Below, piece by piece: positions 1 through 64,000 of a stretch of DNA of 64,000 bases. The position numbers and the translations under genes are program-made. This DNA is from Henriciella sp. AS95 (GTDB lineage: Bacteria; Pseudomonadota; Alphaproteobacteria; Caulobacterales; Hyphomonadaceae). The notes under the pieces are model-generated. The model was not told the DNA's origin. It did no database searches and saw only the letters and a program-made list of their open reading frames with translations. The stretch's first letter is position 1. Every line of letters begins with the position of its first letter. Location: NCBI RefSeq assembly GCF_038900055.1, contig NZ_JBBMQM010000001.1, positions 2,976,001-3,040,000 on the forward strand, read 5' to 3'.

Positions 1-320
1 TCTACAGCCTCAACTTCATGCCGCTGCTCATCCTGTTTGCCAGCTGCGCCTGGTTTGTCCCGTGGAAACAGGCGGCAGTCGCACTGGCCAGCCTCGTTAT
101 CGTCTTCGGCGGCATCAACAATGAACGCCGCCTGCAGCAGACGATCAATCTCACTGATTGTCTGGCGGACAATGAGGTCGTCAGAACCCATCAGAACTGG
201 GACATCATCAAGACTGAAACCGTCGGCGAAGCGCGGGACGCCCACCTCGACATCAAAATCGATGAGCGCTGCAAGGCGCTTTACGTCGCCCCAGCGACAA
301 GCCGAGGCGCAGACACATGA
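1..320 (+). CDS. GT-C-like membrane protein, 3' fragment (copy 1 of 3)
   Basis: This is the C-terminal part of a gene that begins before the window. The frame is open from base 3 and ends in TGA at 318-320. The visible ~105 residues contain the last hydrophobic helices (LYSL-x-MPLLILFASCAWF type) and a short polar tail with two cysteines. It is a close paralogue of the C-termini of the genes at 317-1774 and 3569-5020, including the NNERRLQQT stretch after the last helix. Its stop overlaps the next start (ATGA), so the two are co-transcribed. Function is inferred from the full-length copies: a polytopic transferase acting on a lipid-linked sugar. Confidence 0.8.
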   Translation, partial: YSLNFMPLLILFASCAWFVPWKQAAVALASLVIVFGGINNERRLQQTINLTDCLADNEVVRTHQNWDIIKTETVGEARDAHLDIKIDERCKALYVAPATSRGADT

Positions 321-1774
321 TCCAGGCGCTGCAATCGCGATACAACGCCCTGTTCGATGCCACGATCGGCAAGCTCTGGGTCACGCGCCTTTGGGACCGT
401 GTCGACCGCACCTTGCCCGCCACAAGGCAGACGCTGTCGCGGACCGATATTCTGATGGCCATCGGGCTCGGCCTCATCGGCGCCGCTGTTTCCATCTGGG
501 CATTCCTTCAGACCAATCACGCCCCTGACATCCACGCGACCTTTAATCTCTGGTTCCAGGCCGATGTCACCCGTTCAGCTGAAAACATGGTCACGACAGG
601 CGGCGCCCATGGACGAACCTCCGTCCACCCCATCTTCTCGATCCTGCTTTATCCGTTCGGGAAATTGCTGACGATCCTGGGAGTTGAACCGCTCCTCGCC
701 GCAAAGGCACTTGTGGTCATGATCATGGGCGCCAACGCTGCGCTGTTCAGCCTGACGGTGAGGCTCCTCGGCCTGCCGCGCCTTGTGGCCGCGATCTTCA
801 CGCTTGTCTTCGTTTCGACAGCAGGCTTCATTTTCTGGAGCGGCGTGGTCGAAAGCTACCCGTTTTCCTGCTTCGCGCTGGTGCTGTCCCTGTTCATGAT
901 GCTGCGGGTCCAGACCGCCCATTGGGGATGGTGGATGGTCGTCAGCGTCCTCTCGCTCGGCTTTCTGATAACGAACTGGGTCTTCGGCGTGATCGCGATG
1001 GCGGTCCGGCTCAAGCTGAAGCCATTTCTGACAATCCTGATTGCATCCTTCTCGCTGGTCGTGGTGCTGTCGATCATCCAGAACGCGACCTTCGACAAGG
1101 CCGCCCTGTTCTTCAATCCAAAGCCGCTCCTGCGCGAAACCCAGTTCCTGCAGCCGACAATGGAAGCAGAGGGGACGTATGAGGAAGGCTGGCAGCCGAC
1201 CTCCAATCTTCGCAGCCTCTATGTAACGACCGTTGTCGGCATGCCTGTCTATGTGCAGCAGCAGACCATGATGCACCTGGCGACCACCAATCAGAATTCC
1301 GGCTTCCCGGAAGGCGAGATTTCGCCGCTCATAGCGGTCGCCGCATGGGTTCTTCTGTTCGGGCTTGGCATCTGGGGTGCCGTTCTGCGAAGGGATTTGC
1401 GGCTTCCGCTGCTGGGCGCCGGCCTGATGTTGCTCATGCAGACCATGCTCCACTTGCTCTACGGCGAAGTGACCTTCCTCTACAGCCTCAACGTGATGCC
1501 ATTGCTCATCCTGTTTGCGAGCTGCGCCTGGTTCATCCCCTGGAAACCGGTTGCCCCCGTCCTCGCCAGCCTGGTTGTCGTCTTCGGCGCCATCAATAAT
1601 GAGCGCCGTCTTCAACAGACGGTACAAGTCGCCGACTGCCTGTCCGACTTCGAAACGGTGAAACGACTGCAGACATGGGAAACCGCCAGACACGGCCTCG
1701 ATTTCGACCCCGCCGACTATCCGGAATTACGGGTCGATACGACGGACATCTGCGGCACCAAAACCCCATCCTAG
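317..1774 (+). CDS. GT-C-like polytopic membrane protein (copy 2 of 3)
   Basis: A 485-residue protein with about 10-12 hydrophobic segments. The first periplasmic loop (about residues 70-105) carries a polar block QAD-x-x-R-x-A-E-N-M...TGGAH-x-RTSVHP, with D83 and R86. This block is identical in layout in copy 3. An acidic residue in the first large loop after TM1 is the usual catalytic site of GT-C glycosyltransferases that use polyprenyl-phosphate sugars, so a glycosyltransferase role is my inference. I do not recognise the exact family. The ATG overlaps the preceding stop. It ends 247 bases before the HAD-UbiA gene, and the tandem copies around that gene suggest a shared lipid-linked donor. 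Confidence 0.75.
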   Translation: MIQALQSRYNALFDATIGKLWVTRLWDRVDRTLPATRQTLSRTDILMAIGLGLIGAAVSIWAFLQTNHAPDIHATFNLWFQADVTRSAENMVTTGGAHGRTSVHPIFSILLYPFGKLLTILGVEPLLAAKALVVMIMGANAALFSLTVRLLGLPRLVAAIFTLVFVSTAGFIFWSGVVESYPFSCFALVLSLFMMLRVQTAHWGWWMVVSVLSLGFLITNWVFGVIAMAVRLKLKPFLTILIASFSLVVVLSIIQNATFDKAALFFNPKPLLRETQFLQPTMEAEGTYEEGWQPTSNLRSLYVTTVVGMPVYVQQQTMMHLATTNQNSGFPEGEISPLIAVAAWVLLFGLGIWGAVLRRDLRLPLLGAGLMLLMQTMLHLLYGEVTFLYSLNVMPLLILFASCAWFIPWKPVAPVLASLVVVFGAINNERRLQQTVQVADCLSDFETVKRLQTWETARHGLDFDPADYPELRVDTTDICGTKTPS

Positions 1775-2021
1775 TCTGCTCACCGAGCGAAGCGCGCCGG
1801 ATCATTTCCACCTGCGCGCGCATAATTTTGTCACTTCAGATCGGCTGCGACCGCTTTTGAAGCGCCCCGGATAATTCACGGACAAATGTCTGGCAGTGAT
1901 ATTGCATCGGCCACGCTCGTATTACGAGATAGTTAGAATTGTAGTTGCGGTAACAGACCTCTGACGCTACAAATCGAGATGGCTACTCCGTAGGGGACAA
2001 ATCGGAGTGGGAGTGGGGAAA
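1775..2021. other. Intergenic region before HAD-UbiA gene
   Basis: This 247-base AT-richer gap has no credible gene. It contains a perfect inverted repeat CTCGTA-T-TACGAG at 1916-1928 and a short hairpin ACTCCG-N12-CGGAGT at 1985-2008 that ends just before the ribosome-binding sequence of the next gene. A promoter is expected here, but I could not fix its -35 and -10 boxes. Confidence 0.5.
1916..1928. promoter_or_regulatory. Inverted repeat, candidate operator
   Basis: A perfect palindrome CTCGTA-T-TACGAG lies about 95 bases upstream of the HAD-UbiA start. Its symmetry and position in a promoter-sized gap suggest a regulator site. No cognate regulator is adjacent, so this is tentative. Confidence 0.3.
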
Positions 2022-3557
2022 ATGACATCTGAAGTTGCAGGAACCGTTACGAGCGGTGCGGGCGACGTTGCCGGCGATTTTCAGCCTGAAACGTCTGCAA
2101 ATGAGACAAGCGCGCTGGAAAAACGCCCGCTCATCGTCGATCTCGACGGGACGCTGATCCGGTCCGACATTCTGGTCGAGTCGGCTTTCGCCCTGTTGGG
2201 CAAGAACCCGTTCGCCATCTTCAGCCTGGTGACCACCCTGTTCGGGAAAGGTAAGGCCGGGCTCAAGAATTACGTCGCCGACCGATCTGATATTGATATC
2301 GCTCATCTGCCTTACGAGGAAGAAGTGCTGGCGGTCATCCGTCAGGCACGCGACGAGGGCCGCGCTGTTTATCTCGCCTCCGCCTCTCACGAAAAATATG
2401 TCGGTGCGATTGCAGACCATCTCGGCCTTTTCGATGGCTGGTTTGCGACAAACGACAAGACCAACCTGTCCGGCTCCGCAAAGCGCCAGCTCCTGGTCGA
2501 CAAATTCGGCGCCGGCGGGTTCGACTATATCGGTAACGAAGCGGTCGACCTGAAGGTCTGGGCCGATGCGCATGACGCGATCGCGGTTAATCCGCCCTCC
2601 AGCGTGAAGTCCAAACTGAAGAAGCGCTCGCCACAAGCGACCATCATCGAGACCCTGCCATCCAGGCTCAAGACCTGGATCAAGATGCTGCGCGTTCACC
2701 AGTGGGCCAAAAACGGCCTCGTCATGGTGCCCCTGCTCACCTCACAGAATTTCGATGTGCAGTCGGTCCTACTCGGCATCGGCGCCTTCTTCGCCTTCTC
2801 GCTGACAGCATCGTCCATCTACATCATCAATGACGCGGTCGATATCGATGCGGACCGCCAGCACCCAAGCAAGAAGTTCCGGCCCCTGGCGGCTGGAACC
2901 ATGCCGATCCTGTCGGCCGTGATGGCCATTCCCGTCATGCTGACCATCGCGCTGGTGGGGGCCTGGTTCATCAACCCGATCTTCCTGGCTGTGCTCGTCG
3001 GCTATCTCTGCCTCACCACGGCCTACACGTTCAGCCTGAAGCGCAAGCTCCTGGTCGACGTTGTGGCGCTGGCTGGCTTGTACACCGTCCGCGTTCTTGG
3101 CGGGGCGGCGGCGCTGTCGCTCGCCGTTTCGGAATGGCTGCTCGCCTTTTCGCTTTTCGTCTTCACCTGTCTGGCGCTGATCAAGCGATACACCGAACTG
3201 GTCGTCCGGTTTGACAATGACATGCCGGATCCAACGAACCGGAACTATCGCAAATCCGACCTGCCCATCATCGCGACGCTCGCCGCTGCCGCCGGTTTCA
3301 ACGCGGTGACCGTGTTTGCCCTCTACGTCTCCGATGACGAGGTGGCCTCTCTCTATGCCAACCCGCTGCTCCTCTGGCTCATCTGTCCGTTGCTGCTCTA
3401 CTGGCTCGGCCGCGCGCTCATGCTGGCGCACCGTCGGGCGATGCATGACGACCCGATCGTCTTCGCGCTGAAAGATCGCAACAGCCGGCTGACAATGCTT
3501 GCCGTCGCAGCGGTCATGGTCGCTGCAATGGTCAAGCTGCCCTTCACGTTCGGCTAG
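2022..3557 (+). CDS. HAD phosphatase-UbiA prenyltransferase fusion
   Basis: Two domains are fused. Residues ~35-210 are HAD-like: motif I DLDGT (D40, D42), a Ser motif in YLASAS and a Lys in SAKRQLLVDK. Motif IV reads GNEAVD, with Asn where Asp is usual. Residues ~225-511 are a UbiA-type membrane domain with NDxxDxxxD at N270/D271/D274/D278 and later KRKLLVD...YTVRVLGG. UbiA enzymes transfer a polyprenyl group; the DPPR-synthase branch (Rv3806c, NoeC) makes polyprenyl-phosphoryl-5-phosphoribose, whose 5-phosphate must then be removed. A fused HAD domain fits that job (inference). I chose ATG 2022 over GTG 2007 because GGAGTGGGGA sits just upstream. GT-C-like paralogues lie on both sides. Confidence 0.88.
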   Translation: MTSEVAGTVTSGAGDVAGDFQPETSANETSALEKRPLIVDLDGTLIRSDILVESAFALLGKNPFAIFSLVTTLFGKGKAGLKNYVADRSDIDIAHLPYEEEVLAVIRQARDEGRAVYLASASHEKYVGAIADHLGLFDGWFATNDKTNLSGSAKRQLLVDKFGAGGFDYIGNEAVDLKVWADAHDAIAVNPPSSVKSKLKKRSPQATIIETLPSRLKTWIKMLRVHQWAKNGLVMVPLLTSQNFDVQSVLLGIGAFFAFSLTASSIYIINDAVDIDADRQHPSKKFRPLAAGTMPILSAVMAIPVMLTIALVGAWFINPIFLAVLVGYLCLTTAYTFSLKRKLLVDVVALAGLYTVRVLGGAAALSLAVSEWLLAFSLFVFTCLALIKRYTELVVRFDNDMPDPTNRNYRKSDLPIIATLAAAAGFNAVTVFALYVSDDEVASLYANPLLLWLICPLLLYWLGRALMLAHRRAMHDDPIVFALKDRNSRLTMLAVAAVMVAAMVKLPFTFG

Positions 3558-3568
3558 GCACCTGCACC

Positions 3569-5020
3569 ATGATCACGGCTGTCCGCTCGCTTTTCGACAC
3601 GGTCTATGACGGCTCGATCGGCCGCCTGGGGCTGGATGGCCTGTGGGAGAAAATCGACCGCTCCATCAAACCCGGCCGGCTGCCCCTGGAAAGACGTGAC
3701 ATCAGCATCGCGATCGGTCTCGGTCTCATTGGCATGGCCGTATGCATCTGGGCGTTCACCCAGACCCAGCGCATCGACGCGATCAACACCCATCTCAGCA
3801 TCTTCCTGCAAGCCGATATCGGCCGGGTCGCAGACAATATGACAAGCACAGGCGGCGCCCATGCGCGCACGTCTGTCCACCCGATTGCCTCGATCCTGAT
3901 CTACCCCTTCACCGCCGTACTGATGGCGTTTGGTCTTGGGCCGATCCACGCCGCCGCAACGCTTGTCGTGCTGATCATGGGCGTGAATGTCGCCCTGTTC
4001 AGCCTCATCATCAGGCTGCTCGGCCTCCCGCGGCCCGTCGGCGCCCTCTTCACCGTGCTGTTCATGGCAAGCGCGTCCTTCGTATTCTGGAGCGGGATCA
4101 TTGAGCTGTTCCCCTTCGCCGGCTTCAGCCTCCTGCTCGCCATGTTCATGATGTTCCGTATCAAAACGGCACACTGGGCCTGGTGGATTGTTCTCAACGT
4201 CCTGACACTCGGCCTGACGACACCGAACTGGGTGTTCGGCCTCATCGCTACCGCCGTTCGGCAAAAGCTGAAGCCGTTCCTCGTCATCACTGCCGCTTCA
4301 CTGGCCGTGGTGGGCGTGCTCGCCGTCGTCCAGAACGCGACCTTCGCCAAGGCCGGGCTGTTCTTTAATCCCAAGCTCGTCGCCTATGAAATGAACTACA
4401 TCCAGCCCACGATGGAAGATCGGGGCGATTACGAACAAGGCTGGAAGCCGCTCAGCAATCTTCGCAGCATGTACGTCACGACCGTGGTTGCGATGCCTGT
4501 GGATGTCGAACACCAGAACGGCGTCGAACTCGTCACAACAAACCAGTCAACGGGCTTCCCAAAAGGCGAACTGGCCCCCGTCATTGCTGTTTCGGCCTGG
4601 ATCGTCCTCTTCGGCCTCGGCATCTGGGGCGCGTTCCGCCGCCCCGAATTGAGACTCCCGCTTGCCGGCGCGGGGCTGATGCTCCTGTCGCAGACCGCGC
4701 TCTACAGCATCTATGGCGAGGTGACCTTCCTCTACAGCCTGCACTTCATGCCGCTCATCCTGCTCTTCGCCAGCTGCGCCTGGTTCGCGCCATACAAGTC
4801 GGTCGCTGTCGGCCTCGCCAGCGTGGTGATCGCCTTCGGTGCCATCAATAACGAACAACGCCTGCAAGAGACGATTGAGACGACCAATTGTCTAGCAGGC
4901 CTCGAGTCCGTCCAGTATTGGCAATCCTGGGACGTCCTGAAATCCGGCGTCCAGCGCAACGCCAATCCCGATAAGCCCGATTTCCCGCCTGAGGATATCG
5001 CAGCCTGCAAGGTTACCTGA
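3569..5020 (+). CDS. GT-C-like polytopic membrane protein (copy 3 of 3)
   Basis: A 483-residue paralogue of 317-1774. The two align without gaps through the first ~105 residues, including D83, R86 and the TGGAH-A-RTSVHP block, and again at the C-terminal YGEVTFLYSL and ASCAWF segments. It starts 11 bases after the HAD-UbiA stop and ends 4 bases before the small flippase-like gene, so these three look like one operon. Divergence lies mainly in the variable loop near residues 280-330 and in the tail. This suggests that the copies differ in acceptor or donor sugar while keeping the same catalytic loop (inference). Confidence 0.78.
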   Translation: MITAVRSLFDTVYDGSIGRLGLDGLWEKIDRSIKPGRLPLERRDISIAIGLGLIGMAVCIWAFTQTQRIDAINTHLSIFLQADIGRVADNMTSTGGAHARTSVHPIASILIYPFTAVLMAFGLGPIHAAATLVVLIMGVNVALFSLIIRLLGLPRPVGALFTVLFMASASFVFWSGIIELFPFAGFSLLLAMFMMFRIKTAHWAWWIVLNVLTLGLTTPNWVFGLIATAVRQKLKPFLVITAASLAVVGVLAVVQNATFAKAGLFFNPKLVAYEMNYIQPTMEDRGDYEQGWKPLSNLRSMYVTTVVAMPVDVEHQNGVELVTTNQSTGFPKGELAPVIAVSAWIVLFGLGIWGAFRRPELRLPLAGAGLMLLSQTALYSIYGEVTFLYSLHFMPLILLFASCAWFAPYKSVAVGLASVVIAFGAINNEQRLQETIETTNCLAGLESVQYWQSWDVLKSGVQRNANPDKPDFPPEDIAACKVT

Positions 5021-5024
5021 ACCC

Positions 5025-5402
5025 ATGTCACCACAACTCCTTCTGTTCATCCTGATCAGTGTCTCGCTTTCGTCCGGCTCACAGATCATTCTCAAGAAAG
5101 GGATGATCGCGCCGAAAATGCAGGCCAGCCTGATGAGCGGCGACGTGCCGACCATCTTCCTGACGATACTGACCTCACCCATGGTCATTGGCGGTCTGTT
5201 CTGTTTCGGCCTGAGCGCCCTGTTCTGGCTCTTCGTCCTGTCCAGGGTTCCGCTTTCTTCGGCCTACCCCTTCGTCGCATTGGGGATCGGCGTCACGGTC
5301 CTGGCCGGCCTCACCCTGTTCGGAGAGACGGTCTCGACGAGCGCCGCGATCGGTGTCGGGCTCATCATTCTCGGCATATTGTGCGTGGCCTCGCAGGGCT
5401 GA
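5025..5402 (+). CDS. SMR/EamA-like small membrane protein, candidate lipid-sugar flippase
   Basis: A 125-residue protein with four hydrophobic helices and the SMR-like features SQIILKKGM near the N-terminus and SSAYPFVALGIGVTVLAG in helix 3-4. Members of this fold include drug exporters (EmrE) and ArnE/ArnF, which together flip undecaprenyl-phosphate aminoarabinose. It follows a prenyltransferase and GT-C candidates with a 4-base gap, so a polyprenyl-phosphate-sugar flippase is the best reading. Only one such subunit is visible, unlike ArnE/ArnF, so it would act as a homodimer. Drug export cannot be excluded from sequence alone. Confidence 0.75.
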   Translation: MSPQLLLFILISVSLSSGSQIILKKGMIAPKMQASLMSGDVPTIFLTILTSPMVIGGLFCFGLSALFWLFVLSRVPLSSAYPFVALGIGVTVLAGLTLFGETVSTSAAIGVGLIILGILCVASQG

Positions 5403-5493
5403 ATCATGCGGCACAGGCATTGCATTAAATCGATGGTGCGCCGCCGCAAATCGATTGCCTGCTGGGTTGTTTGAGGTTAGCTTCATCTGGCAG

Positions 5494-5514
5494 GCGCCAT
5501 TTGGGACATGGCGC
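5494..5514. promoter_or_regulatory. Perfect 7-bp inverted repeat upstream of the MBOAT operon
   Basis: GCGCCAT-N7-ATGGCGC lies about 90 bases before the MBOAT start in a 200-base gap. There is no T-run after it, so it is more likely a protein-binding site or mRNA leader hairpin than an intrinsic terminator. Confidence 0.35.
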
Positions 5515-5602
5515 GTGCGTGGGGACTTCTGAACGCTTTCAGGACTTCGTACGCCAGTAGGGACTAGACTGTGGGGGACGGCTTCGGTCGGTGAATTAAG
5601 GC

Positions 5603-7072
5603 GTGCTTTTTAACTCCTTAGAGTTCGTGGCGTTTTTCGCCGCTACCGTTGTTGCGTATATGTGTGCGCCGCAAAAGCTGCGCCTGCCGTTGCTGTTGGG
5701 CGCCAGCCTGTTTTTCTATGGCTACACCTCTCCCCTCATGCTGCTTCACCTCGCAGCCGTCGGCATCATTACCTATTTCGTCGCGATCGGGATCGAGGAA
5801 ACAGAAGACCCGAAGAAGAAGCAGAGACTGCTGATCATCGCCGTGGTCGGGCATGTCCTGAACCTCGTCGCCTTCAAATACACCTCCTTCTTCAATGAGA
5901 CCTTCCGCTCGATCTTCGGATGGTTCGGTGCCGCTTATGATGTGCCGGTCCTGAACATCATCCTGCCGCTGGGCATCTCCTTCTATTCCTTCCTTCTGAT
6001 CGGCTATCTGATCGACGTTTACCGCGGCGAACCGGCAGAGCGGAACTGGACCGTGTTCGGCGTCTTCGTCTTCTTCTTCCCGAAGATGATTGCCGGGCCG
6101 ATCGAGCGCACCAAGAACCTCATTCCCCAATTGCGCGCCCCGATGATCAGCTTCAGCTACGCCGCCGTGACGGCAGGCCTGCAGCTCATGCTGTGGGGCG
6201 CTTTCAAGAAAGTCGTCGTCGCTGACCGCATCGCGCCCTTCGTCGACCGGGTCTACAACGCGCCTCATGACTTTGAAGGCGTGTCCACGGTGTTCGCCAC
6301 CTGGCTTTACGCCTTCCAGCTCTATTTCGACTTTTCCGGCTACACCGACATCGCCCTCGGCGCAGCCATGGTCTTCGGCATCAAGCTCGTGCCGAACTTC
6401 AATCGTCCATATTTCGCCCGCTCCATCCAGGATTTCTGGAAGCGCTGGCACATTTCGCTCACCAACTGGCTGAACGATTATGTCTACACCCCGTTCACGC
6501 GCAGCCGCTGGACCGGGCTCAAAATGTACAATCTCATGCTGCTCGGCATGATGCTGACCTTTGTCGTCAGCGGGTTCTGGCACGGTGCCGCATGGACCTT
6601 CATCGTCTGGGGCACGCTGCACGGCACCTATATCGTCGTCTCGCTGCTGCTCCAGAAACGCTGGAACAAGTTCGCCAAGAAGATCGGCCTCAACAAGCGC
6701 AAGCAGACCTACAAGGCGCTGAAGATTTCAGTGACCTTCTTCCTGGTCTGTTTCTCCTACATCTTCTTCCGCGCCAATGACCTCGCAGACGCGGGCTACA
6801 TCATCGCGCACAGCCTGACCGGCTGGGGCGATATTGTTGGCGGCGTGCGGGCTGTGATCGATGGCAAATATCTCGAGATGGGGCTCGCCCTGCTCGGCAT
6901 CATCATCATCATGGCGCCTGAGTTCCACAAGAACCACGCCAAGCTCACCGACATGTACATGTCGCTTCAGTCCTGGCAGCGCGCTGGTCTGATCTATGCA
7001 GCGACCTTCTCGGTCGTGGTGCTCGGCGCCTACTACAATCTCGACCAGAAGTTCATCTATTTCAGGTTCTGA
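5603..7072 (+). CDS. MBOAT O-acyltransferase (DltB/AlgI-like)
   Basis: A 489-residue polytopic protein of the membrane-bound O-acyltransferase family. The N-terminus MLFNSLEFVAFF is typical for the DltB/AlgI/PatA branch and supports the GTG start at 5603. Conserved blocks are PKMIAGPIER, WKRWHISLTNWLNDYVYTP and SGFWHGAAWTFIVWGTLHG, with the invariant catalytic histidine at H327. Such proteins move an acyl group through the membrane core onto an outward-facing acceptor. The next three genes encode a DltD-like protein, an ACP and an AMP-forming ligase, so acyl-ACP rather than acyl-CoA is the likely donor, as in the D-alanylation system of Gram-positives. The acyl group is unknown. Confidence 0.93.
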   Translation: MLFNSLEFVAFFAATVVAYMCAPQKLRLPLLLGASLFFYGYTSPLMLLHLAAVGIITYFVAIGIEETEDPKKKQRLLIIAVVGHVLNLVAFKYTSFFNETFRSIFGWFGAAYDVPVLNIILPLGISFYSFLLIGYLIDVYRGEPAERNWTVFGVFVFFFPKMIAGPIERTKNLIPQLRAPMISFSYAAVTAGLQLMLWGAFKKVVVADRIAPFVDRVYNAPHDFEGVSTVFATWLYAFQLYFDFSGYTDIALGAAMVFGIKLVPNFNRPYFARSIQDFWKRWHISLTNWLNDYVYTPFTRSRWTGLKMYNLMLLGMMLTFVVSGFWHGAAWTFIVWGTLHGTYIVVSLLLQKRWNKFAKKIGLNKRKQTYKALKISVTFFLVCFSYIFFRANDLADAGYIIAHSLTGWGDIVGGVRAVIDGKYLEMGLALLGIIIIMAPEFHKNHAKLTDMYMSLQSWQRAGLIYAATFSVVVLGAYYNLDQKFIYFRF

Positions 7073-7074
7073 TC

Positions 7075-8145
7075 ATGGCACAGCAACACACTTTGGACAC
7101 CGCAGCCGATCTGGAAACCGACGCCCCTCACAAGGGCCCGCTCCGCCTGATCGGCGAACTGCTTGTGCTCGCTATCGCGATCCTCGCCAGCCTGATGGCC
7201 ATCATCCTGATGATACCGGACAAGAATGACTATTCCAAAGCAACGCTGCTGAAGAATGACCGCCTCGCCGCCATAGAAGGCCGCAAGGTCGTCCTCGTTG
7301 GCGGCTCCAACCTTGCCTATGGCATGGAAAGCGATGTGATCCAGGACGCGACGGGCTGCCCGACGGTCAATATGGGCATGAACGGCTATTTCGGCGTGCG
7401 GTACATGCTGAACGAAGTCAAACCCCGGCTCAGGGATGGCGACATCGTCGTTCTCGCCTTTGAGTGGGACAACTACGCCAAAACCGTCGACGGTGCCGGC
7501 AAGGATCTGTTTGCGGTCTCCAGGACGAACCCGTCAGCGATCTCGCGGCTGACGCCCAAGCAGATGGCCATGGCAGCGTCCAACCTGCCTTATGTGGCAC
7601 AGACCAAGCTTTTCCGCGTCATAGACGACACGCTGCGCGGCATCATGCCCTCGGGCGGTGATCGCGTTGTCGGATCCACCGTGCTCGATCAGATCGAGGT
7701 GCTGGACGGGTTCGATGAGCAGGGTGATCTCAACAGCCACGAAGGCGTTGTCTGGGAACTCGCCTATGAGCCGGGCGCCGACCTCGCTGCGCATGGCCTC
7801 GAAGAGCCGCTGATCGACCTCATCAAAGGCTTTTCCGCCGACATGGCCGCGCGCGATATCACGGTCGTCGTCTCTTATACGCCCACCATGCGGTCCTATT
7901 ACGAAGAGCAAAAGGCCGTCATTGATGAGGCGCACCGCCAGCTGACGAGCGGCGAAGATGCCGTCAACGCGCCCCGAGCGCCGGAAGCCTTCGTCTTCGA
8001 CGCCGACTATTTCTTCGACACTGTCTACCACCTGAAAACCACCACTCGTGCCGAGCGCAGCCAGATGGTGGCTGACGATATTCAAACCGTTCTCGGATCA
8101 ACGCCCGATTGCCGGGCAACTGCACAACAAGGAGAGTCCTCGTGA
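7075..8145 (+). CDS. DltD-like SGNH-fold periplasmic protein
   Basis: A 356-residue protein with one N-terminal membrane anchor (residues ~25-46) and a large outer domain. An SGNH-like active site is visible: LVGGSN with S78 in place of the usual GDS block, and a C-terminal D-x-x-x-H-L (D315, H319). DltD has the same topology and triad and is thought to complete transfer of the acyl group to the acceptor outside the membrane. It starts 2 bases after the MBOAT stop and overlaps the ACP gene by GTGA. The middle (residues ~140-230) has no motif I know. Its position makes it the acceptor-side partner of the MBOAT protein. Confidence 0.8.
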   Translation: MAQQHTLDTAADLETDAPHKGPLRLIGELLVLAIAILASLMAIILMIPDKNDYSKATLLKNDRLAAIEGRKVVLVGGSNLAYGMESDVIQDATGCPTVNMGMNGYFGVRYMLNEVKPRLRDGDIVVLAFEWDNYAKTVDGAGKDLFAVSRTNPSAISRLTPKQMAMAASNLPYVAQTKLFRVIDDTLRGIMPSGGDRVVGSTVLDQIEVLDGFDEQGDLNSHEGVVWELAYEPGADLAAHGLEEPLIDLIKGFSADMAARDITVVVSYTPTMRSYYEEQKAVIDEAHRQLTSGEDAVNAPRAPEAFVFDADYFFDTVYHLKTTTRAERSQMVADDIQTVLGSTPDCRATAQQGESS

Positions 8146-8390
8146 CCGAACAGGAAATCTACAAAATCATCGTCGATACGATCAGCGAAATTCTTGATGA
8201 CAAGGGCCTCGACGTGCCTGAAATCACGCCAGAGACCGAAATTCTCGGCGACGATCTCGGCATCGATTCCCTCGATCTCGCGACCATGGTCTCAGACCTC
8301 GAAGGCCGCATCGGCCATGACCCGTTCGACAAGGGCTTCATCGAGTTCAAGACCGTTGGCGAACTGACAAAGCTCTACGCCCAGAAATGA
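8142..8390 (+). CDS. Acyl carrier protein (DltC-like)
   Basis: An 82-residue acidic ACP with the phosphopantetheine site GIDSLDL (S43) and the expected helical pattern around it. I placed the start at GTG 8142 because AAGGAG lies 9 bases upstream and it overlaps the preceding stop as GTGA; a longer start at 8109 would add an unlikely basic leader. It sits between the DltD-like protein and the ligase, whose start overlaps its stop (ATGA). It probably carries the activated acyl chain to the MBOAT protein rather than serving general fatty-acid synthesis. Confidence 0.93.
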   Translation: MTEQEIYKIIVDTISEILDDKGLDVPEITPETEILGDDLGIDSLDLATMVSDLEGRIGHDPFDKGFIEFKTVGELTKLYAQK

Positions 8391-9691
8391 GTGCACCGGG
8401 GCTGATATTCGCGGCAGGCGATGACACGCTTGCGGTCACGAGGGGCGAGGAGTCCCACACGCGCGGTGCGATCCGGGCAGGCGCGGACGATCTGCGCGAT
8501 GCGCTGTCGGGTGCGGGCATCCGGCGGTTCCTCGTGCACAGCGATGAGTCAGCCCTGATCCTGCAAGCCATCCTGGCCGCGCAGGATTTCGGCGGCGATC
8601 TCTACATTGCCCATACCAGCCTCAGCGCCGACCAGATCGAAGCCCTGAGCGCAGAGCAAGGCGTCGAAGCCGTGGTAACAGCGCCCGGCGAATGGCGGGC
8701 CCGCGACGGCGTGAAACAGATCACGCCGGCTGGCCGCATCTTCATGATGACATCCGGCACGACGGGCATGCCCAAGATCGCCTCGCACAGCCTCGCCAGC
8801 CTGATCTCGAAGGCCCAGTCCGGCCAGAGACGTCGCCCGGAAGGCGGCGGCCGCTGGCTTCTGACCTATCAGCCGACCGGCTTCGCCGGCCTGCAGGTCA
8901 CGCTCACGGCGGCTCTGTGGGAGGGCCTCCTGATTACGCCGGTCGAGCGCACGATGAGCCAGTTCTACCAAGCCGCGAAGAAATGGCAGGCCACCCATGT
9001 CAGCGCGACACCCACCTTCTGGCGCTCCTTTCTGATGATGGCCGATCCATCAGAGCTCAACCTGCAGCAGATCACGCTCGGCGGAGAAGCGGCAGACCAG
9101 GCCACGCTGGACCGGATCGCAAAAGCCTTCGTCAAAACCCGCATGACGCACACCTATGCGTCGACCGAGGCCGGCATGGTCTACGCCGTTCATGATGGCC
9201 GCGAAGGCTTTCCGGCCGCCTGGCTCACCGAACCGCCAACCGGCGTCCAGCTGCGCATCGTCGACGGTTTCCTGCAGATCAAGACGCCAAACATGATGCG
9301 CGAATACGTCTCGAAACAGGACCAGCCCATGCTCGATGATGGCTGGCTGTCCACCGCAGACCTCGCCGTTGTCGAAGGCGACCGGGTCAAGGTTCTCGGG
9401 CGTGACGACAATACGATCAATGTCGCCGGCTCAAAGGTCTATCCCCTGCCGGTCGAGGCGATCATCCTGCAGCGGCCGAACGTGGTCGAGGCGCGCGTCT
9501 ACGGCGTCCCGAACCCAGTTTCAGGCGCGCTGGTCGCCGCCGATGTCGTGCTCCAGCCGGGAACGGAAGAGAAGGCCGCCAAGAAGGATATCCTCACCTC
9601 CTGCCGCGCCGCGCTGCCGGGATATTCAGTGCCGCGTGTCCTGAAATTCGTCGATGAAATCGCCGTTTCAGCCTCCAGCAAGAAAGGCTAA
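8387..9691 (+). CDS. AMP-forming acyl/ACP ligase (DltA-like)
   Basis: A 434-residue ANL-family adenylating enzyme, shorter than usual (~500). The P-loop is MMTSGTTGMPK (residues ~120-130), followed by YASTEAG near 258, the hinge region DGWLSTADLA and VLGRDDNTINVAG-x-KVYP. The C-terminus ends abruptly in SSKKG, where a longer GK-x-x-R motif normally supplies the catalytic lysine; one of K432/K433 could serve. The N-terminal ~100 residues are compact. It should activate a carboxylic acid as AMP ester and load it on the adjacent ACP. No DltA-like D-alanine specificity can be read, and the neighbouring SDR points to a hydroxy or keto acid instead (inference). Confidence 0.88.
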   Translation: MSAPGLIFAAGDDTLAVTRGEESHTRGAIRAGADDLRDALSGAGIRRFLVHSDESALILQAILAAQDFGGDLYIAHTSLSADQIEALSAEQGVEAVVTAPGEWRARDGVKQITPAGRIFMMTSGTTGMPKIASHSLASLISKAQSGQRRRPEGGGRWLLTYQPTGFAGLQVTLTAALWEGLLITPVERTMSQFYQAAKKWQATHVSATPTFWRSFLMMADPSELNLQQITLGGEAADQATLDRIAKAFVKTRMTHTYASTEAGMVYAVHDGREGFPAAWLTEPPTGVQLRIVDGFLQIKTPNMMREYVSKQDQPMLDDGWLSTADLAVVEGDRVKVLGRDDNTINVAGSKVYPLPVEAIILQRPNVVEARVYGVPNPVSGALVAADVVLQPGTEEKAAKKDILTSCRAALPGYSVPRVLKFVDEIAVSASSKKG

Positions 9692-10449
9692 TGGCCATGA
9701 CCCGCAAGCATGTCATCGTTACCGGAGGAAGCCGCGGGCTTGGCGCAGCCATGATCGAGGGCCTGCTGGCAGACGGTTATCGCGTCTCCACCTGTAGCCG
9801 CCGCAAGAGCGACAATATCGAAGCCCTGCTCAGCCATGCTGACTATGGTGACCGCTTCTTCTGGAAAGCCTGCGAAGTCGGCGAGGCAGACCAGGTCGAC
9901 GCCTTTGTCGAGGCCGCCAATGAGTGGTCCGGCTACGACGAATTGTGGGGGCTGGTCAACAATGCCGGCATCGCGCAGGCGGGTATTCTCGCATCCTTTC
10001 CCAATGTCGAAAGCGAGCGGATCATCAAGATCAACCTGCTTGGCGCGATTCAGGTGGCCCGCGCGGCCAGCAAGATCCTGCTCGAGCGCAAGCGCAAGAC
10101 AGAGGGCGGCCGGATCATCAATATCAGCTCGATCATCGGCACGCGCGGCTATAATGGCATGTCATCCTATTCTGCCTCCAAGGCTGGCATGGATGGTTTC
10201 AGCCGCGCCCTCGCGCGCGAACTCGGCCGTCGCCAGATCACCGTCAACAGCGTTGCGCCCGGCTATGTGGCCACCGAAATGTCGTCGACGCTGTCGCCGT
10301 CCCAGCTGAAACAGATCGTCAACCGCACGCCGCTCGGCCGCCTTGCCAGCGAGCAAGACATCCTCAACGCTGTCCGGTTTTTCCTCAGCGACGCATCGGC
10401 CATGGTGACGGGCCAGACTCTGCTCGTTGACGGCGGCATCAGCAGCTAG
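9691..10449 (+). CDS. SDR-family oxidoreductase (FabG-like)
   Basis: A 252-residue classical short-chain dehydrogenase. TGGSRGLG (residues 11-18) binds NAD(P)H, NNAG follows near residue 90, and the catalytic residues are S147, Y160 and K164 (YSASK). The C-terminal VDGG is typical of FabG relatives. Its ATG shares a base with the ligase stop (TAATG), so it belongs to the acylation operon. The likely role is to reduce a 3-oxoacyl group, perhaps while bound to the neighbouring ACP, giving a hydroxyacyl substituent. A sugar substrate is possible but less likely given the ACP. Confidence 0.9.
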   Translation: MAMTRKHVIVTGGSRGLGAAMIEGLLADGYRVSTCSRRKSDNIEALLSHADYGDRFFWKACEVGEADQVDAFVEAANEWSGYDELWGLVNNAGIAQAGILASFPNVESERIIKINLLGAIQVARAASKILLERKRKTEGGRIINISSIIGTRGYNGMSSYSASKAGMDGFSRALARELGRRQITVNSVAPGYVATEMSSTLSPSQLKQIVNRTPLGRLASEQDILNAVRFFLSDASAMVTGQTLLVDGGISS

Positions 10450-10473
10450 TCCAGGAAAGGGAGGGGACGGATC

Positions 10474-11847
10474 ATGCTTTCAGTTTTTATCTATCCGGCC
10501 TGCCTTCTCATGTTCGGCATCTGCCTGGTGGTCATCGAAGTGCTTCGCCGGCGCGGCGCCTCATACAATACGATTATCCTCAGCGGCGGCGTGCTCGGCG
10601 TCCTGACCCTTCTACTTCAGTACATGCCGCCGCCTGAATGGCTGATGGCCGACTTCAACAAGGCGTACTATCCGGCAGGCCAGGCGGCGATTGAAGACCA
10701 TGCCGCGCTGACAGACCTGTTGGCCAAAGGTGTCTATGGCTTCGTAAACCTGCCGATTGTCGCCTTCCTGTTTTCGCCCTTTGCGGTCATGCCCTTGCGG
10801 CTCGCCGACCTCATATTTCTTGGCCTCGGTGGCCTGTCCTGCATCCTGCTCTGGCGAGAGCTTGCGAGGTTTGCCCAGCTTGAGGCCCCCGAAAGCGCCC
10901 TTCTCCTGTTTCTGGCAATCGGCTCAGGCCCCGCCGCTTACGGCGTCGCCAATGGCAACACCTCTCAAATGGTCCTGATCCTGATCATCTGGGGCATCAT
11001 GGCATTCATGCGCGGCAAGGATCTGAGCGCAGGCGCCCTGTTCGCGCTGGCGGCCCTCGTCAAACCGGCCCTGATCGTGTTTGGCATCTTCACCCTCCTG
11101 CGAGGCCGCTGGAAAGTCACCGCTGCCGGCGCCGCCGTCTGTGCAGCCGCAACCCTGATGTCGATCGCCATCTTCGGCTGGCCCATGCATGAAATCTGGT
11201 TGCAGCAGACCATCCTGCCCGCGCTGGACGGGACGATCCTTGCGCACAATGTGCAGTCGATCTCCGGCGCGGTCGGGCGCGCTTTCGTCGGGCCTGAATG
11301 GCTGAATGACTGGAACCCGCATACCGTTCCGGCGACGGCTTCGCTGCTCGCAACCGGCCTGAAGCTCCTCACCGCGGCCATTATCGTTGCGAGTCTCGTT
11401 ATCCTCGCCCGGCGCAAGGCGCCCGCGCAAACCGCGCCGCTGGAGTTTTCCTTCGTCCTGATGGCGCTTCTGCTTCTGCCGAACCTGGCATGGAATCATT
11501 ATTTCGTGTGGGCTTTCATCCCTCTGGCGCTCTGCCTGAAGGCGATGCCACCGCTCATGTCCGCGCGCGGCGAGACACTGGCTGCCCTCCTCTCTGCCGC
11601 CCTGATCGCGCAGCCCGTCTTCATGTGGGAATCCTCATCCGCCTTGACCCAGGACATATTTGGCCGCGTTATCGTATCGCTGCCCTTCCTCGGCGCCGTC
11701 ATCCTGCTGGTGCTGATGGTTCGCCAGGTTTTGCGCTTGCGCCAGAGTGACGAAGTTTTAAACGCCGAAAAGCCGGTGACGAATACTGTTTCGCCGACAG
11801 CTCTGAGGCCCCCTTTACGTTGGAGACCAGGGACAAGAACAACCTGA
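10474..11847 (+). CDS. GT87-like (DUF2029) membrane glycosyltransferase
   Basis: A 457-residue polytopic protein with about 10 helices. It matches the GT87/DUF2029 pattern: an acidic loop DFNKAYYPAGQAA near residue 55, then GVANGNTSQ (~150) and a LVKPALIVFG helix (~195). Relatives are polyprenyl-phosphomannose-dependent alpha-mannosyltransferases. AAAGGGAGGGG precedes the ATG, 24 bases after the SDR gene, so it is likely the sixth gene of the operon. It could build the glycan that the MBOAT system acylates (inference). The tail after residue ~430 is polar and low in conserved features. Confidence 0.8.
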   Translation: MLSVFIYPACLLMFGICLVVIEVLRRRGASYNTIILSGGVLGVLTLLLQYMPPPEWLMADFNKAYYPAGQAAIEDHAALTDLLAKGVYGFVNLPIVAFLFSPFAVMPLRLADLIFLGLGGLSCILLWRELARFAQLEAPESALLLFLAIGSGPAAYGVANGNTSQMVLILIIWGIMAFMRGKDLSAGALFALAALVKPALIVFGIFTLLRGRWKVTAAGAAVCAAATLMSIAIFGWPMHEIWLQQTILPALDGTILAHNVQSISGAVGRAFVGPEWLNDWNPHTVPATASLLATGLKLLTAAIIVASLVILARRKAPAQTAPLEFSFVLMALLLLPNLAWNHYFVWAFIPLALCLKAMPPLMSARGETLAALLSAALIAQPVFMWESSSALTQDIFGRVIVSLPFLGAVILLVLMVRQVLRLRQSDEVLNAEKPVTNTVSPTALRPPLRWRPGTRTT

Positions 11848-11959
11848 CTCTTGATCGAGATTAACCGCAATAGACATTGCGAACATAGACAGCCCACACC
11901 CGTCACGCAGGCATGAGGTTTGCACGAAGGGTCAAAAGTTTTTCCGAGGAGCGTGGCCC

Positions 11960-13057
11960 ATGTCCGAGAACGGACCCACCGAAAAGAAAAAAGTACACTT
12001 TGCCTTTGTCGATCTGGTGCGGGGGATTCTCGCTGTCTACGTCGTCGTGTGCCATTGGTGTCTGTTCTCGAACTTTGACCTGTTCCCGTCGGCCTATCTG
12101 GCTGTCGATTACTTCTTCATGATGAGCGGGTTCGTGATCGCTTTTGCGTATCAGTCGAAGTTGCGGAACGGCTACAAGAAATCAGTCTTCCTCTACCAAC
12201 GCGTCCTCCGGCTTTATCCCTTCATCCTCGCAGGGGCGACTGTCGGATTTGCCTATGCCGCCGTGAAATCATTCGCTGCGCACGGATTTATCGATTTTGA
12301 GACTTGGCGCCTGTTCGCAATGAACGTGCTGATGATCCCGGAGTCGCTGTTTCTGACGGACTTTGCCTATCCATTGAACATACCCATGTGGTTCCTGTTC
12401 TTCATCGCCGTGTCATATGTGGCGTTCGCCTTCTTTCTGTATCGCGCGCCGACTTGGGCGATCTCGCTGTTCGCAGCGTTGATGGCGGCGCTCCTGTCAA
12501 CCTGGTTCATGGGCTTTTTCGGATCCAAACTCATGATCCCGAATGAGCTCATCTATGAGCTATCCAATTTCTGGCGCTGTGGATTTTCCATCTGCATCGG
12601 CATCCTGATCTTCCGGATCTATGGGTTCGTCGAACGGGTTCGTTTTCCAAAGGTCGCCATCATCATACTCGCCGCTCTGCCGATGCTGATCATGGCCACG
12701 CCGAGAGGTCTGATGCCCTGGTGGGGCTATCAGGCGCTTTTCGTGGGCACCTTCCCGCTCGCATTCGCCTGCGGCCTGAAAGTCGAACTGAAAGGGAAGT
12801 TCGCAAAGGTCGCAAAAACGGCGGGCGACTTTTCCCTGCCTCTCTACATTGCGCACATGCCGGTGCTGTTTTTCGCCGAGAGCGCCTTGTATGCGCTGGG
12901 CATTGAGGATCGCACCATACATTTGTGGCTCGGTTGGATCGTCGTTCCATCGACCTGCCTGATCGTGTTCATCGGCTATCGGATGATCACCCACTTCTTC
13001 CGCAAGGCCACAAATCTGGCGGCACCGGTGATCTTCAAATCACCGTCCCGGGGCTAG
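11960..13057 (+). CDS. Acyltransferase 3 family membrane protein (OafA-like)
   Basis: A 365-residue protein with about 10 helices. Features of acyltransferase-3 are DLVRGILAVYVVVCHW with the conserved His near residue 33, FFMMSGFVIAF and YQRVLRLYP. These enzymes O-acetylate or otherwise acylate surface sugars from acyl-CoA. It lies 112 bases after the GT87-like gene on the same strand. A second, CoA-type acylation route next to the ACP-dependent one implies that the glycan carries at least two acyl decorations (inference). It lacks the C-terminal SGNH domain of the larger OafA proteins. Confidence 0.88.
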   Translation: MSENGPTEKKKVHFAFVDLVRGILAVYVVVCHWCLFSNFDLFPSAYLAVDYFFMMSGFVIAFAYQSKLRNGYKKSVFLYQRVLRLYPFILAGATVGFAYAAVKSFAAHGFIDFETWRLFAMNVLMIPESLFLTDFAYPLNIPMWFLFFIAVSYVAFAFFLYRAPTWAISLFAALMAALLSTWFMGFFGSKLMIPNELIYELSNFWRCGFSICIGILIFRIYGFVERVRFPKVAIIILAALPMLIMATPRGLMPWWGYQALFVGTFPLAFACGLKVELKGKFAKVAKTAGDFSLPLYIAHMPVLFFAESALYALGIEDRTIHLWLGWIVVPSTCLIVFIGYRMITHFFRKATNLAAPVIFKSPSRG

Positions 13058-13114
13058 TGACAGGATCAGTCGGTCTCAACTTGGCTGGCCGTAGTGTTTA
13101 ACGCCGGCAGCCGG

Positions 13115-14293
13115 TCAGGACCGGTCCTGCGGCGAGCGCCCCCTTGCGGGGATACTGATCTCGACCTTGTAACCGTGCGGCTCGATCGGCCCGTGGCGAA
13201 ACCGGAAGTCCTCGCCATAGGCCGACTTCAGACGCTCCTCGACATTGAGCAAGCCAATGCCGCGTGTGGCATCGTCGGATGGTGATGTCTGCTTGCCGAC
13301 GCCGGGTCCATCATCCTCGATGACCATGACAAGTTCATCGCCGACACGCCGCGCATCCAGCGACGCTGTGATCGGCTCTGTCGTCTTGCTGACCGCGAAT
13401 TTCACGCTGTTCTCAAAGAGCGGCTGCAACAGCAGGCTCGGAATAACAGCGTCCCTGGCCGCATCTTCGACCTCAAGGCGCGTGTGTAACCTGTCGCCAA
13501 AGCGCACTTTCTCGATGCTGAGATACAGATCCAGCGTCTCCAGCTCATCGGCGAGCGTGTGCTGCATCTCATCAGAGTGATCGAGCGTGACGCGCAGATA
13601 GTCCCCGATCCGCGCCAGCATATCGGTCGCCCCGCCCGAATCGCCCTTGCGAACCTGCCAGGACACCGAATTCAGGGCGTTGAATAGGAAGTGCGGATTG
13701 AGCTGGTATTTCAGCATTCTGAGCTGTGCATCACGGAACTGCTTTTCAGCTTCCAGCCGGCGCAAGGTCTCACGCTGAGCCACCTCATTGGCCTTCAGAG
13801 CGGTGTTCTGCGCCTCGACGGCCAGCTGATGCTCGCGGATCCAGTGCTGGTAATATTTCAGGGCGTAGTAGCAGAACGTCCACGCGCCGAAGACAATCAC
13901 CGACGCAAACCACCAGCCGCCCCAATCGGCGAGCGGGATAGGCTCACCGGTCATCCATGTGAAGGAGTAAAGGCGAAGCAGGGTCCACACGATGGACGCT
14001 ATGATCACGCAGGCGCCATTCACCAGAATGCGCGGCACAAGCGGCCATTTCCACGTGCCGGACGCGACCCAGCGCAGCGGATGGCTGACAAAGATACCCA
14101 GCGCCGACTGCAGGATGGTATGCACGACGGGCGTCCACTGCCCGGGATTGTACCAGACCGTCAGACTGAGATAGCTGAGCAGCGCCATGGCCGACCAGCC
14201 AGCGATCTGGAACAGCCAGTATTGGCGGTTGGTCGGCTGCATGCCGAGACCAAGAGTCTTGAACATCCCGTCGGGAGCGTTGATAGCAGTCAT
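13115..14293 (-). CDS. LytS-type sensor histidine kinase
   Basis: A 392-residue kinase of the His_kinase/HATPase class. Four to five membrane helices fill residues ~10-145, followed by a coiled-coil-like helix (~150-195) and LNPHFLFNALNS with the phospho-acceptor H201. The ATPase domain has LLQPLFENSVKFA and DDGPGVG. No separate sensor domain is visible, so sensing is probably within the membrane. I place the start at ATG 14293, since the extension to 14404 adds a non-homologous-looking leader and runs into the divergent regulator gene. It pairs with the LytTR regulator next to it. A 14-bp palindrome, CAGGACCGGTCCTG, at its 3' end may aid termination. Confidence 0.9.
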   Translation of the reverse strand: MTAINAPDGMFKTLGLGMQPTNRQYWLFQIAGWSAMALLSYLSLTVWYNPGQWTPVVHTILQSALGIFVSHPLRWVASGTWKWPLVPRILVNGACVIIASIVWTLLRLYSFTWMTGEPIPLADWGGWWFASVIVFGAWTFCYYALKYYQHWIREHQLAVEAQNTALKANEVAQRETLRRLEAEKQFRDAQLRMLKYQLNPHFLFNALNSVSWQVRKGDSGGATDMLARIGDYLRVTLDHSDEMQHTLADELETLDLYLSIEKVRFGDRLHTRLEVEDAARDAVIPSLLLQPLFENSVKFAVSKTTEPITASLDARRVGDELVMVIEDDGPGVGKQTSPSDDATRGIGLLNVEERLKSAYGEDFRFRHGPIEPHGYKVEISIPARGRSPQDRS

Positions 14294-14391
14294 GGGCACA
14301 GTGACATGCAAAATGCCGTTTCGATCAACAGTTTGTTTTCCAAAAGCAGCTGTCTGGGGGCCCGGCCAGAGTGAAGAAAGCACGTTTGCGC

Positions 14392-15141
14392 ATGCTGAAA
14401 ACAATTGTCTGCGACGATGAACAGCCCGCTCTGGAGCTGATGGAAAGCATGCTTGGCGAGATCGACAGCGTCGAAATTGTTGGCGCCTACCTGTCCGTTC
14501 GCAAGGCCATCGAGCGGATCAATGCGGGCGGCGTGGACCTCGCCTTTCTCGACATCGAAATGCCGGACCTCAGCGGTATGGAAGCCACCGAAGCGATTAC
14601 GGCCGACCCGAAACCGCTGATCGTCTTCGCAACGGCGCACCCGGAATATGCGGTCGAAGCGTTCGGTATCGATGCCATCGATTACATCCTGAAACCGATC
14701 GATCCACACCGGGTCGGAAAGGCCGTTGAAAAGGCCGAGCGCCTGCGCCGGCTGATCGCCGTCAACGAAGCGGGCGAGAATGGCGCGATCGAAGCCGCAG
14801 AGATCGACGAGCCGGCGATGCTGCGGATCAAGGATGCCGGCCGGTACTATTTCATCCCGCGCGAGGACGTGGTCTGGATCGAGGCGGCCGGCGACTACTC
14901 CCTGCTCCACACGAGCGAAAAGGAAGCCGCCGTTCGCCGCGCGATCAAGCTGCTCGAAGATGAACTTCCCGGCGACCAGTTCGTGCGCGTGCATCGCTCA
15001 GCGATCATTTCCAGATCGCATATCCGGGAAATCCGCATGCTGCAGAAAGGCGAAGCCCAGATCCTCCTGACCGGCGACGTCAAGGTTCGCACCAGCCGCA
15101 GCTACAAGGATGTGATCCAGGCCCTGATCGACGAGCGCTGA
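14392..15141 (+). CDS. LytTR-family response regulator
   Basis: A 249-residue regulator. The receiver domain (1-120) has D8/D9, phosphorylation site D54 in FLDIEMPDLSG, T81 and K101 (DYILKPID). The C-terminal LytTR DNA-binding domain (~145-245) contains the IEAAGDYSLLHT and FVRVHRSAIIS patterns. It is divergent from its kinase with about 98 bases between starts. ATG 14392 fits the family N-terminus; GTG 14371 is possible. Target genes cannot be read here. The nearest downstream gene, GH3, is 136 bases away on the same strand, so control of the glucan locus is possible but unproven. Confidence 0.92.
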   Translation: MLKTIVCDDEQPALELMESMLGEIDSVEIVGAYLSVRKAIERINAGGVDLAFLDIEMPDLSGMEATEAITADPKPLIVFATAHPEYAVEAFGIDAIDYILKPIDPHRVGKAVEKAERLRRLIAVNEAGENGAIEAAEIDEPAMLRIKDAGRYYFIPREDVVWIEAAGDYSLLHTSEKEAAVRRAIKLLEDELPGDQFVRVHRSAIISRSHIREIRMLQKGEAQILLTGDVKVRTSRSYKDVIQALIDER

Positions 15142-15277
15142 GCCGGCCCGGCAGAGGTTCGCCGTCCCATTCATCGCAAGTTTCCGGCAATCCGGCGCAT
15201 GCCCTGTTGCCCCCGCCCAGCGCTTGACCCGATGATTGATGGCATAAGGGAAAATCCCAATGTCTCGGGAGGGAAGT

Positions 15278-17554
15278 GTGAAATTGATATCGCTGAGAAC
15301 CGGCGCGGCTGTCGTCGCCGCCTTCGTCATGTCATCCTGCGCCGCCGTCGCCAAAGAGCCAGCCAGCGTCGATGAACAGGTCGATGCGCTGATCGCGGAA
15401 ATGACAATCGGGGAAAAAGTCGGTCAGCTGACCCAGTTCTCCGATCTCGGCGACACGACCGGCCCTGCCCCGAATGATGATCTGCAACGCCGCCGCCGCG
15501 ATCTGGTCACCTCCGGCACGGTCGGCTCGATGCTGAACACGATCGGCCTCGAAGACATCCGCACCATCCAGGACTATGCCGTCAACGAGTCGCGCCTCGG
15601 CATCCCGGTGCTCTTCGGATATGACGTCGTCCACGGCTACAAGACCATCTTCCCGCTCCCGCTCGCCGAAGCTGCGAGCTGGGATCTCGAAATGATGGAA
15701 CAGACGGCCCGCATCGCCGCCGCCGAAGCTGCCGCTGATGGGCTCAACTGGACCTTCGCACCGATGGTGGACATCGGACGCGATGCCCGTTGGGGCCGGG
15801 TCATGGAAGGGGCCGGCGAAGACCCATATCTCGGCTCGAAGATCGCTGTGGCCCGTGTGCGCGGTTTCCAGGGCGATGATCTCTCAGACCCGCTCACCAT
15901 CGCCGCCACAGTAAAGCATCTGGCCGGCTATGGTTTTGCCGAAGCGGGCCGTGACTACAACACGGTGGATGTCGGCACGGTCACCGTACACAACATCATG
16001 CTGCCGCCCTTCAAGGCCGCGCTGGAACAGGCAGATGCCGCAACGGTGATGAACGCTTTCAACGTGCTGAACGGCGTCCCGGCAACCGGTGACCGCGCCC
16101 TGCAGCGCGACCTCGTCAAAGGCAAATGGGGCTTTGACGGCTTTATCGTATCGGACTGGGGCTCAGCCCTCGAAATGATCAATCACGGCTTTGCCGAGGA
16201 TGAGCGCGACGCGGCGCTCAAAGCCATCACCGCCGGGTCCGACATGGACATGGAAAGCTATGTCTATTTCAATCACCTCGCAGACCTCGTCGAAGCCGGC
16301 GACGTGCCGATGGACATGGTGGATGACGCGGTCCGCCGTATCCTCGAAGTGAAGTTCGATCTCGGCCTCTTCGACGATCCATACCTCTATATCGATGAAG
16401 GGCGCGCGCGTGAGACGCTGATGGCGCCGGAGCATCTCGACGCCGCTCGCCGCATGGCCGAACGCTCAATCGTGCTTCTGAAGAATGATGAAGACCTTCT
16501 GCCCCTGAAACAGGGCGAGAGCATCGCGCTCATCGGTGCGCTGGCCGCTGACAAGGACAGCCCCATCGGCAACTGGCGCGCCATGGGCGAGTCCGATTCG
16601 GCGGTCTCCCTCGTCGAAGGCTTTGAAGAGGCTGGCCTGTCCTTCACCTATGAAGAAGGCACGGCGCTCGAGATCGGCGACGCAGGATTTGCGAACGAAG
16701 TCATCGTCAACATGTATGACCGCAGCGGATTCGATGCCGCCGTGGCCGCGGCACAAACCGCCGACAAGGTCGTCATCGTGCTGGGCGAAGATGGCCTGCA
16801 GTCTGGCGAAGGCCGCAGCCGCGCCCATCTCGGTTTCCCCGGCCTGCAGCAAGAGCTGCTTGAGGCCGTCCAAGCGGCCAATGACAATGTCATCCTTGTC
16901 GTCATGAGTGGCCGCCCGCTCGTGCTCAGCTGGGCCGACGAGAACGTCCCGGCCATTGTTCAGGCCTGGCATCTCGGCAGCGAAAGCGGCCACGCCCTCA
17001 CCAACGTCCTGACCGGCGCGTATAATCCAAGCGGCAAGCTGCCGATGAGCTTTCCGCGCGCCGTCGGCCAGCTGCCGATCTATTACAACCACCTCAATAC
17101 CGGCCGTCCGGACGAAATCCCGGATGTCTTCTGGTCGCATTATATCGACGAAGACAACGCCCCGCTCTACCCGTTCGGGTACGGCCTCAGCTATACTGAT
17201 TTTGCCTATTCGAACCTGTCGGTCACCCCCACCAGCAATGGCGCGGCGGTCGAGGTGAGCGTCCAGAACACAGGCGATGTCGCGGGTGAGGAAGTCATGC
17301 AGCTCTACATCCGCGATCTCGCCGCCAGCGTGTCGCGTCCAGTCCGTGAACTGAAGGGCTTTAAGAAAGTCGCCCTTCAGCCGGGTGAAACCTATACGGC
17401 AAGCTTCTCGCTCGGCCCCGATGAACTCGGCTTCTACAACGGCGCCGGCGAATACCTCGTCGAACCTGGAAAATTCGAAGTGTTCGTAGGCGGATCATCT
17501 GCGGCGACGCTAACCGCTGAATTCGACCTTGAAACTGCAACCGCGATCGACTGA
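15278..17554 (+). CDS. GH3 beta-glucosidase, exported
   Basis: A 758-residue glycoside hydrolase family 3 enzyme of the BglX type. A signal peptide (MKLISLRTGAAVVAAFVMSSC) is followed by the TIM-barrel (~30-370) with nucleophile D293 in VSDWGS. The alpha/beta sandwich (~390-620) carries a likely acid/base E511 in SGEGRSR, and a fibronectin-III-like tail (~650-750) closes the protein. I chose GTG 15278 because GGGAGGGAA lies 6 bases upstream and the product then begins directly with a signal peptide. It removes glucose from beta-glucan oligosaccharides in the periplasm. With the GH16 and receptor genes downstream, a laminarin-type substrate is likely. Confidence 0.93.
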   Translation: MKLISLRTGAAVVAAFVMSSCAAVAKEPASVDEQVDALIAEMTIGEKVGQLTQFSDLGDTTGPAPNDDLQRRRRDLVTSGTVGSMLNTIGLEDIRTIQDYAVNESRLGIPVLFGYDVVHGYKTIFPLPLAEAASWDLEMMEQTARIAAAEAAADGLNWTFAPMVDIGRDARWGRVMEGAGEDPYLGSKIAVARVRGFQGDDLSDPLTIAATVKHLAGYGFAEAGRDYNTVDVGTVTVHNIMLPPFKAALEQADAATVMNAFNVLNGVPATGDRALQRDLVKGKWGFDGFIVSDWGSALEMINHGFAEDERDAALKAITAGSDMDMESYVYFNHLADLVEAGDVPMDMVDDAVRRILEVKFDLGLFDDPYLYIDEGRARETLMAPEHLDAARRMAERSIVLLKNDEDLLPLKQGESIALIGALAADKDSPIGNWRAMGESDSAVSLVEGFEEAGLSFTYEEGTALEIGDAGFANEVIVNMYDRSGFDAAVAAAQTADKVVIVLGEDGLQSGEGRSRAHLGFPGLQQELLEAVQAANDNVILVVMSGRPLVLSWADENVPAIVQAWHLGSESGHALTNVLTGAYNPSGKLPMSFPRAVGQLPIYYNHLNTGRPDEIPDVFWSHYIDEDNAPLYPFGYGLSYTDFAYSNLSVTPTSNGAAVEVSVQNTGDVAGEEVMQLYIRDLAASVSRPVRELKGFKKVALQPGETYTASFSLGPDELGFYNGAGEYLVEPGKFEVFVGGSSAATLTAEFDLETATAID

Positions 17555-17583
17555 CGAGTTTCCTCCCTCGCCGCGCGGTTCGG

Positions 17584-17620
17584 AAAGCTGCGACGAGTGC
17601 CCGCTCGTCGCAGCTTTTTT
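17584..17620 (+). terminator. Strong intrinsic terminator after GH3
   Basis: A 14-bp perfect stem (AAAGCTGCGACGAG with its complement) with a 6-base loop is followed directly by a T-run. It ends the GH3 transcript and separates it from GH16. Confidence 0.92.
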
Positions 17621-17773
17621 CGTTTCGATTTCGAACGTTGGCGGACAATCTTCGGCGATAACTTCCCATTTACCGCGCCAATCAACCCGTTCGCCGCACG
17701 GCCATTGTATGACAGGGCAGCTGCCAGCACGCTGCAATCAAGGGAGTCATCAGAACTCTGAAAGGGATAGGGA

Positions 17774-18796
17774 ATGCGGAAGTTGCGTGCAGGCAAACAC
17801 TTGGGCTGTGTGGCGGTCCTATTGACGGCATGCACCGCTAATCCCGCGACCGCGCCTGTCGTTTCCTCCTCCGAATCCGATGCTCAATGGACCACAGTCT
17901 GGTTTGAGGACTTTGGTGGCGATGCGCTTGATCGCAGTCGCTGGACAGCCGACGAATCCTGCTGGGGCGGCGGCAATAATGAGCGCCAGTGCTACACGGA
18001 CCGGCCCGCCAATATCGAAGTGTCTGACGGTGTCCTGAAACTCAAGGCGCGCAAGGAAACATACACCGCGCCCATCAACCATCCCGATCGCAAGAGCGAT
18101 GATGTCACGACGCAGGAATACACCTCCGGCAAGATCAGCACGCATAACAGCGCAGCCTGGAAGCACGGCAAGTTCTCCGCGCGCATGAAGCTGCCCGCCG
18201 GCCAGGGCACATGGCCCGCTTTCTGGATGATGCCGGTTGATGCCGAATATGGCCACTGGCCGCTGTCCGGTGAGCTCGACATCATGGAAGCGGTCAATCT
18301 CGGCACGCCGTGCGACGACTGCCCGACGGGCACCGAAGTCCGCACATCCGGCGCCGCTCATTTTGGTGAGCTGGAACCCGACAATACCTACCTGTTCAAC
18401 AAGACATCCGGCCTCGAACCGGGCAGCCCTGCCGATGAATGGCGGGTCTACTCACTCGAATGGGGCGAAGGCCAGATCCAGTGGATGGTCGACGGCAAGA
18501 TCTTCATGCGGCTCACGGCCGATGACTGGTACACCGGTGCCCCCGAAGCAGAGGGCCGAGAATTCGCGCCCTTCGACCAGCCCTTCTACCTGATGCTCAA
18601 CCTCGCCGTCGGCGGAAATCTCCCTGAGAAATCCAATGGCGCAGGCTTCGATCCGGCCTCTTTCCCGGCGGAACTGCAAGTCGACTGGGTCAAGGTTGAG
18701 ACATGCGATGGCGACGAAGCGACCGGCCTCGCCTGCCTCGATGATCAGGAATGGACCGGAACACCCATGGGGCCTTGGGAGGTACAGGCCCGCTAA
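17774..18796 (+). CDS. GH16 endo-beta-glucanase lipoprotein (laminarinase-like)
   Basis: A 340-residue lipoprotein: the signal ends at LLTAC, so it should be lipidated at that cysteine and sit in the outer membrane or periplasm. The GH16 active site GELDIMEAV is present, with nucleophile E167, D169 and acid/base E172, in a beta-jelly-roll of usual length. WTADESCWGGGNNERQCYT in the N-terminal half is typical of beta-1,3-glucanases. The C-terminal cysteines could form a disulphide. It is 43 bases ahead of a TonB receptor, so cleavage outside and oligosaccharide uptake are coupled. Confidence 0.93.
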   Translation: MRKLRAGKHLGCVAVLLTACTANPATAPVVSSSESDAQWTTVWFEDFGGDALDRSRWTADESCWGGGNNERQCYTDRPANIEVSDGVLKLKARKETYTAPINHPDRKSDDVTTQEYTSGKISTHNSAAWKHGKFSARMKLPAGQGTWPAFWMMPVDAEYGHWPLSGELDIMEAVNLGTPCDDCPTGTEVRTSGAAHFGELEPDNTYLFNKTSGLEPGSPADEWRVYSLEWGEGQIQWMVDGKIFMRLTADDWYTGAPEAEGREFAPFDQPFYLMLNLAVGGNLPEKSNGAGFDPASFPAELQVDWVKVETCDGDEATGLACLDDQEWTGTPMGPWEVQAR

Positions 18797-18839
18797 AACC
18801 AATCACGACCTATAGAAACTTATACATCTGGGAGGAAAA

Positions 18840-21800
18840 ATGAGACATTCAGGTTTGATCACATGGCGGCAGGTGTCGCTCGCACTTCTGGGGAGCGCCT
18901 CCGCGCTCGCCATTGCCAATAGCGCCGTCGCTCAGGAAGCGGTCGATGAGGGCGAGGATCTGCGCCAGGACGTCGTTGTCGTCGAAGGTATTCGCGGCAG
19001 TCTGACAGAAGCCAGCGACATCAAGCGCAACTCGCAAGGCGTCGTCGATGCCATCACCAATGAAGACATCGGTAAGTTCCCTGACACGAACCTCGCCGAA
19101 TCCCTTCAGCGCATCACCGGTGTCTCTATCAACCGCCAGAATGGCGAAGGCAGCCAGGTCACCGTTCGCGGCTTCGGTCCGGACTTCAACCTCGTCCTGC
19201 TGAACGGCCGCCAGATGCCAACCGCCTTCCTGACCGGCGGCGCACCCTCGTCGCGCAGCTTCGATTTCGGCAACATCGCCTCTGAAGGCATCGCTGCGGT
19301 GGAAGTCTACAAGACGGGCCGCGCAGCCCTGCCAACTGGCGGTATCGGCTCAACCCTGAACATCAAGACGGCCCGCCCGCTCAATTCACCTGGCCTTCGC
19401 GGCTCGGTCGGCATCAAGGGCGTCTATGACGACTCGGTCACCAATATCGGTGACAAGGAAATCACGCCAGAAATCTCCGGCATCTTCTCCGACACCTTCG
19501 CCAATGACACGATTGGTATTGCAGTGGCCGGCAGCTATCAGGAACGCGATTCCGGCTATGCACAAGTCGGCACGACGAGCGGCTGGCGCGGCGCCTATCT
19601 CGGCTCGGAAAATGATTGGGGCACACTACCTCAGCCGCCAGCCGATACTCAGGTGACGAACCGTCCGGGCCCGACCGACATTTACTCGACCCCGCAAAAC
19701 GTCAATTACAGCCTGACCAATATCAGCCGTGAGCGGACGAATTTGCAGGGCACATTGCAATACGAACCGGTCTCCACATTCACCGCGACGCTCGACTATT
19801 TCTACAGCGACAACAAGGTCGCCACCGAGCGCTCCGACATGTCGGTCTGGTTCAACCATGGTGACGTCACCAGCGGCTGGACAGATGGTCCGATCGCCAG
19901 CCCGCTCTTCTACAATGAAGACTTTGGCGATGGCGGTTCTGACCTCTCCATGGGCGGTGCTAAATTCGCCACGAAGAGCGAGAACAACTCGATTGGCGTC
20001 AACCTCGACTGGCAAGCCACTGACCGGCTCTCCTTCGTCCTTGATGCGCACTCATCCAGCGCCGAATCCGGCCAGGACAGCCCTTACGGCACCACGTCGG
20101 TCATCTCGACAGCGGACCTGCAACTGCGCTCACAAGGCATCGATTTCAGAAGTGAAATCCCTGTGCTTCAGCTCGGTTTCCAGGCGCCTTTCACCGGCAT
20201 CGATGAGAGCCGCATGATCTCGACAGGCTCGGTTTTCGGCAACAGCTATATCAAGACCGAGATCGACCAGATCCAGCTGAACGGTCGATACGAGCTCGAC
20301 AATATCATCGACAGTGTGGATTTCGGTGTCTCGTCGACCACCAACAAGGTCCGCTCGGCCTTTGCCAATGCCCAGCGCGATACCTGGGGCGGCGTCGGGA
20401 CGGCCGATGACCTGCCGGATGACATCTTCCGCCGTGTGAACATTGCCGAGAACTTTGACCAGTTCAGCGGTGCCGGCCAGACACAGCAGGACTTCTTCGT
20501 CTTCGATTTCGACCGCATGGTCGATATCATCGACAGCGCCGGTGACCCGTTCAACCAGGCCTGTGGCGGTGATGGCATCTGCCGCTCTGACAACTTCCTG
20601 GAAGACCGGCGCATCGAGGAAGAAAGCCTTGCTGGCTTCCTTGAGGTTCACAAGGACTTCGACATCGGCACCATGCCAGCTCAGATCAATGCGGGCATCC
20701 GGTATGAGACGACCGACGTCACGTCGCCAGCCCAGGTCGTTGCCCCAACCGGCGTGCAATGGGTCGCGGCCAACGAGTTCGGTCTGATCGGTCTCGACAA
20801 TGCAGCGAACACCCAGACGCAGACCTTCGAAGGCGAGTATGACTACTGGCTGCCAGCCGTCGACTTCCGCCTGGAGCCGCGTGACGACGTCGTTCTGCGG
20901 GCTTCCTACAGCAAGACCATGACCCGTCCGGGCTATGGTGACATTGCAGGCGGTCTCGGCGTTCAGCAGATCGTTCGCGTCGATGGCGGTACCGGTACGA
21001 ATGGCAACACCAATCTGCGCCCATTCCTGTCAGAGAACTTCGACGCTTCGGCGGAGTGGTACTATGATGGCGGTCTCGGCTCTTATGTTTCTGCGGGCTA
21101 CTACCGCAAAAACGTCGAGAACTTCATCGGATCCGGCGTTGTGACCCAGTCGCCCTTCACGGTTTACACACCGTTCGGCGGTGAGCGTTACATGGATGCC
21201 CTGGCGGCCGTCGGTGATGACGCCGTGGCGATCCGTCAGTGGATCTTCGAGAATGCCGATCCATCGACCTATGAGATCACAGGCACCGACTCCAATGGCA
21301 ACTTCACCGGCAACATCTTCGGTGTTGCAGGCGAAGACCCGATCCTCACCTTCGACATTGCAACGCCTGTGAACCAGGAAGAAGCAACCGTCGATGGCTG
21401 GGAATTTGCCTGGCAGCACTTCTTCGGTGACTCAGGCTTCGGCTTCATCGCCAACTACACGATCGTTGATGGTGATGTCGGCTTCGACAACAATCAGGTA
21501 CCATCGAGCGGTGACCCGCAATTCGCGATCACCGGCCTGTCGGACAGCTACAATTTGATCGGCTTCTACGACAAGAATGGTCTGCAGGCGCGTCTCGCCT
21601 ATAACTGGCGCGACCAGTTCCTGACCTCGACCATCGGCGTCAGCGGCACACCAAACAATCCGCAATATGTGGAGGAATATGGTCAGCTGGACTTCAATGT
21701 CAGCTATGAAATCCGCGACGGCATTACGCTGTTTGTTGAAGGCATCAATGTCACGGATGAGACCACCCGCACGGTTGGCCGCACACCGGCATACGTCAAC

Positions 21801-21854
21801 TTCGCAACGCAAACCGGCGCCCGCTACAATTTCGGTGCCCGGTACACGTTCTAA
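18840..21854 (+). CDS. TonB-dependent receptor, probably for beta-glucan oligosaccharides
   Basis: A 1004-residue outer-membrane receptor. The signal peptide ends near AVAQ (about residue 32). The plug domain (~45-170) has IGKFPDTNLAESLQRITGVSI and VTVRGFGPDFNLVLLNGR, and the 22-strand barrel ends in the canonical aromatic GARYTF. GGGAGGAAAA precedes the ATG. This is the large receptor type that Caulobacter and Xanthomonas relatives use for sugars. Position between GH16 and a sodium/sugar symporter supports import of glucan oligosaccharides; the ligand itself is inferred. Confidence 0.95.
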   Translation: MRHSGLITWRQVSLALLGSASALAIANSAVAQEAVDEGEDLRQDVVVVEGIRGSLTEASDIKRNSQGVVDAITNEDIGKFPDTNLAESLQRITGVSINRQNGEGSQVTVRGFGPDFNLVLLNGRQMPTAFLTGGAPSSRSFDFGNIASEGIAAVEVYKTGRAALPTGGIGSTLNIKTARPLNSPGLRGSVGIKGVYDDSVTNIGDKEITPEISGIFSDTFANDTIGIAVAGSYQERDSGYAQVGTTSGWRGAYLGSENDWGTLPQPPADTQVTNRPGPTDIYSTPQNVNYSLTNISRERTNLQGTLQYEPVSTFTATLDYFYSDNKVATERSDMSVWFNHGDVTSGWTDGPIASPLFYNEDFGDGGSDLSMGGAKFATKSENNSIGVNLDWQATDRLSFVLDAHSSSAESGQDSPYGTTSVISTADLQLRSQGIDFRSEIPVLQLGFQAPFTGIDESRMISTGSVFGNSYIKTEIDQIQLNGRYELDNIIDSVDFGVSSTTNKVRSAFANAQRDTWGGVGTADDLPDDIFRRVNIAENFDQFSGAGQTQQDFFVFDFDRMVDIIDSAGDPFNQACGGDGICRSDNFLEDRRIEEESLAGFLEVHKDFDIGTMPAQINAGIRYETTDVTSPAQVVAPTGVQWVAANEFGLIGLDNAANTQTQTFEGEYDYWLPAVDFRLEPRDDVVLRASYSKTMTRPGYGDIAGGLGVQQIVRVDGGTGTNGNTNLRPFLSENFDASAEWYYDGGLGSYVSAGYYRKNVENFIGSGVVTQSPFTVYTPFGGERYMDALAAVGDDAVAIRQWIFENADPSTYEITGTDSNGNFTGNIFGVAGEDPILTFDIATPVNQEEATVDGWEFAWQHFFGDSGFGFIANYTIVDGDVGFDNNQVPSSGDPQFAITGLSDSYNLIGFYDKNGLQARLAYNWRDQFLTSTIGVSGTPNNPQYVEEYGQLDFNVSYEIRDGITLFVEGINVTDETTRTVGRTPAYVNFATQTGARYNFGARYTF

Positions 21855-21869
21855 GCTGCTCTGACTGCG

Positions 21870-21905
21870 CCCCTGCCGGTTTCGACCGGCAGGGGTCCTT
21901 CTTTG
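21870..21905 (+). terminator. Intrinsic terminator after the GH16-receptor pair
   Basis: An 11-bp GC-rich stem (CCCCTGCCGGT) with a TTCG tetraloop lies 15 bases after the receptor stop and is followed by a T-rich stretch. It probably limits expression of the cupin-halogenase-symporter genes relative to the receptor. Confidence 0.85.
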
Positions 21906-21980
21906 AGGCCAGTCTCGCATTTCGGGGCTGGTATTCCTTAAAAGCGGCAGACCTGCCAGAATGGGTCTCTGGGAGAGATC

Positions 21981-23024
21981 ATGATCTGCACGACCGAACG
22001 AACAGACATTTTCAATGATGCCGCCCCGGTACGCGAAGTCTCGTGTCACCGCTCCGATGCCGGCCTTATCGAAGAGATTTCCAAATCCCTCAGCCCCGTC
22101 ATCCTGCGCGGCTTTGTCAGCGACTGGCCCGTCGTCGATGCCGGCAAAGCCTCCCTTGGCGACCTTCAGGCCTATCTGAACCGTTTCGACAATGGCGCGG
22201 TTGTGCCAATCTCCGCCGGTCCTGCCGAGCTTGATGGCCGCCTTTTCTACAATGATGATTTCACCGGCGTGAATGTCGACCGCGGCAACGCCACCTTCAC
22301 CATGTTTCTCGACCGCATCTTCAAATACGGCCCGGCTGACCCGCCGCCGCTCATCTATCTTGCCTCGACCGATGTGGACGCCGTCCTCCCCGGTTTTCGC
22401 AATGAAAATGATATCGATTTCGGCGACCTAGCTCCGCTGCGCAGCGTCTGGATCGGCACCCGCACCCGCGTCGCTGCCCATAACGACCTGCCGCTGAACA
22501 TCGCCTGCGTCGCCGCTGGCAAGCGCCGGTTCACCCTCTTCCCGCCCGACCAGACGCCGAACCTCTATGTCGGCCCGTTTGAGCTGACGCCCGCCGGCCG
22601 CCCGATCAGCCTGGTCGATTTCGCGGCTCCAGATCTGGGCAAGTTCCCCCGCTTCAGGGACGCCGTCCGCCATGCCGAAATCGCTGACCTCGACCCCGGC
22701 GACGCACTCTTCATCCCGTCCATGTGGTGGCACCATGTCGAGGCCACAGGCCCGGTCAACATCCTCGTCAATTACTGGTGGCGCACCTCTCCCGCCCATC
22801 TCGGCACGCCGCAGGATGCGCTGACCCATGCCATGAAGACGCTGCGTGACCTGCCGCCGGAAGAGAAAACGATCTGGAAGCAAATGTTCGACCACTATGT
22901 CTTCAACAATGATGGCAGCGAGGCCGATCACATCCCCGACAATGCGCGTGGCGTCCTTGATCCCATCACGCCCGAAAGCGCCGCCCGCATCCGCGCTTTC
23001 CTTCGCGATCGACTGAACCGGTGA
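21981..23024 (+). CDS. Cupin-8/JmjC-like protein
   Basis: A 347-residue protein of the cupin_8 type (Fe(II)/2-oxoglutarate oxygenase fold). A metal site is visible: H167-x-D169 in AHNDLPLNIACV and a distal His at H251 or H252 in WWHHVEATG, with GDALFIPSMWW preceding it. It overlaps the halogenase-like gene by GTGA, so the two are translated together. This pair is often found beside TonB receptors in Caulobacterales and Xanthomonadales, yet its substrate is not established as far as I know. Both are candidates to modify the receptor, another envelope protein or a small molecule made from the sugar. Confidence 0.82.
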   Translation: MICTTERTDIFNDAAPVREVSCHRSDAGLIEEISKSLSPVILRGFVSDWPVVDAGKASLGDLQAYLNRFDNGAVVPISAGPAELDGRLFYNDDFTGVNVDRGNATFTMFLDRIFKYGPADPPPLIYLASTDVDAVLPGFRNENDIDFGDLAPLRSVWIGTRTRVAAHNDLPLNIACVAAGKRRFTLFPPDQTPNLYVGPFELTPAGRPISLVDFAAPDLGKFPRFRDAVRHAEIADLDPGDALFIPSMWWHHVEATGPVNILVNYWWRTSPAHLGTPQDALTHAMKTLRDLPPEEKTIWKQMFDHYVFNNDGSEADHIPDNARGVLDPITPESAARIRAFLRDRLNR

Positions 23025-24553
23025 CCCAAATGCAAAACGCTGCGCCCAGAAAGAAAGTGATTATCGCCGGCGGCGGCACGGCTGGCTGGATGACGGCGGC
23101 TGCCATGGGCAAGGTGCTGGAGAAAGTCTGCGACGTCACCCTCGTGGAGTCCGACGCCATCGGCACTGTCGGCGTCGGCGAGGCCACCATCCCGACCCTC
23201 GTCACTTACAACCGCCTGATCGGCCTCGACGAGGCAAAATGGATGAGCGCCGTTAGCGGCACCTTCAAGCTCGGCATCGCCTTCGAGAACTGGACCGACC
23301 TCAACCACCGCTACATTCACTCCTTCGGGATCACCGGCAAGGATCACTGGACCGCAGGCTTCCAGCATTTCTGGCATCGCGGGCGCGAACTCGGCGTCGC
23401 AGGAGAGTTTGGCGATTACTGCCTTGAACTTATCGCCGCCGAAAAAGACCGTTTCGCCCATCTGCCAGACCTCGGTCTCAACTATGCCTACCATATCGAC
23501 GCGACGGCCTATGCCCGCTTCCTGCGAGAGCTCGCTGAAGCGCATGGTGTCAAGCGCCGCGAAGGGAAAATCGCTCAAGTCCGCCGCGCAGACAGCGGCG
23601 ACATTGCCAGCCTGATCCTTGAGGACGGCACCGAAATCGAGGGCGATCTCTTCATCGACTGCACGGGTTTTCGCGCCCTGCTCATCGATGGCGCGCTCGG
23701 CGTCGGATATGATGACTGGACGCACTGGCTGCCCTGCGACCGCGCCATCGCGGTACAGACTGAATCGGTCCGGACCCCGCGCCCCTACACCCGCTCCATC
23801 GCGCATGAAGCCGGCTGGCGCTGGCAAATCCCGCTGCAGCACCGCACCGGCAACGGCACGGTCTATTGCAGCAAATATATGAGCGACGACGAGGCCCAGG
23901 CGAAGCTCCTGAACGATATCGAGGGCAAGCCCCTCACAGAGCCACGCGTCATCCGCTTCCGCACCGGCACGCGCCGCGCCCATTGGCACCGCAACTGTAT
24001 CGCCATCGGCCTGTCCAGTGGCTTCATCGAACCCCTGGAATCGACCAGCATCCACCTCATCCAGCGCTCTGTCATGCGCCTCATGCGCGCCTTCCCGCAG
24101 GGCGCGATTTCACAGTCCGACATCGATGAGTTCAATACGCAGACCCAGTATGAAATCGACCATATTCGCGATTTCATCATCCTGCATTACCATCTGACCA
24201 ACCGCACCGACACGCCGTTCTGGCGTCATGTCCGCTCCATGGACATCCCGGACGGCCTGCGCCACCGCATGGACCTTTTCCGCGAGACGGGCCGGGTCTA
24301 CCGCGCCAATGACGAGCTTTTCGCGGAGAATTCATGGACGCAGGTCATGCTCGGCCAGGGCCTGATGCCTGAGAGCCATCACCCCGTCGCCGACGTGATG
24401 AGCGAAGCCGAGGTCAAACGCTTCCTCGATTACATCATTGAGAATGTCGAGAAGACGTCAGACAGTCTGCCGTCGCATGAAGATTACCTGAAAAAATACT
24501 GCCCGGCCAAAGAGATGGCATCACAATCCAGGCCTGTGCAGGAACACGCTTAA
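23021..24553 (+). CDS. Flavin-dependent tryptophan-halogenase-like protein 1
   Basis: A 510-residue protein with the family hallmarks: FAD motif GGGTAGW (17-23), VGEATIP (52-58), the catalytic lysine equivalent to PrnA K79 at K83 in GTFKLGI, WRWQIP and SSGFIEPLESTSIHLIQ. All catalytic residues I can place are kept, so it may be an active halogenase, but the genomic setting is sugar uptake rather than antibiotic synthesis. GTG 23021 overlaps the cupin stop; ATG 23030 is the alternative. It is the first of three such genes in the window. Confidence 0.92.
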   Translation: MTQMQNAAPRKKVIIAGGGTAGWMTAAAMGKVLEKVCDVTLVESDAIGTVGVGEATIPTLVTYNRLIGLDEAKWMSAVSGTFKLGIAFENWTDLNHRYIHSFGITGKDHWTAGFQHFWHRGRELGVAGEFGDYCLELIAAEKDRFAHLPDLGLNYAYHIDATAYARFLRELAEAHGVKRREGKIAQVRRADSGDIASLILEDGTEIEGDLFIDCTGFRALLIDGALGVGYDDWTHWLPCDRAIAVQTESVRTPRPYTRSIAHEAGWRWQIPLQHRTGNGTVYCSKYMSDDEAQAKLLNDIEGKPLTEPRVIRFRTGTRRAHWHRNCIAIGLSSGFIEPLESTSIHLIQRSVMRLMRAFPQGAISQSDIDEFNTQTQYEIDHIRDFIILHYHLTNRTDTPFWRHVRSMDIPDGLRHRMDLFRETGRVYRANDELFAENSWTQVMLGQGLMPESHHPVADVMSEAEVKRFLDYIIENVEKTSDSLPSHEDYLKKYCPAKEMASQSRPVQEHA

Positions 24554-24600
24554 CAAGAAATCCGGGGCGTCGCTGAACGACCTTTGGGGAGGGAAACAAA

Positions 24601-26190
24601 ATGGCATTAGAGACGATCGACCTCGTCATTGTGGGGCTTTATGCGGTGGCGCTATTCGCCATCGCGATCCTGGTCTCGCGTGAGCCTGCAGGCCACAAGA
24701 AAGACACCGAGGACTATTTCCTCGCCGGCAAAGCCCTGCCCTGGTGGGCCATCGGCGCCTCGCTGATTGCCGCGAACATTTCAGCTGAGCAGATCATCGG
24801 CCAGTCGGGCCAGGGCTTCGTCGTTGGCCTCGCCATTGCCGCCTATGAGTGGCAGGCAGCCATCGTCCTTCTGATCGTCGCGAAATTCTTCCTGCCCATC
24901 TTCCTGGAGCGGAAGATTTTCACCATGCCGCAATTCCTCGAGACCCGCTTCGGGCCCGAGGTCAAATCGATCATGGCCGTGTTCTGGATCATCCTCTACA
25001 CGGCGGTGAACCTCACCTCGATCCTGTGGCTCGGCGGCCTTGCGATCAGCGCCGTCACGGGCTGGGCCGTCCTGCCTGCGATGATCGGGCTCGGCGCATT
25101 TGCCGTGCTCTACTCGCTCTATGGCGGCCTGAAAGCGGTTGCCCTGACCGACATCATCCAGGTCGTCATCCTGATCTTTGGCGGCTTCGCCATCCTGTGG
25201 ATCTCGCTCGGCCTCGTCGGCGGCGACGCCGGCCCGATGGCAGGTCTCGGCACGCTGATGAGCGAGATCCCCGACCATTTCAACATGATCCTCCAGCCGG
25301 ACCATCCGAACTATGGCGACCTGCCGGGCATCTGGACACTGCTTGGCGGTCTCTGGGTGCTTCACTTCTCTTATTGGGGCTTCAACCAGTACATCATCCA
25401 GCGCGCGCTCGGCGCAGAGAGCCTGCCCGAAGCGCAGAAGGGTCTTGCCTTCGCCGCCTTCCTGAAGCTTCTCATCCCGGTCATCGTGGTCATTCCAGGC
25501 ATCGCCGCGCTCTGGCTCGCCCAGAACGGCCAGCTCGACATGGACACGCTAAGCGCCAAGCCGGACAGCACCTATGGCATCCTGATGACGCTGGTGCCCG
25601 GCGGCCTGCGCGGCATCGTCTTCGCGGCCCTCATCGCCGCGATCGTCTCGTCGCTCGCCTCCATGATGAACTCGATCTCCACCATCTTCACCATGGACAT
25701 CTACCGGGACTATATCGCCAAGGATAAGACCGAGGATCACTATGTGATGACCGGCCGGATCACCGCGCTCGTCGCCATGATCATCGCCCTCATCCTCGCT
25801 CAGCCATTCCTGGGCGGCATGGAAAGCGCCTTCCAGACGATCCAGGAATATACCGGCTTCATCGCGCCGGGCGTCGTCGCGGTCTTCCTGCTTGGCTTCT
25901 TCTGGGCACGCACCAATACGGCCGGCGCTTTTGCCCTGCTGATCTCATCAGTGGTGCTGTCGGTCGCAGCCAAGCTGATGCTGCCTGAGCTGCCTTTCGT
26001 GCTGCGGATCTGGATCGTCTTCCTGGTCTGCCTCGTCATTGGCGTCATCGTCTCCCTGATGACCCCCAAGCCAAAGCCGGAGCAGCCGGTCTACCTTGGC
26101 GGCATCCAGTTCGACACAAGAGTCGGCTTCAATATCGCGTCCGTACTGATCGTCCTGATCCTCGCCGCGATCTACGTCGCCTTCTGGTAG
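24601..26190 (+). CDS. Sodium/solute symporter (SSS, SGLT-like)
   Basis: A 529-residue polytopic protein with about 14 helices of the sodium:solute symporter family. DYFLAGKALPWWAIGASLIAANISAEQ near residue 40 is the SGLT-type core helix, and AALIAAIVSSLASMMNS (~340) is the sodium-site region. This subtype carries glucose or galactose with sodium. GGGGAGGGAAAC precedes the ATG, 47 bases after the halogenase-like gene. It completes the beta-glucan locus by bringing the glucose released by GH3 into the cytoplasm. Confidence 0.93.
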   Translation: MALETIDLVIVGLYAVALFAIAILVSREPAGHKKDTEDYFLAGKALPWWAIGASLIAANISAEQIIGQSGQGFVVGLAIAAYEWQAAIVLLIVAKFFLPIFLERKIFTMPQFLETRFGPEVKSIMAVFWIILYTAVNLTSILWLGGLAISAVTGWAVLPAMIGLGAFAVLYSLYGGLKAVALTDIIQVVILIFGGFAILWISLGLVGGDAGPMAGLGTLMSEIPDHFNMILQPDHPNYGDLPGIWTLLGGLWVLHFSYWGFNQYIIQRALGAESLPEAQKGLAFAAFLKLLIPVIVVIPGIAALWLAQNGQLDMDTLSAKPDSTYGILMTLVPGGLRGIVFAALIAAIVSSLASMMNSISTIFTMDIYRDYIAKDKTEDHYVMTGRITALVAMIIALILAQPFLGGMESAFQTIQEYTGFIAPGVVAVFLLGFFWARTNTAGAFALLISSVVLSVAAKLMLPELPFVLRIWIVFLVCLVIGVIVSLMTPKPKPEQPVYLGGIQFDTRVGFNIASVLIVLILAAIYVAFW

Positions 26191-26207
26191 GACGCCCCAC
26201 AGACAAC

Positions 26208-26246
26208 AAAAAAGCCCGGACACGCCTCAACGCGTCCGGGCTTTTT
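26208..26246. terminator. Bidirectional terminator between symporter and TetR gene
   Basis: A stem AAAAAGCCCGGAC with its complement is flanked by A-run and T-run on either side. It can stop both the plus-strand symporter transcript and the minus-strand TetR transcript. Confidence 0.93.
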
Positions 26247-26286
26247 ATTGATCAGAAATCCAGGCCAGACTGTCAGGCCAGCTGGC

Positions 26287-26949
26287 TCAACTCACATCCG
26301 CGAGCATGTCCTCGATCATCTGTTTCTGGAAGGTTTTCAGCAGCTCGATCGACTTGTTCGCGCCGGTGCGGGAATGCTCACGCAAGGCATCGATGGACAG
26401 GCCTCGCCCCGCCGCCGCATAGAGCTGCACGAAAGCGTCAAACCTCTCGCGGTGCTTCGACGCGTCGAGGCCCATATCTTCGCCCAGCCGCCAGGTCCGG
26501 TCCTTGTGACTGCGGTCGATCTCATCATTGATCTGCTCTATCCGCTTGGCCATTTCCGGATCACTGCGCGCGCTGAGCATGATCTCGAGGCGCGCCACGC
26601 CAGACGGCGACACCATCGCTTCCCAGAGCACATCAACCAGCGCCAGAAACTTCTCCTTCGGCGTATCGAACACGCTGAGCCGGGCCTTGTGCAGCTTGCG
26701 CCGCATCACGCGAATATGCTCGGCCGTGGCCATGATCAGATCGGCTTTTGTCGGGAAATGGTGAAGCATGGCGCCGCGGCTCACGCCAGCGCGTTTTGCC
26801 ACCAGAACCGTCGTGGTCTGGTGGTAACCAAGTTCGTAGAGAGTCTGGATCGTCGCTTCGATCAGTTTTGCGCGGGTCGTTGCCGTCCGTTCGGCATTGG
26901 GGACCCGCCTGCGCTGCGGTTCTGATTCAGCCTGTGCGTCGCTGGACAT
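26287..26949 (-). CDS. TetR-family transcriptional regulator
   Basis: A 220-residue regulator with an N-terminal helix-turn-helix (~20-68) containing TVLVAKRAGVSRGAMLHHFPTK. The C-terminal ligand domain (~80-215) is of the class often paired with fatty-acid or aromatic genes. It is transcribed toward the symporter and is divergent from the receptor at 27331 across a 381-base gap. It may control that receptor or the beta-glucan genes; neither can be decided from sequence. Confidence 0.9.
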   Translation of the reverse strand: MSSDAQAESEPQRRRVPNAERTATTRAKLIEATIQTLYELGYHQTTTVLVAKRAGVSRGAMLHHFPTKADLIMATAEHIRVMRRKLHKARLSVFDTPKEKFLALVDVLWEAMVSPSGVARLEIMLSARSDPEMAKRIEQINDEIDRSHKDRTWRLGEDMGLDASKHRERFDAFVQLYAAAGRGLSIDALREHSRTGANKSIELLKTFQKQMIEDMLADVS

Positions 26950-27330
26950 TCTGTTTTGTTACACCGGTTACCTTTCAGCACACTATACCGTTATTTAGAC
27001 TGATTGTTCTAGGTATTGCCCCTTAATGATGTCGCACATCGTCGCGATCGGTGGTGGATGATGCGTCGGGCTCTGGCTGAAGGTCTGCCAACGGCCGCAG
27101 ACCAGACGCGAACCGCAGGCTCGACACCGCGCTTGTTTGGCCTCCCGCACAATAAATGAAGCTGACTATCGCCAAGTCTCGAAAATTCTTCTACAGGTGA
27201 GTCTCAAGGGAGTGGCTCAGCAGGCAAATATGCCCGGCCGCACAACAGGAAACGAAGGTTTTCAGGAGAGCCGTAGCGGCCCGCTGCGCGCCCATCCTGT
27301 CTGACCAATGCCGGGAGCGAATGCGGAGCC
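26950..27330. other. Divergent intergenic region (TetR / receptor)
   Basis: This 381-base gap has no credible coding sequence. A GTTAC direct repeat (in TTGTTACACCGGTTACC, about 26957-26974) lies just outside the TetR start and could be its own operator. An AT-rich stretch around 26985-27030 is the likely promoter area. The part nearest the receptor is GC-rich and featureless to me. Confidence 0.45.
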
Positions 27331-29547
27331 ATGCCTATCAGACCGCCCAGAGACCGTAAGCATGCGCGGCCCCATAAGGCGTCTCCTGCCAGCGTCACCC
27401 TTGGCGGCGGCATGCTCGCCCTCGCCGCCGTGTCGCTCGTCCCGACTGCCGCCGCTCGCGAAGCCGCCCTGCCAGACACGTCCCAGCCTGCCGCCTCGGA
27501 CTCCCGCGTCACCTATGGCCCGGACTATTTCGCCCGCTACAATCCGTCGACCGCCGAAGATATCCTGAAGATCATCCCCGGCGTCCAATCCATTCTGGAT
27601 GAGGCGAAACCGAGCCGGGAGGAACGGGGCTTCGGGTCTGGCGGCGCGCGCGTGCTGCTCAATGGCCGCCGGTTTCCGGGCAAGGCCAATGATCTGGCCG
27701 CCAATCTCCGCCGCATTCCACATGACGCTGTCGCCCGGGTCGAACTGATCAGCGGCGCCGTCGATGACATCGCCGTCCAGTCCGAAGGCACGCTGGTCAA
27801 TGTCGTCCTCAGGGAGGGCGCATCCATCGCAGGCACCGGCACCTGGGAAGCCTATGTCCGCTTCAATGATCAGGGCCGCACCGAACTTGACGGGCTTGTC
27901 TCCTATAATGGCAGTTTCAACGGCGTCGGATACACCATCGGCATAGAGCGCAATGCCTGGTCGCCGGAGGTCTACGGCCCGATCCGCTGGAGCGACAGGA
28001 CCCGCGACGAGGTCTATTATTATCCCGACTTCACCGTGCAGGAACGCCGCCCACAGGACTGGTCCCGCGATCACGACAAGTGGATCTACACGGGCGGCCT
28101 TTCCTATGATTTCGTGCGCGGCGACCGGCTACAGCTGAACGGCTTCCTGCAGACCATCGACGTCACCACATCAGACCGCACCCCTTTCACCCGCTATGGT
28201 CCCGCCGGCAACATGACCCTCCAGGCGCTCGACCTGCATGAGCGCGACCAGAACCCGTGGGACACGCTCGAACTCAGCGGCGATTATGAAGGCGCATGGT
28301 TTGGCGGACAGCTGAACGCCCTCGCCATCCACAAGCGCGAGACCATCCTGACCGAAGATTTCCGCCGCCTCGTCATCGCCGACCGGACGATCGAACGCAG
28401 CCGTAGCCTGTCGGATGTCGAGATCGGCGAAGACATCCTTCGCGCCACCTGGACGCGGCCTCTCAATGCGGACATGTCGGTCGAAATCGGCGCAGAGGGC
28501 GCAAAGAATTTCCGCGACCAGAGCCTACGCGTCTTCTTCGATATCGACGCCGATGATCTCGTTGAAGAAGTCGTCGTTCCGACCGGGAATGCCCATGTCG
28601 AGGAGCAGCGCGCCGAGGCCTTCCTCACCCACCGCTGGAAGCCAACGGCGAAACTCTCGCTCGATACCTCGCTGACCTATGAGACCTCCGAGATCACCAA
28701 CAATTACGACTTCAGCCCGGACCGGAGCCTCTCCTTCTGGAGGCCACGCCTCGATGCGCGCTACAAGGTGACACCCCGCCAGCAGGCCCGCCTCCTCGTC
28801 GAGCGCACGGTCAGCCAGCTCGACTTTGAGAACTTCACCCCTCGCTATGATTTCGTCGACGAAGAGATCGATGCCGGCAATCCGGGGATCGAGCCGGAAA
28901 AAGCCTGGGAATACGAGCTTGGTTACACCTACCGCTTGCCAAAGGATGGCGGCCGGATTGAAGGCCGCGTCTTCTACAAGGACATCACCGACGCCATCGA
29001 CAAGGTCCCGATCTTCGACCCCATTCGCGGCGTCTACTCGGCAGAAGGCAACATACCGGACGCCGAAGTGCACGGCGCCGAAATCAAGACCAGCCTTCGC
29101 CTCACCCCGCTCAGCCTGCGCGACGCCATCGTGTCCGTTCAGTACACCTGGCAGGACTCAGATATTTCAGACCCGTTTACCGGCCAGGGTCGCCGCCTGC
29201 GCGCGGATAATGGAGACAATTACGAGGTCAGCTACCGCCACGACATCACAAAGGCCGGGCTCTCCTACGGGGCCACCTACCGCCATCCCGGCCATGCCAT
29301 GATCTATAGCGATCTCGACTCCACGGCCCGGTTCCACATAGGACCGCGCCTGTCAGCCTTTGCCGAGAAGAAGCTCTGGGGCGACATGGCCCTGCGCATC
29401 GAGGCGCACAATATCGAGAGCGGCAATGAAAGCCGCAGCCGGGCGCTCTACGCAGACACGGTTTTCGGCGGCACGGTCCGACAGATCCAGACATGGGAAG
29501 AAGACCGCGACACCCGCGTCGCGATCGGGCTTCGCGGCACGTTTTAG
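27331..29547 (+). CDS. TonB-dependent receptor with basic N-terminal extension
   Basis: A 738-residue outer-membrane receptor. The plug region (~60-175) has YNPSTAEDILKIIPGVQSI and GGARVLLNGRRFPGK, and the barrel ends in GLRGTF. The N-terminus has an unusual run of about 25 basic and proline residues before the hydrophobic signal, so the true start may be the ATG at 27412. It is smaller than the other sugar receptors here and resembles the siderophore-sized class. It converges on the LacI gene with a 4-base overlap and opens the alpha-glucan region; the ligand is not evident. Confidence 0.9.
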   Translation: MPIRPPRDRKHARPHKASPASVTLGGGMLALAAVSLVPTAAAREAALPDTSQPAASDSRVTYGPDYFARYNPSTAEDILKIIPGVQSILDEAKPSREERGFGSGGARVLLNGRRFPGKANDLAANLRRIPHDAVARVELISGAVDDIAVQSEGTLVNVVLREGASIAGTGTWEAYVRFNDQGRTELDGLVSYNGSFNGVGYTIGIERNAWSPEVYGPIRWSDRTRDEVYYYPDFTVQERRPQDWSRDHDKWIYTGGLSYDFVRGDRLQLNGFLQTIDVTTSDRTPFTRYGPAGNMTLQALDLHERDQNPWDTLELSGDYEGAWFGGQLNALAIHKRETILTEDFRRLVIADRTIERSRSLSDVEIGEDILRATWTRPLNADMSVEIGAEGAKNFRDQSLRVFFDIDADDLVEEVVVPTGNAHVEEQRAEAFLTHRWKPTAKLSLDTSLTYETSEITNNYDFSPDRSLSFWRPRLDARYKVTPRQQARLLVERTVSQLDFENFTPRYDFVDEEIDAGNPGIEPEKAWEYELGYTYRLPKDGGRIEGRVFYKDITDAIDKVPIFDPIRGVYSAEGNIPDAEVHGAEIKTSLRLTPLSLRDAIVSVQYTWQDSDISDPFTGQGRRLRADNGDNYEVSYRHDITKAGLSYGATYRHPGHAMIYSDLDSTARFHIGPRLSAFAEKKLWGDMALRIEAHNIESGNESRSRALYADTVFGGTVRQIQTWEEDRDTRVAIGLRGTF

Positions 29548-30575
29548 GCGCCGCAGGAGCCGCGCACGATAAGCTCTGTCGGTGAGCGCTCGGACCGGCG
29601 CGTGCCGCCCTGCGAATCCACCAGTTTCGACACCAGCAGCCGGCCCGCCTTCGCAGTATCCTGAGACACGGTCGTCAGCGACGGGCGCGACAGGCGGCTG
29701 AACGGCACATTGTCATAGCCGACAACAGAGACATCACCGGGCACATCACGGCCCTGCGCCTGCAGCGCCCTTATCGCGCCCAACGCGATCAAATCACTGG
29801 CCGCGACGACGCCATCAAACTCCAGGCCCCGGTCGATCTGGCTGTGAATGGCGGCCTCAGCCGACTCCACCTCGAAATGCACCGGCAGATACCAGTCGGG
29901 ATCAGCATCGATGCCGGCCTTGTCGAGCGCCTCGAGATAGCCGCGATACCGCTGCAGCGCTTCAGGCGCTTCAGTGTCGCCAAGAAACAGGATCTTCTTT
30001 CGCCCAAGACGAACAAGGTGCGAAGTCGCGCGCCGCCCGCCCATGGGATTGTCACTCCCGATGGAGCAATAGGACTGCTCAGGCAGCTCTGCGCCCCAGA
30101 CGACAAAGCGGCTGTCCTTCACGGCGAGACGGTTGAATTCAGTATGAAGCGAACTCTGCCCGATGAAGATGACGCCATCGGCGCGGCTCGTGCTCATCGC
30201 AAAAGCGAGGTCGTCATAATTGGTCGGCGTAATATGGCTCACCAGCACGTCGCAATTGCGTTCGCGTGCCGCTTCGGCAATCCCGGCCAGCAGCTCAAAG
30301 AAGAACGGATCGTAGATATTGCCGTCACGCGCCTGAGGCTGTGGCACGACCACGGCAATCGTCGCCTCGGCGCCGATCGGCCCGGCGGGCATGCGCTGGC
30401 GGAAAGGGTAGTCCAGCTCCCGCGCCAGCTCCCAGATGGCCTGCTTGGTCCGCCGGTTAATCGCCGGGCTGTCGTTCAAAGCACGCGACACCGTCGAAAT
30501 GGAAACGCCAGCCTTCTTGGCGAGGTCTTCCAATCTCGTCGATTTTCGCGATGGTTTGTCCGCTGAACCTGTCAT
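29544..30575 (-). CDS. LacI-family transcriptional regulator
   Basis: A 343-residue regulator. The HTH (RLEDLAKKAGVSISTVSRALND, residues ~14-35) and hinge helix are followed by a periplasmic-binding-protein-like sugar domain (~65-335). It starts 2 bases after the alpha-glucosidase stop and is the last gene of an operon with alpha-amylase and alpha-glucosidase. That points to a maltose or maltodextrin response, as for MalR/MalI-type regulators. Palindromes of the TGCAAA type in nearby promoters are candidate binding sites. Confidence 0.95.
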   Translation of the reverse strand: MTGSADKPSRKSTRLEDLAKKAGVSISTVSRALNDSPAINRRTKQAIWELARELDYPFRQRMPAGPIGAEATIAVVVPQPQARDGNIYDPFFFELLAGIAEAARERNCDVLVSHITPTNYDDLAFAMSTSRADGVIFIGQSSLHTEFNRLAVKDSRFVVWGAELPEQSYCSIGSDNPMGGRRATSHLVRLGRKKILFLGDTEAPEALQRYRGYLEALDKAGIDADPDWYLPVHFEVESAEAAIHSQIDRGLEFDGVVAASDLIALGAIRALQAQGRDVPGDVSVVGYDNVPFSRLSRPSLTTVSQDTAKAGRLLVSKLVDSQGGTRRSERSPTELIVRGSCGA

Positions 30576-30577
30576 GC

Positions 30578-32272
30578 CTACTCTGTCCCCCGGTTATCCT
30601 CATCGGTTGGAACAGCCCAATATCCACTCCAGCCCGCAATATGCTCCGGCACAGCAACAAAACCGTTAACCGCGCCGGTTTCATCCGCGACGATACGATA
30701 CGCGTTTCTGTCAGGCGGCATATACTGAACTGAGCTGTCACTGCAATTCAGCACGCAGAGCAAGGTGTGATTCCCCCAGCGGCGCTCGAACGCGATCACG
30801 CCCTCTGGCGCGTCGAGAAACGCCATATCGCCGAGCCGCAGCACAGGCAGCGACTGGCGAAGCGCCATGAGTGACCGGGTCACGTTCAGGCTCGAAGCGG
30901 GGTCCTTGTCCTGCGCCTCAACTGACAGCGCATCGTGCGCCGGATCCACTGGCAGCCAGGGCTCTCCCGTCGAGAAGCCGGAATTGTCAGCGCCCGACGT
31001 CCACGGGATTGGCGTGCGCGCGCCATCCCGCCCCAGCGTCCGTGGCCAGTTCGCAATCGCTTCAGGATCTTTCAGATGCTCAAACGGCACATGCGCCTGC
31101 GGCAGGCCCAGCTCCTCGCCCTGATAGATAAAGGCATTCCCGCGAAAGCCGAGCAGCAGCAGTAGCAGCGCATCAGCCGCCTGCTTGCGGTCTTCCGGCT
31201 TTGCCCAGCGCGACACCGCACGCGGCGCATCATGGTTTGAAAACGCCCAGCTCGGCCAGCCTTCATCGGCCCCGCCATGCCACTGGTTCAGCGATTTTTG
31301 CACCGCAGAAGGGACCAGCTTCTCCGCATACAGGAAATCGAAATTATACGCTGAATTCAGACGCTTATCGCCCTCTGTGAAGGCTTTCATTTCGCCAATC
31401 GGGTCCGGCCCACCAATCTCGGCCACGGTGAAGACACCCTCATATGTGTCGAGCAGCGCGCGGATGCGCTCCAGAAAGGCCGGCACTTCCGGCTGGGACA
31501 TATTGTAGACATGGCGCTGCAGGTCGAACGGCCGCGTCACCTTCTCCATCGGCATGTTCGACGGCGGATTGTCCCGCAGCTGCCGGTCATGCATCGAGAA
31601 ATTGATCGCATCGAGCCGGAAGCCGTCAACGCCCCGGTCGAGCCAGAACTTCGCCGCCGCGATCAGTGCATCCTGAACCTCCGGGTTGTGCACATTCAGC
31701 TGCGGCTGTTCCCTCAGGAAGTTATGGAAATAGTATTGCTGGCGCCGCGCATCCCAGGCCCAGCTTGGCCCGCCAAACACCGACTGCCAGTTGTTCGGCG
31801 GCGACCCATCGGCCTTCGGATTGGCCCAGACATACCAGTCCGCCTTCGGATTGGTGCGGTTCACCCGGCTCTGCTTGAACCAGTCATGCTCATAGGATGT
31901 GTGCGAATAGACCTGATCGATAATGACCTTGAGGCCCAGCTCATGTGCCCTTGCGACCAGCCGGTCGAAATCATCCAGCGTCCCGAACATCGGATCGACG
32001 TCGCAATAGTCGGCAACGTCATAGCCATAATCGTCCATGGGCGAGGTAAAGAATGGCGAGAGCCAGATCGCATCGACGCCCAGCGATGCAATATGCGCCA
32101 GACCGTCAATCACGCCCGGAAGGTCGCCGATCCCGTCGCCATTCGTATCGAGGAAGCTGCGCGGATAGATCTGATAGATCGTCGCGCCTTTCCACCACGG
32201 CGCATCGCCGCTCTGCTCACGGGCCGCAGCAAGCGTCGCCCCCTCAGGCATTTTCATCGTCAAATCACTCAC
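30578..32272 (-). CDS. GH13 alpha-glucosidase (oligo-1,6-glucosidase group)
   Basis: A 564-residue cytoplasmic-type GH13 enzyme without signal peptide. IYQIYPRSFLDTNGDGIGDLPG is the hallmark of the alpha-glucosidase/oligo-1,6-glucosidase subfamilies. Catalytic residues are D221 (GFRLDAINF), E285 (VAEIGG) and D348 (SNHDAPR). I set the start at GTG 32272 because GGAGGAGGT lies 6 bases upstream; longer readings run into the amylase gene. It overlaps the amylase stop by 8 bases. It should split maltose and short maltodextrins to glucose. Confidence 0.93.
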   Translation of the reverse strand: MSDLTMKMPEGATLAAAREQSGDAPWWKGATIYQIYPRSFLDTNGDGIGDLPGVIDGLAHIASLGVDAIWLSPFFTSPMDDYGYDVADYCDVDPMFGTLDDFDRLVARAHELGLKVIIDQVYSHTSYEHDWFKQSRVNRTNPKADWYVWANPKADGSPPNNWQSVFGGPSWAWDARRQQYYFHNFLREQPQLNVHNPEVQDALIAAAKFWLDRGVDGFRLDAINFSMHDRQLRDNPPSNMPMEKVTRPFDLQRHVYNMSQPEVPAFLERIRALLDTYEGVFTVAEIGGPDPIGEMKAFTEGDKRLNSAYNFDFLYAEKLVPSAVQKSLNQWHGGADEGWPSWAFSNHDAPRAVSRWAKPEDRKQAADALLLLLLGFRGNAFIYQGEELGLPQAHVPFEHLKDPEAIANWPRTLGRDGARTPIPWTSGADNSGFSTGEPWLPVDPAHDALSVEAQDKDPASSLNVTRSLMALRQSLPVLRLGDMAFLDAPEGVIAFERRWGNHTLLCVLNCSDSSVQYMPPDRNAYRIVADETGAVNGFVAVPEHIAGWSGYWAVPTDEDNRGTE

Positions 32273-34142
32273 CGGAGACCTCCTCCAGATCACTGAAACA
32301 GATAAGATAATCGAGCGGCGCAACCTCAACGCCATAACTGCCGGGCGCCGCAGACCGGGCCGCGCACGCCCCGTGCAGCGACGACCAGTTCGTGGCCGCG
32401 GCCGAAACACCAACGAATTCGCTGCGCTCTTCCTCGCTCGCATTGAACGCGATGAGATATTCGCGCCCTTCATGGAGGCGCGACAGGACAATCAGCCCGC
32501 CCTCAAGATCGGAGTGACGCACAATCTGCTCACCCCGGCGCAAGCCCGCATGACCCTGCCGGATCGCAGACATGTCGGAAATCGCCGCGAAGAGCGGATG
32601 GCCCGTGTCGAAATTATCGTCGGCGGTCGTCTTGCCGGTGCCAATCAGGACATTGTCATTATAGTCCGGCACCTGGCTCTCGAACATGTCCTCGCGCGCC
32701 CCGCGATCGTCGCCATCGGAGACAAATCCCTGCTCGTCGCCATAATAGATGGTCGGCACGCCGCGTGAGAACATCAGCATGGCGTGCGCCAGCTCGGTCC
32801 GTGCCAGCATCTCTTCATCCCCCATCTCCGGATCCGCCTCACGCAGGAATCCCGCAAACCGACCCATATCGTGATTGCCGAGGAAAGTCGGCAGGATCGC
32901 TGCAGTCTCCGGGCCATTCGCATAGGCATGGTCGACCTCGAAGAGGTGCTCCATGTTTCGCGCCGGGGCACCATTCACGATGAGGTCCCGCACAACGCCC
33001 TGAAACGCAAAATCGAGCACTGCAGGCAGTTTGTCCCGCCTCGTATATGTCGCAAGAAGCCCCGGGTCGAACTCATAGACTTCGCCAAAAACATGGAAGT
33101 GCTCGATCCCGAGGCTCTTCGCGTGTTCGACAATCGCCGGCGAAAACGCCGCCCAGAATTCCGGGTTCACATGCTTGACCGTATCGATGCGAAAACCATC
33201 GACGCGAAAGTCCGTAATCCATTGCTTGTAAATGTCGATGAAACCTTCAACCACGCGCGGGTCTTCGGTCATCAGATCATCCAGCCCGGCAAAATCCCCC
33301 ATGCGCGAGCTTTCGCCCTCGAAGGCGGAATTGCCGCGATTGTGGTAGAGCAGCACATCGTTGAGCCAAGCCGGGTTCTTGATCTTGGCTTCGGCCTCCG
33401 GAACGAAGGGGTGATAGGCCCAGTCCGGATTGTCCAGCGCTTCGAAATTCTCCGCTGTCATGACGGATGCGCCAGCAAACCCGTCATTGATACGCGGACC
33501 ATCCGGCCCACCCTCGCTCGTCCAGGGATAGGCCCCGACGCTGCGATAGACGCACCCCTCCTCGCCGACCTCATCGCCCGGCGCGGGGCTTTCACTACAT
33601 TCGCGATACTGGATCACATCGGCCGTGTGATTGGTGATGATGTCCATATAGACCTTCATGTTCCGCGCATGCGCAGCGTCCACAAAAGCCTTGAAGTCCT
33701 CGCGCGTCCCGATGTGCGGATCGACATTCAGAAAGTCCGTAATCCAGTAGCCATGATAGCCCGCCGATTCCATGCCAGGTGGGCCCTGCACGGCCTTGTT
33801 CTCGAAGATCGGCGTCAGCCAGATCGCCGTCGCACCGAGGGCCTGGATATAATCGAGCCGGTCTGTCAGGCCTTTCAGGTCACCGCCATGGAAGAAGCCA
33901 TTATCCGCCGGGTCGAACCCATGGGCCAGCCGGTCACCGTCAATGCCACCCCGATCATTGGACGGATCACCATTCTCGAAGCGGTCCGGCATGACGAAGT
34001 AGATCACCTCATCCTGCGGCAGCCGGGTCTGATAAGTGTCAGCTTCAGGCGAGGGCTGGGCATGCGTCGTCGTGCACGCCGCCATCATCAGGCTTGCCGC
34101 AATCATGGGCTGTCGCAGCCGTGACAATCGAGTCCTTGCCAT
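32265..34142 (-). CDS. GH13 alpha-amylase lipoprotein
   Basis: A 625-residue GH13 enzyme. The signal ends at MMAAC, so it is a predicted lipoprotein. Catalytic residues are D320 (GFRIDTVKH), E354 (FGEVYEF) and D425 (LGNHDMG). The start at ATG 34142 has AGGGAG upstream. The frame stays open far upstream, but that stretch is antisense to the GH97 gene and is not part of this protein. As an exported enzyme it would cut starch or glycogen to maltodextrins. It is the first gene of the amylase, alpha-glucosidase and LacI operon and is divergent from GH97. Confidence 0.93.
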   Translation of the reverse strand: MARTRLSRLRQPMIAASLMMAACTTTHAQPSPEADTYQTRLPQDEVIYFVMPDRFENGDPSNDRGGIDGDRLAHGFDPADNGFFHGGDLKGLTDRLDYIQALGATAIWLTPIFENKAVQGPPGMESAGYHGYWITDFLNVDPHIGTREDFKAFVDAAHARNMKVYMDIITNHTADVIQYRECSESPAPGDEVGEEGCVYRSVGAYPWTSEGGPDGPRINDGFAGASVMTAENFEALDNPDWAYHPFVPEAEAKIKNPAWLNDVLLYHNRGNSAFEGESSRMGDFAGLDDLMTEDPRVVEGFIDIYKQWITDFRVDGFRIDTVKHVNPEFWAAFSPAIVEHAKSLGIEHFHVFGEVYEFDPGLLATYTRRDKLPAVLDFAFQGVVRDLIVNGAPARNMEHLFEVDHAYANGPETAAILPTFLGNHDMGRFAGFLREADPEMGDEEMLARTELAHAMLMFSRGVPTIYYGDEQGFVSDGDDRGAREDMFESQVPDYNDNVLIGTGKTTADDNFDTGHPLFAAISDMSAIRQGHAGLRRGEQIVRHSDLEGGLIVLSRLHEGREYLIAFNASEEERSEFVGVSAAATNWSSLHGACAARSAAPGSYGVEVAPLDYLICFSDLEEVSGE

Positions 34143-34391
34143 GCTTTTCTCCCTCACTGCATCTTGCCACGGAATCTTACGTTCCGCAATTTTTTGCATA
34201 GCTAACACGAAGAGAAATGCATGAAAACCAATTTCTGATATCAAGTTACTTCTATTGTGAACATTGACCTTTTGGCGAAACCAAGCGCCCCGACTCAGAA
34301 GATCCACAAACCAGGGCACGAACCAAATTTGGAATTGACTTGCAAAAGTTTGCAGCGCACTCTGGCAAAAACGCTCAGGGGAGAAGCGACC
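34143..34391. promoter_or_regulatory. Divergent promoter region of the alpha-glucan genes
   Basis: This 249-base AT-rich region serves the amylase operon (minus) and the GH97 operon (plus). It holds TGCAAA-AG-TTTGCA at 34341-34354 and the imperfect repeats CGGAA-N7-TTCCG and GCAA-N4-TTGC near 34173-34200. A TTGACT box at 34335-34340 could be the -35 of the GH97 promoter, with the palindrome in the spacer. Confidence 0.6.
34341..34354. promoter_or_regulatory. Candidate LacI operator
   Basis: A perfect palindrome TGCAAA-AG-TTTGCA lies 37 bases before the GH97 start, directly after a -35-like TTGACT. The LacI gene of this cluster is the obvious candidate to bind it, and similar palindromes occur before the receptor gene at 47149. 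Confidence 0.5.
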
Positions 34392-36506
34392 ATGAAGACC
34401 CATTCCATCGTCCGCCCGATTCCGGCCGCGTTCGCCGCGATCCTCATGGCTGCCGGCCCGCAAATCTCCGGCCTCCCCTTCCAGCAGCAGGCCAGCGCTG
34501 AGGCCACCGCCGACGCAAACCTCTCCGTGGTCAAGACCAGCTCTCCTGACGGGCGCACCGAACTCACCGTCGGCTCCCGCGGCGGCCAGCCCTTCTACAC
34601 CATCACCCGCGGCGGCGAGGAAATCGTCGCAGAATCCAGACTGGGCCTGCGCTTCGCCAAGGGCGCTGACCTCGATCGCGGCCTCAACCTCACGAGCAGT
34701 TCCGAAACCCGCAAGGACGAAACCTGGGAACAGCCATGGGGCGAGAAGCACTTCGTTCGCGACAATCACAGGGAAGTCGCCGCCACCTTCACCGCCGATG
34801 ACGGTTCGGGCCGCACCTACACGCTTCGTGCCCGCGTCTTCGATACCGGCGTCGGCTTCCGCTATGAAGTGCCGGACACAGGTGAGCGCGCCCTCGTCGA
34901 CGAAATCACCGAATTCTCGATCACGCCGGACGGCAAGTCCTGGTGGACGCCCGCCGGCGAGTTCAACCGCTACGAATACATCTACAAGACCACCCCGGTC
35001 CGCGACATCTACCGCGTCCACACGCCCTACACCGTCAAGCTCGATGACCAGGACGGGCCGTACATCGCGATCCACGAGGCCGCCCTTGTCGACTATGCCG
35101 GCATGTGGCTCGACCAGCGCCGCGCCGGCGTCCTCGAGGCCGAACTCGCCCCGCGCCATGACGGCGTAAAGGTCCGCGTGAGCGGCGCGTTCAAAACCCC
35201 ATGGCGCGTCATCCAGATCGCCGACACTGCCGCCGGTCTGATCAATGGCTCGGACATCTATCTGAACCTTAATGAGCCGAACAAGCTCGGCGACACCTCC
35301 TATTTCAAGCCGGGAAAATACATCGGCATCTGGTGGGGCATGCACATCAACAAATACACATGGGGCTCTGGCCCGAACCATGGTGCGACCACCGAGAACA
35401 CCAAGCGCTATATGGATTTTGCGGCCAGGAACGGCTTTGACGGCGTCCTCGTCGAAGGCTGGAATGTCGGCTGGGATGGCGACTGGTTCAACAATGGCGA
35501 GCTCTTCCGCTTCGCAGAGCCCTATCCCGATTTCGACATCAAGGAGATCACCGACTATGGCCGCGAGATCGGCGTCCAGCTGATCGGCCACCATGAAACT
35601 TCCGCCAATATCGCAAACTATGAAGCCCAGCTCGAAGACGCTTTCCAGCTCTACAAGGATATGGGCGTACACGCCGTCAAAACCGGCTATGTCGCCGATG
35701 AGAGCGATCTCGTCATCCACGATGAAGATGGCATCCGCCGCTACACCCGCCACGACGCTCAGGAACGCGTCGTTCATGACCTCAAAGTCCTTGAGCGCGC
35801 GCATGCCTATGGCATCGCCGTCAATGCACATGAGCCGATCAAGGATACCGGCCTTCGCCGCACCTATCCGAACGCCGTCAGCCGCGAGGGCGTTCGCGGG
35901 ATGGAGTTCAACGCATGGGGCAGCCCGCCCAACCCGGTGGAGCATCAGGCCATCCTGCCGTTTACCCGCATGCTCGCCGGCCCGGCAGACTACACGCCCG
36001 GCATCTTTGACCTGATGCCAAACGGACAGGACGCTGAAAACCGCGTCCAGACCACGCTCGCCAAACAGCTCGCCCTCTACGTCACCCTCTACAGCCCCCT
36101 GCAGATGGCGGCCGACCTGCCCGAGAATTACGACGCCAACCCCGAGCCCTTCCAGTTCATCCGCGACGTACCTGCCGACTGGGAAAATTCCATCGCGCTG
36201 ATGGGTGAGGTCGGCGACTATCTCGTCCAGGCCCGTCAGGAACGCGGCAGCCCGGACTGGTATATCGGCGCTGTCACCGACGAATATGCCCGCACCGTGA
36301 GCATCCCGCTCGACTTCCTCGAAGACGGCGTCACCTACCGCGCAGAGATTTACCGCGACGGCGACTTCGCCTCCTGGAACATCAACCCATACCCGGTGAT
36401 CATCGAAACCCGCGCTGTTACGTCCGGGGATGAAATCGAGGTATGGCTCGCACGCGGCGGCGGCGCTGCGATCCGCCTGGTCGCCGAAACCGGCAGCCGC
36501 GAATAA
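34392..36506 (+). CDS. GH97 alpha-glucosidase (SusB-like)
   Basis: A 704-residue GH97 enzyme with signal peptide (MKTHSIVRPIPAAFAAILMA). The N-terminal beta-sandwich (~50-280), the barrel (~300-600) and a C-terminal beta domain follow the SusB plan. Glutamates matching the SusB catalytic set are E402 (HHETS), E481 (NAHEP) and E505 (GVRGMEFNAW); the last two are 24 apart, as E508 and E532 are in SusB, which indicates the inverting subgroup. ATG 34392 has GGGGAGAAG upstream. It releases glucose from maltodextrins in the periplasm. Confidence 0.94.
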   Translation: MKTHSIVRPIPAAFAAILMAAGPQISGLPFQQQASAEATADANLSVVKTSSPDGRTELTVGSRGGQPFYTITRGGEEIVAESRLGLRFAKGADLDRGLNLTSSSETRKDETWEQPWGEKHFVRDNHREVAATFTADDGSGRTYTLRARVFDTGVGFRYEVPDTGERALVDEITEFSITPDGKSWWTPAGEFNRYEYIYKTTPVRDIYRVHTPYTVKLDDQDGPYIAIHEAALVDYAGMWLDQRRAGVLEAELAPRHDGVKVRVSGAFKTPWRVIQIADTAAGLINGSDIYLNLNEPNKLGDTSYFKPGKYIGIWWGMHINKYTWGSGPNHGATTENTKRYMDFAARNGFDGVLVEGWNVGWDGDWFNNGELFRFAEPYPDFDIKEITDYGREIGVQLIGHHETSANIANYEAQLEDAFQLYKDMGVHAVKTGYVADESDLVIHDEDGIRRYTRHDAQERVVHDLKVLERAHAYGIAVNAHEPIKDTGLRRTYPNAVSREGVRGMEFNAWGSPPNPVEHQAILPFTRMLAGPADYTPGIFDLMPNGQDAENRVQTTLAKQLALYVTLYSPLQMAADLPENYDANPEPFQFIRDVPADWENSIALMGEVGDYLVQARQERGSPDWYIGAVTDEYARTVSIPLDFLEDGVTYRAEIYRDGDFASWNINPYPVIIETRAVTSGDEIEVWLARGGGAAIRLVAETGSRE

Positions 36507-36569
36507 GCCAACAACAAGCCATGAGCGCCCGATCCTGATAAAAGAGGCGCCGCGGCCGGGAGGAATGAG

Positions 36570-38150
36570 ATGCACAAGCCCAAGCTGAGTTTCGGCCAGA
36601 TCTGGAACATGTGTTTCGGATTCCTCGGCATCCAGATCGGTTTCGACCTGCAGAACGGCAATATGAGCCGCATCTTCCAGACGCTCGGCGCGGAGATGGA
36701 CTCGCTTGCCATTCTCTGGATCGCCGCGCCCCTGACCGGCCTCATCATCCAGCCGATCATCGGCCATTTCTCCGACAAGACCTGGGGCCGCCTTGGCCGC
36801 CGCCGCCCCTATTTTCTCGCCGGCGCGATCCTGGCGAGCTGTGCGCTTTTCATCATGCCGAACTCGCCGACCCTCTGGATGGCCGCCGGCATGCTCTGGA
36901 TTCTCGACGCCTCGCTCAACATCACCATGGAGCCGACCCGCGCCTTTGTCGGCGACATGCTGCCAGACCGGCAACGCACCACCGGCTATGCGATGCAGAG
37001 CTTTTTTATCGGCGTCGGCGCAGTCCTCGCCGGCGCGCTGCCCTGGCTGCTGACCGAGTTTGGCGTCGCCAATACCGCCCCCGAAGGCGAAATCCCGATG
37101 ACCGTGCACATCGCCTTCTATGTCGGCGGCGCGGCCCTCTTCCTCGCGGTCCTGCTGACCGTGCTCACCACGCCGGAATACTCGCCTGAGCAGATGGAGC
37201 AATTCGAAGCCGCCCGCCGCGACGCCCTCGGCCTTGGCGAGGAGATCGAAGCGACGGCCCCGCCCCGCACGTCGAACGCGTTCTTCATCGGCGGCGCCAT
37301 CTGGCTCATCATCGGCGCCCTGCTCGGCCTCTTCTTCCATGGTGCCATGGCTGACCCACGCCCAGACTGGCTCTCCTGGCTCGGCAATGTCGAGTTCAAA
37401 CAGGACCTTTACGTCTTCGCCGCCCTGATCGCAGGCTTCGGCCTCGTCCAGATCGTCGCCGGCCTGATGCGCTCAGCCGGCAAGGACAAGAACGGATTCA
37501 TGGAGGTCGTGGGTGACCTCTTCCGCATGCCGCTCACCATGCGCCAGCTGGCGGTCGTGCAGTTCTTCTCCTGGTTCGGGCTCTTCGCCATGTGGATCTA
37601 CGGCACGCCCGCCGTTGCCGACCATCATTACGGCACGACAGACGCCACAACCGCGCTCTATCAGGAGGCCGGCAACTGGTGGGCGCTGCTTGGCGCTGTC
37701 CGCAATGGCGTCGCAGCCGCCGCCGCCCTCGCCATCATCTGGCTCGCCGCGCAGGTCGACCGCAGGAAGCTTCACGCGGTCTGCCTTCTCCTCGGCGCGT
37801 TCGGCTTTGCCGGGATGATCCTCATCAAGGATCCGGCCCCGCTGTCCCTGCCAATGATCGGTGTCGGCGTCGCATGGGCAGCCATCGTCTCGGTGCCTTA
37901 CGCCATCCTCGCAGGCTCTGTCCCGGCCCGGAAAATGGGCGTCTATATGGGCATCTTCAACATCTTCATCGTGGTCCCGCAGCTCGTCGCCGCGACCCTG
38001 CTCGGCTTCCTCCTGCGCACCTTCTTCGGCAACGAACCCATCTGGGCGTTCGCCATTGCCGCCGGCTCTTTCACCTGCGCGGCCATCGCCGTCCTGTTCG
38101 TCTCGGATGTGCCGGAAGACGCCTCACCTGAACCCCTCGGAGCTGAATGA
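36570..38150 (+). CDS. SLC45-like MFS sugar transporter
   Basis: A 526-residue MFS protein with 12 helices. The loop after helix 2 reads GRLGRRRPYFLAG, and helix 1 has FGFLGIQIGFDLQNGNMSRIF, which place it in the SLC45/GPH-type sugar group that includes the Caulobacter maltose transporter MalY. GGGAGGAATGAG precedes the ATG. It ends in an ATGA overlap with the next GH13 gene, so it is in the GH97 operon. It probably carries maltose or maltodextrin across the inner membrane for the cytoplasmic alpha-glucosidase. Confidence 0.92.
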   Translation: MHKPKLSFGQIWNMCFGFLGIQIGFDLQNGNMSRIFQTLGAEMDSLAILWIAAPLTGLIIQPIIGHFSDKTWGRLGRRRPYFLAGAILASCALFIMPNSPTLWMAAGMLWILDASLNITMEPTRAFVGDMLPDRQRTTGYAMQSFFIGVGAVLAGALPWLLTEFGVANTAPEGEIPMTVHIAFYVGGAALFLAVLLTVLTTPEYSPEQMEQFEAARRDALGLGEEIEATAPPRTSNAFFIGGAIWLIIGALLGLFFHGAMADPRPDWLSWLGNVEFKQDLYVFAALIAGFGLVQIVAGLMRSAGKDKNGFMEVVGDLFRMPLTMRQLAVVQFFSWFGLFAMWIYGTPAVADHHYGTTDATTALYQEAGNWWALLGAVRNGVAAAAALAIIWLAAQVDRRKLHAVCLLLGAFGFAGMILIKDPAPLSLPMIGVGVAWAAIVSVPYAILAGSVPARKMGVYMGIFNIFIVVPQLVAATLLGFLLRTFFGNEPIWAFAIAAGSFTCAAIAVLFVSDVPEDASPEPLGAE

Positions 38151-39532
38151 TGCGCCTCGTCTCGACCGCCCTCGCCGCCCTCGTCCTCTCCGCTTGCGCG
38201 ACCGCACCTGCCACGCCAACCGCCAGCCGCTGGCAACCCGAACCCTACGTCCAGCTCGACCATCCTGACTGGGCCGATGACGCCGTCCTCTACCAGCTGA
38301 ATACCCGCCAGTTCACCGAAGAAGGCACCTTCGCCGCCGCCGAACTTGAGCTCGACCGGCTTGCCGACCTCGGCGTCGACATCATCTGGCTGATGCCCAT
38401 CCACCCGATCGGCGAGAAGAACCGCAAAGGCAGCCTCGGCTCTCCCTATTCCGTCAAAGACTATTACGGCGTGAACCCGGAATTCGGCACGGAGGATGAC
38501 CTCAAATCCTTCATAGACGCGGCCCATGCCCGCGGCATGCACGTCATCCTCGACTGGGTCGCCAACCACACCGCCTGGGACAATCCGCTCGTTGAGCAGC
38601 ACCCCGACTGGTATGAGCGCGACTGGGACGGCAACTTCATGCCAACCCGCTGGTGGGACTGGTCCGACATTATCGACCTCGATTATTCCCACCCGGAACT
38701 GCGCGAATACATGGCCAGCGCCATGCGCTACTGGGTCGAGGAAGTTGGCGTCGACGGCTTCCGCTGCGATGTCGCGGGCTACATCCCGCTCGACTTCTGG
38801 GAAGAAGTCCGCGCCGATCTAGAAACCGTAAAACCCGTCTTCATGCTGGGTGAGTTCGACCAGCGCGACATCCACCGCAAAGCCTTCGATGCCTCCTATG
38901 CCTGGGACTGGAAGAACACCATGCACGATATCGGCAAAGGCGAAGCCAGGGCGAATGCCCTCTTCGGCTACTATTCCGAGAATGAAAGCGTCTGGCCGCA
39001 CGACGCCTACCGGATGACCTACACATCCAATCACGACCAGAATTCTTGGGATGCCGCCGCGCCGGATTTCTATGGCCCGGCCTATGAGAGCGCCATCGTC
39101 CTCTCCTTCGTCGGTGAGGGCCTGCCGCTCATCTATAACGGCCAGGAAGCCTACAACACCAAACAGCTCGAATTCTTCGAAAAGGACCCGATCGCCTGGC
39201 GCGACCACCCCATCGCAGACCTCTTCAAATCCCTCATCGACCTGAAGACGCAAACCACCGCCCTTCACAATGGCGCGGCCGGTGCGCGCATGGTCCCCGT
39301 CGTCAACACGGCGCCCGAAGACGTGCTCAGCTTTACACGTCTCGATGAGAATGGCGGCGTCTTCGTCGTCATGAACCTCTCGCCCACAGCCCAAACGGCA
39401 AGCTTTACCGATGGCCCATATGCTGGCAGCTATGTAGACCACTTCTCTGGCGAGGCGCTGACCATAACAGGCGCGACCGAGCTTACCCTGCCAGCCTGGC
39501 GCTACAGGGTGTTTGTACGACAGGATGGCTGA
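38147..39532 (+). CDS. GH13 alpha-amylase-family lipoprotein, short form
   Basis: A 461-residue GH13 enzyme with a lipoprotein signal (LVLSAC). VLYQLNTRQFTEEGTF, IIWLMPIHPIGE and ILDWVANHTAWD are clear GH13 blocks; catalytic residues are D208 (FRCDVAGY), E236 (MLGEFD) and D297 (TSNHDQNSW). The cysteine in place of the usual Leu/Ile/Met before D208 is distinctive. The enzyme is compact, with a short C-terminal beta domain. It overlaps both neighbours (ATGA before, TGATG after). It likely trims maltodextrins in the periplasm. Confidence 0.9.
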   Translation: MMRLVSTALAALVLSACATAPATPTASRWQPEPYVQLDHPDWADDAVLYQLNTRQFTEEGTFAAAELELDRLADLGVDIIWLMPIHPIGEKNRKGSLGSPYSVKDYYGVNPEFGTEDDLKSFIDAAHARGMHVILDWVANHTAWDNPLVEQHPDWYERDWDGNFMPTRWWDWSDIIDLDYSHPELREYMASAMRYWVEEVGVDGFRCDVAGYIPLDFWEEVRADLETVKPVFMLGEFDQRDIHRKAFDASYAWDWKNTMHDIGKGEARANALFGYYSENESVWPHDAYRMTYTSNHDQNSWDAAAPDFYGPAYESAIVLSFVGEGLPLIYNGQEAYNTKQLEFFEKDPIAWRDHPIADLFKSLIDLKTQTTALHNGAAGARMVPVVNTAPEDVLSFTRLDENGGVFVVMNLSPTAQTASFTDGPYAGSYVDHFSGEALTITGATELTLPAWRYRVFVRQDG

Positions 39533-40410
39533 TGCTGGCAGGGATTGAGGCAGGCGGAACCAAGATGGTCTGCGCCGTTGCAGAACACCCGGCCCATATC
39601 CGCGAGCGGATCGAGATCCCGACCACAAGCCCTGAAGAGACCTTCGCCCACATCCAGGACTTCTTTTCGGCGCAAAAAGCCATCCGTTCCGTAGGAATCG
39701 CCGCCTTCGGCCCAGTCGACATCGACAAGCGGTCGAAGACTTATGGCGACGTGTTGAACACGCCAAAACCGGGCTGGGCAGGCGCGTCCTGGGTGAACGC
39801 CATGTCAGCCTTCACCACGCCTTTCGCTATCGAAAGCGACGTCTCCGGCGCCTGCCTGGCCGAATACAGCTACGGCGCTGGCCGGCACAAACGGACGCTC
39901 GCCTATGTCACGGTCGGCACGGGCATCGGCGCTGGCATCGTTCATGAGGGCCGCGTGCGCACCGGGACCGGCCATTATGAGATGGGCCACATCCCGGTCC
40001 AGCGCGACGCCTATGACAGCTATGGCGGCCACTGCCCCTTCCATGCCGATTGCCTTGAAGGCCTCGCGTCCGGCCCCGCCATCGAAGCGCGCTGGGGCGC
40101 GCCGCTGTCCAGGCTCGGCGAGGGCGAAGTGGCGCTGGAAGCGACCTATCTGTCCCAACTCGCCCTCACCCTCATCCTGTCTCACATGCCGGGCCGGATT
40201 ATCTTCGGCGGCGGCGTCATGAAAACCCCGGGCCTGATCGAAGCTGTCCGCGAACAGACCGCCGACCGCCTCGCCGGCTATGTCACACGCGGTGATCTTT
40301 CAGGTGACCTGTCAGATTATATCGTCCCGCCAGCCCTCGGCGATGATGCCGGGATCAGCGGCGCGCTGCTACTCGCGCAGCAAGCCGCAAGAGATGCGGT
40401 CGACCGATGA
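39532..40410 (+). CDS. ROK-family sugar kinase (fructokinase-like)
   Basis: A 292-residue ROK kinase. GIEAGGTK (4-11) is the ATP site, TVGTGIG the second nucleotide motif, and GHIPVQRD...HCPFHADCLEGLASGPA the zinc-binding and ROK-signature region. That last pattern is the fructokinase (ScrK/Frk) version rather than the NagC or Glk version, although such enzymes can phosphorylate glucose or mannose. The ATG shares its first base with the preceding stop. In an alpha-glucan operon a glucokinase role would be expected; which sugar is used is open. Confidence 0.92.
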   Translation: MLAGIEAGGTKMVCAVAEHPAHIRERIEIPTTSPEETFAHIQDFFSAQKAIRSVGIAAFGPVDIDKRSKTYGDVLNTPKPGWAGASWVNAMSAFTTPFAIESDVSGACLAEYSYGAGRHKRTLAYVTVGTGIGAGIVHEGRVRTGTGHYEMGHIPVQRDAYDSYGGHCPFHADCLEGLASGPAIEARWGAPLSRLGEGEVALEATYLSQLALTLILSHMPGRIIFGGGVMKTPGLIEAVREQTADRLAGYVTRGDLSGDLSDYIVPPALGDDAGISGALLLAQQAARDAVDR

Positions 40411-40424
40411 CATCGCCCGGCACC

Positions 40425-41135
40425 CTACCCTTTGGCGGCGAGAAACGTATTCACCGTCAGCCGCGGCTCGGCACCCGGCGCGCCAATCAGTTCCGGCCGC
40501 GAAATATCGCCCGAATGCAGGCGGTAGCCGCGATAGAGAACCATGCGATTGAACCGGGCTTCAACGCCGCCAATTCGTTCGAACTGCTGGTCAGTTCCAG
40601 AAAAGTACTGTCTCTTCGGAAGCCCGAATTCACGCACTTCGCTCTGCAGCATGCCGGTATAGGTATCGAGACGCGACGCATCGATCGTCTCGAACCCCGT
40701 CGCCCGGTGACGGTAAAAGCTCGTCCCGCCCTCTTCCGGCCCGCAGAGATAATGCAGCAGCGCAAGATAGCTGGGATCGGTGCTGTCAAAGTGCGGCACG
40801 CGCTGGATCGCCGTCAGCCGGTCGGGCGGCGTCGTCACAATCGAGAAATTGCTCTCGACCAGGCTCGCCCCGGCATCCATGCCGAACACCTCGGTCAGCA
40901 CCGCCTGAAGCAAATTCATCCGCTCGCGCAGATAGACCGAAGGGGCCGGCGCGCGCTGGCCGGGATAATGCTTCCCGCCATCGCCATAATCCGCCTCGCG
41001 TCCGCGTTTGAGCAAACTGTCCGGATTGAGCGAGAAACCGTCGATAATCACGACCGGTTCGCCCTCCTCGCCGGGGCGCTCAACCGTCACCACGCCGCTG
41101 TCCAGCGCGTCTTCAAGAGTGCTCTTCTCGCTCAT
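40425..41135 (-). CDS. DUF6445-like protein
   Basis: A 236-residue soluble protein without signal peptide. I recognise the general pattern of DUF6445, proteins found beside tryptophan-halogenase-like genes: an N-terminal VVIIDGFSLNPD and the central block RVPHFDS...LALLHYLCGPEEGGTSFYRH-x-x-TG. This resembles a degenerate 2-oxoglutarate/Fe(II) oxygenase core (H-x-D in PHFDS, and a later RLHSGDI). An oxygenase or regulatory role is inference. ATG 41135 is used. It is divergent from halogenase-like gene 2 and converges with the kinase gene. Confidence 0.72.
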   Translation of the reverse strand: MSEKSTLEDALDSGVVTVERPGEEGEPVVIIDGFSLNPDSLLKRGREADYGDGGKHYPGQRAPAPSVYLRERMNLLQAVLTEVFGMDAGASLVESNFSIVTTPPDRLTAIQRVPHFDSTDPSYLALLHYLCGPEEGGTSFYRHRATGFETIDASRLDTYTGMLQSEVREFGLPKRQYFSGTDQQFERIGGVEARFNRMVLYRGYRLHSGDISRPELIGAPGAEPRLTVNTFLAAKG

Positions 41136-41218
41136 TTGTCCTCTGTGCTGGCCAGGTCGATGCGATTTATAACAGGCCGCGTCCACCCGCAAACCCATAT
41201 GCGATGCAGGATCTCACA

Positions 41219-42727
41219 ATGACCGCAGATGCCGTGAAAGACATTGTGATCGTCGGCGGCGGATCGGCCGGCTGGATGACAGCGGCCGCGCTCGCCAATG
41301 CCACGCAGGGCGCCTGCAACATCACGCTCATCGAGTCTGAAGAGATCGGCACAATTGGCGTCGGCGAAGCAACCATTCCGCCGGTGAAATACTTCAATTC
41401 CCGCCTCGGCATCGACGAGGCGACCTTCCTGAAAGAGACCAGCGGCACCTTCAAACTCGGCATCCAGTTCATCGACTGGCACCGCAAGGGCGAGGCCTAT
41501 TTTCACCCCTTCGGCCAGTACGGCGCCGAGTTCGACGAGGTGCCCTTCTACCAGTACTGGATCCGCGAATTCGTCGCCGGACGCACCGGCGACCTCGACA
41601 CCTATTCCATGGCCTGGGAAGCCGCTGCCGCCGGCAAGTTCCAGCACCCGGCCCGCGAAAAACGCCTCATCCAGTCGACCTTCGACTATGCCTACCATTT
41701 CGACGCGACGCTCTATGCCCGCTATCTGCGCAAATACGCCGAAGCGCGCGGCGTGCGCCGTCTCGAAGGCCGCGTCACCGGCGCGGCACAAGACAGTGAG
41801 ACCGGCTTCGTCCAGTCCGTCAGCATGAAGAGCGGCGAGACCATCTCCGGTGACCTCTTCATCGATTGCACCGGCTTCTTCGGCCTTCTCATCGAAAAGA
41901 CCCTCAAAACCGGTTTCGAAGACTGGTCGCACTGGCTCCCCTGCAACCGCGCCGTCGCCGTGGCCTGCAAACCCTCCGGAAGACTTGATCCGTACACGAA
42001 GTCTACCGCCAAGACAGCCGGCTGGCAGTGGCGCATCCCGCTGCAGCACCGCATCGGCAACGGCTATGTCTATTGCAGCGACCACCTCTCCGCGGACGAC
42101 GCCGAAGCCGAACTCCTCGCCTCCATCGAAGGCGAGCCCCTGGCGGACCCGCGCCACATCAAATTCCAGACCGGCCGGCGCAAGCAATTCTGGAATAAAA
42201 ACGTCGTCGCCATTGGCCTCTCGGCAGGCTTCATGGAGCCGCTGGAATCGACCAGCCTTCACCTCATCCAGTATGGCATCATGCGCCTGCTCGCCATGTT
42301 CCCGGCCAGGGATATGTCGCCACTTTTGCGGAATGAATACAACGCGCTGACCGCCGCCGAGTATGAGCGCATCCGCGACTTCCTCATCCTGCATTATAAG
42401 GCCACCAAGCGCCGGGACGACGCATTCTGGCGTTATTGCGCCGACATGGAGATCCCCGAACGCCTGCAATACAAGATCGACCATTTCCGCACGCACGGCA
42501 TGATCGTCTCGGACGAGCGCGAGCTCTTTCACAATCCAAGCTGGATCGCCGTCTACATCGGCCAGGGCATCCATCCAGAGCGCCCGCCGGCCCTTTCAGG
42601 CCTTCGCCCATCGGTCCCGGTTCAGGAGCGTCTGCAACAGGTCCGCAAGGCGATGGACGACGCCGTCGCCGCCATGCCGGACCACCGCGACTTCATCGAA
42701 CGCTATTGCAAATCGGCATTGCAATGA
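41219..42727 (+). CDS. Flavin-dependent tryptophan-halogenase-like protein 2
   Basis: A 502-residue protein with GGGSAGW (13-19), GVGEATIP (47-54), K79 in GTFKLGI at the same number as in PrnA, WQWRIP and SAGFMEPLESTSLHLIQ. ATG 41219 is preferred over ATG 41204 because AGGA lies just upstream and because the product then matches the length of protein 3 exactly. It converges on the third halogenase-like gene, and the two stop regions overlap by 25 bases in an unusual palindromic way. The substrate is unknown; the setting is receptor-linked rather than a biosynthetic cluster. Confidence 0.92.
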   Translation: MTADAVKDIVIVGGGSAGWMTAAALANATQGACNITLIESEEIGTIGVGEATIPPVKYFNSRLGIDEATFLKETSGTFKLGIQFIDWHRKGEAYFHPFGQYGAEFDEVPFYQYWIREFVAGRTGDLDTYSMAWEAAAAGKFQHPAREKRLIQSTFDYAYHFDATLYARYLRKYAEARGVRRLEGRVTGAAQDSETGFVQSVSMKSGETISGDLFIDCTGFFGLLIEKTLKTGFEDWSHWLPCNRAVAVACKPSGRLDPYTKSTAKTAGWQWRIPLQHRIGNGYVYCSDHLSADDAEAELLASIEGEPLADPRHIKFQTGRRKQFWNKNVVAIGLSAGFMEPLESTSLHLIQYGIMRLLAMFPARDMSPLLRNEYNALTAAEYERIRDFLILHYKATKRRDDAFWRYCADMEIPERLQYKIDHFRTHGMIVSDERELFHNPSWIAVYIGQGIHPERPPALSGLRPSVPVQERLQQVRKAMDDAVAAMPDHRDFIERYCKSALQ

Positions 42728-44211
42728 GCGGCGATGAAATCGCCATGCGACGCCAGTGATGCTTCCGCCTTTGCGATGATCGCCTTGATGTCTTGCAGCA
42801 TTCGCTGAAGTTGATCCGATGACAGACGATCTGCCATGGCGTGATACCCCGTCGGGATCAGCCCCTGCCCGACCATGACCTGCACCCAGCTCGACTCGCG
42901 GAACAGGTCTTCTGCATCCTTGTAGAGCCGACCGCCTGCCTCAAACAACGCCATCTTTGCACGGAGCGAGTCTGGCACATCCATGTTCGCGCAATAGCGC
43001 CAGAACTCCGTGTCACCCCGGTCGGTGCGATGATAGTGCAGGATCAGGAAGTCCCTCACCAGCTCATATTCATGCGCGACCTGGCGATTATATTCGTCAA
43101 TAACGGCCGGCTCGAACCCCGCCGACGGGAACAGCTCGATCAGCCGTGAAACATTCGACTGGATCAGGTGGATCGACGTCGATTCCAGCGGCTCAAGAAA
43201 GCCGCTCGACAGGCCGATGGACACACAATTCTTCTTCCAGAACTGCTCGCGCCGCCCGGTCGTGAAGCCAATCGGGCGCGGTTCGCCAATCGCGTCCGCG
43301 TCGAGATTGGCCAGCAGGATGCCGGTTGCCTCATCAACATCCATGAAGCTGTCGCAGAAGACATGGCCATTGCCGGTGCGGTGCTGCAGCGGGATACGCC
43401 ACTGCCAGCCCGCGCCATGCGCCGTTGCTTTCGTGTACGGAATAAGCGGATTCTTGCGCTCGCAGCCGACCGCCACCGCCTTGTTGCAGGGCAGCCATTT
43501 CGACCAGTCGCGATAACCAACGCCCAGCGATCCATTGATCAGAAGGCCGCGAAACCCGGAGCAATCAATGAACAGGTCGCCCTCGACACTGTCGCCGCTC
43601 TCCAGCCCGACCGACTTGATAAACCCGCTCTCGCCATCGAGCGCGACATCATTGATCGTCCCCTCGATGCGCCTGACGCCCTCCTTCTCTGCATAGTGGC
43701 GCAGATAGGCCGCATACAGCCCCGCATCGAAGTGAAACGCATAGGCGAGGCCCGTCATCGACGTATTGCCGACACGATCCATCCGCCCGAATTTGTTCGC
43801 ATACGCCACTTTATGGTGCAGCGAATAATCCCAGAGGCTCGCCTCATTCCCGTCGGCCCGCGCCTTCAGCCAGTACTGATGAAACTGCAGGCTGGCCAGA
43901 TTGATGCCCGGATCGCCAAATGTATGCAGATAACGCTCGCCGCGATGGCCCCAATTGTTGAACTCGATGCCCAGTTTGAAGGTCGCGCGCGTCTTGCGGA
44001 CAAAATCATCCTCATCAAGACCAAGCACCCCATTCAGCCGCCGGATCTGCGGGATCGTCGCCTCGCCAACGCCAACCGTCCCGATCGCGTCGGATTCCAC
44101 CAGGACAATATCGATGGCAGACGGCAGCAGGCGCGACATCGCCGCCGCCGTGATCCAGCCGGCGGTCCCGCCGCCGACAATCACCACCTTGCTGATCTGC
44201 TGAGCGCTCAC
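42703..44211 (-). CDS. Flavin-dependent tryptophan-halogenase-like protein 3
   Basis: A 502-residue paralogue with GGGTAGW (13-19), GVGEATIP, K79 in ATFKLGI, WQWRIP and SSGFLEPLESTSIHLIQ. GTG 44211 is chosen because AGAGGCGAGG precedes it; a TTG at 44232 is possible. It lies downstream of the receptor gene at 44330-47149 on the same strand, 118 bases after that gene's stop, with a hairpin between. That order (receptor, then halogenase-like protein) is the arrangement seen in related bacteria. Two such genes in convergence indicate duplication or two recruited systems. Confidence 0.92.
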   Translation of the reverse strand: MSAQQISKVVIVGGGTAGWITAAAMSRLLPSAIDIVLVESDAIGTVGVGEATIPQIRRLNGVLGLDEDDFVRKTRATFKLGIEFNNWGHRGERYLHTFGDPGINLASLQFHQYWLKARADGNEASLWDYSLHHKVAYANKFGRMDRVGNTSMTGLAYAFHFDAGLYAAYLRHYAEKEGVRRIEGTINDVALDGESGFIKSVGLESGDSVEGDLFIDCSGFRGLLINGSLGVGYRDWSKWLPCNKAVAVGCERKNPLIPYTKATAHGAGWQWRIPLQHRTGNGHVFCDSFMDVDEATGILLANLDADAIGEPRPIGFTTGRREQFWKKNCVSIGLSSGFLEPLESTSIHLIQSNVSRLIELFPSAGFEPAVIDEYNRQVAHEYELVRDFLILHYHRTDRGDTEFWRYCANMDVPDSLRAKMALFEAGGRLYKDAEDLFRESSWVQVMVGQGLIPTGYHAMADRLSSDQLQRMLQDIKAIIAKAEASLASHGDFIAAHCNADLQ

Positions 44212-44267
44212 GCCTCGCCTCTTTTGCAACAATCCAACAGCATCAGACTACGCTCGCAGCCCCCAAA

Positions 44268-44303
44268 CAGAAAGGGCCCGCCCTCCTTGCGGAGAACAGG
44301 CCC
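44268..44303 (-). terminator. Hairpin after receptor gene
   Basis: On the minus strand a compound stem (outer GGGCC/GGCCC, inner CTCC-GCAA-GGAG) is followed by TTTCTG. It is a moderate terminator or attenuator between the receptor and halogenase-like gene 3. Confidence 0.55.
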
Positions 44304-44329
44304 AATCCGGGAGGAAACATCATGGGCCC

Positions 44330-47149
44330 TTAAAAGGACTTGGACACCGTGATGTTGTAGGTTGTGCCGTACAGTTCGTGACGGCTCGGGAAAGTCACGC
44401 CGGGGTCGACGGTCCGGTTCTCGGTCACGAATGGCTCGTCGGTCAGGTTGAACACTTCGAAGTTCACGCCGAAGCCTTCCAGCGGTCCCTGCTCCCACTC
44501 ATAGCCGACCTGCATGTCGACAATCGTCTCACCCTGCGCGATGGCGCCGGAAAGCGACCCGTCGAAGTTCTGCACTTCGGACAGGAATTCCGAGCGGTGA
44601 CGGGCGCTGACCCGGGCACGGAAGCCGTGATTTTCGTAGTAGATATCGCCAGACCAGACCTGGTCGGAATATCCCGGAATGTCGATATCCTGGCCGTTAA
44701 AGTCGAGGCTGCTGTCTGCATAGGTGTAGCTTGCATTGAAGCCGAAGCCTTCCAGCGCTTCCGGCAGATACCGGTCAAGGCTCATGCGAAGCGTCGCTTC
44801 GATCCCGCTGATCGATCCGGACGCCGCATTCTCCGGACCATCCTGCGCGCCGAACGCAAATTCAGGATTGGTCACGAGGATCTGGTCACCGAGCCCACTC
44901 TCCGCCAGAAGGTCGGAGAGATCGATCGGCGCGCGGCGATAGCTGACGACCCAGTTGTCCAGCTCCTTGTGGAACAGGGCGACCGAGAGCGCCGTGGTGG
45001 AGTCGAAATACCGCTCGAACGCCAGGTCCAAAGAGGTCGATTCATAGGGCTCCAGCACAGGATTGCCGCCGCTAAGCGTGAAGCACACATTATTGGCGCC
45101 GTTATAGGCCAGACCGCCGGGGCCGGTCCCTGGAACCGCGCCATCCACAAGCGAGTCAGCATCAGCGCCGTCGACGCAGACCATGTTCGATGTTGCGATC
45201 GTCTGGTTCGCCGCGATCTGGTCGAGCCGGGCCCGCGTCACCGTCTTCGCCGCGCCGACCCGCACGAACGTGTCGGGCGAGACTTCGAAGCTGAGGTTCA
45301 TGCTCGGCAGGAATTTGGTGTAATCATACGACACCGTGCGCTCACCCGCCGCCGTCAGCGTGCCGGTTGAGGACTGCTCGGTATCGACATACTGGAAACC
45401 GACATTGCCGCGCACCGGAATGCCGGACACTTCGTCGTCAATACTGGCCATGGCGTAGAGGGTGGAAATGTCTTCCTCGACGGTCCACTCGGTATCGTTG
45501 GCATCCTCAACCGTATAGGTGCCGTCATTGACCAGCCGGCCGGTGCGATAGGCGATGATATCGAAGCCGATATCGCCGGAATCGGTCTTGCCCGCGATGA
45601 TATTGTCCGGAATGGTCAGCGAACCGTTCACGAAGCTCGGCCCGGCGCGCAGGAAGGCCTCATTGGAGTCATAGCTCTTCTCGCGCGTCGTATAGAGATA
45701 GCCGCCGGTCAGGCCTGAGATGAACGGCATGTCGACCTCATACTCGGCCTCAAGCCGCAGCTGGTCGAGCTCGTCCTCGATCTTCGGCTCCTTGATGAAG
45801 CCGACCTGGCCCCAGCCGCCCGGATCGGTCAGCAGAACCGTGCCCGGATCAGTATAGTCGAGGCCGTGAATGATGTTGTAGGTGCCGTCATTCGGGAAAC
45901 CGAAGATCATCTGATCCGTCGGGCCTGCGCCGGCAAATCCGGTACCGGCATACGACTCGTAATCGATGTCATTGCGGTCGAGGGTCGACCGCGAATAGTC
46001 GCCGGTAACGGTGAGGCGATCGGTCAGTTCATATGAGGTGTTCAGGCCGAGCGCCCAGATCTCTGCCGTGTTGCCTTCTTCGTCGGTGCGCAGGAACGCC
46101 GTGACATCGTCATAGGCGGCCGCATCAGCAAAGCCGGAATTGCCGCCCGTGCCGATGAAGTCAGCCGTCGACCAGCTTGCGAGCGGGGTTTCGACACCGC
46201 GGAAAATACCGGAGTCCTCCGTGTCGGTGTAGAACGCGTCAATCGTTGTGCGCCAGCGATCATTCGGTTCGAATTCCAGCGCGCCCGCCACTGACGTGCG
46301 TTCAAAGTCACGCGACACGACGCCTGTGCGCGGATTGTCCGTCGGATAGACGAGACCGGTGGCCGGATCGACCGAGGTCTGGCCGGAATTGGTCTTCAGT
46401 TCGCGTGAGAAATACTGCGTCGGGTTGGACTGGACCGTCGCCGCTAGCGACCAGCCGATCGTGCCAGCCGCGTTCTGGTCGATATACGACCCGAAGAAGC
46501 GGTAGCCATCATCGTCGAAGTCCGGGTTCAGCTGGCCATTGTCATTGACGCTGTACTTGGCCGAGAAGTTGAGCTTGCGGTCGGTATAATCGAGTGGGCG
46601 AACGGTCCGCAGGTCAACAGCGCCCGCAATGCCCGTGGCCGCAAGCGTCGCATCCGGCGTCTTGTAGACGACACCCTGCGCGACAAGCTCGGACGGGAAC
46701 TGGTCAAACTCAACGCCGCGATTATTGCCGGCGGAGACCACTTCGCGGCCATTCCACAGGGCGAGCGAGAAATCCGGGCCGAGGCCGCGGATGGAGATCT
46801 GTTGCGAGCGACCGCGAACACGCTGCGCCGTCACACCCGGAAGGCGCGCCAGCGAGTCAGCAATGGACAGGTCCGGCAGCTTGCCGATGTCTTCGGCCGA
46901 AATCGCTTCGACGATCGAGGTCTCGTTCTTCTTGGTGTTCAGGGAGTTCTGGATCGACCCCTTGATCCCTTTGACGGTGATGGTGCTCAGCCGCGCGGTG
47001 TCATCCTCATCGACAGACTGGTCGCCAGACTGATCGACCGTGACCGCCTCATCGGCATCCTGCGCCATGGCAGGCGCGCCTGCGAAAAAGAGAACACTTG
47101 TGGCGGCGCCCATAAGCAGCCGGCCTCGAACCGAATTCGAAAAACCCAT
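44330..47149 (-). CDS. TonB-dependent receptor, probably for maltodextrin
   Basis: A 939-residue receptor with signal peptide ending at PAMAQ and a plug (~75-190) containing IGKLPDLSIADSLARLPGVTA and ISIRGLGPDFSLALWNGRE. The barrel ends in ITVSKSF. This is the same large sugar-receptor class as the gene at 18840. The start at ATG 47149 has GGGAGGAAA upstream. Its promoter region holds several TGCAAA-type palindromes like that of the GH97 operon, so I assign it to the same LacI regulon and to maltodextrin uptake (inference). Cysteines flank an insert in the middle of the barrel. Confidence 0.93.
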   Translation of the reverse strand: MGFSNSVRGRLLMGAATSVLFFAGAPAMAQDADEAVTVDQSGDQSVDEDDTARLSTITVKGIKGSIQNSLNTKKNETSIVEAISAEDIGKLPDLSIADSLARLPGVTAQRVRGRSQQISIRGLGPDFSLALWNGREVVSAGNNRGVEFDQFPSELVAQGVVYKTPDATLAATGIAGAVDLRTVRPLDYTDRKLNFSAKYSVNDNGQLNPDFDDDGYRFFGSYIDQNAAGTIGWSLAATVQSNPTQYFSRELKTNSGQTSVDPATGLVYPTDNPRTGVVSRDFERTSVAGALEFEPNDRWRTTIDAFYTDTEDSGIFRGVETPLASWSTADFIGTGGNSGFADAAAYDDVTAFLRTDEEGNTAEIWALGLNTSYELTDRLTVTGDYSRSTLDRNDIDYESYAGTGFAGAGPTDQMIFGFPNDGTYNIIHGLDYTDPGTVLLTDPGGWGQVGFIKEPKIEDELDQLRLEAEYEVDMPFISGLTGGYLYTTREKSYDSNEAFLRAGPSFVNGSLTIPDNIIAGKTDSGDIGFDIIAYRTGRLVNDGTYTVEDANDTEWTVEEDISTLYAMASIDDEVSGIPVRGNVGFQYVDTEQSSTGTLTAAGERTVSYDYTKFLPSMNLSFEVSPDTFVRVGAAKTVTRARLDQIAANQTIATSNMVCVDGADADSLVDGAVPGTGPGGLAYNGANNVCFTLSGGNPVLEPYESTSLDLAFERYFDSTTALSVALFHKELDNWVVSYRRAPIDLSDLLAESGLGDQILVTNPEFAFGAQDGPENAASGSISGIEATLRMSLDRYLPEALEGFGFNASYTYADSSLDFNGQDIDIPGYSDQVWSGDIYYENHGFRARVSARHRSEFLSEVQNFDGSLSGAIAQGETIVDMQVGYEWEQGPLEGFGVNFEVFNLTDEPFVTENRTVDPGVTFPSRHELYGTTYNITVSKSF

Positions 47150-47196
47150 AATTTCCTCCCTGACAGCGAGCTTATCAACGCCGCATGCCCCTTTAT

Positions 47197-47208
47197 CGCA
47201 AATTTGCG
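47197..47208. promoter_or_regulatory. Palindrome CGCAAATTTGCG, candidate operator
   Basis: A perfect 12-bp palindrome lies 48 bases upstream of the receptor start. It contains the same GCAAA/TTTGC half-sites as the GH97 operator but without a spacer. Confidence 0.45.
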
Positions 47209-47282
47209 CAAAACCTGCAAACCCTTTTCGAAGCCCGGCCTGCGCATATCCATTTAATACAATGTTTTTGCTTGTTTTTATT

Positions 47283-47294
47283 ATTTTGCAAAAT
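47283..47294. promoter_or_regulatory. Palindrome ATTTTGCAAAAT, candidate operator
   Basis: A perfect 12-bp palindrome in the same promoter region, 13 bases from a further TTGCA-N5-TGCAA repeat. The shared core TTTGCAAA suggests one regulator. Confidence 0.45.
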
Positions 47295-47561
47295 ACTGAT
47301 ATCTGATTGCAGAAGATGCAAATTACTGCACATGCGAAGGAAATTTCACCAGAATCATGGCCCGCAGACTTGCAGACCAGGCCGCTCACTCGCCCGCCTG
47401 CCCACCGGCGCAAAGCCGTGGCAACATCAATCAGGTTTGCTTTGCCGGTGAGCCCACCCCTGCCGAGCGCGACCGCACTCACCCGATCACATCTGACAGC
47501 TCATCTCTGGACAATATTTACATTTATCGCCGACAATGACGTTTAGCGAAACATAATCGGC

Positions 47562-48599
47562 ATGGCACAGGCAACGATCCTTCTGACGCAGATTCGGCCC
47601 ATTCTCGAACTGGCCGAGACGAGCGGTATCGACACCGCATCGCTGATAAATGCCTCCGGCCCGCCCGCCGAAAATGCCGATAGCGGCAAAGCCCCAGCTG
47701 AAATAAACATTGCAGATTACTTTCGGATCCAGCGCGATATCGCCCGGGTGTCGGATGACCTCACGGCCCGCTTTTCCAGCCGCAAGCTGACCTACAAGAC
47801 CGGCCACTTCGTGGTCTCCCAGCTGCAGCAGGCCAAGTCGCTGCTCACCGCAATGGAAAGCCTCGTCGAGCATTTCAACATGATGCATGGCGATGCGTAC
47901 AACTCACTGCGATTCTCTGATAATCGCGTCTCGCTTGTCGTCGATGACAGCTCGTTTCCGTACCGCTTCCGAGGCGATCAGGAGCTGACGCAGCTCATCG
48001 GTGACTGCCTCCTCATCAAGACCCATTGCCTGCTGGACAGCCTGTCCAATGGCGGCGCGGACGAAGCGCTGCTACGGGTGAAACTCCTGCGCAAACGCGG
48101 CCCGGTCATCGAGCGCCAGAACCGGTTCTGGACCGTGCCTGTCGATTATGGCGCGCCCGCCTACGAGCTGATCTACGACTTCGACCTCGCCTGTCAGCCG
48201 CTGCGCATCCGCGACCAGGTCGACCTCAGTACGGACGGCCTGTTCGCCCGCGTCATCTCATACCTCGAAGACCGCCGCGCCCTGTCCGACCACCAGAGCG
48301 TCACCGCCCGCACGCTGGACCTCATCGATGGCGGCGTGACCCTGCAGACCGAGGTTGCCCGCAAGCTCGGCGTCAGTGTCGCCACCTATCGCCGCCGCCT
48401 GTCCGAAGAAGGCAGCCATTTCCGCGAACTGCTGCTCGAAACCAAACTGCGCCGCGCCGAAGCCATGCTGAAACGCGGCTGCTCTGTCGCCCATACGACC
48501 GAAGAGCTCAGCTACTCCGACATCCGCGCCTTCAATCGTGCCTTCAAGCGCTGGAAGGGGCTGACCCCGGCCGCCTTCGCGCAGGAATTCCAGTCCTAG
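47562..48599 (+). CDS. AraC-family transcriptional regulator
   Basis: A 345-residue regulator of the type with an N-terminal arabinose-binding-like domain (~10-215, containing FRIQRDIARVSDDLTARF). The C-terminal AraC DNA-binding domain (~245-340) contains VARKLGVSVATYRRRL and ELSYSDIRAFNRAFKRWKG. This architecture is common for regulators of fatty-acid, ester or aromatic breakdown. It sits 116 bases ahead of the receptor at 48716 on the same strand and is its likely activator. The start has only a weak ribosome-binding sequence. Confidence 0.92.
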   Translation: MAQATILLTQIRPILELAETSGIDTASLINASGPPAENADSGKAPAEINIADYFRIQRDIARVSDDLTARFSSRKLTYKTGHFVVSQLQQAKSLLTAMESLVEHFNMMHGDAYNSLRFSDNRVSLVVDDSSFPYRFRGDQELTQLIGDCLLIKTHCLLDSLSNGGADEALLRVKLLRKRGPVIERQNRFWTVPVDYGAPAYELIYDFDLACQPLRIRDQVDLSTDGLFARVISYLEDRRALSDHQSVTARTLDLIDGGVTLQTEVARKLGVSVATYRRRLSEEGSHFRELLLETKLRRAEAMLKRGCSVAHTTEELSYSDIRAFNRAFKRWKGLTPAAFAQEFQS

Positions 48600-48715
48600 C
48601 GCACACCCCGTGAGCGAAAGTGTTCACTGTCGGTGACGCTGTTGGTCATATCGACTTGTCAGAAATCGGTGAAGCTGTCCCCACTGCGCAAAAGTCGCAT
48701 TTTTGGGAGGAACAG

Positions 48716-51043
48716 ATGAAACACCACACGCCGCACATTGTGCGTCTCGCACTCGTATCCGCAACAGCCCTGACCGCCGGTCTCGCTGTCCACGCCCAGG
48801 ATACATCCACCACCGAAGAAGCCAACGATCAGCGCCGCTTCAACACGGTCACCGTCACGGCCCAGCGCCGCGAGCAGAACCTTGTCGACGTGCCGGTCTC
48901 GGTCTCCGCATTTGATGGCGACCTGCTGGCCGACCTTGGCGTCGCCGACCTGACCGAAATCGCAAAGATCTCGCCGAACGTGACCCTCGAAGTCTCGCGC
49001 GGCACGAATACGACCCTGTCCGCCTTCATCCGCGGCGTTGGCCAGCAGGATCCGGTCGCAGGCTTCGAAGCCGGCGTCGGCCTCTATGTCGATGACGTCT
49101 ATCTCAACCGTCCACAGGGCGCCGTTCTTGATGTCTATGACGTCGAACGCGTCGAGGTGCTGCGCGGCCCGCAAGGCACGCTTTACGGCCGCAACACAAT
49201 TGGCGGCGCGATCAAATACGTCACCCGCAAGCTTTCCGACACGCCAACCTATGAAGTGAACCTCAAAGCCGGCACCTATAACCAGTTCGATGGGATCGTG
49301 ACGACGTCGCTTCCGGTGACCGACAATTTCCGCGTCGGCGCTTCTGTCGCCAGCCTCAACCGCGATGGCTACGGTGAGAACATCATCACCGGCGACGAAA
49401 ACTACAACAAGCAGCTCTTCGGTGCGCGTCTTTCGGCTGAACTGGATGTCTCCGACACGTTCCAGGTGCGCGCAGCGGCTGACTATTCGCTCGACAAGTC
49501 CAATGCCCGCCAGGGCCATCGCCTGCTCGCCGACCGGTTCCCGCCCTTCACTTATCCGGTCCTCGGCGACGTGTTCGACACGCGTGCTGGTCTGGATGTC
49601 ATTGAACAGCGCGTCGAAGCCTATGGCGGCTCGCTCGTGGCCGAGCTTGAGGTCAATGATAACTGGACGGTCAAGAACATCCTCGCTTACCGCGAAGATG
49701 AAAGCACTTCGCCCATCGACTTCGACTCGCTGCCGGAAGCCGATGTGGACGTCCCGGCCATCTATGAGAACGACCAGTTTTCCGAGGAGCTTCAATTCCT
49801 CTATTCAGGTGACCGCCTGAACGGTCTGATCGGTTTCTACTATCTCGACGCCAATGCCTCGACCGTGTTCGATGTGCTGCTCGCCGAAACCGGCGCCATT
49901 CTCAGCCCTCCACTACCCGGCCTGAACGCGCAGACCTTTGGTGAGGTCGGCACGGAAACCTGGTCGATCTTTGGTGACTTCACCTATGACCTGACAGATC
50001 AATGGTCTGTTTCGCTCGGTGGCCGCTACACCGAAGATACACGCACATCGAGAGTGCTTCGCCGCACCTATATTGGCGGCTTCTCGGAGTATTTCGGCGG
50101 AGATCCGCTCCTCATCGCAACCACTTCGGATTTCAACGGCGAGGCTGACTATGATGATTTCAGCCCACGCGTTTCGGTTTCCTACAAGCCGACGCCGGAT
50201 ACCAATATCTACGCGACATACTCGCAGGGCTTCAAAGGCGGCTCTTTTGACCCGCGCGGTCAAACGACAGCGGCCGCGGACGTGGACAATGACGGGTCGC
50301 TCTCCGAACAGGAAATCTACGACTTCATGCAGTTCGACCCCGAAGAGGTCGACTCCTATGAAATCGGCTATAAGGCAAGCCAGCTCGGCGGTGCTGTAAA
50401 CTACAGTCTCGCAGCCTTCTATTCCGACTATAAGGACGTCCAGGTTCCCGGCTCCATCGGCGTCGACACCGATGATGACGGCATCGCGGACTCCTTCTCG
50501 GGTGTCACCACCAATGCCGGTGCCGCCACGATCTGGGGCGTTGAATTCGAAGGCACAGCCACAGTTGCAGAAGACATGGCCCGCTCTGGCGACCTTCTGA
50601 ACTTCGGCTGGTCACTCGGCTATCTTGACGCCCAGTTTGACGAGTACATCGACGCTTTCGGCAACAATGTCGCCGATCAGCGCGTCATCCAGAACACGCC
50701 GGACTGGACGGCCAATGGCCGCGTTTCCTACGATACGCCATTCGCCGGCGGCAACCTGCTGCTCAACACGCAGCTCTCCTATCGCGGTGACTCCAGCCAG
50801 TTCGAAGTGCCTGGCCCACTCGACCAGGAAGCGTTCACCCTCTGGGACGCCAGCGTGCGCTGGGAAACCGAGGATGGCCGCTGGGGCTTCCAGCTCACCG
50901 GCAAGAACCTGACCGACGAAGAGTATATCGTCGCCGGCTATGACTTCGTGAACGTGGCGTCACCGCTCGGCATCGAAGGCACGCTGACCGCCTTCTATGG
51001 CGATCCGCGTACCGTAACCGCAGGCATAGACTACAAATTCTAG
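48716..51043 (+). CDS. TonB-dependent receptor
   Basis: A 775-residue receptor. The signal ends at VHAQ, and then VTVTAQRREQNLVDVPVSVSA forms the TonB-box and plug start. The plug also has FIRGVGQQDP and VEVLRGPQGTLYGRNTIGGAI. This is the sphingomonad-type class, distinct from the two large sugar receptors, and is often tied to steroids, terpenes, aromatics or vitamins. GGGAGGAAC precedes ATG 48716. The neighbouring hydrolase, transporter and crotonase suggest a hydrophobic ester or acid as cargo (inference). Confidence 0.94.
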   Translation: MKHHTPHIVRLALVSATALTAGLAVHAQDTSTTEEANDQRRFNTVTVTAQRREQNLVDVPVSVSAFDGDLLADLGVADLTEIAKISPNVTLEVSRGTNTTLSAFIRGVGQQDPVAGFEAGVGLYVDDVYLNRPQGAVLDVYDVERVEVLRGPQGTLYGRNTIGGAIKYVTRKLSDTPTYEVNLKAGTYNQFDGIVTTSLPVTDNFRVGASVASLNRDGYGENIITGDENYNKQLFGARLSAELDVSDTFQVRAAADYSLDKSNARQGHRLLADRFPPFTYPVLGDVFDTRAGLDVIEQRVEAYGGSLVAELEVNDNWTVKNILAYREDESTSPIDFDSLPEADVDVPAIYENDQFSEELQFLYSGDRLNGLIGFYYLDANASTVFDVLLAETGAILSPPLPGLNAQTFGEVGTETWSIFGDFTYDLTDQWSVSLGGRYTEDTRTSRVLRRTYIGGFSEYFGGDPLLIATTSDFNGEADYDDFSPRVSVSYKPTPDTNIYATYSQGFKGGSFDPRGQTTAAADVDNDGSLSEQEIYDFMQFDPEEVDSYEIGYKASQLGGAVNYSLAAFYSDYKDVQVPGSIGVDTDDDGIADSFSGVTTNAGAATIWGVEFEGTATVAEDMARSGDLLNFGWSLGYLDAQFDEYIDAFGNNVADQRVIQNTPDWTANGRVSYDTPFAGGNLLLNTQLSYRGDSSQFEVPGPLDQEAFTLWDASVRWETEDGRWGFQLTGKNLTDEEYIVAGYDFVNVASPLGIEGTLTAFYGDPRTVTAGIDYKF

Positions 51044-51061
51044 CTTGCGTTTCCTCCCGGC

Positions 51062-51097
51062 GGATGTGGGCGCTCGACCTGTCGAGCGTCCACATCC
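51062..51097. repeat. Long 17-bp hairpin between receptor and hydrolase genes
   Basis: GGATGTGGGCGCTCGAC pairs with GTCGAGCGTCCACATCC (one G-T pair) around a 2-base loop. There is no T-run, so it is more likely an mRNA-stabilising or processing structure that separates receptor and hydrolase expression than a full terminator. Confidence 0.75.
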
Positions 51098-51122
51098 CGA
51101 CCGGCAGAACGCCGCTCATCTC

Positions 51123-51986
51123 ATGACCGACATTCATTACACCTCCGATGATGGCCTGGACCTCTACGCCTGGGCTTACGGCCCGGACACGGCCCCGCTC
51201 ACCGTGCTGTGCATGCACGGCCTGACGCGTAACCACAAAGACTTCGAGCCGATGATCGAGGCGCTGGGCAGCCCCTATCGCTTCATCGCCGTCGATGTGC
51301 GTGGGCGCGGCCGGTCACAGCGCGCCGCTGATCCGGCAACCTACACCCCGGTCCACTATGCCGGCGACATGATCGCCTTGCTGAACCATCTCGGCATCGA
51401 AAAGACCGCCCTGATCGGCACGTCCATGGGCGGCCTCATGGCGATGCTGATGGCAAAATCCGTCCCCGAAAAGATTTCAGGCGTGGTTCTCAATGATGTC
51501 GGCCCGGTCGTCGAAGCCAAGGGCCTCGCGCGTATCGCCGCCTATGCCGGCGCGCCGGAACCGGTCTCCGACTGGAGCACCGCCGCAGCAAAGACCGCCG
51601 CCAGCCAGACCATCGCCTTTCCCGATTACAAAGACGAGGACTGGCTCGCCTTCGCCCGCCGCACCTGGCGCGAAACCGGCGATGGCCAACTCGAACTCGA
51701 CTATGATGCGCAGATCACCAAGTCGCTCGGCGAGTCCAAGCCCAGCCTGATGCTGCGCTTCGCCATGTGGCGGCTGTTCAACGCGATGAAGCCGTTTCCC
51801 CTTCTCGTCACACGCGGCGAAACCTCTGACGTCCTGTCGCCGAAGACCGCAAAACTGATGATCAAGCGCCACCCGGACGGCAAACTCGTCACCATTCCCG
51901 GCCGGGGCCACGCCCCCATGCTTGACGAACCGGCCGCGGTCAGCGCCATCTCGCAATTCCTGAAAAAGATCGAGGCACAGTCATGA
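51123..51986 (+). CDS. Alpha/beta hydrolase
   Basis: A 287-residue alpha/beta hydrolase. The nucleophile elbow is GTSMGG (S101), the oxyanion segment is MHGLTRNHKDFE, and the catalytic His lies in GRGHAPMLDEP near the end. It has no signal peptide, so it acts in the cytoplasm. ATG 51123 starts after the hairpin; the frame upstream is open but runs through that structure. It overlaps the MFS gene by ATGA. An esterase, lactonase or C-C bond hydrolase role is possible; the receptor-linked setting favours a dietary ester. Confidence 0.9.
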   Translation: MTDIHYTSDDGLDLYAWAYGPDTAPLTVLCMHGLTRNHKDFEPMIEALGSPYRFIAVDVRGRGRSQRAADPATYTPVHYAGDMIALLNHLGIEKTALIGTSMGGLMAMLMAKSVPEKISGVVLNDVGPVVEAKGLARIAAYAGAPEPVSDWSTAAAKTAASQTIAFPDYKDEDWLAFARRTWRETGDGQLELDYDAQITKSLGESKPSLMLRFAMWRLFNAMKPFPLLVTRGETSDVLSPKTAKLMIKRHPDGKLVTIPGRGHAPMLDEPAAVSAISQFLKKIEAQS

Positions 51987-53290
51987 CTACAGGCACAGCG
52001 ACCAGACCAGGCGCGATTCCGGGCCGCACATGGATGCTCATCGTCCTGACGCTCGTCTATACGTTCAACCATGTCGACCGGCAGATCCTGATCACGGTGA
52101 TCGAGCCGATCAAGGCTGAGTTCGGCCTCTCGGACGGCCAGATCGGCTGGCTCACCGGCCTCGCCTTCGCGGCCCTCTACGCAACGCTTGGCATCCCCGT
52201 TGCCATGTGGGCTGATCGTGGCAATCGCCGCAACATCATCACCATCGCGCTGACCATCTGGTCCGGCATGACGGCGCTGACCGGCTTTGCCCAGAACTTC
52301 TGGCATCTCTTCCTCGCCCGCATGGGTGTCGGCATCGGCGAGTCCGGCGGCACACCGCCCGCCACCTCGATGATCGCGGATCTCTACCCCCCACAGCAGC
52401 GCGCCTTCGCGCTCGGCGTCTATACGTGCGGCATCGGCTTCGGCATCATGATCGGCTACATTCTCGGCGCTTATGTCTATGCGCATTTCGGCTGGCGTGC
52501 GGCCTTCTTCGCCGCCGGCATTCCGGGTCTGATCCTCGCCTGTCTCGTCCGCTTCACCGTCAAGGAGCCGGCGCGCGGCTTCTCCGATGCCAGCCAGCCT
52601 GACGAGGACGCACCGGGCTTCCTCGAAACCATGAAGTTCATGTTCGGCCAGCGCAGCTATCTGCTCATCCTGCTCGGCTGCCTGCTCATCTGCATCTCCG
52701 CCAACGCCTTCGTCGCCTTCACCTCAAGCTACCTGCAGCGCACCTTCGACCTGCAGCCGCAGGATGTCTCCCTTCCGCTCGGCCTGCTGATCGGCGGTGT
52801 CGGCGGGGCCGGCGCGATGATCCTTGGCGTCGTGTGCGACCGGCTTTCCTCGAAGGACCTTCGCTGGCGCCCCTGGATCATCGCCGTCACCAGCGCCGTC
52901 GCCCTGCCCTTCGCCTGGATGGTGCTCAGCGCCAAAACCGTCGAGATGGCCTATGTCTGGAACGTGGTGCCGAGCTTCGTCGGCCTCATCTATGCCTCCA
53001 TCGCTTATACCGCGACGCAGGAGCTGGTGAAAGTCCGCATGCGCTCGGTCGGCGCGGCCTTCACCCTGTTCAGCCTGACCCTGATCGGCATTGGCGGCGG
53101 TCCGCTCATCGCCGGTACGATCAGCGACTACTTTCTCGCAGCGGGCCATGAAGCCCCGCTCGCCGACGCACTGAAAGTCATCCTCGGCTTCAATGCGGCC
53201 AGCATCGTCTGCCTCTTCTTCGCCGGTCTCGACTATCGCAAGGATGTCGCCCGCGCGATGGCGAAGTCTGGCGCGGTTGAGCCGGCCTAA
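51983..53290 (+). CDS. Spinster-type MFS transporter
   Basis: A 435-residue MFS protein with 12 helices of the spinster-like group. VYTFNHVDRQIL in helix 1, GIPVAMWADRGNRRNII in loop 2-3 and GIGESGGTPPATSMIADLYPP in helix 4 are diagnostic. Bacterial members next to TonB receptors move organic acids, lipids or aromatic compounds across the inner membrane. It is translationally coupled to the hydrolase gene and converges with the crotonase gene, overlapping it by 4 bases. Confidence 0.92.
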   Translation: MTTGTATRPGAIPGRTWMLIVLTLVYTFNHVDRQILITVIEPIKAEFGLSDGQIGWLTGLAFAALYATLGIPVAMWADRGNRRNIITIALTIWSGMTALTGFAQNFWHLFLARMGVGIGESGGTPPATSMIADLYPPQQRAFALGVYTCGIGFGIMIGYILGAYVYAHFGWRAAFFAAGIPGLILACLVRFTVKEPARGFSDASQPDEDAPGFLETMKFMFGQRSYLLILLGCLLICISANAFVAFTSSYLQRTFDLQPQDVSLPLGLLIGGVGGAGAMILGVVCDRLSSKDLRWRPWIIAVTSAVALPFAWMVLSAKTVEMAYVWNVVPSFVGLIYASIAYTATQELVKVRMRSVGAAFTLFSLTLIGIGGGPLIAGTISDYFLAAGHEAPLADALKVILGFNAASIVCLFFAGLDYRKDVARAMAKSGAVEPA

Positions 53291-54114
53291 CGCCCTTTGA
53301 AGATGGCTCTGCGCTTTTCAAGGAAGGCGCGGTGGCCCTCAATCAGGTCCTCGCTGTGCGTGGCCTTCGAGATCGCCGCTTCGACGAGGCCAAAATCCAT
53401 GTCCGCCGCTGTGCCCGCCGCATGATTGATTGACGCCTTGGAGGCTGAAACCGATAGCGGCGCATTCGCCGTGATCGTCGCGGCCAGCTCTGCCACACGC
53501 GCGTCCAGCCGCCCTTTGGGCACGGCTTCATGAATGACGCCCCACGCAGCGGCCTCATCAGTTCCGAAAATGCTGGCCGTATAGAGTATCTGCTTGGCCC
53601 TGGCTGGCCCGACAATGGCGACCAGCATCTCCACGCCGCCATAGGGATAGCCGATGCCAAGCCTGGCTGCCGGAATCCCGAACTTCGACCCCTCGCTCGC
53701 AATGCGCAAATCACAGCAGAGCGCCGTCGCCATACCGCCGCCCACGCAGGCCCCGCCGATCATGGCGATTGTCGGCAGCTTGCAATTGGCGATCGCCGCA
53801 TAAGCGAGCTCTGCATCCTTGCGGAACGCGCCATCATCGCTGGCCTTCTCGACCCGCGTTTCGAACTCTGAAATGTCCGCGCCAGACACAAAGGCCTTGC
53901 CGCCCGCCCCGGTCAGGATGACGACCTTCACCTCCGGATCGTCTTCGAACGCTTTCAGGATGACCGGGATGGCCTCCCACATCTCTTTCGATACAGCATT
54001 GCGCCGTTCGGGATTGTTGAAGACCAGCCAGCCGGCCCCGCCATCAGCGATGCCGACAAGTTTATCCAGAGACCCGTGGACGGTCCGCCCCTCAGGCATC
54101 ACCCATTCGCTCAT
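53287..54114 (-). CDS. Crotonase-fold enoyl-CoA hydratase/isomerase-like protein
   Basis: A 275-residue crotonase-superfamily protein. The oxyanion-hole segments are GKAFVSGADISEFE and GGACVGGGMATALCCDLRIA. At the position of the usual catalytic Glu (FGxPE-x-x-LG) the sequence reads FGIPAARLGIGYP, so that Glu is Ala. Standard hydration is therefore doubtful; isomerase, decarboxylase, thioesterase or C-C lyase activity within the superfamily is possible. It converges with the MFS gene. Its link to the receptor cluster is by position only. Confidence 0.88.
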   Translation of the reverse strand: MSEWVMPEGRTVHGSLDKLVGIADGGAGWLVFNNPERRNAVSKEMWEAIPVILKAFEDDPEVKVVILTGAGGKAFVSGADISEFETRVEKASDDGAFRKDAELAYAAIANCKLPTIAMIGGACVGGGMATALCCDLRIASEGSKFGIPAARLGIGYPYGGVEMLVAIVGPARAKQILYTASIFGTDEAAAWGVIHEAVPKGRLDARVAELAATITANAPLSVSASKASINHAAGTAADMDFGLVEAAISKATHSEDLIEGHRAFLEKRRAIFKGR

Positions 54115-54244
54115 CGCATAGACCTCCCGCTATCACGCCCCGTCCTAAACAGACGGGCGCGCGATGCAAACGGTGATGAACGCCATCGCGCCAACGGGAC
54201 GCGGCGACCGGCCATCGACCAGGCCATGCCTGTTAGCCGGATGT

Positions 54245-54754
54245 TCAGTCCGACAGGTTCGCGAAGACTTCAGACGCATTGTAGAGCGACGGGCTGACGC
54301 TCGCATCCTTGTCGGAAAGCACGATTTCCAGCACGACAACGGTCGTGTTCCGTTCGGTCTCGATGCCGTCATAGAAGGGGTCGTTCGGCGCCCGCGAAAC
54401 CGAAGTCGTGCATGCGAGCAGCCCGCAATCACGCTCGACCACCGTATCACGCGACGGATACCGCTCAGTGCGTTCGCTGTCGCGGTTGGTCGATTGCGAG
54501 ACGACTTCGAACGTGTCGAACCCTTTCTCCAGCGTCAGCTGGGCGGCCCGGCGCAGCGCCAGGGACTGGGCCTCGGCCACATTGTCCTTATTCAGCCGAT
54601 AGCCGACCTGATAGCGGTTCGCTTCAATCTGTGTGTCGGTATACCCCGAAGACCGGCTGCCCGGGGCCTCGCGATAGGTCTGCGTGCTCGCGCAGGCGCT
54701 CATCAGCATGAGCCCTCCTGCAGCCAGAGCCAGTTTCAAATGATGAGTACCCAT
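54245..54754 (-). CDS. CC0125/CC1285-type lipoprotein
   Basis: A 169-residue lipoprotein with LMLMSAC as lipobox. The mature part shows YTDTQIEANRYQVGYRLN and ALRRAAQLTLEKGFDTFEVV, which I recognise from the Caulobacter CC0125/CC1285 family, whose function is unknown. Two cysteines in CGLLAC lie in a loop. It begins 3 bases after the anti-sigma stop and is the third gene of the ECF operon. That suggests an envelope-stress or signal-input role, but no partner can be named. Confidence 0.8.
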   Translation of the reverse strand: MGTHHLKLALAAGGLMLMSACASTQTYREAPGSRSSGYTDTQIEANRYQVGYRLNKDNVAEAQSLALRRAAQLTLEKGFDTFEVVSQSTNRDSERTERYPSRDTVVERDCGLLACTTSVSRAPNDPFYDGIETERNTTVVVLEIVLSDKDASVSPSLYNASEVFANLSD

Positions 54755-54757
54755 TGC

Positions 54758-55552
54758 TTACTCCGTTTCTGCCTGTTTTTTCGTCCATCCGGACTGAATA
54801 AGGTCAGCTTCCGCCGAGGTGTCGAGCGGGGCATCACTCATCGCTGTATCGAGAAACGTCTCGATGCTTTGCGAACCTGCCGCGGAAGCTGTTCGATAAG
54901 GCCCTTGGGAGGGAGAGGCGGCCTCACCGAAAGTGGCGATGGCTACACGCCAGGCGTCTTCTGCCCGGCAAGCCACCAACCGACCGTCCGTTCTGGACGT
55001 ATTGATATCGACGACGCGACAGTATTGCTCACCGCTAATGAAGGTGAGACGCGGTGTCGCCACCATCCCGTCGCCGAATTCCGTTTCTGTGCCGCTGGCG
55101 GACGCTTCGAGCACGCGCCCGAAGCCGCTATCGGCATAGTAAGTTCCGCTGACCGAATCGACGCTGGCCACCTGGGCCGGGATCGCCGTCGTCATCGACA
55201 TTGTACCAGCCGCCACCACGACACCCGCTGCGACGGCCCTGTGTTTCTCGATGAAGGCACCCGCCCGCTTCCAGATCGGGAAGGCGACAACGTTCGAAGA
55301 CTCCTCGGCACTGACAGTGCCCGATTCCAGGTTGTCCATCAGGTCACTGAGGCCAGCACTCATCGGAACATCATCAATCTCGCCCGCCGCCGCGTCGAAA
55401 TTCGACTGCGCAGCCGCCAGCGCCTCGAGACGCGCGGCAACAGCCTCATCGCCAGCAATCATTGCCTCGGTCTTCGCCATTTCCTCAGGCGAGAGTTCGC
55501 CATCGAGGAAGGCGCTGAGGCGAACATCAAGATCTTTCAGGGCATCAGTCAT
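54758..55552 (-). CDS. Anti-sigma factor
   Basis: A 264-residue protein overlapping the ECF sigma gene by 8 bases. The N-terminal cytoplasmic part (LSAFLDGELSPEEMAKTEAMI) is the typical anti-sigma helix set without the zinc-binding H-x3-C-x2-C. One membrane segment lies near residues 88-110 (AAGVVVAAGTMSMTTAIPA), and the periplasmic domain (~115-264) is where a signal would act, probably through proteolysis. No known sensor fold is recognised in that domain. Confidence 0.85.
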   Translation of the reverse strand: MTDALKDLDVRLSAFLDGELSPEEMAKTEAMIAGDEAVAARLEALAAAQSNFDAAAGEIDDVPMSAGLSDLMDNLESGTVSAEESSNVVAFPIWKRAGAFIEKHRAVAAGVVVAAGTMSMTTAIPAQVASVDSVSGTYYADSGFGRVLEASASGTETEFGDGMVATPRLTFISGEQYCRVVDINTSRTDGRLVACRAEDAWRVAIATFGEAASPSQGPYRTASAAGSQSIETFLDTAMSDAPLDTSAEADLIQSGWTKKQAETE

Positions 55553-56039
55553 GATAGCCTGTCCTTTCTGCGACCATCGCGCGTGCCCGTCCGAGCCGGC
55601 TCATGATCGTTCCAATCGGGGTGTCCAGCATCGCTGCGGCTTCCTTGTAGGAAGCGCCGCCGAGCCCAACCACCGTCATCACTTCGCGGTAGGCATCGGG
55701 CAGTTCATCAATGGCTTCGCGTGTCTTCGCCATCATCATCTGGTCGGCCGCGACCGTCTCGCTCGACAGCGTATTGGCCGGCCGCTCCCGCAATTCAGGC
55801 ACCGCTTCCAGGCGCGTCTTCTTTGCGCGAAGGCCATCGATCCATAAATTGCGGCACACTCTGAACATCCACTTCTTCAATTCGGCATCGTCCGGTAAGC
55901 CCCGGTCGAGCACACGTTCAATTACACTCTGCACGAGATCGTCAGCGTCCGCGGCATTGCGCGTGAGCGAGTATGCGAAGCGCCGGACATGCGGCACCGC
56001 TTCGACAATCTCATTATTAAGACCAGGCCTGTTAGTCAT
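55545..56039 (-). CDS. ECF RNA polymerase sigma factor
   Basis: A 164-residue ECF sigma factor. Region 2 (~12-75) has RFAYSLTRNAADADDLVQSVIERVLDR, and region 4 (~105-160) has LPDAYREVMTVVGLGGASYKEAAAMLDTPIGTIMSRLGRAR. No extra domains are present. A promoter-like motif GGAATA-N15-CGTGA lies immediately upstream (56050-56075), with only 10 bases between it and the ATG, so the transcript would have a very short leader. The same motif precedes two exported-protein genes nearby, which points to autoregulation and a local regulon. Confidence 0.95.
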   Translation of the reverse strand: MTNRPGLNNEIVEAVPHVRRFAYSLTRNAADADDLVQSVIERVLDRGLPDDAELKKWMFRVCRNLWIDGLRAKKTRLEAVPELRERPANTLSSETVAADQMMMAKTREAIDELPDAYREVMTVVGLGGASYKEAAAMLDTPIGTIMSRLGRARAMVAERTGYHD

Positions 56040-56049
56040 TTCACCTCAT

Positions 56050-56075
56050 TCACGTCTCGGCTGCGGTTTTATTCC
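56050..56075 (-). promoter_or_regulatory. Candidate ECF promoter of the sigma operon
   Basis: Read on the minus strand: GGAATA, 15 bases, CGTGA. The same -35-like box and exact spacing recur at 59858-59883 and 60850-60875. GGAA-type -35 and CGT-type -10 boxes are known for ECF sigma factors of Caulobacter (SigT type). It ends 10 bases before the sigma ATG. Confidence 0.7.
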
Positions 56076-56084
56076 CGGCTGCAT

Positions 56085-56110
56085 GAAATTTTTTTAGAAA
56101 TGATACGTCT
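56085..56110 (+). promoter_or_regulatory. Weak match to the ECF promoter before the protease gene
   Basis: On the plus strand, GAAATT-N15-CGTCT keeps 4 of 6 and 4 of 5 positions of the motif with identical spacing. It lies 36 bases before the protease ATG, the same distance as in the two exported-protein genes (34-35). A TATACT box at 56115-56120 might instead serve a housekeeping promoter. Confidence 0.35.
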
Positions 56111-56145
56111 CTACTATACTTAGAAATGTAGAACTGGAGCCGGAT

Positions 56146-57618
56146 ATGGCGATAAGCCCCTTCCTCTCACGTCTTGGCGCCCTGTGCGCGGGAACCATGC
56201 TTGCCATGATTCCAGCCGCTCACGCACAGCTTCTGCCGGGATTGGCTGACTCGCTGGAACAAACGGTCCGCGACGTCGAACGCACGGTCGAAGACCTCGT
56301 AACCGAGCAGATTGGCAACGGTCTCGATGACACGCTCGAACCTGTGGGCGAACTGCTGGAAGGCTTGCCAATTGTTGACGGCATCGGCGAGGTGGCGACT
56401 TCAGTCGACGTCGGCAATACGCTTGTCGATACGCTTCAAATCATCGCGCTGGACGACACGCTGGGCCGGACCATCGGACTGGTCGATAATCTCACCACCG
56501 CCATTCCGGGCATTTCCCGCCTGCCCATCAATGTTCGCGGCGCACGCCCGATAGAGCTGGACCTCGATCAGGGCTGGCCGGTCGTGCGAAACGAATGGGT
56601 GGTGCTCGTCCCATCTGCCCGCGCGGGCGACGTGGAAGACCTCGGCGTTGACATCGTGGAGCGCACGGACCTCTCCGGCGCGGACGAAACGCTGTTTGTC
56701 GTGAGCCTCACATCCGACACGCCAACCGCTGAGGCCATTGAGGCAAAGCTCGCCTCGCTCGACGCCTCACCATCAGACCGCAATCACGTCTTTCGGGGCG
56801 CGTCAGAGCCGTCCGATCTGGCCAGCGATATTGCCAGGCGGATGAGTTCGACGACCAACGTCGACGCGCCCAGCCCGGACGCACTTCGCATCGGCCTCAT
56901 CGATACGGACGTCGACGAAACCCACCCTGCCCTGCAAAACATCACGCTTTACGAGGCTGATTTCGTCTCAATGGGAGAGTTTCGTCCGCAGACGCATGGC
57001 ACCGCCGTCGCGTCCATCCTGGCGGCAAACAATGCGAAAAGCCCTGAGGCGCGGCATGAATTGCTGGCGGCCTCGGCATTCTTCCTGTCCAGCGACGGGA
57101 CCACAGGCGCAACCTCGGCCAGCCTCATCGAAGCCATTGACTGGCTGCAGGCAAATGGCGCGGCCGTGATTAATGTCAGCCTGACCGGCCCACCCAATCG
57201 GGCGCTGGAAGCCATCATCCAGTCGCGGCAAGACGCCGGAACCGTTTTCGTGGCTGCTGTCGGCAATGAAGGCCCCGCCTCCGGTCCGCTCTATCCGGCC
57301 GCCTATGACGGCGTTGTCGGCGTCACAGCGGTCGACGCAAAGGGGAAAATCTATCGCTGGGCCAATCGCGGATCATTTGTGGATGTCGCTTCGCTCGGCG
57401 TCGATGTTCCCGTTGCAAAGCCTGGCGGCATGGCCACTCGCGACTCCGGCACCAGCTTCGCCGCTCCGATCGTGACCGCCTTTCTCGGCGGCTGGACCAA
57501 TGCGAGGCGGCTGGAGCCCGGCGCCGCAGACAGTCTCATCCAGGCCTCTGTCCGCTCCCGCCCCAAAGGGGGGCGGGACGACATCTACGGCTATGGGATC
57601 CTGTCTCCGACGCGCTAG
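56146..57618 (+). CDS. Subtilisin-like S8 serine protease, exported
   Basis: A 490-residue exported protease. The signal ends at AHAQ (residue ~27). Residues ~28-235 are an unassigned region with helical DDTLEPVGELLEGL-type segments, likely a pro-domain. The S8 catalytic domain follows with D253 (LIDTDVD), H284 (THGTAVAS), oxyanion Asn in AAVGNEGPAS and S437 (SGTSFAAP). It is divergent from the ECF sigma gene. It could process the neighbouring exported proteins, or act in anti-sigma cleavage; both are inference. Confidence 0.9.
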   Translation: MAISPFLSRLGALCAGTMLAMIPAAHAQLLPGLADSLEQTVRDVERTVEDLVTEQIGNGLDDTLEPVGELLEGLPIVDGIGEVATSVDVGNTLVDTLQIIALDDTLGRTIGLVDNLTTAIPGISRLPINVRGARPIELDLDQGWPVVRNEWVVLVPSARAGDVEDLGVDIVERTDLSGADETLFVVSLTSDTPTAEAIEAKLASLDASPSDRNHVFRGASEPSDLASDIARRMSSTTNVDAPSPDALRIGLIDTDVDETHPALQNITLYEADFVSMGEFRPQTHGTAVASILAANNAKSPEARHELLAASAFFLSSDGTTGATSASLIEAIDWLQANGAAVINVSLTGPPNRALEAIIQSRQDAGTVFVAAVGNEGPASGPLYPAAYDGVVGVTAVDAKGKIYRWANRGSFVDVASLGVDVPVAKPGGMATRDSGTSFAAPIVTAFLGGWTNARRLEPGAADSLIQASVRSRPKGGRDDIYGYGILSPTR

Positions 57619-57627
57619 GCTGCTGGT

Positions 57628-58548
57628 CTAGAACTCCACCTTCAGGCCGACCTTGCCGACATGTTCGTCATAGTCGGCGCTGTCGAGGTTCGACTGGCGG
57701 TCACGATACTTGTAGCCGAAGTCCATCGATACCGGTCCGGCAATCTCGACTTCGACGTCGCTCTCGGCTGAGACGATCTCATCCTGACGCTCTTCGCCGA
57801 TTGCCGGATCTACCGCCTGGTAGTCACGGTTTTCGTACTCTGCGCCGAAGCGCATGGTGGTCTCCTTGCCCAGAACATCAAAGCGCTGGGTATAACGCGC
57901 CTGGGCTGAGCCACCCTTGAAGTCGAACTGGTCGAGTTCGGCGTCTTCCTCGCCATACTGACCGCCAACGGAGATGTATTGCTTGTTGCCATTGAGGAAG
58001 AAGAACGCATCAACGCGCGCCGCGTCGCCTTCAGCATCACGGCCGTCCTGCGTCTTGAAGTCCTTGAACGACTTCACATAAGCGCCGCGGACAAACACCG
58101 AGTCGCCAAACAGGCGTGAGATATTGGGCTGGATCTGCGTGTAATCGAGATAGCCCTCATCATCGAGGCGGGCATGGACATAATTGGCCAGCACGCCCGC
58201 TTTCACGACCTTGAAGTCATACTCGGCCTCGGCAAACCCACGATGGGTCTGCAGGTCGAACTCACCAAAGTCCTGATAGCTCGTATCGGTGATTTCGTAG
58301 CCGGCACGGATCACCGCCTCCTTGGTGGGCTTGATGTCCATCTGGAGACGGCCCCGAAGCTCAACAGCGACATCGCTATTGTCCGTATTCTGATCAAGGT
58401 CCGGAATACCGACATTGCTGTCAGCGACGGCGCTGACGCCGCCTTCGATTGTGAACTTTACCGTATCGTCGGCGGCGGCCGTCTGAGAGAGCGCCAGCGT
58501 GGACAGGGTGATGAAATGTGCTTGCAGTATCGACTTTGAAATCTTCAT
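57628..58548 (-). CDS. Predicted outer-membrane beta-barrel protein
   Basis: A 306-residue protein with signal peptide ending at TAAADD. Alternating hydrophobic strands and a terminal phenylalanine (VGKVGLKVEF) mark a beta-barrel of about 12-14 strands. It resembles the outer-membrane beta-barrel proteins that accompany polysaccharide-export genes, but I cannot name a family. ATG 58548 has TTGGAGGAAAG upstream. It converges with the protease gene and lies downstream of the repeat protein, with a hairpin between, so it may be made by read-through from that gene's ECF-type promoter. Confidence 0.78.
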   Translation of the reverse strand: MKISKSILQAHFITLSTLALSQTAAADDTVKFTIEGGVSAVADSNVGIPDLDQNTDNSDVAVELRGRLQMDIKPTKEAVIRAGYEITDTSYQDFGEFDLQTHRGFAEAEYDFKVVKAGVLANYVHARLDDEGYLDYTQIQPNISRLFGDSVFVRGAYVKSFKDFKTQDGRDAEGDAARVDAFFFLNGNKQYISVGGQYGEEDAELDQFDFKGGSAQARYTQRFDVLGKETTMRFGAEYENRDYQAVDPAIGEERQDEIVSAESDVEVEIAGPVSMDFGYKYRDRQSNLDSADYDEHVGKVGLKVEF

Positions 58549-58581
58549 TTGTCTTTCCTCCAATGCCTGTTTGTTGGGGGC

Positions 58582-58624
58582 GAAGCCGGCGGACTTGCAA
58601 GGGTTGGGGTGGCCCGCCGGCTTC
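58582..58624 (-). terminator. Hairpin after the 20-residue-repeat protein gene
   Basis: An 11-bp stem (GAAGCCGGCGG with its complement) encloses a loop rich in GGGGTGG. There is no T-run on the minus strand, so read-through to the barrel gene is possible. It closely matches the hairpin at 59959-60002. Confidence 0.65.
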
Positions 58625-58638
58625 TATGATTGATCCGC

Positions 58639-59823
58639 TTACAGGCCGAGCGAACCAACCACTCCGTCTACGATGCTTGTATCAACCACATCGTTAATTT
58701 CCGATGAGATTTCGTTCGACAGCGTCGACACGAGATCGGCGGCAACGTCGGCCATGATCACGTCATCAACGGCGACCATTGAGTCCGACATCATATCGAC
58801 ATCGTGATCAGTCTCGACAGCCTGACCGCCTTGATCACCTTGATCGCCCTGGTCGCACTGACCGCAATTGAGGAGATTTGGGCCGGTGCCAGAGCTGACC
58901 TTTTGCAGCGCTCCCGGGACAAGTTCCACGACATTGCCGCCCAGCTGATCGCCCGTCTGATCGGCAGTGCTGCCAACGAGGTATTTGGAGGCTGTGACTG
59001 CGCCGGTGAGGCGCTCGATCTTGTCAGCCTTGAGGCCTTCGACAAGCTCGACCCCATTGGCGATGCCATCTTCCGTATCGGGACCGTCGCCGCCGCAGCA
59101 GCTTCCGTCACGCTCAGCGACCTGGTCGAGCAGGCCATTAACGACGTCCAGACCGTTAAACGCTTCAGGTGCCGGCTGATCGCCATCAGATTCCAGGCCG
59201 AGCAGGCTCAGCTGGAGGCCGACCGAGCCATCAACGTCAACGTCGGCGAGCGACCCGTGAAGCACGGATATGTCGGCCGCGATATTCAAAGGGATGCTCG
59301 TGTCGAGCAGCGCGCCGTCGAGGACCGAGAGTGCCGCCGGCACGTCAGGGTGCAGGCAGCTATCCAGCAAGGCCCCATTCAGCCAGGCGACATTCGCGAG
59401 CAGGTCCGGATTCGCATCCGTGTTCAGAAGGGCACCGTTGAGGACCGAAATGATAGCGGCGACATCGGCGTCGACATCGGCATCAACCAGCGCGCCGCGC
59501 AGGATTTCGATGTCTGCCAGCGCATCGGCGTCCAGAACAATATCTGCCAGGGACCCTTTCAGAGCATCGAGGGTCGCCAGGATTTCTGCGTCCGCAACCG
59601 CGTCGAGCACCGATCCGTCCAGAAGATCAAGAGCCAGCGGACCCTGCAGGTTTTCGTCTGCATAAAGAGGGCCGTTTTGGAACAGCTCAACTGCCTGGGT
59701 GTTGCCAGCGTCTCCGGTGGTCACACCGGATGCACCGGTCGATCCGGATGTGGCAGGCGCTGCGGTCGCAAACCCGACCATCAGAACTGTGGCCAGTGCC
59801 GTCATGGATGTCGTCTTGATCAT
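58639..59823 (-). CDS. Exported protein with 20-residue tandem repeats
   Basis: A 394-residue exported protein with no family I recognise. The signal peptide ends around residue 22. Residues 69-208 are seven consecutive units of exactly 20 residues with consensus x-G-[AS]-L-x-D-x5-D-[VIL]-x-A-x-[IL]-x-x-L; a 19-residue unit precedes them at 50-68. The periodic G, L and D suggest a solenoid or calcium-binding fold. Later parts include a CC pair and a DQG-rich stretch (~330). The last ~45 residues match those of the protein at 60019. GGAATA-N15-CGTCA lies 35 bases before the ATG. Confidence 0.82.
   Translation of the reverse strand: MIKTTSMTALATVLMVGFATAAPATSGSTGASGVTTGDAGNTQAVELFQNGPLYADENLQGPLALDLLDGSVLDAVADAEILATLDALKGSLADIVLDADALADIEILRGALVDADVDADVAAIISVLNGALLNTDANPDLLANVAWLNGALLDSCLHPDVPAALSVLDGALLDTSIPLNIAADISVLHGSLADVDVDGSVGLQLSLLGLESDGDQPAPEAFNGLDVVNGLLDQVAERDGSCCGGDGPDTEDGIANGVELVEGLKADKIERLTGAVTASKYLVGSTADQTGDQLGGNVVELVPGALQKVSSGTGPNLLNCGQCDQGDQGDQGGQAVETDHDVDMMSDSMVAVDDVIMADVAADLVSTLSNEISSEINDVVDTSIVDGVVGSLGL
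59200..59676 (-). repeat. 60-bp period coding repeat (7 full units plus one shorter)
   Basis: The protein repeat corresponds to a 60-base period over 420 bases (59200-59619), with a 57-base unit before it. The units have diverged in DNA while keeping the protein pattern, so selection has acted on the fold rather than recent slippage. Confidence 0.85.
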
Positions 59824-59857
59824 GTTTTTACTCCTTCACCTTCACAAGATGCAACAC

Positions 59858-59883
59858 TGACGAGTGGGGTCGGATTTTATTCC
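59858..59883 (-). promoter_or_regulatory. Candidate ECF promoter of the repeat-protein gene
   Basis: GGAATA-N15-CGTCA on the minus strand, 35 bases before the ATG. It starts just after a terminator that ends the upstream gene's transcript. Confidence 0.72.
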
Positions 59884-59885
59884 AG

Positions 59886-59915
59886 AAAAAATCCCGAGCT
59901 CTGTAAAAACTCGGG
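59886..59915 (-). terminator. Intrinsic terminator upstream of the repeat-protein promoter
   Basis: On the minus strand CCCGAG-N11-CTCGGG is followed by ATTTTTT. It ends transcription from the gene at 60019-60816 just before the next promoter. Confidence 0.85.
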
Positions 59916-59958
59916 AAATCAATGCACTAAAGGGTTCTTTTAAGACGTATAGGGAAGA

Positions 59959-60002
59959 AAGAAGCCGGCAGGATGGAGGGGTGGGAGCGCTGCCGGCTTC
60001 TT
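59959..60002 (-). terminator. Hairpin after the second exported-protein gene
   Basis: A 12-bp stem (AAGAAGCCGGCA with its complement) around a GGGGTGG-containing loop, 16 bases after the stop. Sequence and spacing mirror the hairpin at 58582-58624, as expected for duplicated 3' ends. Confidence 0.75.
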
Positions 60003-60018
60003 CTTGGTGATCGCTCGC

Positions 60019-60816
60019 TTACAAACAGAGCGCGCCGATCACAGTATCAACAACCGTCTCATCCACCACGGCGTTGATATCCTCTGTGAGCTGACTGGTC
60101 AGGTCCGCGGTAAGGCTTTCCGCGATGTCTTCATTGACCGTCTCGTGAATGACCGCTGTCATTTCCGATGCCACATCCGGTGACACATAAAGACTGATTT
60201 CCAGAGCGCCCGTCGTCTCAGGCGTCGGTTGGCTGACATTGTCCAGAACATCATCGGTCAGGATGTCCTCTATTCCGGTCATCCGGTCTGTCTCCTCCGC
60301 GATAGCCGCCGCCAGCACGTCGCCGCAATCTGCGAAACCATTTCCCGTCGCCCGGGACGCCGCGCCGGAGCGGGTCACGCCGTTAAACGAGACCAGCTGG
60401 GCCGTGTCACAATTTCCGTCAGCCACCGCGTCGAAGCGCAGCGTGGACAAATCGCGGACAGGCGTAACAGGCTCGCCAGAGGGCGCCGGTGTGGTGTTAT
60501 TGCTGGCCTGAAGCTGGCGCGGTGCGCGTGTGACTTTGGCAGGGGGTGGACTGACAGCCTTTTGTTCAGTGCGGACCGTATCGGTGGCCGACCGGCTGAC
60601 CGCCATTTCTTCGGACCGGATCGTTTTGGTACCTGTCCGCTTCTCGGTGGACACGACTGCCTTACGATCAATATCGGTGTCGGCCGAAAAGTCCGTAGAC
60701 GGTTCGAACCACGAGTCCGAGAAGACAGCTGCGCAATCCTGCACGGCCTGAGGTCGCGCGATGATGAGCGTGGCAATTACCGCAAATGCGGCTACAGGAA
60801 TCTTTGAATGGATCAT
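60019..60816 (-). CDS. Exported protein sharing a C-terminal module with the repeat protein
   Basis: A 265-residue protein of unknown function. A hydrophobic signal (residues ~5-22) is followed by a low-complexity Thr/Ser/Lys-rich stretch (~45-110) and a cysteine-containing middle with CDTAQLVSFNGVTRSG. The amphipathic C-terminus ends in DINAVVDETVVDTVIGALCL. The corresponding end of the repeat protein is EINDVVDTSIVDGVVGSLGL, and the similarity extends about 45 residues back. ATG 60816 has AAGGAGCGAC upstream. GGAATA-N15-CGTCA lies 34 bases before the start. The shared end could be a sorting or assembly signal. Confidence 0.8.
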   Translation of the reverse strand: MIHSKIPVAAFAVIATLIIARPQAVQDCAAVFSDSWFEPSTDFSADTDIDRKAVVSTEKRTGTKTIRSEEMAVSRSATDTVRTEQKAVSPPPAKVTRAPRQLQASNNTTPAPSGEPVTPVRDLSTLRFDAVADGNCDTAQLVSFNGVTRSGAASRATGNGFADCGDVLAAAIAEETDRMTGIEDILTDDVLDNVSQPTPETTGALEISLYVSPDVASEMTAVIHETVNEDIAESLTADLTSQLTEDINAVVDETVVDTVIGALCL

Positions 60817-60849
60817 TTGTCGCTCCTTGTCTTTGACATGGCAAGGAAG

Positions 60850-60875
60850 TGACGGGCCGGATCGAACTCTATTCC
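60850..60875 (-). promoter_or_regulatory. Candidate ECF promoter of the second exported-protein gene
   Basis: GGAATA-N15-CGTCA on the minus strand, 34 bases before the ATG, with the same boxes and spacing as at 59858-59883. Confidence 0.72.
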
Positions 60876-61035
60876 CAAAAATTAGGTCGACCAGCCCCCT
60901 CAAAAGTCCGGATCACCAATAGTGACAGGCGATTCCAGCCCAAATTATTTAATGGCCCTCACGCTCAAACCGCTCAATTTTTTCCATTTTGAATTGTCAC
61001 CAGACCCATGCAGGACCGGACCTCAGGCCCCGTTT

Positions 61036-63027
61036 TCAACCCGCAATAAGGTCGCCAAGCGCGGCTTTGAGAGGGCCCAGATGCGGTTCGAAATGGCGCC
61101 ATTGCTCAAGCCCGGATGCCGAGATCGGCTGACGCACCTGTTCCGAGCTCGCCGTGCGGACCGCCCGCTTCGTCTTGTGAAAGTCGACGCAGGCCTGTTC
61201 GAATGGCAGGCCGCAATAATCGAGAATGCGCCGGACCTGCGTCTCCAGATCGCCAACCACATCCTCATGCTGCACACGCAGGATCCGCCCCTCAGGCAGC
61301 ACGCGGTCCCAATGGCCCATCAGGTCAACATAACCGCGATAGTAATGCCCGATATCCTCAAGGCTGTAGGAGAATTCCTGCCCTTCGGCGAAGAGCTGTT
61401 TGAAGCCAGAGAAACAGCACGCCATCGGTTCGCGGCGCGCATCGATGATCTTCGCATTGGGCAGGATCAGCTGGATCAGCCCGATATGGCGGAAATTATT
61501 GGGCATCTTGTCGGTGAAGAACGGCGCGCCCTGCCGGTGGATGGCCGTGTTTTCGATATAGTCACGCCCGAGCGCGGCCAGCTCCTCATCGGGCAGATCA
61601 TGCAGGATACGCGGATAGCGCTCACGGTCGCTGACCTGCTTGCGCCCGCGCAGCCTGTGCGCCAGCGACAGGATATTCGGAAGCTCCAACGTGCCATCCA
61701 CCTGGCTGTGCGAGGCCAGGATCTGCTCGATCAGCGTGGAGCCGGCTCTTGGCAGGCCGACGATGAAAATCGGCGCCGGGTCATCATGCCCTGCCCCGGC
61801 TCGGCGAGTGAACAGATCTTGCGTGCAATGTTTTTCCTGCGCGGCAAACTCTTCCTGCATCTGTTCGGTCGTATAGCGCGTCTGGCGCTTCTTCAGCCCA
61901 TTGCCTTCGCTATACCGCTCAAAGGCAGCGTCATAGTCCGCCCGGTCCTCCAGGGCCTTGCCGAGCGCGAAGGCGACATGCACGCGGCCCATATAGGAGA
62001 GGTTCGGGTCGCCGGCGACGCGCTCCATCTCGGCGATCTCATCATCCTCGAAACGGAAGGTCTTGAGATTGGCGAGCGCGTACCAGGCATCGCCTTGCAG
62101 GGGGTCTGCCGCAATGGCCGCGCGATAGGACGCGATGGCCTCATCGGTTTCCCCAAAGGTCTTCAGCGCATGCCCGCGTGACGTCAGGGTCGAGGCATCA
62201 TCCGGCAGCTTTTCGAGCACCTTGTCGAAGGTGTCGATCGCCGCGCCATAGTCACCGGCCTGCATGCTCTCAATAGCAAAAAGCGATTGGAAAACAGGGC
62301 TGTCCGGGTCACGCTTCATAAGCACGTTCGCCTGCTCCAGCGCCGCTTCATACTTCTGCCGTTTACGGAGCACCTGGATGTAATCAATCCGCAGCTGGAG
62401 ATTGTCCGGCTCCAGCTCGATCGCTGTTTCCAGCAGAAAGTCGGCATCCTCATGCACACCGAGCCGCGAGCCAATGTCCGCGAGCAGACGCATGCCTTCG
62501 ACATGTTTCGGATGCTTCTGCATGAAGGCGCGCGCGATCTTCTCTGCGTGCAGCACCTCGCCTTCATGAACATAGTTCGTCACCGCCAGCAGCTCACGCG
62601 GCAAAGCCTCGAGCCGCGCCGCCTGCGCCCGCGCATCCGCCGCCGCCCGGTCCTGGCCAAGCGCGGTATACAGCTCCGCCTGGCGTTGCCAGCTTGCGAC
62701 CAGCGCCGGATTGTATTGCGTTGCCAGCCGATAAGCCGCCAGCGCGCCCGCCTGATCGCCCGTATTGCGCAGCAGGTGCCCCTCTTCCTGAAAGGCCCGG
62801 CCGAAATCCGGCGCGACCCGTTTCAGCCGCGACAGGTAATCGCGGGCCGCGTCAGTCTGTTTCAGATAGCGCGCAGAGGCCGCCGCCATGTACAGCAGCT
62901 CGCGATGCTCCGGCGCGAGGTCCAGCAAATGTTTCGCGCGTGACAGGGCCGCTTCGAAATTGCCCACCTGCATCGCAGCGCGGACCTCTCGCAATATGTC
63001 CTTCTTCACGTAACCTGTCTCGCTCAT
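61036..63027 (-). CDS. TPR-sulfotransferase
   Basis: A 663-residue protein. Residues ~1-400 hold TPR-type helical pairs (for example AALEQANVLMKRDPDSPVF and ALKTFGETDEAIASYRAAIAADP). Residues ~415-660 form a sulfotransferase domain with the PAPS 5'-phosphosulfate loop GLPRAGSTLIEQIL and a 3'-phosphate site near RREPMACCFSGF. No signal peptide is present. Such fusions are common beside TonB receptors in alphaproteobacteria; their acceptors (peptide tyrosine or sugar) are mostly unknown. It lies 75 bases after the receptor gene on the same strand. Confidence 0.9.
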   Translation of the reverse strand: MSETGYVKKDILREVRAAMQVGNFEAALSRAKHLLDLAPEHRELLYMAAASARYLKQTDAARDYLSRLKRVAPDFGRAFQEEGHLLRNTGDQAGALAAYRLATQYNPALVASWQRQAELYTALGQDRAAADARAQAARLEALPRELLAVTNYVHEGEVLHAEKIARAFMQKHPKHVEGMRLLADIGSRLGVHEDADFLLETAIELEPDNLQLRIDYIQVLRKRQKYEAALEQANVLMKRDPDSPVFQSLFAIESMQAGDYGAAIDTFDKVLEKLPDDASTLTSRGHALKTFGETDEAIASYRAAIAADPLQGDAWYALANLKTFRFEDDEIAEMERVAGDPNLSYMGRVHVAFALGKALEDRADYDAAFERYSEGNGLKKRQTRYTTEQMQEEFAAQEKHCTQDLFTRRAGAGHDDPAPIFIVGLPRAGSTLIEQILASHSQVDGTLELPNILSLAHRLRGRKQVSDRERYPRILHDLPDEELAALGRDYIENTAIHRQGAPFFTDKMPNNFRHIGLIQLILPNAKIIDARREPMACCFSGFKQLFAEGQEFSYSLEDIGHYYRGYVDLMGHWDRVLPEGRILRVQHEDVVGDLETQVRRILDYCGLPFEQACVDFHKTKRAVRTASSEQVRQPISASGLEQWRHFEPHLGPLKAALGDLIAG

Positions 63028-63049
63028 CGGATCTCCGGTCGATATGAAT

Positions 63050-63077
63050 GCAGCGCCCCGGTCACCCGGGACGCTGC
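63050..63077 (-). terminator. GC-rich hairpin between receptor and sulfotransferase
   Basis: GCAGCG-N-CCCGG / CCGGG-N-CGCTGC forms a strong 11-bp stem with one mismatch and a GTGA loop, without a T-run. It may reduce but not end transcription into the sulfotransferase gene. Confidence 0.55.
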
Positions 63078-63102
63078 GAAGGTTAGCGGATATCGCGCTG
63101 GA

Positions 63103-64000
63103 CTAGTAGTCGTAGCTCAGGCGAAGACCGATCGTGCGCGGACGCATCGGCGTGACGCGCTCACGGTCGAAGACGAAGTCGTTCGACAGCGCCGCATACT
63201 CATTGGTGAGGTTCGTCACGAACAGCTCTGCCGCCCATTTGTCAGCGGTCACACCGGCCGTTACGCCCAGCGTCGCATAGCTATCGAGTTCAGCCTTGTT
63301 GATCTCGATAATGTCGCTGAACGAACCGTCAGAGAAGACGAGCTGCGGCATGACATGCGCGGTGAGATACTGGCCGGCAATCTCCTGCTCGAGATCCCAC
63401 TCATAACGCACCCGCAGATTACCCTGATAGGATGGCGCGTAAGCCAGTTCGCTGCCGACGATCACATCATTGGTTGGCGTCAGGACTTCGGTGATTTCCG
63501 AATCCAGCAGCGAGAACGCACCTGCCACCGTCAGTCCCGGCATGGAATCCGGTCCCCAGGTGAAGTCACCCTCAAGGCCTTTCAGCTCTGCATTCGCCGC
63601 ATTATCGGAGAAGAACAGGTTCACGATGTTCGGATCGAAAATCGTGGTCTGAAGCCCTTCAATCTCGACGAAGAAGGCCGCACCGTTGAAGCGGAGCGAA
63701 TTGTCGAACAGCTCGGTTTTCCAACCCAGCTCATAGTTCGTCACTTCATCGGTATCGACAGCAAACGGCACAGTGTACGAGCCTGGGCCCGATGCGCCGC
63801 CTGGACGGTTCAGCAGGCCTGGGCGGAAGCCTTCCGAATAGGTCGCATAGAACATCATGTCCTCAGTCGGCGTCCATTCACCGGTCGCTTTCACGATCAC
63901 GCCATCGGTCGCGGCCTTGTCCGGATTACCAGCAGCATTACCCGGCGCATATTGAGCCGAGATATTGGTCCCGGCGCGTTGAGCATCATCTGCCTGACCA
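63103..64000 (-). CDS. TonB-dependent receptor, C-terminal part
   Basis: The frame is open from the window end to the TAG at 63103-63105, so this is the 3' part (~298 residues) of a receptor whose start lies beyond the window. ATYSEGFRPGLLNRPGG and YELGWKTELFDNSLRFNGAAF are barrel signatures of the sphingomonad-type receptors, and the protein ends in the aromatic GLRLSYDY. It is not closely related to the sugar receptors earlier in the window. It precedes the TPR-sulfotransferase, a common pairing. Confidence 0.93.
   Translation of the reverse strand, partial: GQADDAQRAGTNISAQYAPGNAAGNPDKAATDGVIVKATGEWTPTEDMMFYATYSEGFRPGLLNRPGGASGPGSYTVPFAVDTDEVTNYELGWKTELFDNSLRFNGAAFFVEIEGLQTTIFDPNIVNLFFSDNAANAELKGLEGDFTWGPDSMPGLTVAGAFSLLDSEITEVLTPTNDVIVGSELAYAPSYQGNLRVRYEWDLEQEIAGQYLTAHVMPQLVFSDGSFSDIIEINKAELDSYATLGVTAGVTADKWAAELFVTNLTNEYAALSNDFVFDRERVTPMRPRTIGLRLSYDY

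Follow-up and report, generated by a model that had tools for sequence, protein, structure and literature searches.

A GGAATA-N15-CGTSA promoter motif at a probable ECF26-type sigma factor cluster of Henriciella sp. AS95 and the regulon it predicts

In Henriciella sp. AS95, a marine bacterium, the motif GGAATA-N15-CGTSA stands before an ECF sigma factor gene and before two neighbouring genes for exported proteins. We consider it about 85% probable that the neighbouring sigma factor recognises the motif as a promoter and that these genes form its regulon. Throughout, the window refers to the whole 64-kb stretch of DNA that was analysed.

The sigma gene (55545..56039, minus strand) encodes 164 residues with Sigma70_r2 and Sigma70_r4_2 matches above cut-off, and these sigma2 and sigma4 domains are its only ones, as in ECF factors. 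Over 152 aligned columns, the protein shows 43% identity to the sigma factor encoded at the RpoE6 locus of Sinorhizobium meliloti. The adjoining gene (54758..55552, minus strand), which shares 8 bp with the sigma gene and is kept beside it, encodes a probable membrane anti-sigma factor of 264 residues. Its zf-HC2 match is weak and below cut-off, and its position and alignment fit this role; a membrane helix is read at about residues 105-125, and Cys178 and Cys195 are invariant in all 11 anti-sigma factors of alignment A5. The third gene of the operon (54245..54754, minus strand) encodes a CC0125/CC1285-family lipoprotein (NCBIfam NF047637, 109 bits, cut-off 40).

The promoter motif in the window, the genome and relatives

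Exactly three exact matches to GGAATA-N15-CGTSA occur in the window, all on the minus strand, against 0.02 expected from shuffled sequences, and none of 100 shuffled windows reached three. They lie before the sigma gene (56050..56075, CGTGA), before the gene for exported protein 1 (59858..59883, CGTCA), where the promoter probably serves the barrel gene too, and before the gene for exported protein 2 (60850..60875, CGTCA). The identical 15-base spacing pointed out in the earlier note was thus confirmed. The 34-35 bases that it gave to the exported-protein starts are coordinate differences; the intervening bases number 34 and 33, respectively. Only 10 bases separate the motif from the sigma ATG at 56039, which is unusually short, and the sigma mRNA is predicted to be near-leaderless.

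In the whole genome, GGAATA-N15-CGT has 22 matches, compared with 17 for the reversed-pattern control. Five of the 22 continue with SA, and three of these five are the cluster sites. The other two sit within ORFs of 260 aa (opposite strand) and 809 aa, and no ORF of at least 90 aa begins within 250 bases downstream of them. Altered spacings give 4 (N14), 2 (N16) and 3 (N17) matches, indicating a background of about 2-4 per genome, against three in 4.8 kb at the cluster; the equal random density that could have undermined the proposal was not seen. Allowing up to two mismatches yields 32 window matches against 22 expected, so that only near-exact copies are informative. The pattern GGAATW-N15-CGTSW has 17 genomic sites and its reversed control 3, a control that contains TAA and is therefore biased against in coding DNA. 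Only the three cluster sites are followed within about 40 bases by the start of a gene. ORFs of at least 90 aa overlap all 17 sites on some strand, the cluster ones included, so overlap alone does not discriminate. One of the sites (L145) falls on the border of an ORF of 102 aa.

We also scored the window with a matrix built from 20 promoters of other genomes, which were picked for matching GGAAT...CGT, so that these positions are fixed by construction. The three cluster sites rank first to third (29.0, 26.6 and 21.5 bits); the score of the third was exceeded in at least one of 60 simulated windows, with 24.2 bits.

The upstream regions of relatives agree with these scans. All of the 20 closest of 80 sigma relatives have the cluster, and the motif precedes the sigma gene in 19 of them and in 2 of the 60 others (Fisher 3.5e-15, relatedness ignored), although these are not independent samples: L054, L055 and L056 hardly differ, and several scanned genomes apparently consist of contigs already present as named loci. 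The twentieth cluster locus, L058, reads GGATTA by eye before its sigma gene and also before its exported gene. Among eight further loci, the motif stands before sigma in five; L164 has no sigma match, L166 begins inside the sigma gene, and L168, whose sigma factor is 37% identical, has no motif before it. The motif also precedes the exported genes in 7/7 further loci, with N15 or N16 and 34-51 nt from the start, and in H. pelagia it precedes both. The orthologue comparison that the earlier note had suggested supports its proposal. Among the 60 more distant sigma relatives, 17 have an S8 match nearby with no such motif, so S8 pairing alone does not imply the promoter.

A motif scan of 101 genomes found 40 sites in 23 of them, and the regions downstream were inspected in 20 loci. 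By manual count, 16 sites are in sigma clusters, 3 stand before an unlinked exported-protein gene and 21 lie elsewhere. The unlinked gene has the motif in 4/4 genomes having the anti-sigma gene and in 0/2 without an anti-sigma match, and its homologue sits inside the cluster in L058, which belongs to another family. One of these last 21 sites (L169), from a genome where no match to the anti-sigma gene was found, is followed after 22 bases by an ORF whose start looks like that of an exported protein.

Products of the cluster

Divergent from the sigma gene lies a gene for an exported S8 (subtilase) protease (56146..57618, plus strand; Pfam PF00082, 104 bits). Residues D253, H284, S437 and N374 are invariant in all 12 proteases of alignment A4, and D253, H284 and S437 correspond by motif to the Asp/His/Ser triad. 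A probable weak ECF promoter of this gene is GAAATT-N15-CGTCT (56085..56110, plus strand), whose -35 box and the -35 box of the sigma promoter lie back to back. Its first hexamer departs from GGAATA at two positions, and 35 bases separate the site from the protease ATG. At 14.5 bits it ranks fifth in the window, behind another site of 14.8, and simulated windows have a mean best of 13.8. The site is not significant alone, and its support comes from conservation: GAAAT-N16-CGT also precedes the protease in L052-L057, L060 and L063, and no such site was found in L061. The weaker copy reported 36 bases before the protease gene is present, at 35 bases, but as a weak variant in this genome.

Exported protein 1 (58639..59823, minus strand), which has internal repeats, and exported protein 2 (60019..60816, minus strand) have a common C-terminus. 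Alignments A2 and A3 covered eight exported proteins each. Their export was read by eye from signal-peptide-like N-termini. Protein 1 has no Pfam or NCBIfam match, and the sole Pfam match of protein 2 is below cut-off (E 0.075). No homologue of protein 1 was found at E 1e-3 among 8000 candidates scored; H. pelagia has one with 46% identity, so that this search is no proof of absence. A second match in the genome itself (L151) was rejected as chance, since that stretch appears to encode protein on the opposite strand. Single-sequence folding predicts a terminator-like hairpin after the protein 2 gene (59960..60003, minus strand) and, with no shuffled control, a G+C-rich hairpin between the protein 1 and barrel genes (58582..58624, minus strand).

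The barrel gene (57628..58548, minus strand) encodes 306 residues modelled as a 14-strand outer-membrane beta-barrel, of the size of CymA and OmpG. The model resembles these monomeric channels at 5-11% identity, and alignment to the sequences of solved structures gave nothing significant (best E 0.24). We describe the modelled protein as CymA/OmpG-like, with a putative open diffusion pore. It also has a SlipAM (DUF560) Pfam match (24.5 bits, cut-off 22), and a 90% identical Henriciella protein carries the SlipAM name at NCBI; the search that gave this protein supplied 26/38 proteins to alignment A1, together with 10 loci. Slam proteins have an N-terminal TPR domain, whereas the barrel protein consists of leader and barrel only, and no Slam structure was among the 50 structural matches listed. 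The motif stands directly before the barrel gene in 0/18 loci, so regulon membership of the barrel assumes read-through of the hairpin.

Whether the barrel serves the exported proteins is a separate matter. With odds somewhat short of even, the regulon is real but the barrel would be no more than a diffusion porin, and the exported proteins, as envelope-stress or adhesive products, would have nothing to do with transport through it. The likeness of the model to CymA and OmpG, the missing motif before the barrel gene, and the lack of a barrel match in L058 and in the S. meliloti stretch all agree with such a porin. On the other side, 19/20 cluster loci have the barrel, and its gene follows an exported gene wherever both were read, which does not decide function. 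The most likely role, in our view, is that the barrel would be a pore for the exported proteins or their fragments, which the protease would process or remove.

Control by the sigma factor and comparison with known systems

Control of itself and of the neighbouring exported genes, as the earlier note proposed, is supported by the conserved motif position across genera, co-occurrence with the cluster, the unlinked target and published RpoE6 data. The surface location in that proposal is only putative, given that export is read from N-termini and that no copy of the motif stands directly before the barrel gene. We propose that the membrane anti-sigma factor would hold the sigma factor until an extracytoplasmic signal frees it. 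Free sigma with RNA polymerase would then start at the motif before its own operon, a positive feedback that probably makes the switch self-amplifying, and would drive exported protein 1 with the downstream barrel gene, and exported protein 2. The GAAAT-type site would give lower expression of the divergent subtilase.

It is unlikely that the sites are promoters of another sigma factor, such as the general-stress EcfG, with the linked sigma gene a target and not the controller. ECF promoters do look alike, and in S. meliloti the regulon of RpoE6 overlaps with that of RpoE2 (available text of PMC6180224). Yet across families the motif accompanies this cluster and seldom precedes the genes of other sigma relatives, and in L058 two promoters have changed alike, to GGATTA. 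In canonical EcfG (ECF15) promoters the -35 box contains AAC, according to a published passage (among those of PMC8103513 and PMC7406223), and the sites here read GGAAT, which makes an EcfG promoter less likely. Chance matching, for which frequent relaxed matches and the slight genomic excess of GGAATA-N15-CGT might be cited, is very unlikely in view of the shuffles, the gene starts found only behind cluster sites, the relatives, the matrix ranks and the unlinked target.

Control by the neighbouring sigma factor also agrees with what is described for ECF26. In the available text of PMC6180224, the ECF26 consensus is -35 GGAATA and -10 GT, and a divergent serine protease gene is a widely conserved feature of the group, though not of all members. 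Both are found here, and by domain layout, promoter consensus and divergent protease gene, the sigma factor is probably of the ECF26 type. The anti-sigma factor of an ECF26 unit is encoded downstream and combines an N-terminal anti-sigma domain with a membrane helix and a periplasmic domain; the position and alignment of the candidate here agree with this, its domain match being below cut-off. Within the accessible passages of the open-licence literature, this arrangement is described only there. According to the same text, RpoE6 overexpression raised 40 genes. The divergent serine protease gene responds in this way, and its promoter was mapped to GGAATA-N15-CGT; for rpoE6 itself, the mapped start has no GGAATA, and no role could be defined for RpoE6.

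The RpoE6-EcfR6 locus with SMa0142 resembles the present one in its sigma factor, the membrane anti-sigma factor (here a probable one) next to it, the divergent S8 protease and the GGAATA-N15-CGT promoters, such promoter DNA being seen directly in locus L210. EcfR6 and the anti-sigma factor here have a CR...ACR...W pattern in common, and an exported low-complexity protein with SSSN repeats lies behind the same motif in S. meliloti. The two differ in that the 11-kb S. meliloti stretch has no barrel match, and in that, against the 40 genes reported there, exact matches precede genes only in the cluster here.

Both the type of promoter and the pairing of sigma factor and protease had been described before, and the system is not a new kind. 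This analysis adds two predictions, a near-leaderless sigma mRNA and a hairpin between exported and barrel genes, and, from sequence comparison, an apparent association: from Hyphomonadaceae to Gammaproteobacteria, this sigma factor goes with exported proteins of low complexity and with a CymA/OmpG-like barrel. A more speculative and rather improbable extension is self-sensing export, in which a TPR-less Slam-/CymA-like barrel would export low-complexity repeat proteins through a common C-terminal signal (GSLGL-like ends in Hyphomonadaceae), the co-regulated subtilase, which has similar N-terminal repeats in relatives, would trim them, and their extracellular state would feed back on the anti-sigma factor; if true, it would be common to Alpha- and Gammaproteobacteria. 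The exported proteins and pore found beside this sigma factor are little studied. The promoter rule has already led to an unlinked target, and the short leader at the sigma gene is a testable arrangement. By tying the sigma-protease unit, in two bacterial classes, to low-complexity exported proteins and mostly also to a 14-strand barrel, the comparison offers a concrete hypothesis of what this ECF26 branch controls.

The sigma factor cluster and its promoter motif

The first gene in the transcription order of the minus-strand set encodes exported protein 2 (60019-60816), followed by the genes for exported protein 1 (58639-59823) and an outer-membrane barrel (57628-58548). The S8 protease gene (56146-57618, plus strand) lies between the barrel and sigma factor genes. 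Beyond it, on the minus strand, are the sigma factor gene (55545-56039), the anti-sigma factor gene (54758-55552), which overlaps it by 8 bp, and a lipoprotein gene (54245-54754). Judged by this locus, the nearest named relative is Henriciella pelagia, whose sigma factor is 92% identical. Both exported proteins share a common C-terminus ending in GSLGL or GALCL, and their N-termini read as signal-peptide-like; Pfam and NCBIfam searches with them returned nothing above cut-off. A TPR-sulfotransferase gene (Pfam) adjoins the cluster and, with two putative TonB-receptor-like ORFs recognized by reading, is among the window features 61036-63027 (minus), 48620-51043 (plus), and 63103-64000 (minus).

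The earlier note proposed that the ECF sigma factor controls a surface-protein system, itself included, through GGAATA-N15-CGTSA (S = C or G). The motif occurs three times in the window (0.02 expected), upstream of the sigma gene and of both exported-protein genes. The whole genome (3.87 Mb) holds five copies, three in the cluster and two elsewhere, both within ORFs. Other spacings gave 4 (N14), 2 (N16), and 3 (N17) matches. The shorter GGAATA-N15-CGT was found 22 times versus 17 for the reversed control, and SA follows in 5 of the 22. The weaker copy described before the protease gene, GAAATT-N15-CGTCT, is present but weak taken alone.

Conservation of the motif in relatives

A search for sigma relatives yielded 131 encoding places, and the best 80 of these were scanned from -160 to +40 bases around the sigma start for GGAAT and CGT separated by 15-17 bases. 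The motif precedes the sigma gene in 19 of the 20 closest loci (L052-L071) and in 2 of the 60 others (L072 and L120). Hosts of the closest 20 include Hyphomonadaceae, Parvularculaceae, and other Alphaproteobacteria, as well as Colwellia and other Gammaproteobacteria. All 20 contain an S8 protease match, 19 a barrel match (not L058), and 14 an anti-sigma match at E 1e-5. A simple link between motif and protease is disfavoured because 17 of the 60 other relatives have an S8 match nearby without the GGAAT motif. In L058, the boxes read by eye are GGATTA-N15-CGTCA upstream of sigma and, upstream of the exported gene, GGATTA-N16-CGTC; this looks like a joint change with the sigma factor. Among eight further loci from relatives of the window's genome, the motif precedes sigma in five (L156, L161, L162, L163, and L167); L164 has no sigma match and L166 begins inside sigma. 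Upstream of the L168 sigma gene (37% identical), no motif was found.

Sigma relatives accompanied by a divergent S8 gene, most of them from sphingomonads, have a near-perfect palindrome with small variations, GGATGAAACG...CGTTTCATCC, just upstream of sigma. Of the 17 S8-bearing loci without the GGAAT motif, 14 show it on inspection by eye (L086, L091, L093, L095, L098, L101, L103, L108, L110, L111, L117, L118, L122, and L127); it could be one two-way ECF promoter.

Exported genes are preceded by the motif in 7/7 loci checked, as are both H. pelagia exported genes and those of L161 and L162. Upstream of the protease, 18 loci were compared: L052-L057, L060, and L063 have GAAAT-N16-CGT, L065-L071 have GGAAT[AT]-N15-CGT, L058 and L064 have looser matches, and no motif was found in L061. 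GGAATT-N15-CGT also precedes the protease in L161 and L163. The barrel upstream region lacks the motif in all 18 loci looked at.

Several side features were observed in these loci. A hairpin is predicted between the exported-protein and barrel genes in all ten loci folded (window 58582-58624, L052, L053, L054, L056, L057, L060, L061, L063, and L067), its sequence differing by locus; that of Colwellia (L060) is followed by a T run and is terminator-like. The S8 proteases of L059, L062, and L064-L071 bear long N-terminal repeats (such as VEDD, EPEVD or VEExV) ahead of the catalytic domain. In L163, the motif (3296-3320) precedes a gene for a glycine-rich, exported-looking protein, 3' of the anti-sigma gene.

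An unlinked target gene

A search of 101 genomes with the pattern GGAATAAA-N13-CGTC returned 40 sites, spread over 23 of them. Three Ponticaulis-group genomes each carry one of these sites roughly 22-27 kb off the cluster and 33 nt ahead of a gene for a 132-aa exported protein, relatives of which occur in 6 of the 101 genomes. The motif precedes this gene in 4/4 genomes with an anti-sigma gene (spacing N15, but N16 in genome G039) and in 0/2 lacking an anti-sigma match. The gene has the same promoter in loci L195, L201, L203, and L207 and is unlinked in the Ponticaulis group; the L058 homologue lies inside the cluster (L058 7136-7507). No match to the protein was found in the window's genome.

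Predicted leaders and comparison with RpoE6

For the S. meliloti RpoE6 system, a table of PMC6180224 has SMa0142 starting on base 10 counted from the end of CGT, and SMc04049 on base 11. Applied to the window, this rule predicts leaders of 25-28 nt for the exported-protein and protease mRNAs and of 2-3 nt for the sigma mRNA. Between CGT and the closest sigma ATG lie 7-12 nt in 12 of the 15 alphaproteobacterial loci checked, including the window (56039-56054), and 14 (L064) or 17 nt (L059 and L062) in the others; in gammaproteobacterial loci this gap is 22-26 nt in 8/9 and 11 in L067. From the short gap, the sigma mRNA is predicted to be leaderless or nearly so in most of the alphaproteobacterial loci. 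The mapped rpoE6 start of S. meliloti differs in having no GGAATA box.

The sigma gene in S. meliloti 2011 DNA (L210) is 43% identical to that of the window. As in the window, an S8 gene is present, here with GGAATA-N15-CGT upstream; the same sequence also precedes a gene for an exported protein with SSSN repeats, taken by its position to be the RpoE6 target SMa0146. Two Cys in the outer part of the anti-sigma factor are invariant in 11/11 aligned proteins, and both are found in the S. meliloti protein as well. According to PMC6180224, the ECF26 consensus is GGAATA/GT, and the divergent orientation of rpoE6 and a serine protease gene is widely conserved within the ECF26 group. The local ECF regulon of the window is judged real and agrees with ECF26 in the domain architecture of the sigma factor, the promoter consensus and the divergent serine protease gene. 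An ECF26-type regulon is itself already known; the exported proteins and pore that accompany it here are little described.
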